A model generated the notes under the pieces. That model had not been told where the DNA came from, made no database searches, and saw only the letters and a list, made by a program, of their open reading frames with translations. From the NCBI GenBank assembly GCA_947627745.1, contig CANQXH010000014.1, positions 1-36,604 on the forward strand: a stretch of DNA of 36,604 bases. The letters are read 5' to 3'. The DNA is from an uncultured Oscillospiraceae bacterium (GTDB lineage: Bacteria > Bacillota > Clostridia > Oscillospirales > Oscillospiraceae). Shown piece by piece: positions 1-36,604 of the stretch. A program made the translations under genes and the position numbers. Position 1 is the first letter of the stretch. Every line of letters starts with the position of its first letter.

Positions 1-11
1 GTAGAATACTC
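1..11. repeat. 11-bp inverted repeat arm GTAGAATACTC (partner 858-868)
   Basis: GTAGAATACTC at 1-11 is the exact reverse complement of GAGTATTCTAC at 858-868. Confidence 0.5.
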
Positions 12-66
12 GCCTTTATGGTACACCACGGAAAGACTTTTTTCTACCCCTCCGTGTCCACTTTTA

Positions 67-596
67 TTATAGCAGCAAAGCATTCAACGCCTTGTTGAAG
101 GTTTCATTGTCGAGCTTTGTCCGGTATTTGAAGCAGTCGCAAACGGTGCGTTCCCGATCATACACAGGGAGCATTACACCGTTGAAGCTTTCAATGGTCT
201 TCCCGATTGGGAAATACTCTTTTTGAATATAATAGGCTCTGACCGGAAATTCCCCGATATTTCCGACTGCCCTGGATGCCGTTCTCGGCACTGCAACAGA
301 CCAGGCACGGGGTGCAAAATCGCTGTATCCGTAATGAAACAGCGCGGACTCCACACAAACGATTCCCTGCGGCAGCAGCTCGCGGAGCAACTGTTCCTCT
401 GTTATTTGATCGTTGCCCGGCAATTGGTACACCCCACGCCGAATACGTTCGAGAAAACCTTCCTTGCACAGCATCGCCACATCATATTTTTTATGCCTGC
501 CGCAACAAAGTCGGCGGTTTTCGCAATTCCACCGTTGCCCTTGAGTACATTTTGCGCAATCTCCTTTTGATTCAAATGGACACCAACTTTCCGCAT
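67..596 (-). pseudogene. AbiEi-family (type IV TA) antitoxin, interrupted by a frameshift at an A6 run
   Basis: N-terminal wHTH-like sequence QKEIAQNVLKGNGGIAKTADFVAAGIK is in the 402..596 frame. The rest, YDVAMLCKEGFLERIRRGVYQLPG...YDRERTVCDCFKYRTKLDNETFNKALNALLL, is in the 67..651 frame. A -1 shift at ATAAAAAATATG joins them. Confidence 0.7.
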
Positions 597-654
597 GCTG
601 ATTTACGTTTTTGCATGCACTTATTGTAACACAGGAAAGATCCACTTGCAATAA

Positions 655-862
655 CTAAGCGAGTTTCTTTATTTTCATGATTTTGAGGTGAAGGAAACCA
701 AGAGCGTTCTTGGCGGCGTGCATAAGCGGGTAGTTGATGGTTTCGGGCTTTATTTCATGAAAGTTATCATTCTGTGGCTTGACTTTTGAAGAAATCTGAG
801 TGATTAATAGATGGATGTGCAGATTGGTTTTCGGGCAAAAATGTAAATATTTCCGTAGAGTA
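655..862 (-). other. Short unassigned open frame, possibly a gene 3'-end remnant
   Basis: The minus-strand frame reads NTLRKYLHFCPKTNLHIHLLITQISSKVKPQNDNFHEIKPETINYPLMHAAKNALGFLHLKIMKIKKLA*. It looks protein-like but has no start codon after the upstream stop near 865. Confidence 0.3.
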
Positions 863-868
863 TTCTAC
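858..868. repeat. 11-bp inverted repeat arm GAGTATTCTAC (partner 1-11)
   Basis: Exact reverse complement of the first 11 bases of the window. Confidence 0.5.
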
Positions 869-977
869 TTGACGAAGAAACCACTTTACCTAAAATGCTG
901 AAAATATAATATGCAGTGTCGCAGAAGTTGTCAAGATATCACCCCTAGAAGAGGTATCAATTGGCACCAAATTCCAC

Positions 978-1006
978 TTGACAATTCTTGATTTGAAGCA
1001 TATAAT
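978..1006 (+). promoter_or_regulatory. Consensus sigma70-type promoter for the TA operon
   Basis: TTGACA (978-983), 17-bp spacer, TATAAT (1001-1006). Confidence 0.85.
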
Positions 1007-1022
1007 GGTATCAGATGATACC
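1007..1022. promoter_or_regulatory. Palindromic operator GGTATC-AGAT-GATACC abutting the -10 box
   Basis: Perfect 6-bp arms with a 4-bp spacer. A degenerate upstream copy, GGTATCAATTGGCACC, lies at 953-968. Confidence 0.7.
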
Positions 1023-1039
1023 AATAATGCTGGAGGAAG

Positions 1040-1483
1040 TTGACTTTGGCGGATACAAGGGCAAGAATTGAGAAAGAATTTGAAGTAAGATCCTATTTGC
1101 AGAATCTTCGATATGCATTAGAGCACAATGCGAAGGTGACATTTCAGATAGAGCGACAGGTCGATCAAAATCGAGGTCAACGGTATACAAATCAATATAC
1201 TGTTGCAGACTTATTTCCAGATGAGAACCCGGTGTCCGCATTGAAACGAGAACTACTGACATTGACAGAAGAAGAGTACATGCAGACCGTCAAAGATTTA
1301 CGTTTCCCTAAAAGAAGTGAAATGCGTGAGTTTGGAAAGGTGTATGATGGTAAGGGAGATGTCTATATCAAGCTCCGTGTGGAGTTGCTTTCCGAATATG
1401 GAGAACACACAACTTTTGTAATGTCTTTTCACTATGCGGAGATTCCTTTTACACCTGATATGTTTCCCTACAGAAAGCAGTAA
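1040..1483 (+). CDS. Putative MqsR-like toxin (TTG start at 1040 or 1046)
   Basis: 147-aa ORF with SD GGAGG. The C-terminal VYDGKGDVYIKLRVELL...FVMSFHY resembles the MqsR core (VYLKITVI...LIVSF). It lies directly upstream of a Panacea-type antitoxin. Confidence 0.6.
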   Translation: MTLADTRARIEKEFEVRSYLQNLRYALEHNAKVTFQIERQVDQNRGQRYTNQYTVADLFPDENPVSALKRELLTLTEEEYMQTVKDLRFPKRSEMREFGKVYDGKGDVYIKLRVELLSEYGEHTTFVMSFHYAEIPFTPDMFPYRKQ

Positions 1484-1491
1484 GGAGGTGT

Positions 1492-2523
1492 TTGATAATG
1501 AAGAACTTGAAAAAAGCCGATATGCTTTGCCCTTGCTGCATGGAGGAACACACAGTACAAGTCATCCGTGTTTCAGAGCATAATGTTTTCAAAAATGTGC
1601 CTGTCGATTATAGCGCTGAGTACTTCTATTGCGACCGAGCAAATGAAACTTATGAGGATGAGCAACAAATTTCTTCTAACGATATCTCCATGAAAAACGC
1701 GTATCGGGAGAAGATGGGGTTGCTTACTTCCCATGAAATTGCGGCTATTCGCGCCAGGTATGGGATCAGTCAGAGCGACTTGTGCACCTTGCTTGGTTGG
1801 GGCGCAAAAACCATTACACGTTACGAGAGCCATCAAGTGCAGGACATTGCGCATGATACAATTCTTCGTAAGTTGGCTTGCGATCCGGAGTGGTTTTTGC
1901 AATTGCTTCGCGCTGAGAAAAAATCCCTTTCTCCCGCGTCCTATTCAAAATATATGGAGACCGGGACCGTGCTTTTCGAGCAAAATCATGACCAGTATCT
2001 GAAAAGTACAATTATGTCCAAATATGCGCGATTCCTCCATAATCCAGAGGCGACGGGCGGAAAGGCATTATCACTGGATGTGGTTGTAGATATGATTCGT
2101 TACTATGCGAATTCTTCAATGGTAATAAGCTTGTTCCGGGTCAAGCTTATGAAGCTGCTGTGGTATGCGGATGCTCTCTCATACAAGCGCAGGGGGCATG
2201 CTATTTCTGGCCTCGTGTATCGCGCATTGCCCATGGGGGCCGTCCCCGTAGCATACGAATCGATTGTTGATCTGAGCACGATCCGTTGTGAGGAAATTGA
2301 GATGGGCGATGGAACGGGATATAAATTTCTCCCAACAGAGAGCAAAGAATACCCTCACTTAACAACAGAGGATCAAGAAATCCTTGACGCGGTCATCCAG
2401 CGATTTGGTAAGGCATCAAAAAACCGAATAGTCGAAGCGATGCATCAGGAAGATGCCTATACCAAAACCGCGCCGAATGATATCATCCAATTCAAATACG
2501 CTAAAACATTAAGCTTATCCTAA
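1492..2523 (+). CDS. MqsA-like zinc finger + XRE HTH + Panacea/SocA (DUF4065) antitoxin
   Basis: N-terminal CPCC motif. HTH-like ARYGISQSDLCTLLGWGAKTITRYESHQVQ. C-terminal KLLWYADALSYKRRGHAISGLVYRALPMGAVP is typical of the DUF4065/SocA domain. Confidence 0.82.
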   Translation: MIMKNLKKADMLCPCCMEEHTVQVIRVSEHNVFKNVPVDYSAEYFYCDRANETYEDEQQISSNDISMKNAYREKMGLLTSHEIAAIRARYGISQSDLCTLLGWGAKTITRYESHQVQDIAHDTILRKLACDPEWFLQLLRAEKKSLSPASYSKYMETGTVLFEQNHDQYLKSTIMSKYARFLHNPEATGGKALSLDVVVDMIRYYANSSMVISLFRVKLMKLLWYADALSYKRRGHAISGLVYRALPMGAVPVAYESIVDLSTIRCEEIEMGDGTGYKFLPTESKEYPHLTTEDQEILDAVIQRFGKASKNRIVEAMHQEDAYTKTAPNDIIQFKYAKTLSLS

Positions 2524-2689
2524 CGCACCAAGGGACAGCAGTGAGGGACAGCTTCTCGTCCCGCTCGGCTTCCAGGGCGGTCGCGTCGAAAACCGTCCGC
2601 AGCGCAAGGTCGAATGGGCCGATGATGGCGTCCTTCTGCGAACAAATTTTGAGAGCATAAAGTCCTCAAGACAGTCTCCATGCGATACA

Positions 2690-2727
2690 CCCCCCTGGGA
2701 CGGCCTTAGCGGCCATCCCCAGGGGGG
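2690..2727. terminator. Strong hairpin terminator
   Basis: CCCCCCTGGGACGGCC-ttagc-GGCCATCCCCAGGGGGG. Confidence 0.7.
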
Positions 2728-2736
2728 TTCTATGTA

Positions 2737-2836
2737 CTATGTCCATCCCATTCGCTTGGCCAAATCCAGTGTGGCGAAGGTGAAACGCTGGCACGGTGTC
2801 AATGTTTTCCGTAATGGCTCTTCCTGACGGATGCTT
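2737..2836 (-). pseudogene. Truncated 3' end of an AbrB-family regulator gene
   Basis: Minus frame SIRQEEPLRKTLTPCQRFTFATLDLAKRMGWT* matches the C-terminus of the intact gene at 10067-10243. Confidence 0.75.
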
Positions 2837-2862
2837 TTCTGTTTCGCGTTTTTGAAAAATAC

Positions 2863-2892
2863 TTGATTTTGCGAAATAGATTGTGGTATAAT
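2863..2892 (+). promoter_or_regulatory. Promoter of the AAA ATPase gene
   Basis: TTGATT, 18-bp spacer, TATAAT. Confidence 0.6.
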
Positions 2893-2911
2893 ACGAACGA
2901 GGTGATTTGCC

Positions 2912-4105
2912 GTGCGATTGATCAAGCGTGACTTCTATCTGAACAAGCTGAAGGATGTCATGGGCACCCCGGATATTAAAGTCATTACCGGCGTCCGACG
3001 CAGCGGAAAGTCGAAACTGCTGGAGGCTTTTATGGCCCATGTTCTGGATACGGACCCGAGTGCGAACATCATTCATATCAATTTCAATATGAGCGCGTAT
3101 GAGGGCCTGAATGAATATCATGCGCTGAATGACTATATTGAAAAAGCATATACACCGGGGAAAAACAACTTCATCTTCATTGACGAGGTTCAGATGTGTG
3201 ATGGCTTTGAAAAAGCCATCAATAGCCTTCACGCTTCCGAGAAATACGACATTTACATCACTGGTTCCAACGCTTTCCTGCTGAGCAGTGATTTGGCAAC
3301 CCTGTTCACCGGTCGAACCTTTGAAATCGAGGTCTTTCCGTTCTCCTTTGCGGAGTTCATGCGGTACTTTGAACTGACAGACCAGTATTCCGCTTTTAAC
3401 CACTATATACAGGAGGGCGGCATGTCCGGTTCCTATCTCTATAAAACACCGGAGTCAAAATACGATTATATTTCTGATGTTTTCAACACACTGATTGTCC
3501 GGGATATCCAGCGCAAATATCGGATACGCAACATGCCGCTGATGGAGCGCCTCTGTGATTTCCTAATCGATAATATCTCCAATCAGATCTCCACGCGCAG
3601 CGTGGCGACGGGCTTTACAAGTGAACACGTCAAAACAAATGACCGCACGATCAGCGCCTATATCAAGTATCTGTGCAATGCTTTTGCGTTCTATAAGGTA
3701 AGGCGGTACGACATTCAAGGCAAACGTTACCTTGCGTCAAACGACAAATACTATCTTAGTGACCACTCTTTCAAGTATGCCAAGCTGGGTACCAAAAACG
3801 CGGATTATGGCAGGATGATCGAAAATATAGTAGCTATTGAACTTCTGCGGCGGGGGTATGAGCTTTATGCCGGGGTGCTTTACAAGAAAGAAATTGATTT
3901 TGTAGCCATCAAGCGCAACGAAAAGTTATATATCCAAGTTTCCAGCAGTATAGATGATCCTGATACCTTCAAACGCGAGATCGATCCACTGCTGAAAATC
4001 AAGGACGCCTATCCGAAATTGATCCTCACACGCATTCGCCAGGAAGCATATCAGTACGAAGGCGTGCAGATTGTTGATGTGGCGGATTGGCTTCTGCGGG
4101 ATTGA
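2912..4105 (+). CDS. ATP-binding protein, AAA_14 + DUF4143
   Basis: GVRRSGKSKLL Walker A; FIFIDEVQMCDGFEKAINSL; YITGSNAFLLSSDLATLFTGRTFEIEVFPFSFAEF; C-terminal nuclease-like IDFVAIKRNEKLYIQVS. GTG start. Confidence 0.88.
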   Translation: MRLIKRDFYLNKLKDVMGTPDIKVITGVRRSGKSKLLEAFMAHVLDTDPSANIIHINFNMSAYEGLNEYHALNDYIEKAYTPGKNNFIFIDEVQMCDGFEKAINSLHASEKYDIYITGSNAFLLSSDLATLFTGRTFEIEVFPFSFAEFMRYFELTDQYSAFNHYIQEGGMSGSYLYKTPESKYDYISDVFNTLIVRDIQRKYRIRNMPLMERLCDFLIDNISNQISTRSVATGFTSEHVKTNDRTISAYIKYLCNAFAFYKVRRYDIQGKRYLASNDKYYLSDHSFKYAKLGTKNADYGRMIENIVAIELLRRGYELYAGVLYKKEIDFVAIKRNEKLYIQVSSSIDDPDTFKREIDPLLKIKDAYPKLILTRIRQEAYQYEGVQIVDVADWLLRD

Positions 4106-4120
4106 AGGCGAGGTGCTGTT

Positions 4121-4316
4121 ATGAAAGCAAAAGAGGCGAAAGCCAGAATTAAAATCAACAAACTGCTTGAAACAGCCGGGTGGAGGTTTTTGATGATGAA
4201 AATGGCCGTCGAACATTCAGCTTGAGGTGAATGTGAAGCTTACAAAGAAGCAGGTTGCTGAGTACGGCGATCATTTTGAGAAAGCCAAAAAAGTCGGAGA
4301 AGAAGCATGCGAATAG
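4121..4316 (+). pseudogene. N-terminal remnant of a type I restriction HsdR-like subunit with frame disruptions
   Basis: MKAKEAKARIKINKLLETAGWRF, then, across shifted frames, DDENGR and NIQLEVNVKLTKKQVAEYGDHFEKAKK. Reads as the HsdR N-terminus split over frames. Confidence 0.65.
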
Positions 4317-4385
4317 CTCAGGCAGCGGTACATTCCTCGGTATCAATATTACCGGCACACAAACACACCTTGTTGGAGGAACAGT

Positions 4386-7259
4386 ATGTTCTATAAAATG
4401 ATCGAGAATAAGTGCAGACGGTGGTACACTTCACCACAGTGCACGGTTAAAAGCCTAATTGAATATATAGAGAAAACGGGGCAAATGCGCGACGCACAGA
4501 TCGAAGCAATCAAGGTTTATCTATTTCTCAAAATTGCCTGCGATTGCAAGCCCTTGGAGTTTCTGTTCAAAAAGGGCCGGTTCAACTCTGCCAATTTGAA
4601 TGACATAGAGCTGTCTACGGCAACCCGAGAATATTTGGAGAAAAACCCGGCGGCAGCCGCACTGTTTGAATATTCCACGTTGAAAAACGATAAAGGGGAG
4701 CAGGTTTCCGAAGGGTTGGAAAAGCAGCTCAAGAAAGACCCGTCAAGTATTGACTGCGGCAGCTTCTTTCACAGCGCTTTCTACGGCGTTTCTTATCCGG
4801 ATTATCTGTTCAGTCTGCCCATGGGCGCGGGGAAAACCTATCTGATGGCGGCGTTTATCTATCTTGATTTGTATTTTGCGCTCCAAGAGCCTGCAAATCC
4901 CGCCTTTGCACATAATTTTATTATCCTTGCGCCGTCGGGATTAAAATCCTCCGTTGTGCCGAGCCTGAAAACAATACAAAATTTTGATCCCGCATGGATC
5001 ATTCCAGAACCTGCGGCGACAGAGATAAAACGTATGATCTCTTTTGAGGTGCTGGACCAGACAAAGACCGCCAATAAATCCAATAAAACCAAAAATCCAA
5101 ATGTACAGAAAATCGCGAACCATCAGCCGCTTTCTGAGCTTTTCGGGCTGGTCGCCGTCACAAATGCCGAAAAGGTGATTCTCGACCGGATTCAGGAGAA
5201 AAACGGCCAAATCAGTCTGTTTGAGGAAAGTGACGACGAAAAAGATCGGCAGGCAAACGAGCTGCGTAACCTGATCGGAAAGCTTCCGTCTCTTTCCATC
5301 TTCATTGATGAGGTACATCACGCCGTCAGCGATGAGATCAAGCTACGCGCTGTCGTTACAAAATGGGCGCAAAATAGGGCAATCAACTCTGTGGTCGGTT
5401 TTTCGGGCACGCCCTACCTTGAAAAAGTCGAAAAAATCAAGGTCGTCGACACCCTTTCCGTCGGAACGGCTGAGATCACGAATATCGTATATTACTATCC
5501 CTTAATTGACGGCGTGGGCAATTTCTTAAAACGGCCGGTGGTCAAAATCGCGGATATCGCCGACAGCAGTCGGATCATCGAAAATGGTGTCCGTGAATTT
5601 CTGGATACATACCAAAATACTGTCTATGCGGATGGAACGACCGCAAAGCTCGGTATTTATTGCGGCGGAATCGGGAAATTAGAGGAAACGGTCTATCCTC
5701 TGGTATCCCGGATTGTTGCGGAATACGGGCTCGGAGCAGATACGATTCTGAAATTTCATAAAGGGAATAAGCAGCATCCAATGCCCACCGACAGCCAAAT
5801 GCAGTTTGATAGCTTGGACAAGTCCATTTCCAAAGTCCGCATTGTCCTGCTTGTGCAGGTCGGCAAAGAGGGCTGGGACTGCCGTAGCCTTACAGGCATT
5901 ATTCTGTCCCAAGAGGGAGACTGCCCGACAAATATGGTCTTGCAAACCTCCTGCCGCTGCCTGCGCCAGGTCGTGAAGGGCAGTCCCGAAACGGCGCTTA
6001 TTTATTTGAACGAAAGCAACGCGGAGAAATTGAATATGCAGCTTGAGCAGCGACATCATATTACGCTCAAAGAGTTCTCCTCCGCCGATAATGGCAAAAC
6101 GCCATTAAAGCGTTACGACCGCACGGCGTATTTGAAGCTGCCGAAGGTCGACTTCTATCAGCTCAAAATCAACTATGACACCCTGGAGGCGGAAAAAGCC
6201 GATCCCGCAAGCGACATTGCGACTTCGGCCGATAACGCCCGCCTTGTAAGCGGCGTGATCAAGACCACCGACCTTTCTATGGATGAGAGCAAAACGACCA
6301 TTCATATTGACGATTCGGAAACCGGGAGCGAACCGGCGACCTTCCTTTCCTGGGTTTATTGCATTATGAAGGGCGGCTTCGGGTTGCCCTCGGTCGAAGA
6401 GCTGATGAAGTTTGAAGACGCTCTCAAAGCCGTCTATCAGACGATCACCTACGAAAAAGACGGGGCGCACTATTACAGCTCCAAATACGATCGAAAGCTG
6501 GTGGAGGCCAATATTCGCAAGGCCTTCTGCGCGAAACGCGACTTTACTACCACTGAGGAGCTGATCCCCGAGGCGGCCAGCCTTTTGAATATTGCCAATT
6601 TCACACCCCAGGTATATACCGACAAGCCGCAGGATTACTATCCAGCCCAGAGCACGGTGGAAAACATCATAAAGGATGATAAAGGAAAACTGAAGTCTGA
6701 TCCTAAGATGGAGGAAACCATTCGGTATCTAGAAGAAACGGGCAACGTCGCAATGGCCGCAGCCCTGCGGGCACAGAACACCTCCCACATCAATAAAGAC
6801 CGCTCTTTCCATTATCTGCCCTACCACACCGACAGCGGCTTTGAGCAGACCTTTTTGAAGGAAGTTTTGTCCTTTGATGAAATCGAAAAGCTCGGCTTGG
6901 AGGTCTACTACAACGGCGACCGCGCAATGACCGAATTCAAAATCAAGTGTTATCGGAATGACGGCGGGAAATGGAATTATATCGGCGTTTACACCCCGGA
7001 CTTTCTGATCCTCCGGCGAAAAGATGGGGTAATCCATAAGGTGATCATTGCGGAAACCAAGGGTGATGTTTACGCAAACATTCCAATTTTTAAGGACAAA
7101 AGAGCCTTTATGGAAACGGAGTTTTTGAGGCAGAACAACAAAGCCTTCGGCTATGTGCGATTTGACTATTTGTACTTGGAGGATACGCTGCCGGAGGCTG
7201 AGCGGATTTTGCGGATGCAAAAGAAAATCGAAGAATTTTTTGGAGAGGAGAAAAAATGA
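4386..7259 (+). CDS. Type III restriction enzyme Res-like DEAD/DEAH helicase-endonuclease
   Basis: LPMGAGKTYLMAAF; IFIDEVHHAVSDE; GFSGTPYLEK; GKEGWDCRSLTGIILSQ...TSCRCLRQV; C-terminal PDFLILRRKDGVIHKVIIAETKG (PD-ExK). Confidence 0.87.
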   Translation: MFYKMIENKCRRWYTSPQCTVKSLIEYIEKTGQMRDAQIEAIKVYLFLKIACDCKPLEFLFKKGRFNSANLNDIELSTATREYLEKNPAAAALFEYSTLKNDKGEQVSEGLEKQLKKDPSSIDCGSFFHSAFYGVSYPDYLFSLPMGAGKTYLMAAFIYLDLYFALQEPANPAFAHNFIILAPSGLKSSVVPSLKTIQNFDPAWIIPEPAATEIKRMISFEVLDQTKTANKSNKTKNPNVQKIANHQPLSELFGLVAVTNAEKVILDRIQEKNGQISLFEESDDEKDRQANELRNLIGKLPSLSIFIDEVHHAVSDEIKLRAVVTKWAQNRAINSVVGFSGTPYLEKVEKIKVVDTLSVGTAEITNIVYYYPLIDGVGNFLKRPVVKIADIADSSRIIENGVREFLDTYQNTVYADGTTAKLGIYCGGIGKLEETVYPLVSRIVAEYGLGADTILKFHKGNKQHPMPTDSQMQFDSLDKSISKVRIVLLVQVGKEGWDCRSLTGIILSQEGDCPTNMVLQTSCRCLRQVVKGSPETALIYLNESNAEKLNMQLEQRHHITLKEFSSADNGKTPLKRYDRTAYLKLPKVDFYQLKINYDTLEAEKADPASDIATSADNARLVSGVIKTTDLSMDESKTTIHIDDSETGSEPATFLSWVYCIMKGGFGLPSVEELMKFEDALKAVYQTITYEKDGAHYYSSKYDRKLVEANIRKAFCAKRDFTTTEELIPEAASLLNIANFTPQVYTDKPQDYYPAQSTVENIIKDDKGKLKSDPKMEETIRYLEETGNVAMAAALRAQNTSHINKDRSFHYLPYHTDSGFEQTFLKEVLSFDEIEKLGLEVYYNGDRAMTEFKIKCYRNDGGKWNYIGVYTPDFLILRRKDGVIHKVIIAETKGDVYANIPIFKDKRAFMETEFLRQNNKAFGYVRFDYLYLEDTLPEAERILRMQKKIEEFFGEEKK

Positions 7260-7888
7260 GGCTGCAAAAGAAAATCTTGATATGGTCTGGAACAATAGCT
7301 ACGGTAGCTTTAGTCCTGTCGTTTTTACTGTATAGGATACAATTTGAGTATATGAGCAATATCTGCATTGGTTTATTTTCGAGCGGAATTCTCATATGTG
7401 TAACTTCAACTGTCTCGTATTTTTATGAGCGAAATGTTATGATCCTATCTCTATATAGAGGATGTTTTAAATTTATAGATTCATTGAATTCAAATCTTAG
7501 AATTGATAATAGGATAGGAATTTATGAGCTATCAGATAACTTTTCAAAGATAATCCGTATTTATCAAGAAGATGTGTACTATTACATTTGCGAATTGAGT
7601 AAAACAAACAAGCGGTCAAAGGTTTACAAAATAACATCAAAATTGCGGGAAAATATTAGTCATATATATCTTTTTGTCGTTGATGATAAAGATGCAGTAA
7701 TGAAATGTATACTGCAAGAAATTGACATTAAAGATTTTGAATATTATTCATGGAAATGCCTCAGCGACGAATCTCTAGATTATTTGGAGAAACTCCAGAA
7801 AGATTTAGATGAACTGGCATACCAAATGAATTATTTTAACAGGAGAAAAGCAAAAAATAAAACGGAGGGCGATTCTGATGCCGATTAA
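7256..7888 (+). CDS. Two-TM membrane protein of unknown function between res and mod
   Basis: N-terminal hydrophobic segments [20 protein letters not shown] and [26 protein letters not shown] overlap with res; 11-nt overlap with mod. Confidence 0.8.
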
Positions 7889-9899
7889 ATATGTTCCCTT
7901 TATCCCTGAGCCCATCGAGGGACAGGCTGTGCTGGGGAATTTTAACAGAATTCTGAAATACAAGGGTGCCGACGATGTTTCAATGACTATCCAGCGTGGG
8001 ATGCCCCTTTATGAAATGAAAAAGCAGGAGACCGTGGGCGAAAACGCCGGCGGCAATATGGTTATTCGCGGCGAGTGCGTCTCTGCCTGTGCGTACTTAA
8101 AAGAAAATGGCATTCAGGTGGACCTCGTGTATATCGATCCGCCCTTTGCAAGCGGCGCGGATTACGCCAAGAAGGTCTATATCCGCCGCAATCCGAAGGT
8201 GGCGGAAGCCATCACGCAGGCCGAACAGGAGCTTGACAACGACGATCTGAAAGCCTTCGGGGAAAAAATGTACGGCGACGTTTGGGACAAGGAGAAGTAT
8301 CTCAACTGGATGTACGAAAACCTCATGGCCATCAAGTCCGTCATGAGCGAGACGGCCACAATTTTTATTCATTTAGATTATCATATCGGTGCATATGTAA
8401 AAATTCTTTTGGATGAGATTTTTGGAGAAGCAAATTGCATAAACGAAATTATATGGCGTCGAAAAGGTGGTACTGCATTAGGAACGATGAATTCTCTTTC
8501 TGTTGCATATGACAATATCTTTTGGTATGCAAAATCTTCCGAGTATATTATTAATCCGGTTTATACAGAAGCTTCCGAAGAATATATAAATCAACAGTTC
8601 AAATATACTGACGAAGATGGCAGACGATATATGATTACAGTTATGCGAAGCCCAAATCCTCGCCCAAACTTAATGTACGATTATAAAGGTTACAAAATGC
8701 CGCCTAATGGTTGGGCGATTACCCGTGATAAAATGGAAGAGTTAGATCGTTTAGGCTATTTGCATTTTCCAGACTCAAAAGACAAGCAAATATATAAGAA
8801 AATTTATCTTGACGAGTATCAGGGTCAGGCTATAAATAATTTGTGGATAGACATTTCAACATTAAAAGGTAGCAATAGCGAAATAGTTAATTACGCCACA
8901 CAAAAACCTGAAGAGTTATTAGAAAGAGTCTTAACGTTATCTTCAAATGAGAATATGCTCGTCGCCGACTTTTTCGGAGGCAGCGGCGTGACCGCCGCCG
9001 TGGCTGCCAAGCTTGGCCGACGCTTCATTCACTGCGATATTGGCCTGAACTCCATTCAAACCACCCGGGACCGTCTGAAAGCGGACGGCGCGGAGTTTGA
9101 CGTGCTGGAAATCAAGGACGGCGTACAGCTTTACCGCAACCCGGCGCAGACCATGGATAGAATCAAGTCGCTGATCCCCGGCCTGAAAAACGAGGATTCG
9201 CTCGATTCCTTCTGGGAGGGCGCTATTTCCGACAGCAAGCTGGGAACCGTCCCCGTTTATGTGCCGAATCTGATGGACAGCTCCTCCAAGCTGCTTGATA
9301 AGGTGACGATGAACCGCATCCTCCATCAGGCGATCCCAGACCTTGACAGCGACGTCAAAAAAGTCATTGTCTACTACATTGATATTACGGACAAAGACGA
9401 GATCCTGCGGTTTATCAAGGAGGACGACAGCACCACGGTGGAAATCGAGCTGCGCGACCTGAAAACCGTTCTAGACGATGTGATCATCGGCGATTATGCC
9501 CGGTTTCATGTAGAGGAAAACTGCGAGGACCTGTTTGGCGGATACGCCGTTGTCATTGACGGGTTTATGAGCGATCGTGTGCTTTCCAAGATCACTGAGT
9601 TCAACCAAAAAGCTTTCCTGAATTCTTCGGCCCAAAAACCGTACAAGCCCATTGAAATCAGCGAAAGCGGTTTGGAGCTGATCGAATTCTTGAGCGTTGA
9701 CTGTACCGCCACCGAGGGGGAGTGGCACTCCGACAGTGAGATCAAAATTGACAAAAACGGCTATGTAATCGCAAACGGCGTGAAAACAAAAGAATTTTGG
9801 AACGGACAGATTCGCTGTGACAAAAAGCCGCTTCGCCTCAAAATCCGCAACATCTGCGGCGACGAAACAGTGTGGAATGTGAAAAATGGGACGATATAG
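7878..9899 (+). CDS. Site-specific DNA methyltransferase (type III Mod-like)
   Basis: [21 protein letters not shown] (DPPF) followed by [28 protein letters not shown] (FxGxG). This motif order fits a beta-class MTase. Confidence 0.87.
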
Positions 9900-9972
9900 A
9901 ACTTTGTGTTCCCAGCGGCATTTTTGCAGGGCTTTTTGGCGCTGACGAAAGAGAGGGGCAAGGCAGAGCAAT

Positions 9973-10166
9973 AACAGATTTTGAGAGCTTAAAGTCCTCA
10001 TGACAATCTAAAGGCGATACCCCTCTGGGCGGCCGATGCGGCCATCCCCCAGAGGGGTTCTATGTACTATGTCCAGCCCATTCGCTTGGCCAGATCCAGT
10101 GTGGCGAAGGTGAAACGCTGGCACGGTGTCAATGTTGTCTGTAACGGGTCACCCTCCCGGATTTTC
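9973..10166. repeat. Right copy of the ~195-bp imperfect direct repeat
   Basis: Aligns to 2641-2836. Confidence 0.88.
10020..10057. terminator. Hairpin terminator downstream of the AbrB-like gene
   Basis: CCCCTCTGGGCGGCC-gatgc-GGCCATCCCCCAGAGGGG. Confidence 0.7.
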
Positions 10167-10243
10167 AGGGTGCGGCGGATCTCCTTGGGAATGACGATCC
10201 GGCCAAGATCGTCCACCCTGCGGACGATGCCTGTTGCTTTCAT
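10067..10243 (-). CDS. AbrB/SpoVT-type transcriptional regulator (58 aa)
   Basis: MKATGIVRRVDDLGRIVIPKEIRRTLKIREGDPLQTTLTPCQRFTFATLDLAKRMGWT* with upstream AGGAGAGG. Absent from the supplied ORF track, probably because of length. Confidence 0.9.
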   Translation of the reverse strand: MKATGIVRRVDDLGRIVIPKEIRRTLKIREGDPLQTTLTPCQRFTFATLDLAKRMGWT

Positions 10244-10422
10244 AGTTTTCCTCTCCTTTACCAGTGGCTAGCGCATTTGCTTCCGCTGCTATTGTTTGCA
10301 AGAAAAGGGGATTTATGCGACTGCCACGCCGCCAGGAATTGGATGGCAGGAAAATCACTTGACAAAGCAGTGGGATTTTGCTACACTTCCGGTATAGGTT
10401 GGATTTTTGGAACAGGAGGATG

Positions 10423-10650
10423 GGTTCGATGTTTCCGTTATTCAAAAAGCCCGCCAAGCCGTCCTTTGACCGGACGGGAAAGGAGCCCGTGATTCGGTGC
10501 AGCATCTGCACCGGCGAAAAGGTGGCGGGGTACAAATCGGAGGAGACGGGCCGGTTCACCGAGGTCATGCTGATTCGGGACGACCGGGACCTGGAGGAAT
10601 TTTTGAAAAAAAACGGCTTTACCCGGGAAGAGCTCAAGTATGAGTGGTAA
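10423..10650 (+). CDS. Small conserved hypothetical protein
   Basis: Likely starts at an internal Met: MGSMFPLFKKPAKPSFDRTGKEPVIRCSICTGEKVAGYKSEETGRFTEVMLIRDDRDLEEFLKKNGF...; upstream AGGAGG. Confidence 0.65.
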   Translation, partial: GSMFPLFKKPAKPSFDRTGKEPVIRCSICTGEKVAGYKSEETGRFTEVMLIRDDRDLEEFLKKNGFTREELKYEW

Positions 10651-13317
10651 ATTGGAAAAGGGCCCCCGGCTGGAAAGCGGCAGCTTCCCAGCCGGGGGTT
10701 TCGTTTTGCGTCTGGAGCATTTCATGGAGGTGACGGCGGAGGCGGACAGGGCCTCGGCAAAGGCAGCGCAGTCCTCCCGGGAGATGCCCTGCTCCCCGTC
10801 CATGTCGATGGCGGCGCACAGCTCCTGAAAGAAGGCCCGGAACGCCTGCTTTTCCGTTTCCTCAGGACCGACCCAATTCTCCGGGTCGGCGCCGGCGGCC
10901 AGCGCGGATAGAAACGCGGGGGTGAGCAGATCCCGCTTTTGTACCAGCTCCCGATAGGCGCCGGGGAACCGGCTTTGCATGCACAGCAGGGCGAACATGG
11001 TCAGCCGCCGCTGGCGGGAAGCGAAGGCGGCCTCGCCCATCACGCTTCGCAGAAGCTGCAGGGAGCTGAACAGCCGCTCCAGGGCCTTGGGGTCGGGGCC
11101 TACGGAGAGGATCGCCAGCTGGCTGTAATGCCCCAGCTCCTCCGGGTCCTGGGGGCGGATATTTGCCCGGCCCAGATTGTCTTCCACATATTTGGGCACG
11201 TCAAAGCTGCTCTGGAGCACCCGGAATCCCGTTTTAAAGAGCTTGTCGAAATAGGCCCCGCCGTTTTCGCCTCTTCCTTCCATCCCCTGGATGACCTGCT
11301 CCCGATCCACTGCCGCGATGAACACGCAGCCGGGGCAGTCCAGATAATAGCGCATGGCGTCCAGCAGCTCCACCGCCTGAGCAGGGGAAAGCCGATTGAG
11401 GCCGTCTACAAAGAAGAGGACCCGCCCGTTTCCGGCACTGGCCTTGCGCTTGACCAGGGCTTGGAACTGCTTGACCTTCTGCTCCAGGGAGTTGTCGGGA
11501 TCCGTTCCGAAAAGGGCGTTGGTCAGGGTTTGGCTGTCCGCCGCGCCCTTGAGAAACAATCCGGAGGCGATGCCGATGACCCCCTTGGTCAGCAGCTTGG
11601 CCCGGGACTTGGCCTCCGCGCTGCCCGCGCCCTCCAGAAGCTCGATGAGGTTGCCGCCCAGGAGCAGGGGAAGCTGCTCCCTGGGGATGGGTTGGGAGAA
11701 CTGCCAGGTGTTGAGCCAGAACACGTTTCCGCTGAGACTGTCGTGGACCATCCGCAGAAAGCTGCCGCTGCCGGATTCCCAGTCCCCCTGGATCGCGATG
11801 GCCATCGGCGTCCCGCATTGCTCCACAAAATTATGAATCCCGTCGATCAGCGTCCTGAACTGGCTCCGTTCCACGCCGGCGGCTTTCCGCTCCGCCCGCT
11901 CCGCGGAGGGGGCCTCCACCGCCGGCGGCGTCTCCGGCGGAACCTCCGGAAGGGCCTGGGGGGCGGCTGTTTCCACCGGCGGGAGGAGGACCAGCCGGCA
12001 GTCGGGGCAGCGCTCCGCCAGGAAACCTGCCAATTGGACCTGCTCCGCCGCAGACCGCTCATAGTCGGGGCTGGTCCGGCTGACGCCGAAGGGGAAGCTA
12101 CCGAAGCGGACCGATATCTCCACCGGTTCTCCGCCGGTTTGGAGGGTCAGCAGGACCCCCAGCTCCGAAACCCGTTCCTCGCCGGTTTTGCCGGCGGGGG
12201 CTGACAGCAGGGCGCTGACCAGGTCCCGGCCGGCCGCTGTTTCCACCATCTCCGCCTGGACAAGATCGGCTAATTTGTATTCCTCGGAGATCTCCCGGCT
12301 ATTTTGGCGAAGCACATGAAATACGCCCCGCTCCGGGTTGATCTCCAGCGTCTCATCGGACCCGAAGGAACAGTCAAAGCCCTGGGTCCGCTGGGCTTCA
12401 TAGGGCGCGATGGCCTTCGTCAGAAAATCGAGGACCTGGGCCCGGAAATCCGGGTCCATGGGGAACAGCTTGCTGGTGCCGTCGGTCAGGGCGGTCTCTA
12501 GGCTGTCTTCATAGGTGTAAACCGCCCGGATCTCCGGGAAGGGGACAACCTCCTGCTGCCCGGCGCTCCCGAGAAATTCCAGCCGGTCGGCATAGATATT
12601 GAGGGTGCCCTGGCCCCGGGGAAAGGAAAAGAGGATGCCCATGGCCAGGAGCCGGGCCTTCCGCTCCTCCGCGAAGGGCGTCAGCGCCGTCTGGAAAAAG
12701 GCGGAGACCTCCTCCCGCAGCTCTTTTTCCACGGTATAGGCCCGCCGGGTCCCGTCGTACATGGTAAATTCCAGAACGCCCAGGCCGGTCACCTGGGCCG
12801 TTTTCACGTCCCGGTAGAAGACGCTTTCTTTTTTTCCGGCGGGGGTCGTGTAATCGCACCGGTCGTCCAGGAGATTCAGTAGGCCATTGCTGAGCACGCC
12901 GCCCAGGCCCGAGGGGCTGCTGGGGAAGGAAAAGCGGACGCCCTGCTCCTGAAGAAGGCCCTTTCGCTGTTCCAGATAGGGCTTGACGGCCTGATCGATC
13001 ACATAAAACGCCTCGTGAAGGTTCTTCCGGTTCACCACGCAGGCTTCCGTCCGCCCGTCCTCCATGATAAAATTAATGCGGTCCAGTCCCTTCCGGACCG
13101 CCGCCAGGGAAGCGTAACGGAAGGTCATTTTCTGCACCGGGCTTACAACAAACTCTACCTTGTCCCGGTAGACCAGCAGCTTGCCGGATTTCAGCAGGCC
13201 CTTTACCTCGCACTGGTAGATGGGAAGTCCCGAATCCTCCTCCGAGACTTTTTCCCCGCAGCGGGGGCAGAACGCCGCCCCTTCCTCCAGTTCATTGCCG
13301 CATTTGACGCATCGCAT
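10438..13317 (-). CDS. Zinc-ribbon / tandem PH-like repeats / KAP-like P-loop domain protein
   Basis: MRCVKCGNELEEGAAFCPRCGEK zinc ribbon; repeated [Y/F]-x-DGT...PYxExRKxxLLxxGxxFSFP modules; KAP-like IQGDWESGSGSFLRMV and VLFFVDGLNRLSPAQAVELLDAMRYYLDCPGCVFIAAVDREQV. The 3' boundary is uncertain because the frame reads through the terminator. Confidence 0.75.
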   Translation of the reverse strand: MRCVKCGNELEEGAAFCPRCGEKVSEEDSGLPIYQCEVKGLLKSGKLLVYRDKVEFVVSPVQKMTFRYASLAAVRKGLDRINFIMEDGRTEACVVNRKNLHEAFYVIDQAVKPYLEQRKGLLQEQGVRFSFPSSPSGLGGVLSNGLLNLLDDRCDYTTPAGKKESVFYRDVKTAQVTGLGVLEFTMYDGTRRAYTVEKELREEVSAFFQTALTPFAEERKARLLAMGILFSFPRGQGTLNIYADRLEFLGSAGQQEVVPFPEIRAVYTYEDSLETALTDGTSKLFPMDPDFRAQVLDFLTKAIAPYEAQRTQGFDCSFGSDETLEINPERGVFHVLRQNSREISEEYKLADLVQAEMVETAAGRDLVSALLSAPAGKTGEERVSELGVLLTLQTGGEPVEISVRFGSFPFGVSRTSPDYERSAAEQVQLAGFLAERCPDCRLVLLPPVETAAPQALPEVPPETPPAVEAPSAERAERKAAGVERSQFRTLIDGIHNFVEQCGTPMAIAIQGDWESGSGSFLRMVHDSLSGNVFWLNTWQFSQPIPREQLPLLLGGNLIELLEGAGSAEAKSRAKLLTKGVIGIASGLFLKGAADSQTLTNALFGTDPDNSLEQKVKQFQALVKRKASAGNGRVLFFVDGLNRLSPAQAVELLDAMRYYLDCPGCVFIAAVDREQVIQGMEGRGENGGAYFDKLFKTGFRVLQSSFDVPKYVEDNLGRANIRPQDPEELGHYSQLAILSVGPDPKALERLFSSLQLLRSVMGEAAFASRQRRLTMFALLCMQSRFPGAYRELVQKRDLLTPAFLSALAAGADPENWVGPEETEKQAFRAFFQELCAAIDMDGEQGISREDCAAFAEALSASAVTSMKCSRRKTKPPAGKLPLSSRGPFSNLPLILELFPGKAVFFQKFLQVPVVPNQHDLGEPARLLRFVPRHLFAGADAAPNHGLLSRPVKGRLGGLFE
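10663..10698. terminator. Hairpin terminator between convergent genes
   Basis: CCCCCGGCTGG...CCAGCCGGGGG with T tracts. Confidence 0.75.
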
Positions 13318-13424
13318 GGGCCGTCCTCCTTCTGCTTCCATTGGAATACGTCCATTATACTTGGTTTTTCACCGCTTTTCAACCCTGGGGAGGGGCGCGG
13401 GAAACATTTTACGGAAAACAAAAA

Positions 13425-13450
13425 GCGCCCCCAGCCACAAGGCCGGGGGC
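13425..13450. terminator. Hairpin terminator after the GT8 gene
   Basis: GCGCCCCCAGCC-acaa-GGCCGGGGGC with a T tract on the minus strand. Confidence 0.65.
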
Positions 13451-13473
13451 GAACGTATGAAAAATGCTTGAGG

Positions 13474-14307
13474 TCAGGCATGCGCCCCGGCTTCCAGCTC
13501 CGCCAGGCGCATATAGTGCTTGTAGAGGATGGTGAATCGCTGGGCTGATCGGGTCTTCCAGGGCTTCTGCTTGCCGCAGAAGTGGAGGAACACCGTGTTT
13601 TTCAGGACATAGTCCATCTGGTACCGGCCCTCGCTTTTGAGCAGATAGGCGGAGTAGTACCGGGCGTCGTAATTCCACACCGCGTCGTTGATGGGCAGGG
13701 TATTTTCTCCGTAGAGCAGATTGAACACGTCCTGATCTGGCAGAAGCAGCAGCTCCGGCTGCTCCCGGACGCAGCGAAAAAGGTCCTCCGCCCGGACCAG
13801 GGAGCGGGCCTTGCCCAGATCCATCAGCAGAACGCCGGTATTAAAGTAATCCGTCTCATTTCCCAGCCGCAGCTGGTTGACGTCGTTGATCAGCTCAAAA
13901 ATACCGCTGTGGGAGGCGGCGGCGAAGGCGGCGTCTCCCAGGGCCAGCTCCCAAAGGGGCCGGACGGGGTTGATGTTCAGAATATCCGGGTCCAGGTACA
14001 GCACCCGGTCCAGGCCCTCCGGCAGCAGCAGGGGTGATAGAAGACGGTAGTACATCTCCTGGGGGTACTGCTTGGACACCGGAGCCCCAGCGAAAAGGGC
14101 AGGGTCGATCGCCACCGGGGTCAGCGTCATGTCCAGATTGCCGCAGTAGGCCGCCAGGTCGTCCAGCGCCTCCCGCGGGATGGCGCTGTGGAGCAGCCAG
14201 ATGTAGAACCGCTCTGCCGGGTTGTTCACCGCCAGGGACTTGGCCAGCACCTGGAAGGGCGGGATGTAATTTTTGTCAAAGGTGACCAAAAGGTGAATGG
14301 GATCCAT
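13474..14307 (-). CDS. Glycosyltransferase family 8 protein
   Basis: MDPIHLLVTFDKNYIPPFQVLAKSL...YYRLLSPLLLPEGLDRVLYLDPDILN...YFNTGVLLMDLGKAR. Confidence 0.9.
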   Translation of the reverse strand: MDPIHLLVTFDKNYIPPFQVLAKSLAVNNPAERFYIWLLHSAIPREALDDLAAYCGNLDMTLTPVAIDPALFAGAPVSKQYPQEMYYRLLSPLLLPEGLDRVLYLDPDILNINPVRPLWELALGDAAFAAASHSGIFELINDVNQLRLGNETDYFNTGVLLMDLGKARSLVRAEDLFRCVREQPELLLLPDQDVFNLLYGENTLPINDAVWNYDARYYSAYLLKSEGRYQMDYVLKNTVFLHFCGKQKPWKTRSAQRFTILYKHYMRLAELEAGAHA

Positions 14308-14312
14308 GGGCG

Positions 14313-14738
14313 TCAGTTTTTCCTTTCAAAGCGGTTGCCGCACTTGGGGCAGGTGATGGCGATGGTCTTTCCCTTCTCCGGTTTGGGGACGCGGATGGTG
14401 ACGTGGCAGCTGGGGCAGGTATAGTAGCGGTGGGTCTTCCGATCCCGCCAGCGGTTTTTTACCAGGTTCCACTTCTGCCGGAAACGACCAAAGAACCGAA
14501 GATACGCTTCCCGCTCCTGCCGCCGCTTCAGGGTGTTCCGGGACAGGATTCGGAAGCTGGACCAGATGAGCAGCCCCAGGGCCAGGAAGTAGAGGAAAAA
14601 CAACTGCCTTACCAGGGCAGACAGGACCAGCAGCACCAGCGCCGCGATGGAGAGAAAACTAGAAAGCTCGTCGGCCCCGTAACGCCCCGCCATAAAGGAG
14701 CGGAACCCGTCTGAGAAACGCCGGAAAAAGTTTTTCAT
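14313..14738 (-). CDS. Hypothetical membrane protein with C-terminal zinc ribbon
   Basis: Two hydrophobic stretches, then CPSCH...CPKCGNRF. Confidence 0.7.
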   Translation of the reverse strand: MKNFFRRFSDGFRSFMAGRYGADELSSFLSIAALVLLVLSALVRQLFFLYFLALGLLIWSSFRILSRNTLKRRQEREAYLRFFGRFRQKWNLVKNRWRDRKTHRYYTCPSCHVTIRVPKPEKGKTIAITCPKCGNRFERKN

Positions 14739-14832
14739 GTGACCGCCTCCGTTTTGCCCTTATCATACCAGGCAATTCTGAACAATGTATGACGGACTGG
14801 AAAAAAGCGGAGGATTTTTTACGGAAAACCTC

Positions 14833-14879
14833 TTGACAATTATTACGGTTAGTGATATAGTAATTACAGTAAACGTAAT
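14833..14879 (+). promoter_or_regulatory. Promoter plus inverted-repeat operator of the PadR operon
   Basis: TTGACA-17-TATAGT; inverted repeat ATTACGGTTA (842-851) / TAAACGTAAT (870-879) straddles the -10; GTAATTAC core. Confidence 0.65.
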
Positions 14880-14894
14880 AAGGAGGGAAGGGAA

Positions 14895-15218
14895 TTGCGG
14901 GACTATGCCAAGGGCGGCGCGTTGACGGAAGTGACGTTTTACATCCTGCTCTCCCTGTACACCCCGAAGCACGGGTACGCGGTGATGCAGTTCATCGAGG
15001 AGGAGACCCACGGGCGGCTGGCGCTGGGAGCGGGGACGCTGTACGGCGCCCTGAATGCCCTGCTGGAAAAGGGCTGGATCGCCCCTTATGGGGAGGCCGA
15101 AGGCCGGAAGAAGGAGTATTGCGTCACCCCCCTGGGGCGGGAGAGAGCGGAACGGGAGTTACAGAGGCTGCGGGCGCTGGCGGAGACGGCCAGCCGGATC
15201 ATAGGAGGCACGACATGA
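14895..15218 (+). CDS. PadR-family transcriptional regulator (TTG start)
   Basis: LTEVTFYILLSLYTPKHGYAVMQFIEEETHGRLALGAGTLYGALNALLEKGWI. Confidence 0.9.
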   Translation: MRDYAKGGALTEVTFYILLSLYTPKHGYAVMQFIEEETHGRLALGAGTLYGALNALLEKGWIAPYGEAEGRKKEYCVTPLGRERAERELQRLRALAETASRIIGGTT

Positions 15219-15802
15219 GCAAGAAATGCTATCGATTTTTCGGCGGGGCCCTGGCTGCCCAGGAAAAATGGCTGAACCGGATGGCCGCCCGAGGCTTCCG
15301 GCTGGTAAGGACGGAAAAGCTCCTCTATGAATTGGAGGCGTGCGAGCCTGGGAAGTATGAGTACCGGGTGGAGTTTGTGGGCCAGAAGTCCCGGAAGGAC
15401 GCGGAGGACTACCGCCAATTCTTGGAGGATCTGGGCTATCGGACGTTCTACAAGAATATCAACCTCAACTATTCCGTGGGCAAGGTCCGCTGGCGGCCCT
15501 GGGCGGAGCCGGGGGGCCGGATCGCCACCAACGCCACCACCTATAACCGGGAGCTGCTGATCGTGGAGAAGGAGGCGGATGGCAAGCCTTTTGAGCTGCA
15601 CACCACCTACGAAGACCAGATCGCCTGCGCCGGAGTGCTGCGGGGCCCCTGGCTGTGCATAGCCGCGATGTTTGTGTTTTTCGGTGTGGTGTTCCCCCAT
15701 GTGATCTTTTGGGTATTGGCGGCGCTTTTCGCCCTTCCGGCGCTGTATTACCAGGCGCGGATCTGGAGGCTTCGCCGGGAAGCCAAGACAAAGGAGTGGT
15801 AG
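15215..15802 (+). CDS. DUF2812 domain membrane protein
   Basis: MSKKCYRFFGGALAAQEKWLNRMAARGFRLV...; ATGA overlap with padR; C-terminal TM segments. Confidence 0.8.
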   Translation: MSKKCYRFFGGALAAQEKWLNRMAARGFRLVRTEKLLYELEACEPGKYEYRVEFVGQKSRKDAEDYRQFLEDLGYRTFYKNINLNYSVGKVRWRPWAEPGGRIATNATTYNRELLIVEKEADGKPFELHTTYEDQIACAGVLRGPWLCIAAMFVFFGVVFPHVIFWVLAALFALPALYYQARIWRLRREAKTKEW

Positions 15803-15804
15803 GA

Positions 15805-16398
15805 ATGGAGAAGAAATCTAGACAGCCCGTTCTGCGGAGTGTCCTGTTCACCGCCGTGCTGGTCGTTGTTCTTGTGGCGGCGGTGCTGGTGGCCAACTAC
15901 TTTGGTATTGGGACCATGCGCTCCGCGCTCCGTGTTGGGTATTCTGACACGGAGAGCCGCCAGAGCTGGTCGGCCAGCTATACCCTGCTGAGCGGCTGGA
16001 TGCGGCGCACCCTCTATCCCGAGGGGGACGTCCTCCAGGTGGAGGTCAAAACCGACGCCGGGACCCTTTCCATGGAGATGTGGGACAGGGAGGGGAATCT
16101 GATTTTCTCCCAGCAGGATATGAACGGGGTCTATCAGGTGCCGGCAGCGGGCAAGGTGATAGTCAAGATCACCGCCCAGGACCACCGGGGCAGCTTTTCC
16201 ATCACGCGGCGGCCAGTGGCCGCGGACAATGCGCACGGGGATGGTGCTAATCGCTCTATCTGCTGGGCGCGCCCGGGCGGCCAGTGGCCGCTGACAATGC
16301 GCACGGGGCGGGCAGGGCCCGCGGCCAGTGCGCACCGGGATAGTGCGAATCGTTACACCTCCTGGGCATGCCCGGTATCGTTTTTGCGGCGAAGCTAA
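15805..16398 (+). CDS. Hypothetical membrane-anchored protein with repeat-derived C-terminus
   Basis: MEKKSRQPVLRSVLFTAVLVVVLVAAVLVANYFG N-terminal TM. The final ~60 codons coincide with imperfect DNA repeats. Confidence 0.6.
   Translation: MEKKSRQPVLRSVLFTAVLVVVLVAAVLVANYFGIGTMRSALRVGYSDTESRQSWSASYTLLSGWMRRTLYPEGDVLQVEVKTDAGTLSMEMWDREGNLIFSQQDMNGVYQVPAAGKVIVKITAQDHRGSFSITRRPVAADNAHGDGANRSICWARPGGQWPLTMRTGRAGPAASAHRDSANRYTSWACPVSFLRRS
16209..16376. repeat. Three tandem imperfect repeats beginning GCGGCCAGTG
   Basis: Copies start at 16209, 16277 and 16321; share GCGGCCAGTG, GCGCAC.GGG, GTGC.AATCG and CTGGGC..GCCCGG blocks with internal deletions. Confidence 0.75.
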
Positions 16399-16402
16399 AA
16401 TT

Positions 16403-16429
16403 GGCCCCCAGCCCGAAGGGCTGGGGGCC
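16403..16429. terminator. Hairpin terminator
   Basis: GGCCCCCAGCCC-gaa-GGGCTGGGGGCC. Confidence 0.8.
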
Positions 16430-16510
16430 TTCCCTATTGACATTCCGAGGGAAAAGGAGTATGATAAGGTGCCCTTTGGGTATGGATTCTGATATTGGAG
16501 ATCTTCAAAA

Positions 16511-17884
16511 ATGAAACAGGCAATTCGGCAGCGTGACGTCGACATGATCCACGGCAGCCTCTGGGACAAGCTGCTGCTTCTGGCCCTGCCCCTGGCGGCC
16601 ACGGCCATGCTCCAGCAGCTCTTTAACGCGGCGGACGTGGCGGTGGTGGGCAATTTCGTCCCGGACGAGGCCCTGGCCAAGGCCGCCATGGGCGCCGTAG
16701 GGGGAAACAGCGCCGTTGTCAATCTGCTGGTCAACTTTTTTGTGGGCATTTCCCTGGGCGCCAATGTGCTGATCTCCCAGTGCATCGGCATGGGCGACCA
16801 CGACAGCATCCGCCGGGCCATCCACACCTCCATTGTGGTGTCCGTCCTGGGGGGACTGGTCATGGGCCTGGCGGGGCAGCTCTTCGTCCGGCCCCTGCTG
16901 CGGCTGATGCTGATGCCGGCGGATGTGTTCGATCTGGCGGCGCTGTATCTGCGGATCTATCTGGCGGGTCTGCCGGTGATTTTGCTGTACAATTTCGAGG
17001 CCGCCATTTTCCGCAGCGCCGGGGACACCCGGACGCCCCTACTGGTGCTCACCGCCTCCGGGGTGCTGAATGTGCTGCTGAATCTGTTCTTTGTCCTGGC
17101 GCTCAAGCGGACGGTGGACGGGGTGGCTGTCGCCACGGTGGCCTCCAACGCCGTCAGCGCGGGGGTGCTGTTCTTCCTGCTCTGCCGGAAGACCGGGGAT
17201 GTGCGGATCGACGTGAAGGCCCTGGGGGTGGACTGGGGCATTTTGCGGCGGATCCTGCGGATCGGGATGCCCGCCGGGGTCCAGGGCATGGTGTTCTCCC
17301 TGTCCAATATCTGCGTCCAGTCCGCCGTCAACTCCCTGAACAGCACCGCCATTCTGGCGGCCTCCTCGGCGGCGGCGAACCTGGAGATGTTTATTTACAG
17401 CATCATCAATTCCTTCGGCCAGGCCTGCACCACCCTGGTGGGCCAGAACTATGGCGCCGGGAAGCTGGACCGCTGCCGGAGCACCTTGAAGCTGAGTCTG
17501 TGCTTCTGTATGGGCTTTTTCGTGGTGACGGCGGCGGTAATGCTCCTGTTTGGCGAGAGTCTGCTGTCCATTTTCAACCGGGACCCGGAGGTGCTGCGAT
17601 TCGGCATGATCCGGCTGCGGTATATTCTGCTGGGCTATGTGTTCACCGAGTTTGTGGAGGTGCTTTCAGGCTACCTTCGGGGCTTTGGCATGAGCGCCGT
17701 GCCGGCGCTGTGCGCCCTGGCCTTTACCTGTGGGACCAGGATCCTGTGGGTGAGCTTCGTGTTCCCCAAGGATCCCACCTTCGCCACCTTGATGGCGGTC
17801 TATCCCGTCAGCCTGGCCCTGACCGCCGGGGTGATCGCCCTGTGCTGCTTAGGGCTTAAAAAACGGCTCCTGCCGGCGACCTGA
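16511..17884 (+). CDS. MATE family efflux transporter
   Basis: LLLLALPLAATAMLQQLFNAADVAVVGNFV...GVNVLISQ-like segment; ~12 hydrophobic segments; NSFGQACTTLVGQNYGAG. Confidence 0.92.
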   Translation: MKQAIRQRDVDMIHGSLWDKLLLLALPLAATAMLQQLFNAADVAVVGNFVPDEALAKAAMGAVGGNSAVVNLLVNFFVGISLGANVLISQCIGMGDHDSIRRAIHTSIVVSVLGGLVMGLAGQLFVRPLLRLMLMPADVFDLAALYLRIYLAGLPVILLYNFEAAIFRSAGDTRTPLLVLTASGVLNVLLNLFFVLALKRTVDGVAVATVASNAVSAGVLFFLLCRKTGDVRIDVKALGVDWGILRRILRIGMPAGVQGMVFSLSNICVQSAVNSLNSTAILAASSAAANLEMFIYSIINSFGQACTTLVGQNYGAGKLDRCRSTLKLSLCFCMGFFVVTAAVMLLFGESLLSIFNRDPEVLRFGMIRLRYILLGYVFTEFVEVLSGYLRGFGMSAVPALCALAFTCGTRILWVSFVFPKDPTFATLMAVYPVSLALTAGVIALCCLGLKKRLLPAT

Positions 17885-17903
17885 CCGGCCTAAAAATACG
17901 GAA

Positions 17904-17938
17904 GCTCCCCGGTAAAAGTGCCGCTTTTACCGGGGAGC
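17904..17938. terminator. Bidirectional hairpin terminator
   Basis: GCTCCCCGGTAAAAG-tgccg-CTTTTACCGGGGAGC. Confidence 0.85.
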
Positions 17939-17955
17939 CCATTTTTACATCAAGA

Positions 17956-19464
17956 TCAGCACAGCGGGGTGAAGATCCGCAGCACGCCGTCCACCAGCCA
18001 TTTTCCGAAGCTCCGGTTCAGGCTGTCCAGCGTCCGCTCCACGCTCTGCTCCTGGGTGGCCAGGAAGTCCGCCTTCAGGTCCTCCAGCAGGGAGGCCCGG
18101 TAGAACAGGGAGTTGTTCTCAAAGTGGAGGAACAGGCTGCGGTAGTCCAGGTTCACCGTGCCCACGGTACCCACCTTGCCGTCGATCAGGCAGGCCTTGG
18201 CGTGGACGAATCCGGGGGTGTACTCGTAAATCTTGACCCCCGCCTCCAAAAGCACCTCATAGAAGCTGCGGGACATCCGGTAGACCAGCTTTTTGTCCGG
18301 CACGCCGGGCATGATGATCCGAATGTCCACGCCGCGCCGGGCCGCCCGCACGAAGGCGTCCAGCAGGGCGTTGCCGGGCATCAGGTAGGGGGTGAAGAAC
18401 CAGGCCGATTCCTCCGCCTGACTCAGCAGGTCGATATACAGCTCGTTGGAGATGGCGTCCACCCCCAGGGGGGAGTCGTAGTAGCTCAGCACCAGGCCGT
18501 CGGATCCCGCCAGCTCCACGGGCCGCTCCACGATATAGGAGTCGGGGACCCGCTCCCCTGCGAAGGCGTTCCAGAACTGGGCGAACATCCGGGTGTAATT
18601 CTCCACCGCCGGACCGGTGAGCTTGAAGCCGATGTCCTTCCAGTGGCCGTATTTGACGATGTGGTTGATATACTCGTCGGCCAGGTTGACGCCGCCGCTG
18701 AAGGCCACCTTCCCGTCGATGATCAGCATTTTCCGGTGGTCCCGGCAGTTCAGGGTGCCCTTGATGAATACCAGCGGGTTAAATGCCACGCAGCGGATGC
18801 CCTTCTTTTGGAGGGCCTCCACGTCCTTCTTGGTGTAGGTGGAGATGCTGCCCAGATCGTCGTACAGCACCCGCACGTCCACACCCTGGGCGGCTTTTTC
18901 CGCCAGGATGTCCACCATGGAGCCCCACATCAGGCCGTTATCGATGATGAAGTACTCCACGAAGATGAATTTCTCCGCCTTTTTCATCTCCGCCAGCATC
19001 TCCGGGAACAGGACCTCGCCCAGGGGATAGTATTGGGCGGATTCGTTGGGGTAGGGGAGGAAGCCGGTTTTATTCTGCACCCACCGGAAGGTCTGGCTCA
19101 GGCGGCGGTCCTCCTGGGCCAGGGCCTGGTACACCGGCTCCGGGTCGGTGGCGTCGGCGGGCAGGGGCGGGGTGGCGTTAAACTTCTTTTGCAGGGGCCG
19201 AGTGGTGCGCTTGTTGCCGAAGATCAGATACAGCAGGGCGCCGGGCAGGGGGAAGGTGAGGATCACCAGGAGCCAGAGGATCTTGTAGGTGCTTTCGTCC
19301 TGCTTGGTGACCAGGTACAGGACAAACACCAGCGCCAGCACGGACAGTACGGCGTTGATCAGCGCCGCCCAGGGCGCCAGCCACTGAAAGAGGACAAAGA
19401 GCCACAGGGCCTGGAGCAAAATGGCGGGCAGAATGGTGAGGGCGCGGCGGATGACGTTCTTCAT
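17956..19464 (-). CDS. cls: Cardiolipin synthase (phospholipase D family)
   Basis: N-terminal TM segments; two HxKxxxxD motifs: HRKMLIIDGKVAFSGGVNLADEY and HAKACLIDGKVGTVGTVNLDYRS. Confidence 0.93.
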   Translation of the reverse strand: MKNVIRRALTILPAILLQALWLFVLFQWLAPWAALINAVLSVLALVFVLYLVTKQDESTYKILWLLVILTFPLPGALLYLIFGNKRTTRPLQKKFNATPPLPADATDPEPVYQALAQEDRRLSQTFRWVQNKTGFLPYPNESAQYYPLGEVLFPEMLAEMKKAEKFIFVEYFIIDNGLMWGSMVDILAEKAAQGVDVRVLYDDLGSISTYTKKDVEALQKKGIRCVAFNPLVFIKGTLNCRDHRKMLIIDGKVAFSGGVNLADEYINHIVKYGHWKDIGFKLTGPAVENYTRMFAQFWNAFAGERVPDSYIVERPVELAGSDGLVLSYYDSPLGVDAISNELYIDLLSQAEESAWFFTPYLMPGNALLDAFVRAARRGVDIRIIMPGVPDKKLVYRMSRSFYEVLLEAGVKIYEYTPGFVHAKACLIDGKVGTVGTVNLDYRSLFLHFENNSLFYRASLLEDLKADFLATQEQSVERTLDSLNRSFGKWLVDGVLRIFTPLC

Positions 19465-19667
19465 TCTTTTTCTCTCCTTTTCGTTATTTTTTATGCGGGG
19501 GAGTGCTGAGAATCTGTGTATAATTATAGCACATGCCGGCGGAAAAGAATAGCCCTATTTTGCGGAATTTTTGGAAAAGGGGATCGCGACAGGGCGCGAA
19601 AGGCGGGAATCGGCATATTCCCGATTGAGGGGGCCTCTTTTCCGACAATTTTCTGGCAGATTATCCA

Positions 19668-19717
19668 TTGAAAAGCAGCGCTTCCCCTGCTAAAATATAA
19701 CAGGTACCTGATATATT
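19668..19717 (+). promoter_or_regulatory. Promoter plus 24-bp near-perfect palindromic operator of the MarR operon
   Basis: TTGAAA-17-TAAAAT (19668-19696); palindrome AATATA-a-CAGGTACCTG-a-TATATT at 19694-19717. Confidence 0.7.
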
Positions 19718-19734
19718 AAAGGGAGGCCGGACCC

Positions 19735-20304
19735 ATGGAACAGACGCTGGAGATCATCGGGAAAATCACGCTTTTGGAGCGCTGCCTTCGGCTGTGCTGC
19801 CTGCGGGCCATGCTGCTGGCCGGCGGGCTGGACGCGACCCGGGGCAGGGGACGGATTTTGACGGTGGTGAACGCCCTGGGGGAGATCTCTCCCGGGGATC
19901 TGGCCTTTATATTGCAGATCCGGCTCCAGTCCATGAACGAATCCCTGAAAAAGCTGGAGCAGGCGGGGCTCCTGACCCGGGAGCCCGACGGCACGGACCG
20001 TCGCCGTACCCGGATCGTCCTGACGGAGGAGGGCCGGGCCTGCGTTCCCAGCCTCCCCGGCGGGATGAACGCCATGCTGGACTGCCTGACCCCGGAGGAG
20101 CAGGCCCAGTTTTCCGACTACCTGGACCGGGTGACGGAGAAGCTGGTGGAGAGCATGGCCCTGCCGGAGGAGGCCCAGACCCGGCTGCGGGCCATGGAGG
20201 AACGGGTGGGAAAGGAACGGTTCCAGCAGATGATGCGCCTGCGGATGGGCATGGGGCAGGCCGTTTCGATCCGTCAAGATAGAGCCTGGAGGCAAGAGCA
20301 ATGA
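19735..20304 (+). CDS. MarR-family transcriptional regulator
   Basis: ISPGDLAFILQIRLQSMNESLKKLEQAGLLTREPDGTDRRRTRIVLTEEGRA wHTH and wing. Confidence 0.85.
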   Translation: MEQTLEIIGKITLLERCLRLCCLRAMLLAGGLDATRGRGRILTVVNALGEISPGDLAFILQIRLQSMNESLKKLEQAGLLTREPDGTDRRRTRIVLTEEGRACVPSLPGGMNAMLDCLTPEEQAQFSDYLDRVTEKLVESMALPEEAQTRLRAMEERVGKERFQQMMRLRMGMGQAVSIRQDRAWRQEQ

Positions 20305-23300
20305 CACAGTACCGCGCTGGAATGGATATCGGCTCCACCACCGTCAAGCTGGTGGTGCTAAGTGAGAACGATCAGCTGTTATACGGCAATTACAGGCGCC
20401 ACCAGGCCCACACCCGGCAGACCCTGGAGACCCTCCTTCGGGAGGCCCGGCAGGTGACGGGGCCCTGCCAGCTGCGGGTGCAGCTCACCGGCTCCGGGGC
20501 CATCAATTTGGCCAAGGCCCTGAATCTTCCCTTCTACCAGGAGGTGGCGGCGGTGGCCACGGCGCTGAAAAAGGAAGCGCCCCAGACTGATGTGGCCATC
20601 GAGCTGGGGGGCGAGGACGCCAAGATCATCTATTTTACCGGGGGCCTGGAGGAGCGGATGAACGGGGTCTGCGCCGGAGGCACCGGCTCGTTTATCGACC
20701 AGATGGCCTCCCTGCTGCAAACCGACGCCGCCGGCCTCAACGAGGCCGCCCGGGACTACCGGCAGATCTATCCCATTGCCGCCCGGTGCGGGGTGTTTGC
20801 CAAGACGGACATCCAGCCCCTGATCAACGAGGGGGCCACCCGAGCGGACCTGGCCGCCTCCATTTTCCAGGCGGTGGTGAACCAGACCATCTCCGGCCTG
20901 GCCTGCGGCAAGCCCATCCGGGGATGCGTCGCCTTTCTGGGCGGGCCCCTCCACTTCCTACCGGAGCTGAAGCGGGCCTTTATCCGCACCCTGAAGCTCA
21001 CCCCCCAGACCACCGTGGACCCGGAAAATTCCCACCTCTTCGCCGCCATGGGGGCGGCGCTGGAGAGCGGGGAAGTGCCGCCGGTGGATATTGACGAGCT
21101 GCTGGACCTGCTGGGGCAGGACCTGGCCTACACCATGGAGATGCCCCGGCTGCCGGCCCTGTTCGAGACGGAGGCGGACTATGACGCATTCTGCCGCCGC
21201 CATGCCCGGGCGGTGGTGCCCAAGGGGGACCTGGCTACATACACCGGCGACTGCTTTTTGGGTATCGACGCCGGCTCCACCACCACCAAGGTGGCCCTGA
21301 TCGGCACCGAGGGGCAGCTGCTCTACTCCTACTACGCCGGGAACCGGGGAAGTCCCATTGAGACGGCCAAGACCGCCCTGGGCGAGCTGCTGGAGCGGCT
21401 GCCCGCCGGGGCCCGGATCGCCCGGGCCTGCTCCACCGGCTACGGCGAGGAGCTTTTAAAATCCGCTTTCTGCCTGGACGAGGGAGAGGTGGAGACCATC
21501 GCCCACTGCACCGCCGCCTCCTTTTTCCTGCCGGAGGTGGACTGCGTGCTGGATATCGGCGGCCAGGACATGAAGTGCATCCGCCTAAAGGACGGCGCGG
21601 TGGACAGCATCATGCTCAACGAGGCCTGCTCCTCGGGCTGCGGCTCCTTCATCGAGAATTTTGCCAATTCCCTGGGTCTCACCGCCCAGAGCTTCGCCCA
21701 AGAGGCTCTTCATGGCCGGAATCCCGTGGATTTGGGTACCCGCTGCACGGTGTTCATGAACTCCAACGTGAAGCAGGCCCAGAAGGAGGGGGTCGGCGTG
21801 GCGGATATCTCCGCGGGCCTGGCCTACTCCGTGATCAAAAACGCCCTGTTCAAGGTCATTAAGCTCCACAGCGCCGAGGCCCTGGGCCGGCACATCGTGG
21901 TTCAGGGGGGCACCTTCCACAATCAGGCGGTGCTGCGGGCCTTTGAGCGGATCGCGGAGGTGGAGGCGGTCTGCCCGGACATCGCCGGGATCATGGGCGC
22001 CTTCGGCGCCGCCCTCATCGCCCGGAAGCACTACGCGGGCGCCGCGACCTCCATGCTGCCCCTGGCGGAGGCGGTGCAGCTCCCGTACACCTCCAAATCC
22101 GCCCGCTGCGGCGGCTGCGCCAACAACTGTATGCTCACCGTCAACACCTTCTCCGGCGGCCGGCGGCACATCACCGGCAACCGCTGCGAAAAGGGGAGCG
22201 GCAAGGCCAAAAGCGCCGTCTCCGCCCCCAATCTGGTAGAATATAAACGGCAGCGGCTCTTTGACTATCCGCCTCTGCCGCCGGAAAAGGCCCCCCGGGG
22301 GGTCATTGGCCTGCCCCGGGTGCTGAATATGTACGAAAACTACCCCTTCTGGGCCACCTTTTTTAAGGAACTGGGCTTTTCCGTGGTCCTCTCGCCCTTT
22401 GCCAGCCGGAAGCTCTACGCCCTGGGCATCGAGAGCATCCCCTCGGAGTCGGAGTGCTACCCGGCAAAGCTGGCCCACGGCCATGTCCAGTGGCTCATCG
22501 ATCAGGGGGTCAAGACCATTTTCCACCCCTGCGTGTTCTATGAGCACCAGGAGACCAAGGGCGCCCCGAACCACTTCAACTGCCCGGTGGTCATTTCCTA
22601 CGCGGAAAACCTGAAAAACAACGTGGAGGACATCACCAGCGGAAAGGCCCGCTATATCCGTCCCTTTATCGCCTTCACCGACGAAAAGACCGCCGCCGAC
22701 CGGCTGGTGCGGCTGTGCCGGGAGGAGTGGGACATTCCCGAGCATCCGGTCCGGGCCGCCGTCCGGGCGGCCTGGGCGGAGCAGCTCCGGGCTAAGGCGG
22801 ACATCCGGGCGGAGGGCGCCCGGGTGCTGGAGGCCCTGGAGCGGAGCGGCAGGCAGGGGATCGTGCTGGCGGGGCGGCCCTACCACATCGATCCGGAGAT
22901 CAACCACGGCATCCCCGAGCTCATCGCCTCCTACGGCCTGGCGGTGCTGACCGAGGACAGCCTGCCCATCGAGGCGCCCAAGGAGCGGGCGCTGCGGGTG
23001 GTGGACCAGTGGGTCTATCACTCCCGGCTCTACCGGGCGGCGGAATTTGTCCGGGACCGTGAGAATTTGGAGCTGTTGCAGCTCAATTCCTTTGGCTGCG
23101 GTCTGGACGCCGTCACCACCGACCAGGTATCGGAGATCCTGGAGGGGGCCGGGAAGCTCTACACCCTGCTGAAAATCGACGAGGTGGGCAATCTGGGGGC
23201 GGCCCGGATCCGGATCCGCAGTCTGATCGCCGCCATGAATATGCGCCGGGAGCAGAATATCGTCCCCGAGCCGGTGCCGGAGGACTACCACCGGGCGTCC

Positions 23301-24536
23301 TTTACCCGGCAGATGCGCCAGGAGGGCTACACCATTCTGGCGCCCCAGATGAGCCCCATCCACTTTTCCATGCTGGAGCCGGTGTTCCGCAAGCACGGCT
23401 ATCACATGGTGCTGCTGGACAACGACAACCGGGCCGCCATCGACATGGGCCTGAAGTACGTCAACAACGACGCCTGCTACCCCTCCATCACCGTGGTAGG
23501 GCAGATCATGGACGCGGTGCTGTCCGGAAAATACGACACGGACCGGCTGGCCATCATCATGACCCAAACCGGCGGCTGCTGCCGGGCCAGCAACTATGTC
23601 TCCTTCATCCGCAAGGCCCTGGGGAAGGCGGGGCTGTCCCACATTCCGGTGATCTCCCTCAACGCCAACGGCATGGAGCGGAATCCGGGCTTCCGGCTCT
23701 CCCCCAGCCTGATTCTCGACGCCGCCCACGCCCTGGTATTCGGGGACCTGTTCATGCGCTGCCTCTACCGGGTGCGGCCCTATGAGCGGACCCCCGGCTC
23801 CGCCAACGCCCTGCACCGGACCTGGCAGGACGTGTGCGTGGACTGCCTGACCAATCCCAAGACCAAATACCGCTACCCGGAGGTGTGCCGGGGGATCGTG
23901 GAGGCCTTCGACAATCTTCCCATCCACGAGGACTGGGTCAAGCCCCGGGTGGGGATCGTGGGGGAGATTTTGGTCAAGTACATGCCCCTGGCCAACAACC
24001 ACCTGGTGGAGCTGCTGGAGCGGGAGGGCGCCGAGGCGGTGGTGCCGGATCTGATGGATTTCTTTGCGTACAGCGCCTACGGCTGGCAGTACAAGGCGGA
24101 ATTTTTGGGGGTCAAAAAATCCATGGCCGCCCTGTCCCAGGCGGCGATCCGGCTGATCGACGCCCTGCGCAGGCCCGCCGTGGCGGCCCTTTCCGCCAGC
24201 CGGCGGTTCTCGCCGCCCCTGCCAATCCGGCAGATCACTGAGCTTGCCAGACCCTTCCTGTCCTTGGGAAATCAGTACGGGGAGGGGTGGTTCCTGACCG
24301 GGGAGATGGTGGAGCTGATCACCCACGGGGTGCCCAACATCGTGTGCATCCAGCCCTTCGCGTGCCTACCCAACCATGTGGTGGGCAAGGGGGTCATCAA
24401 GGCTCTGAAAAACGCCTATCCCCAGTGCAACATTGCCGCCGTGGACTACGATCCCGGCGCCAGCGAGGTCAATCAGCTCAACCGGATCAAGCTGATGCTC
24501 TCCGCCGCGAAAAAGCCCCAAACCGCGGCGGTGTGA
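20301..24536 (+). CDS. 2-hydroxyacyl-CoA dehydratase activase-related protein (two BcrAD_BadFG domains + DUF2229 + C-terminal region)
   Basis: MDIGSTTVKLVVL...GGEDAKIIYF...GVCAGGTGSFIDQMA; second copy GIDAGSTTTKVALIG...DIGGQDMKCIRL...EACSSGCGSFIENFA; CGGCANNC; ATGA overlap with marR. Confidence 0.92.
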   Translation: MTQYRAGMDIGSTTVKLVVLSENDQLLYGNYRRHQAHTRQTLETLLREARQVTGPCQLRVQLTGSGAINLAKALNLPFYQEVAAVATALKKEAPQTDVAIELGGEDAKIIYFTGGLEERMNGVCAGGTGSFIDQMASLLQTDAAGLNEAARDYRQIYPIAARCGVFAKTDIQPLINEGATRADLAASIFQAVVNQTISGLACGKPIRGCVAFLGGPLHFLPELKRAFIRTLKLTPQTTVDPENSHLFAAMGAALESGEVPPVDIDELLDLLGQDLAYTMEMPRLPALFETEADYDAFCRRHARAVVPKGDLATYTGDCFLGIDAGSTTTKVALIGTEGQLLYSYYAGNRGSPIETAKTALGELLERLPAGARIARACSTGYGEELLKSAFCLDEGEVETIAHCTAASFFLPEVDCVLDIGGQDMKCIRLKDGAVDSIMLNEACSSGCGSFIENFANSLGLTAQSFAQEALHGRNPVDLGTRCTVFMNSNVKQAQKEGVGVADISAGLAYSVIKNALFKVIKLHSAEALGRHIVVQGGTFHNQAVLRAFERIAEVEAVCPDIAGIMGAFGAALIARKHYAGAATSMLPLAEAVQLPYTSKSARCGGCANNCMLTVNTFSGGRRHITGNRCEKGSGKAKSAVSAPNLVEYKRQRLFDYPPLPPEKAPRGVIGLPRVLNMYENYPFWATFFKELGFSVVLSPFASRKLYALGIESIPSESECYPAKLAHGHVQWLIDQGVKTIFHPCVFYEHQETKGAPNHFNCPVVISYAENLKNNVEDITSGKARYIRPFIAFTDEKTAADRLVRLCREEWDIPEHPVRAAVRAAWAEQLRAKADIRAEGARVLEALERSGRQGIVLAGRPYHIDPEINHGIPELIASYGLAVLTEDSLPIEAPKERALRVVDQWVYHSRLYRAAEFVRDRENLELLQLNSFGCGLDAVTTDQVSEILEGAGKLYTLLKIDEVGNLGAARIRIRSLIAAMNMRREQNIVPEPVPEDYHRASFTRQMRQEGYTILAPQMSPIHFSMLEPVFRKHGYHMVLLDNDNRAAIDMGLKYVNNDACYPSITVVGQIMDAVLSGKYDTDRLAIIMTQTGGCCRASNYVSFIRKALGKAGLSHIPVISLNANGMERNPGFRLSPSLILDAAHALVFGDLFMRCLYRVRPYERTPGSANALHRTWQDVCVDCLTNPKTKYRYPEVCRGIVEAFDNLPIHEDWVKPRVGIVGEILVKYMPLANNHLVELLEREGAEAVVPDLMDFFAYSAYGWQYKAEFLGVKKSMAALSQAAIRLIDALRRPAVAALSASRRFSPPLPIRQITELARPFLSLGNQYGEGWFLTGEMVELITHGVPNIVCIQPFACLPNHVVGKGVIKALKNAYPQCNIAAVDYDPGASEVNQLNRIKLMLSAAKKPQTAAV

Positions 24537-24585
24537 CGATCCGAAGAACCGTTTCGTTTAGGAATCGCAATAGACCAAGAAAAAA

Positions 24586-24614
24586 TGGCATAGCCGTGAA
24601 ATGCGGCTATGCCA
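24586..24614. terminator. Bidirectional hairpin terminator
   Basis: AAAAAATGGCATAGCCG-tgaaatg-CGGCTATGCCATTTTTT. Confidence 0.88.
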
Positions 24615-24634
24615 TTTTTTCAACTGGGCGCGGC

Positions 24635-26122
24635 TCACACCCGCAGATCGTACTTTTCCACATCCACCAGCACCGAGCCCACGGCGTCAAAGCTGATGGC
24701 GTTGGCCTCCTGGCGGGTGTAGATGGTGGCGCTGGCGGCCTGCTCCCCGTCGTTGACGAACAGCTCCAGGCTGAACCGGTCCAGGATCAGGCGCAGCTTG
24801 ATCTCCCCGTTCCGGGGGCGGACCTGGAGATACCGGGAATGGACGATGTCCGCGTTGCTGCCGCTGTTGGTCCGGTCGATCTTGATGATGCTGTCGGCGG
24901 GCTTGTAGCGGATGGTGGTGTCGTATTCCCCGTCCCGGGCCACATGGACCCGGAAGCAGGAGTAGGACCCGCTGCCTGCCGGGCGGACCGACACCGTCAG
25001 ATCCACCATCCGGCCCTGGAGACCGTGGAGGTGCATCTCGTTGTTGATAATCAGCACGTTCCGGTAGCTCACCGGATCCGCTCGGTACCGCTCCAGCTCC
25101 CGCACCGGGGTCTGAATCAGCCGGCCGTCCCGGATGCGCAGCTCCCGGGGCAGGCTCATCTGGCCGAACCAGCGGCAGTTGTAGGGCTTCCAGGAGGTGG
25201 TGTTCCAGTTCTGCATCCAGCCGATCATGATCTGCCGCCCGTCGGGGGCCCGGAGGGTCTGGGGGGCGTAGAAATCGATGCCGTAGTCCACCGCCTGGAC
25301 CGCCTCCCGGCGGAAGGCGTGGGTTTTGGGATCGTAGGAGCCAATGAGGCACATGGTGCAGTCTCCGGCGTGAAATTCCAGGCCGATGGGGCTCATATCC
25401 TGGGGACACGCCAGCAGAACCTGCTTGCCGTCCAGGGGGAAGAAGTCCGGGCACTCCCACATCCGGCCGTACTGGTTCCGGGAGGCATCTAGGGTGGCCG
25501 CCCGGCGCCAGGAGGTGCCGTCTTCGCTCTCAAAGAGCAGCACCGCGCCGCTGCCGTCCGGCGTCCGGTTCCCCACCACCATGCGGTAGGCGCCGTCGTC
25601 ATCCTTCCAGACCTTGGGGTCCCGGAAATCCACGGCGCTGCCGCCGGCGGGCAGGTCCGCTTCGGTGAGGACGGGATTGCCGGGCCATTTTTCGTAGTTC
25701 ACCCCGTCTCCCGCCGCCAAGCACTGGGTCTGGAGATTCTCCTTCCGACCGTCCGGGGAGAGGCGGCTGCGGACGCCGGTATATACCAGCATCTGCCGCC
25801 CGTCGGGCAGCTCCACAGCGCCGCCGGAGAAGCAGCCACCCTGATCGTAGTCGGTGTCCGGAGCCAGGGCCACGGGGAGCCGCTCCCAGCGGATCAGATC
25901 CTTGGATTTGACATGGCCCCAGTGCATGGGGCCCCACTCGTTGGAATAGGGGTGGTACTGGTAGAAAAGATGGTACTCCCCCTTGTAGAAGGAGAATCCG
26001 TTGGGATCGTTCATCCAGCCGATGGTGGGGGTGACGTGGAAGGCGGGGCGCTGCTCCGCCGGAATGAAGGGGGCGTAGCGGGCCTCAAAATCCCGGGCTT
26101 TTCGCAAAGTCTCGCTGGACAT
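24635..26122 (-). CDS. Glycoside hydrolase family 32 (sucrose-6-phosphate hydrolase / fructan hydrolase)
   Basis: TPTIGWMNDPNGFSFYKGEYHLFYQYHP; SAVDFRDPKVWKDDDGAYRMVVG; RMWECPDFFPLDG. Start at MSSETLRKAR with RBS AGGAGG. Confidence 0.94.
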   Translation of the reverse strand: MSSETLRKARDFEARYAPFIPAEQRPAFHVTPTIGWMNDPNGFSFYKGEYHLFYQYHPYSNEWGPMHWGHVKSKDLIRWERLPVALAPDTDYDQGGCFSGGAVELPDGRQMLVYTGVRSRLSPDGRKENLQTQCLAAGDGVNYEKWPGNPVLTEADLPAGGSAVDFRDPKVWKDDDGAYRMVVGNRTPDGSGAVLLFESEDGTSWRRAATLDASRNQYGRMWECPDFFPLDGKQVLLACPQDMSPIGLEFHAGDCTMCLIGSYDPKTHAFRREAVQAVDYGIDFYAPQTLRAPDGRQIMIGWMQNWNTTSWKPYNCRWFGQMSLPRELRIRDGRLIQTPVRELERYRADPVSYRNVLIINNEMHLHGLQGRMVDLTVSVRPAGSGSYSCFRVHVARDGEYDTTIRYKPADSIIKIDRTNSGSNADIVHSRYLQVRPRNGEIKLRLILDRFSLELFVNDGEQAASATIYTRQEANAISFDAVGSVLVDVEKYDLRV

Positions 26123-26216
26123 ATAAAAACCTCCTGGAGAAAAGAGTTCCGCCGGACCGGTGCCCCGGCCCAGCGGAGGGTTTAGAGGAAGGGAGAAAAC
26201 CCTGAAAAAAGTCGAA

Positions 26217-27875
26217 TCAGCCCTTCTGCGCTTCCAGATAACGGGTGTAGGCATCCTGGTAGACGGTCAGCAGCTTGTCCATACCGCAGCTGTCCCGCAG
26301 CATGGTCAGATATTCGTTCCACTCCTCATCAGTGGGGCCGCCGTTCTTGATCCAGGTGCCCTCCTTCTCGGAGACCTGGCTGGCAAAGTCGGGGCGGTAG
26401 CGGCTGATGATCTCCAGCTCGTCCTCGGTGAAGGTGACGTCGTTGGGGTAGGCGGCGGTGTCGTCCACATAGGGCATCCAGTATTCCATCAGGTCCTCCA
26501 GCCGTTCCACGGCCCGGTCCTCCAGATAGAACACGTTGTTGTAGTACTCCGGCAGGATCAGACGGGGGCCGTAGACCTCGTACTCGGCCTTCAGGTCACC
26601 GGAGCTCTTGCCGTACTTGGCCTGGGCCTCGTCCTCGGTGATGACCTGCCAGACGCCGTTCTCGTCCTTTTCGGACCAGTACACGCCGATGGGGGCGTAC
26701 TGGAGCTGCATGACGATCTCGCCGTCGTACCACTGGTCAAAGTACTTGCACAGCAGCTCGGGGTTGCCGCAGGCTCTGGTGATGTTCAGGTTGCCGGAGG
26801 TGACGGGGGGCGCGGCCCGGAGGTTGACAGTGTGGGTGCCCTCATACTTGGTGCCCACGGGGCCGTCCAGCGGGGGCAGGAACACGAAGTCGTCCGCCAG
26901 GTCGCCGGCGATCTGGTCGATGTACCACCAGGTGGTGACGCCGGCCCGGCCCTGGGAGACCTTGGAGATCAGCTGGCTGTCGGACTGGGAGAACATCTCC
27001 AGGTCCATCAGGCCCTCGGCGAACCAGTCGTGGAAGTAGGTGATGGCGTCCCGGTAGCGGTCGCTGGCGCAGACGAACTCCACGGAGCCGTCGTCATGGG
27101 CGATCAGGTCGAAGCACACGTCGGAGGTGAAGTTGGTGAAGCCGAAGCCGGCGTAGAAGATCTCCTGGCCCCAGCACCACTGGTCAAAGCCGGTGGACAT
27201 GGGGATAGTGGAGCCGGGGGCGTTGCCGTACCGAGTGGCCATGTCGTTTTCCTTGAAGGCAACCAATGCGTCATGGAGCTCGGTCAGGTTGGTGGGGACG
27301 GGCAGGCCCAGCTCATCCAGCCAGGTCTTGTTGATCATGGAGAACTCGGGGATGGAGTAGATGCTCAGATCCTCCTCCGCGCCAATGGCGGCGGTGCCCA
27401 TCAGCTCGCCGGAGGGCAGGCCGTAGATCTTGCCGTCGGCCATGGTGATGGCGGCCTTGATCTCGGGATGGTCCTCCAGGATCTTGCTCAGGTTGGGCAT
27501 GATCTCCGGGGTAATGTAGGGGGTCAGGTCGATGAAGGTGCCGTCGGAGCCGTACTCATTGATGTCGTTGGCGTTGAAGCCCACGGCGATGAAGGCGTCG
27601 GGGAGCTGGTCGCCGCCGATCATGACGCCCACCTTCTCGCCCAGGGAGTCGCTCATCAGGTCCCATTCGATCTCGACGCCCACGTTTTCCGCCAGCTGTT
27701 CCAGAACGGGGTTGCCGTCGTTGCCCCGGCTCAGGCTGCCCATGCCGCCGGTAATCAGAAATTCGGTCTGGTCGGCGTCCTTCTCTTTGCCGCCGGTGGG
27801 GCCGCAGGCGGTCAGGCAGCTCAGCAGCATGGCCGCGCAGAGGGCCAGGCTCAGCAGTTTCACGAGTTTTTTCAT
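26217..27875 (-). CDS. Carbohydrate ABC transporter extracellular solute-binding lipoprotein
   Basis: MKKLVKLLSLALCAAMLLSCLTACG lipobox; LplA-like length; next to two permeases. Confidence 0.9.
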   Translation of the reverse strand: MKKLVKLLSLALCAAMLLSCLTACGPTGGKEKDADQTEFLITGGMGSLSRGNDGNPVLEQLAENVGVEIEWDLMSDSLGEKVGVMIGGDQLPDAFIAVGFNANDINEYGSDGTFIDLTPYITPEIMPNLSKILEDHPEIKAAITMADGKIYGLPSGELMGTAAIGAEEDLSIYSIPEFSMINKTWLDELGLPVPTNLTELHDALVAFKENDMATRYGNAPGSTIPMSTGFDQWCWGQEIFYAGFGFTNFTSDVCFDLIAHDDGSVEFVCASDRYRDAITYFHDWFAEGLMDLEMFSQSDSQLISKVSQGRAGVTTWWYIDQIAGDLADDFVFLPPLDGPVGTKYEGTHTVNLRAAPPVTSGNLNITRACGNPELLCKYFDQWYDGEIVMQLQYAPIGVYWSEKDENGVWQVITEDEAQAKYGKSSGDLKAEYEVYGPRLILPEYYNNVFYLEDRAVERLEDLMEYWMPYVDDTAAYPNDVTFTEDELEIISRYRPDFASQVSEKEGTWIKNGGPTDEEWNEYLTMLRDSCGMDKLLTVYQDAYTRYLEAQKG

Positions 27876-27914
27876 GATGTTTCTTTCTCCTTTAATAATA
27901 GATTGCGGATCCGG

Positions 27915-28805
27915 TCAGCCCTTCACGGCGCCGGACATAAAGCCCTGCTCGAAGTATTTCTGGACGAAGGGGTAGATGGCCAGCATGGGGGCCGCCGCCA
28001 CGATCATGGAGGCGTACTTCACCAGCTCGCCGATCCGGTTGGCCTCGGCGTAGCTCATGCCGCTGGTCATTTTGGACAGGGCCTCGGTGGAAATGACGAT
28101 GCCCCGCATCACCAGGGGGAAGGGGTACTGGGCCTCGTTGAGGTAGATCAGGGCGGTGAACCAGTCGTTCCAGAAGGCTACCATGGAGAACACCACGATC
28201 ACCGCCATAATGGACCGGCTCAGGGGCACGATCACCCGGAGGAAGACGGTAAAATCGTCGGCGCCGTCGATCTGAGCGGCCTCCACCAGCTCATGGGGCA
28301 CGTTGTTTTCAAAGAAGTTCCGGACGATGATCACGTTGCCCATGCCCACGCCGCCGGGGAGAAACAGAGCCCACATATTGCCCAGCAGGCCGGTATTTTT
28401 GGCAACCAGGTAGGTGGGAATCAGGCCGCCGCCAAAGTACATGGTGATGATGAAGAAAATGCTGATCCACTTCCGGCCGGGCAGGTCCTTCCGGCTCAGG
28501 GGGTAGGCGGTGATGTACACCGTCACCAGGGAGTAGATGGTGCCCACCACCGTGTAGAGTACGGAGTTGAAGAAGCCCCGGAGCAGGTCGCTGTTCTGGA
28601 ACACCCGCACATAGCCCTCCACGGTGAACTGGCTGGGCAGCAGGAAGGTCTTCCCGGCGTACACGTCGTAGGGGTCGGACACGGAGGCCACCAGCACATA
28701 GTACAGCGGGTAGGCGATGATGAGCATGATCACGGTGCAAAGCACCACCAGGACGATATCGCTGGCCCGGTCGGACAGGCCCACGCTCTTTTTATCCTTT
28801 TTCAT
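27915..28805 (-). CDS. Carbohydrate ABC transporter permease
   Basis: EAAQIDGADDFTVFLRVIVPLSRSIMAVIVVF EAA loop; ~6 TM. Confidence 0.93.
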   Translation of the reverse strand: MKKDKKSVGLSDRASDIVLVVLCTVIMLIIAYPLYYVLVASVSDPYDVYAGKTFLLPSQFTVEGYVRVFQNSDLLRGFFNSVLYTVVGTIYSLVTVYITAYPLSRKDLPGRKWISIFFIITMYFGGGLIPTYLVAKNTGLLGNMWALFLPGGVGMGNVIIVRNFFENNVPHELVEAAQIDGADDFTVFLRVIVPLSRSIMAVIVVFSMVAFWNDWFTALIYLNEAQYPFPLVMRGIVISTEALSKMTSGMSYAEANRIGELVKYASMIVAAAPMLAIYPFVQKYFEQGFMSGAVKG

Positions 28806-28820
28806 AGATCCGCCGCCTCC

Positions 28821-29768
28821 TTACACAAAGCTGACGTCCGCCGTCTTCTTGGCGATCTGGTTGACGATGATCAGCAGAATGATGTTGATCACGGTGTTGA
28901 ACAGACCAATGGCGGTGGAGTAGCTGTAAGCGTGGTCCAGAATGCCCTGTTCATAGACGTACACCGCGATCACGTCGCTGGTGGCCTTGTTCAGGTCGGT
29001 CTGGAGCAGGAAGACCTTCTCGAAGCCCACGCTCATGATGCCGCTGGCGCTCATGATTAGCTGGAGGATGATCATGGGGGTCAGCTCCGGGATGTCGATG
29101 TTCAGGATCCGCTGGAACATGGAGGCGCCGTCGATCTTGGCGGCCTCGTAGAGGGCCGGATCCACCGCTGAAAGGGTCGCAAGGTAAATGATGGTGCCCC
29201 AGCCGGCGTCCTGCCAAATGCCGGAGGCGATGTAGATGGTGCGGAAGGCCTCGGGGACGGTCATGAAGTCGATCTGCTGGCCGATCAGCAGGTTAATGAG
29301 GCCGCCGTAGGGGCTCAGAAAGATCCGGATCATACCGCAGACCACCATGATGGAGATGAAGTGGGGCGCGTAGAGCACGGTCTGCACTACCCGCTTATAC
29401 TTTTTGAACCGCAGCTGGTTGATGGCCAGGGACAGCAGGATCGGTACCGGGAAGCTCCAAAGCAGGCCGAACAGGCTGAGCTTGACGGTGTTGACGATCA
29501 TGCGCTTGAAATTGGGGGCGGTGAAGAACCGCTCGAACCAATCCCAGCCCACCCATTCGCTGCCGAAGAAGCTCCGGCTGGGCTTGTAGTCCCGGAAGGC
29601 GATCTGGATGCCGTACATGGGGACGTACTTATAAATGATCGTAATGACCACGGGGATCAGCAGCAGGGCGTAGAGCTGCCAGCTCTCCAGGATCCGACGG
29701 CCCAGGGTCTTGCCGTGGGGCTTGAGGGCTGTTTTCTTCGCGCCCGCTTGCGCGGATGTTTTTTGCAC
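28821..29768 (-). CDS. ABC transporter permease (LplB-like)
   Basis: FRDYKPSRSFFGSEWVGWDWFERFF; EAAKIDGASMFQRILNIDIPELTPMI. Confidence 0.93.
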   Translation of the reverse strand: MQKTSAQAGAKKTALKPHGKTLGRRILESWQLYALLLIPVVITIIYKYVPMYGIQIAFRDYKPSRSFFGSEWVGWDWFERFFTAPNFKRMIVNTVKLSLFGLLWSFPVPILLSLAINQLRFKKYKRVVQTVLYAPHFISIMVVCGMIRIFLSPYGGLINLLIGQQIDFMTVPEAFRTIYIASGIWQDAGWGTIIYLATLSAVDPALYEAAKIDGASMFQRILNIDIPELTPMIILQLIMSASGIMSVGFEKVFLLQTDLNKATSDVIAVYVYEQGILDHAYSYSTAIGLFNTVINIILLIIVNQIAKKTADVSFV

Positions 29769-29865
29769 GCTGGTTTTCCCTCCTTAAATAACGTTTTCGG
29801 AAGAGTGGTTGCCTGGGCGCCGCCTCCGGCCGGGTCACCGGCCTGTGCCGCAAGGTCGACGCGTG

Positions 29866-29886
29866 GTGAAACGATATTTTATGAAC
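29866..29886. promoter_or_regulatory. Putative LacI-family operator site A (GTGAAACGATATTTTATGAAC)
   Basis: Near-identical to 34793-34814; lies just downstream of a minus-strand promoter (TTGACA-18-TACATT). Confidence 0.7.
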
Positions 29887-30022
29887 AGCTACAATGTACC
29901 ACAGAAAACGGGGAATTGTCAATACGATAGTTGCAGATTTTTGCTATATTTTTTCATTTTATTTGAAATATACAAATTTAAACCCTATTTTTTGTATAGT
30001 TTGAACCTATGTTTTTCAGAAA

Positions 30023-30034
30023 TCGTTTCATGAA
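30023..30034. promoter_or_regulatory. Putative LacI-family operator site B (TCGTTTCATGAA)
   Basis: Shares the TGAAACGA core, upstream of the lacI-type gene. Confidence 0.55.
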
Positions 30035-30048
30035 TTTTTATTTGGCCC

Positions 30049-30095
30049 TTTACAAACGCCGTGAAATCTGTTATACTGACTCCAATGAAATTTCA
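30049..30095 (+). promoter_or_regulatory. Promoter of the LacI-type gene with TGAAATTTCA palindrome
   Basis: TTTACA-17-TATACT; palindrome at 30086-30095 at the expected start of transcription. Confidence 0.65.
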
Positions 30096-30115
30096 CAGAA
30101 CAAGGAGGAATCCCT

Positions 30116-31093
30116 ATGCCCAAACCTACCATGAAGGACGTGGCCCGGGAGGCGGGGGTGGCCCTGGGGACCGTATCCAAGGTCGTCAACGGCATTCCCG
30201 TGGGCGAGGAGTACCGCGTCCGGGTGGAGGAGGCCATCGAACGGCTCAACTACCGCATCAACAGCTACGCCAAGGGCCTGCGAAGCAGCAAGACCTATCT
30301 CATCGCGGTGATGGTGCCCAATCTCATCAGCCCCTTTTTCGCCAAGCTGGTCAACTGCATCAACCGCTCCCTGGCCGCTCGGAAATACCGGATGCTGCTC
30401 TTTGCCACGGACTATGACAACGAGCAGGAGCAGGAATATGTGTACCTGGCGGAGCAGCAGAAGGTGGACGGCATCATCTGCCTGTCCTACAATCCGAACC
30501 TGATCCTCCCGGCGGGGGTGCCCCTGGTGTCCATCGACCGATATTTCAGTACCAACGTCCCCTGCGTCTCCAGCGACAACTACGGCGGCGGCCGCCTGGC
30601 GGCGGAGAAGCTGGTGGAAAACGGGTGCCGGAATCTGGCCTTCCTGCGGATCGGCTCCAAGCTGGTCAACGAGCCCAACAAGCGGAAGGATGGCTTCGTC
30701 AGCGCCTGCGAGGCCCTGGGCGTGCCCTACACCCTGAAGATCATTGACGACGGCACCCCCTATTCTGCCTTTGAGGACTTCCTGCGGGAGCACCTCCACG
30801 ACGGGAAGCTGGATTTCGACGGCATTTTCTGCGTCACGGACTCCCTGGCCCATCAAATTTTAAACACCCTTCGGGACATGGAGCTGCGGGTGCCGGAGGA
30901 CGTGCAGGTCATCGGCTTCGATGGGGTCCGCCGCTTTGGGGACATGGAGCTGTACTGCTCCACCATCGTCCAGCCGGTGGAGGACATCGCCGCCACCTGT
31001 GTGGATATGGTGACGGAGAAGGACCTGGACAAGGCACCGTCGCTGGTGTGCCTGCCGGTGACCTACGCCCAGGGCGGAACGACAAAGGGGTGA
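30116..31093 (+). CDS. LacI-family transcriptional regulator
   Basis: TMKDVAREAGVALGTVSKVVNGIPVGEEYRVRVEEAIERLNYRINSYAKGLRS; periplasmic-binding-protein-like C-terminus. Confidence 0.95.
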   Translation: MPKPTMKDVAREAGVALGTVSKVVNGIPVGEEYRVRVEEAIERLNYRINSYAKGLRSSKTYLIAVMVPNLISPFFAKLVNCINRSLAARKYRMLLFATDYDNEQEQEYVYLAEQQKVDGIICLSYNPNLILPAGVPLVSIDRYFSTNVPCVSSDNYGGGRLAAEKLVENGCRNLAFLRIGSKLVNEPNKRKDGFVSACEALGVPYTLKIIDDGTPYSAFEDFLREHLHDGKLDFDGIFCVTDSLAHQILNTLRDMELRVPEDVQVIGFDGVRRFGDMELYCSTIVQPVEDIAATCVDMVTEKDLDKAPSLVCLPVTYAQGGTTKG

Positions 31094-31097
31094 GATA

Positions 31098-31790
31098 ATG
31101 GCAAGCGAATATTTAAAGTGGAAGTTCCGGGACGTCCAGCCCGATCCCCCTCCAAGGGAGCTGTCGAAAAAGGAGAAAATCCTGAATTTTCTGGACTACT
31201 ATAAATGGTGGCTGGTGGCGGGCGCCGTGGGCCTGGTGCTGCTGGGAAACCTGATCTGGACCATGCTGGGCATTGGGAAGGTCCGGCCGGACTATATTTT
31301 CGCCTACGTCACGGACAATAAATTCTCCGAGGAACAGGAGGCAGCGTTGGAGACGGCCCTGGCCACCCTGGGGGAGGACGTGAACGGGGACGGCCAGGTG
31401 GTGGTGGAGCTCCGGCAGTACGCCCGGAATGTGGAGGGCGACCCGGAGACCGCCATGTACTTCCAGTACGCCGACAGCATCACCCTGGCCGCCGACATTG
31501 ACATGGGGGAGAGCTTTTTCTACCTGTCTGACGATCCGGAGTTCCTCCAGCAGGCCTACCAGCTCTATTCCTTCCCCGACGGCACGCCTCCGGGGGAGGA
31601 CGATTACGATATCTCCGGCAAGGTCTTCCGCTGGGCGGACTGTCCGGCTCTGGCCGGGCTGGAGGTGGACCAGGAGGCCATGGAGAATGTCTATATTGGC
31701 CGCCGGGTCTTCTATAAAGAGGACCAGATCAAAAAGCTGGGCCCCAGCGAGGCCCTGTGGGCCATTATTTTGGAGGGGGCGGAATCATGA
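31098..31790 (+). CDS. Hypothetical single-TM protein
   Basis: KILNFLDYYKWWLVAGAVGLVLLGNLIW TM, then soluble acidic domain; RBS upstream; ATGA overlap with the next gene. Confidence 0.75.
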   Translation: MASEYLKWKFRDVQPDPPPRELSKKEKILNFLDYYKWWLVAGAVGLVLLGNLIWTMLGIGKVRPDYIFAYVTDNKFSEEQEAALETALATLGEDVNGDGQVVVELRQYARNVEGDPETAMYFQYADSITLAADIDMGESFFYLSDDPEFLQQAYQLYSFPDGTPPGEDDYDISGKVFRWADCPALAGLEVDQEAMENVYIGRRVFYKEDQIKKLGPSEALWAIILEGAES

Positions 31791-32350
31791 AACGATTGAT
31801 CGCGATCCTGGCGCTGCTGTGCCTGCTCCTCACCGGCTGCTCCGGCCCGGCCCGGGACCCCAGCTGGGAGGAGGACTGGGTGGGCCTGGGAAACGTCCTG
31901 GCGGTGGACACCCCGGCGGACTTCACCCTGCGGGACAATCAGGACGCCCTGAGCCCAAACGGGATCTACTATGTCTCCTGGTCCTCCGGAGAGGGGCAGA
32001 CCATTGAAAACGACGAGGGGGAGGAAGCGACCCTCTACCCGGTGCAGGTCTTTTTGCTGCTGGAGTCCAATTCCAATCCCCAGGGGGAGATCGACGCCTG
32101 GAAGGCATTGGAATCCGAAAACTATACCATCGGCGAGGAGGAGACGATCTCCGCCGCCGGGTTGGAATTTACGGTCCTGCCCCTGCTCTCCGCCGGGGAG
32201 GACAATCCTTTCCGCCAGGGGACCACGGCCTTTGCCATCCAGGGGAACTGGTGCCTCTGCCTGGAGATCCTGGCCAGCGACACGGCGGATACCCGGCAGA
32301 TCCTCACCGAATTTTTGGACGCCCTGCATTTAGGAGAGGGGGCGCAATAG
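31787..32350 (+). CDS. Hypothetical lipoprotein
   Basis: MKRLIAILALLCLLLTGCSG lipobox; start refined from the ORF track. Confidence 0.75.
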   Translation: MKRLIAILALLCLLLTGCSGPARDPSWEEDWVGLGNVLAVDTPADFTLRDNQDALSPNGIYYVSWSSGEGQTIENDEGEEATLYPVQVFLLLESNSNPQGEIDAWKALESENYTIGEEETISAAGLEFTVLPLLSAGEDNPFRQGTTAFAIQGNWCLCLEILASDTADTRQILTEFLDALHLGEGAQ

Positions 32351-32352
32351 CC

Positions 32353-33129
32353 GTGGCCCTGTTTTTCCCCGACACTGATGAGGAGGAGCGCGGCCCCTAC
32401 CGGGCGGTGGGCTTTGCCCGGTATCGGGAGGTGCTGGAGGGCAGCTTTAAGGAATTCTTCCTGGTGAGCTTCCTGGCCCTGATCTCCCTGCTCCCCTTTG
32501 CCGCCGGCATGACCTATGCCGTTCTCTCCGCCAGCGCCCTGGTGATGATCCCGGTTTCCCTGGCGGGGGGCGCCCTCTCCGGGCCCTTCCTGGCCTGCAT
32601 GTATGACCTGATCCTCCGCCGCCTGCGGGACGATCTGGACGACTGGTGGCTCTGCTGGAAAAAATCTATACGCCAAAATTGGAAGGCCGCCCTGCTGCCC
32701 GGGGCGGCGCAGGGGCTGTTTCTGGGGGTGCTGATCTTCAGCGGCGCCATGCTGCTGCTCTGGGCGGAGGGGACGGTGTCCCTGGGCACCCTGGGCCTGC
32801 TGCTGATGGCGGCGCTGCTGGGGACCATGATCCTCTCGGTCTGGTGGCCCCAGGTGGTGCTGTTCGACCAAAAGCCCGGCATCCAGCTGAAAAACTGCCT
32901 GCTGTTTCTGGTGCTGCACCTGTGGCGGAGCCTGGGCGCTGCGGCGGTGCAGGTGGTATTCTGGCTGCTGATGTTCCTGCTGTTGCCCTGGTCGGGGCTG
33001 GTGGTGCCCTTTTTGGGGGTGTGGTACATCCTGTTTTTGGCGTTGTTCATCCTCTACCGGCCCCTGGATCAGGCGTTTCGGATCGAGGAGCAGTTTGACG
33101 CCTTACAGGCGAAAAAGGAGGAATCCTGA
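32353..33129 (+). CDS. Hypothetical multi-pass membrane protein
   Basis: GTG start VALFFPDTDEEERGPYRAVGFARYREVLEGSFKEFFLVSFLALISLLPF; several hydrophobic helices. Confidence 0.7.
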   Translation: MALFFPDTDEEERGPYRAVGFARYREVLEGSFKEFFLVSFLALISLLPFAAGMTYAVLSASALVMIPVSLAGGALSGPFLACMYDLILRRLRDDLDDWWLCWKKSIRQNWKAALLPGAAQGLFLGVLIFSGAMLLLWAEGTVSLGTLGLLLMAALLGTMILSVWWPQVVLFDQKPGIQLKNCLLFLVLHLWRSLGAAAVQVVFWLLMFLLLPWSGLVVPFLGVWYILFLALFILYRPLDQAFRIEEQFDALQAKKEES

Positions 33130-33659
33130 TGGAAGCGGAAAACCGGTTTCAGCTGACTAAGGACCTGTTCCTGGAGGGAATGGGCCTGGTGTCCCGGGAC
33201 AGCTACGGAAAAACCGCCCGGATCGGCACCTTCGTGCTGCTGGGGGCCTGGCTGGTCCTGTTGATTGCCGCCCTGGCCGCCCGCCAGAGTCCCTGGTTCG
33301 TGGTGTGGGAGGGACTGCTCATCGCCCTGGTGGCGGTATGGCTGGAGGTGGTCCTGCCCCGGAGCCGGGCCAAGCGGGCCTTCCGAAAGGTGGAGGCCCA
33401 GTCCGGCGGAGACATGGAGCGGATCACCCGGTTCTACCCGGAGGGGCTGGAGGCCCAGTCCGGAGACCGGACCAAACAGGTCGACTATACGGATGTTGTA
33501 AAGGTCCTGCGCTCCCGGCGCCTGATGGTGCTGCTGTGCCGGGACAAGACCGGAATCCTGCTGACGCTGGACGGCTTCACCCTGGGCTCGCCGGAGCGGG
33601 TCCAGGCCCTGATCCAGTTGGCCCAGGAAGAGGAAAAGGAGGAAACTGACCATGCTTGA
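33129..33659 (+). CDS. Membrane protein, YcxB-like
   Basis: Two TM segments then a soluble domain (FYPEGLEAQSGDRTKQVDYTDVVKVLRSRRLMVLL); overlaps the kinase start. Confidence 0.65.
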   Translation: MEAENRFQLTKDLFLEGMGLVSRDSYGKTARIGTFVLLGAWLVLLIAALAARQSPWFVVWEGLLIALVAVWLEVVLPRSRAKRAFRKVEAQSGGDMERITRFYPEGLEAQSGDRTKQVDYTDVVKVLRSRRLMVLLCRDKTGILLTLDGFTLGSPERVQALIQLAQEEEKEETDHA

Positions 33660-34587
33660 CATCACCGCGGTGGGAGAAATTCTCATCGACCTGACCCAGT
33701 CCGGCGTAACTGGGCAGGGTATTCCCCGCTTCGACGCCAATCCCGGCGGCGCCCCGGCCAATTTGGCGGTGGCCGCCGCCCGGCTGGGGGCCCAGACCGC
33801 CTTCATCGGCAAGGTGGGCCGGGACTCCTTCGGCGCGTTTCTGAAAAAGACCCTGGAGGACAACCGGGTGGACGTCTCTGGCATGGTGACGGACCCGGCC
33901 CAGCACACCACCCTGGCGGTGGTGGCCCTGGACAGCGCCGGGGAGCGGACCTTCTCCTTCTACCGGGACCCCAGCGCCGACGTGGCGCTGTCGGTGGAGG
34001 ATCTAAAGCCGGAGCTGCTCCAGAAGACCCGGATCGTCCACATCGGCAGCGTCAGCCTCACCGCCGACCCGGCCCGGACCGCCACCCTCACCGCCGCCAA
34101 AATGGGCAAGGCCGCCGGGGCCCTGATCAGCTACGACCCCAACTACCGGGAGAGCCTCTGGCCGGACCGGGACACCGCCGTGGAATGGATGAAGGCCCCG
34201 CTGCCCATGGTGGACATTTTGAAGGTCTCCGAGGAGGAGCTACCCCTGCTCACCGGCACGGAGGATCTGGAGGCGGGCACCGCCGCCTTGGAAAGGCTGG
34301 GCATCCGACTGATTTTCGTCACATTGGGGCCCGACGGGGCCTACTACCGCTTCCAGGGCCAAACCGGCCGGGTGCCGGGGGTCCGGTGCGTGGTGGGGGA
34401 CACCAACGGCGCCGGGGACACCTTCTTCGGCGCGGCCCTTTCCAAGATCGCCCGGTTCCCCGGCCTGGAAGGGCTGACGGTACCGGCGCTGGAGGAAATC
34501 GCGGCCTTTGCCAACCGGGCCGCCAGCGTCACCACCAGCCGCCATGGCGCCATCCCCGCCATGCCCTCCCTGGAGGAGCTGAAATAA
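33652..34587 (+). CDS. PfkB-family carbohydrate kinase (fructokinase-like)
   Basis: AVGEILIDLTQ...NPGGAPANLAVAAARLGAQTAFIGKVGRDSFG...GDTNGAGDTFFGA. Confidence 0.93.
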   Translation: MLDITAVGEILIDLTQSGVTGQGIPRFDANPGGAPANLAVAAARLGAQTAFIGKVGRDSFGAFLKKTLEDNRVDVSGMVTDPAQHTTLAVVALDSAGERTFSFYRDPSADVALSVEDLKPELLQKTRIVHIGSVSLTADPARTATLTAAKMGKAAGALISYDPNYRESLWPDRDTAVEWMKAPLPMVDILKVSEEELPLLTGTEDLEAGTAALERLGIRLIFVTLGPDGAYYRFQGQTGRVPGVRCVVGDTNGAGDTFFGAALSKIARFPGLEGLTVPALEEIAAFANRAASVTTSRHGAIPAMPSLEELK

Positions 34588-34602
34588 AGGTTTCTTTTCC
34601 CG

Positions 34603-34637
34603 AATTCCCCGGTGGCTTTCCCGGCCGCCGGGGAATT
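34603..34637. terminator. Hairpin terminator after the kinase gene
   Basis: AATTCCCCGG...CCGGGGAATT then TTG. Confidence 0.65.
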
Positions 34638-34653
34638 TTGTGGCTATTGCTGT

Positions 34654-34669
34654 ATATCGTTTCACGAAC
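34654..34669. promoter_or_regulatory. Putative LacI-family operator site C (ATATCGTTTCACGAAC)
   Basis: Reverse complement of the GTGAAACGATAT core. Confidence 0.65.
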
Positions 34670-34747
34670 GAGTGGAGAAATATTATACAAATTGAAGCCG
34701 TGATTTTTGGGCTATATGCGGAATTTCTGCAATTTATAAATTTCTTC

Positions 34748-34776
34748 TTGACAACAGTCGGCAGAAATTTTATACT
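34748..34776 (+). promoter_or_regulatory. Promoter of the secreted lipoprotein gene
   Basis: TTGACA-17-TATACT. Confidence 0.75.
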
Positions 34777-34792
34777 AAAATCACCTTAAATG

Positions 34793-34814
34793 GTGAAACG
34801 ATATTTTTATGAAC
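34793..34814. promoter_or_regulatory. Putative LacI-family operator site D (GTGAAACGATATTTTTATGAAC)
   Basis: Near-identical to site A; located downstream of the -10. Confidence 0.7.
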
Positions 34815-34867
34815 AAACCACCAAGCAAACCAATCTCACTCAACCATTCAAGGAGGAAAAAGCAACT

Positions 34868-36604
34868 ATGAAAAGCACTTTCAAACAGCTGCTCTGCGGT
34901 CTGCTCGCGCTGTGCATGGCTCTTTCTCTTGCCGCCTGCGGTCCTCAGGACGACCAGCCCGAAGTGGCGGAGGACATCGTCAACGGCGACTTCGAGGAAG
35001 TGAGCGACAATAAGTGGGTGGGCTGGACCCGGGAGGACGCGGCCTTTAACTTCCGGGGCGTGACCAACGAGGAGAAGATCAAGGGCGTGCCCATGGAAAA
35101 ATCCGGCGACTATTATTTTGCCGGTACCGCCGGCGGCAACCCGCCCATGCGGGGCACCCTGACCTCCGACCCCTTCAAGCTGGGCGGCAACGGTTTTATC
35201 ACCTTTAAAATGGGCGCCGGCAAGAACACCGAGAAGGTCTATGTGGAATTCTTCGAGGTGGGTGGCGACACGCCCCTGGCCCATGTGACCAACGACGACT
35301 GCGACGGCGTGTACATCACCGAGCATCTGATCACCAAGGTGGTGGACCTGTCCGCTTATATCGGCAAGAGCATCTATATCGTCATCACCGACAATGACGA
35401 CGGCACGGACCTGGCCTATGTGAATGTGGACGCCTTCCACGTCTGCGCCTCCGACGACGAGGTGGCGGCGGCCCAGGCCGAGCACGACCGGCAGATTGCC
35501 GACTATGGCGAAAAGCCCTTTGAGGAGGACGAGACCTCCAACACCATCACGAACCCCGGCTTTGAGACCGGCGATTTCACCGGCTGGAAGATCCTGGAAG
35601 GCACGGCTCTGACCGTTGCCAACGTGACCTCCACCAGCCAGTACTACTGGGACGACCGCTCCGTCTACGGCGAGGGCGACTACTACCTGGACGGCAGCAA
35701 CAACGGCGCCGTCATGGAGAGCCTCACCGGCGCCATCCGCTCCACCAAATTCACTCTGGGGGGCGACGGGTACATCTCCTTCATGATTGGCTGCGGCAAC
35801 GGCGGCTCCTATGTTGCCCTGTGCGACGCCGCCACGGACGAGGAGCTCATCAAGGTCACCAACGACTACTTCTCCGACCCGGCCCTGGCCTTGACCCTGC
35901 TGCGGGTGTACATGGACGCCCGGGAGTATGTGGGCAAGGTGGTCTACCTGAAGGTCGTGGACTGCAACGACGGCAGCAGCGGCGGCTTCGCTTTCATCAA
36001 CGTGGACGATTTCCAGGTCTCCCTCACCACCGACCAGGTGGCGGAGCTGGAGGTGGCCCAGCTGGAGAGCATCCAGAACGAGACCTACACCTCCGCCTCC
36101 TACGACGACCTGGCCTCCCTGCTGAACTACTATAATAATTATCCCTATCCCGTGCCCCTGAACTCCCTGGCCTTCACCGCCTACGCGGCCAACCAGGTGG
36201 TGGACTGCGGCACTGTGGACCTGACCGCGTACCTGGCGGACGCCGCCGCCTCCTTCGGCGGCGAGGCCGTCACGGATATTGCCGTCACCAAGGTGATCTA
36301 TGACGGGACCGAGACCACAGAGGGCTTCGACGCCTTTGACATGAGCGCCCCCGGCTACTACCAGGTGACCTACCAGGCCTCCTACGAGGGCAAGACCGCC
36401 GAGGCCAGCTTCACCGTGGTGGCCATGGCGGATCACAACAGCGTGGCCAATCCCGGCTTCGAGTCCGGCAACCTGGCCGGCTGGACCGTCCTGACCGACG
36501 GCTGGAGCGTAGTGGAGGGCCAGGCCGCCGGCGTCATCAACGCCGAGAGCTACTGGGGCGAGGGCCTGCCCTATAACCAGGCCGGCTCCTATCACCTGGA
36601 CGGT
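34868..36604 (+). CDS. Large secreted modular lipoprotein with repeated CBM-like NPGFE modules (truncated by window end)
   Basis: MKSTFKQLLCGLLALCMALSLAACG lipobox; repeats IVNGDFEEVSDNKWVGW, ITNPGFETGDFTGW, VANPGFESGNLAGW; SD AAGGAGG; frame open to the edge (579 codons). Confidence 0.85.
   Translation, partial: MKSTFKQLLCGLLALCMALSLAACGPQDDQPEVAEDIVNGDFEEVSDNKWVGWTREDAAFNFRGVTNEEKIKGVPMEKSGDYYFAGTAGGNPPMRGTLTSDPFKLGGNGFITFKMGAGKNTEKVYVEFFEVGGDTPLAHVTNDDCDGVYITEHLITKVVDLSAYIGKSIYIVITDNDDGTDLAYVNVDAFHVCASDDEVAAAQAEHDRQIADYGEKPFEEDETSNTITNPGFETGDFTGWKILEGTALTVANVTSTSQYYWDDRSVYGEGDYYLDGSNNGAVMESLTGAIRSTKFTLGGDGYISFMIGCGNGGSYVALCDAATDEELIKVTNDYFSDPALALTLLRVYMDAREYVGKVVYLKVVDCNDGSSGGFAFINVDDFQVSLTTDQVAELEVAQLESIQNETYTSASYDDLASLLNYYNNYPYPVPLNSLAFTAYAANQVVDCGTVDLTAYLADAAASFGGEAVTDIAVTKVIYDGTETTEGFDAFDMSAPGYYQVTYQASYEGKTAEASFTVVAMADHNSVANPGFESGNLAGWTVLTDGWSVVEGQAAGVINAESYWGEGLPYNQAGSYHLDG

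Follow-up and report, generated by a model that had tools for sequence, protein, structure and literature searches.

Near one end of the window, as we call the whole stretch of 36,604 nucleotides analysed here, two adjacent genes raise a question about the division of labour within a toxin-antitoxin (TA) pair. A preliminary description had taken the first gene for an enlarged MqsR-like toxin and the second for its antitoxin, in which either an MqsA-like zinc finger or a Panacea domain could be the neutraliser. Is the first protein an MqsR at all, and, if so, which domain of the second one keeps it in check? Published work has already described and tested pairs with this layout, to which the window, from a gut bacterium, adds a divergent one. 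We consider it probable that this pair forms a type II TA operon of the MqsR:PanA kind known from the literature.

The two open reading frames (ORFs) lie on the plus strand at 1040-1483 and 1498-2523, where the preliminary description had placed them. For its toxin of 147 aa, which corresponds to a start at TTG 1040, TTG 1046 (145 aa) is the likelier start, because a GGAGG motif lies 9 nt before it and just 3 nt before TTG 1040, and because several homologues begin in the register of TTG 1046. For the antitoxin the likeliest start is ATG 1498, which would give it 341 aa. The GGAGG motif that precedes this codon by 9 nt directly abuts the toxin stop codon (1481-1483), so translation of the pair may be coupled. 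The features of the locus are as follows.

953-968, strand not given: degenerate second palindrome copy GGTATCAATTGGCACC, upstream of the -35 box, with 2 mismatches to GGTATCANNTGATACC
978-1006, plus strand: predicted sigma-70-type promoter with perfect consensus hexamers, TTGACA (978-983) and TATAAT (1001-1006), and a 17-bp spacer
1007-1022, strand not given: predicted operator GGTATCAGATGATACC, a 16-bp palindrome immediately downstream of the -10 box, called from conservation and uniqueness in the genome
1032-1036, plus strand: toxin ribosome-binding site GGAGG, from the sequence
1046-1483, plus strand: toxin gene, divergent MqsR family, 145 aa (147 aa from TTG 1040), from intermediates, coincident matches of Pfam MqsR and a family model, and the conserved antitoxin neighbour
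1484-1488, plus strand: antitoxin ribosome-binding site GGAGG, from the sequence
1498-2523, plus strand: antitoxin gene with zinc-binding domain (ZBD), helix-turn-helix (HTH) and Panacea (PanA), 341 aa, from SocA_Panacea, TIGR03830 and 18 homologues
1519-1677, plus strand: MqsA-type N-terminal (zinc-binding-type) domain, residues 8-60, from TIGR03830, with C11, C14, H18, C45 and Ala48
1714-1905, plus strand: XRE-type HTH, residues 73-136, predicted to bind the operator, from TIGR03830 and sub-threshold HTH_31/HTH_3 matches
2146-2460, plus strand: Panacea (SocA/DUF4065) core, residues 217-321, from PF13274 (4.9e-21)

The identity of the toxin is not evident from direct searches. The Pfam model MqsR_toxin (PF15723) does not match it even at E=5 and has no match anywhere in the source genome, and searches of NCBIfam, PADLOC and PDB sequences, both with the single sequence and with a profile, returned nothing relevant. 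The toxin fold prediction that had been proposed in the preliminary description yielded an AlphaFold model of helices followed by a four-strand C-terminal sheet (pLDDT 78, pTM 0.71). With this model, Foldseek found weak NTF2-like or unrelated matches among PDB and viral models, none of them at E<=0.001, and did not retrieve MqsR. These matches are neither evidence for an NTF2 fold nor a refutation of MqsR, since none is significant, the model is of moderate quality and the alignment behind it is shallow.

The link to MqsR runs through intermediates. Searches with the antitoxin turned up plasmid and phage records where shorter toxins precede homologous three-domain antitoxins. Five such bridge toxins were used, from Bacteroides finegoldii, Fibrella, Tenacibaculum, Clostridioides difficile and a phage-labelled scaffold; the first of them, which adjoins a homologous antitoxin, is annotated as "MqsR family toxin". 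MqsR_toxin matches all five weakly (E=0.0003 to 0.03) over most of the profile. In hhalign comparisons the family of the window toxin aligned with the bridge toxins at P=1e-17 (probability 98.9%), and the bridge toxins aligned with nine canonical MqsR sequences at P=3e-7 (probability 93%), while six controls with reversed profiles were null (P from 0.064 to 0.4). The direct comparison of the window family with canonical MqsR was weak: it gave P=0.024, where its reversed controls gave 0.064-0.072. Being marginal, it was not taken as proof.

A family model built from both sets, the window family and the bridge toxins, matched 51 of the 399 sampled genomes of the phylum (about 13%), and the Pfam MqsR model matched 11 of the same 399 (3%). 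The two coincided in position in nine of the 11 Pfam-positive genomes (G245, G259, G293, G434, G444, G469, G517, G536 and G566). The hhalign chain with its null controls and these coincident loci argue that the toxin is a divergent MqsR. The original MqsR call is thus upheld by way of intermediates, controls and independent matches at the same positions, with no direct match. The contrary reading, "not MqsR", had been suggested when PF15723 matched none of 245 genomes from the same order, and was overturned by the intermediates and the search across the phylum. The extra N-terminal segment attributed to the toxin is also real, and incomplete as an account of its length: there is an insertion at about residues 36-62 as well, before the shared core.

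The toxin and antitoxin genes are adjacent in 23 loci of Clostridia genomes, mostly metagenome-assembled genomes from gut and rumen, and the pair also turns up in families of the phylum that are only distantly related. Toxin and antitoxin distances are correlated (r=0.82, reached in 0 of 2000 permutations), a pattern that comes from shared descent and is not in itself evidence of coevolution. In a distant relative (L074, genome G415) a single minus-strand ORF of 529 aa, at 1318-2904 in reverse-complement numbering of that locus, carries an MqsR-type toxin (62-173), the ZBD and HTH (201-329) and Panacea (381-528). It is possibly a natural single-chain fusion of toxin and antitoxin, or else an assembly error. 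The logic of such a layout is comparable to that of fused CapRel-type systems.

Upstream of the pair, the TTGACA-17-TATAAT arrangement is common to most close homologous loci. With at most 2 mismatches allowed, 26 of 27 close relatives have the palindrome GGTATCANNTGATACC in their upstream stretch, 18 of them exactly, compared with 3 of 5435 control stretches. The sole miss, L021, is explained by a deletion in the toxin, which misplaced the stretch that was searched. Within the genome the palindrome has a single occurrence, and allowing one mismatch adds no other. Equivalents of its second, degenerate copy are present in two homologous loci (L003 and L007). The position of the predicted operator at the promoter suggests that the operon represses itself.

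A strong promoter with perfect consensus hexamers would also suit a non-toxic regulatory pair in which the small protein would work with the HTH protein as a co-regulator. We regard this as highly improbable: the small protein is homologous to MqsR toxins, and the predicted operator occurs in this genome only at the promoter of the pair itself. Moreover, in three loci (L009, L023 and L029) a toxin with frameshifts or stops stands beside an open antitoxin frame, which fits a TA pair, with assembly error as a possible cause of the disruptions.

If the first protein is an MqsR-type toxin, does it act as MqsR does? The residues F, G, Y, I, K, S, F, H and A are invariant across the divergent toxin set, in the pattern FG...YIK...SFH.A. 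The catalytic Tyr81 of E. coli MqsR aligns with the invariant Tyr109 of the window toxin. The position of Lys96 is taken by the invariant His131, in a register that rests on an alignment, and the active-site residues K56 and Q68 of the E. coli protein are not recognisably kept. Among 44 distinct related loci, 42 have His where K96 would be and none has Lys, the other two being truncated or degraded. The His is not peculiar to partners of Panacea, as toxins beside ORFs with no detected Panacea carry it too. Membership in the family is thus supported, but neither the chemistry nor GCU specificity is to be assumed.

The loss of K56, Q68 and K96 together with the invariance of His131 gives rise to another reading, namely an MqsR fold with a changed activity, for instance a His-dependent ribonuclease resembling YoeB, or a protein that is not an RNase. 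Published residue equivalences between RelE and MqsR are K52/K56, R81/K96 and Y87/Y81, and YoeB has a catalytic His (PMC2791442); the R81/K96 equivalence and the almost universal His at this position speak for a change. On the other hand, the equivalent of Y81 is invariant, the predicted catalytic Tyr97 of the B. fungorum MqsR:PanA toxin is essential for toxicity (PMC10440598), and the correspondence between K96 and H131 depends on the alignment. A changed activity seems to us rather unlikely, and we keep to an MqsR-type toxin that would cleave mRNA.

The domain composition of the antitoxin had been described correctly. An MqsA-type N-terminus and an XRE HTH are recognised by the NCBIfam model TIGR03830 of the MqsA-family ZBD-HTH (1.5e-24, residues 11-136, 86.2 bits with a cut-off of 61.8), and a C-terminal Panacea domain by the Pfam model SocA_Panacea, PF13274 (residues 217-321, 76.2 bits with a curated cut-off of 25.7). 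The Pfam model MqsA_antitoxin (PF15731) matches at 4.5e-5, below its curated cut-off. Identity to 18 homologues is 53-83%, and the HTH is the most conserved segment (mean identity 80%). A Foldseek search with the whole three-domain antitoxin gave nothing useful.

The zinc finger needs a qualification: the domain is of the MqsA type, but its canonical zinc site is not intact, since the fourth cysteine is missing. In E. coli MqsA zinc is bound by Cys3, Cys6, Cys37 and Cys40, which are described as perfectly conserved (PMC2791442). C11, C14, H18 and C45 are invariant in 19 antitoxin homologues, and at the position of E. coli C40 there is Ala48 in 18 of the 19 and Thr in one. Four cysteines are kept in the close relative L048 and in most of the wider antitoxin family, which makes the loss in this clade look like a derived state. 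It is not a general property of Panacea-linked antitoxins: judged by pattern, all four are present in 21 of the 35 that bear Panacea. That H18 might replace the fourth ligand is a guess. In antitoxin relatives from Bacteroidota (L034, L035 and L039) the first CxxC pair of the ZBD is gone, which suggests a zinc-free neutralising domain there.

One could combine the two deviations. The Panacea-linked MqsR toxins of Bacillota might be a subfamily with His for Lys96 and a different chemistry or specificity of RNA cleavage. In this clade the zinc site might be rebuilt as Cys-Cys-His-Cys (C11, C14, H18, C45), so that the toxin would be released in response to another cue (metal or redox), which would be relayed with Panacea. 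We think this unlikely and mention it as a speculation.

Which domain, then, neutralises? Ernits and co-authors found for B. fungorum MqsR:PanA that the isolated ZBD and the ZBD-HTH neutralise the toxin, while Panacea alone and HTH-Panacea do not, and they favour Panacea as a sensor (PMC10440598). As this published case is homologous and has the same architecture, it answers the choice between zinc finger and Panacea in favour of the former, and by analogy we predict that the ZBD is the toxin-neutralising part here. It could be held instead that in the same TA pair Panacea neutralises directly and the degenerate zinc domain is only structural or vestigial, given that this whole clade lacks the fourth zinc cysteine and that Panacea does neutralise directly in stand-alone PanAs (PMC10440598). 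Apart from the failure of Panacea alone in an antitoxin with the same order of three domains, what speaks against this is the invariance of C11, C14, H18 and C45, which indicates that the zinc domain is under constraint, and the pairing of some related toxins with antitoxin ORFs having no detected Panacea. We find direct neutralisation by Panacea quite improbable.

For the operon in the window we propose the following mechanism. The first gene would encode a divergent, enlarged MqsR-family toxin of the RelE fold, which would cleave mRNA and arrest growth. The N-terminal MqsA-type domain of the PanA antitoxin would bind and inhibit this toxin. Repression of the operon would be the task of the central HTH, which would dimerise and bind GGTATCANNTGATACC, located at the transcription start right behind the -10 box. 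For the C-terminal Panacea domain we assume, in place of neutralisation, a role in sensing or activation, where the cue would probably come from a phage or mobile element. In the work of Kurata and co-authors, no known domain was commoner among Panacea partners than the MqsR-like one (n=90). As points against the mechanism, the same work has a Herbaspirillum MqsR that is toxic and is not rescued by its PanA, and some PanA-linked toxins that are non-toxic in E. coli (PMC8832971).

The closest described systems are the MqsR(D2):PanA pairs of B. fungorum and Lactobacillus rossiae (NetFlax, PMC10440598), which, compared by description, combine an MqsR-type toxin with PanA as the window does. PanA of B. 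fungorum has the same ZBD-HTH-Panacea order, and the predicted catalytic Tyr97 of its toxin probably corresponds to Tyr109. Features that may set the window pair apart from these systems are the toxin insertion and the ZBD without a fourth zinc cysteine. E. coli MqsRA (PDB 3HI2; PMC2791442) shares the toxin-first operon and an antitoxin with MqsA-type ZBD-HTH, and the toxins have a common core, L(T/S)..(D/E)(Y/F)...VY(I/L)K...SF, with Tyr81 kept. In contrast to the window pair, its toxin has 98 aa rather than 145, with Lys96 where the window has His131 and with the K56 and Q68 that are not kept here, and its antitoxin has four zinc cysteines and no Panacea. The plasmid pair of Bacteroides finegoldii (L034), MqsR with a SocA-domain antitoxin, has a three-domain antitoxin with 29% identity to that of the window over 297 aa, and the FG...YIK...SFH signature is in both toxins. 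It differs in a toxin of 117 aa without the insertion and in a ZBD without the first CxxC pair.

Several genes around the pair resemble defense genes. An AbiEi-like antitoxin ORF lies near the contig edge (67-651, minus strand; AbiEi_4/AbiEi_1 matches weak and below cut-off), and a gene for an AAA_14/DUF4143 ATPase (2912-4105) directly follows the pair. Further on is a type III-like restriction-modification set (4386-9899) with a ResIII protein of 957 aa and an N6/N4 methyltransferase of 673 aa, and within it a 210-aa ORF with no Pfam match (7256-7888). A P-loop NTPase of the KAP family, which carries a zinc ribbon at its N-terminus (10438-13341, minus strand), has weak matches to the PDC-S20, QatA and PifA defense models. 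In another genome (locus L027, genome G360, 1456-2964) the pair lies between the end of a terminase-large-subunit-like ORF, which is nearby, and a phage portal-like protein, which follows it directly; these flanks, read from translations, make it apparently prophage cargo in a morphogenesis region. The downstream neighbours in the window and this prophage position would fit a role in defense or phage competition.

What is somewhat new about the pair is how far its toxin sequence lies from curated MqsR models, along with the conserved His, a reduced zinc site, a clean predicted operator and the possible fusion in L074. The accepted picture of PanA antitoxins is unchanged by the pair. What it does indicate is that MqsR toxins reach well beyond what Pfam and NCBIfam recognise, and the natural variants among its relatives, with a stepwise loss of the zinc site and a possible single-chain fusion, are material for testing what Panacea senses.
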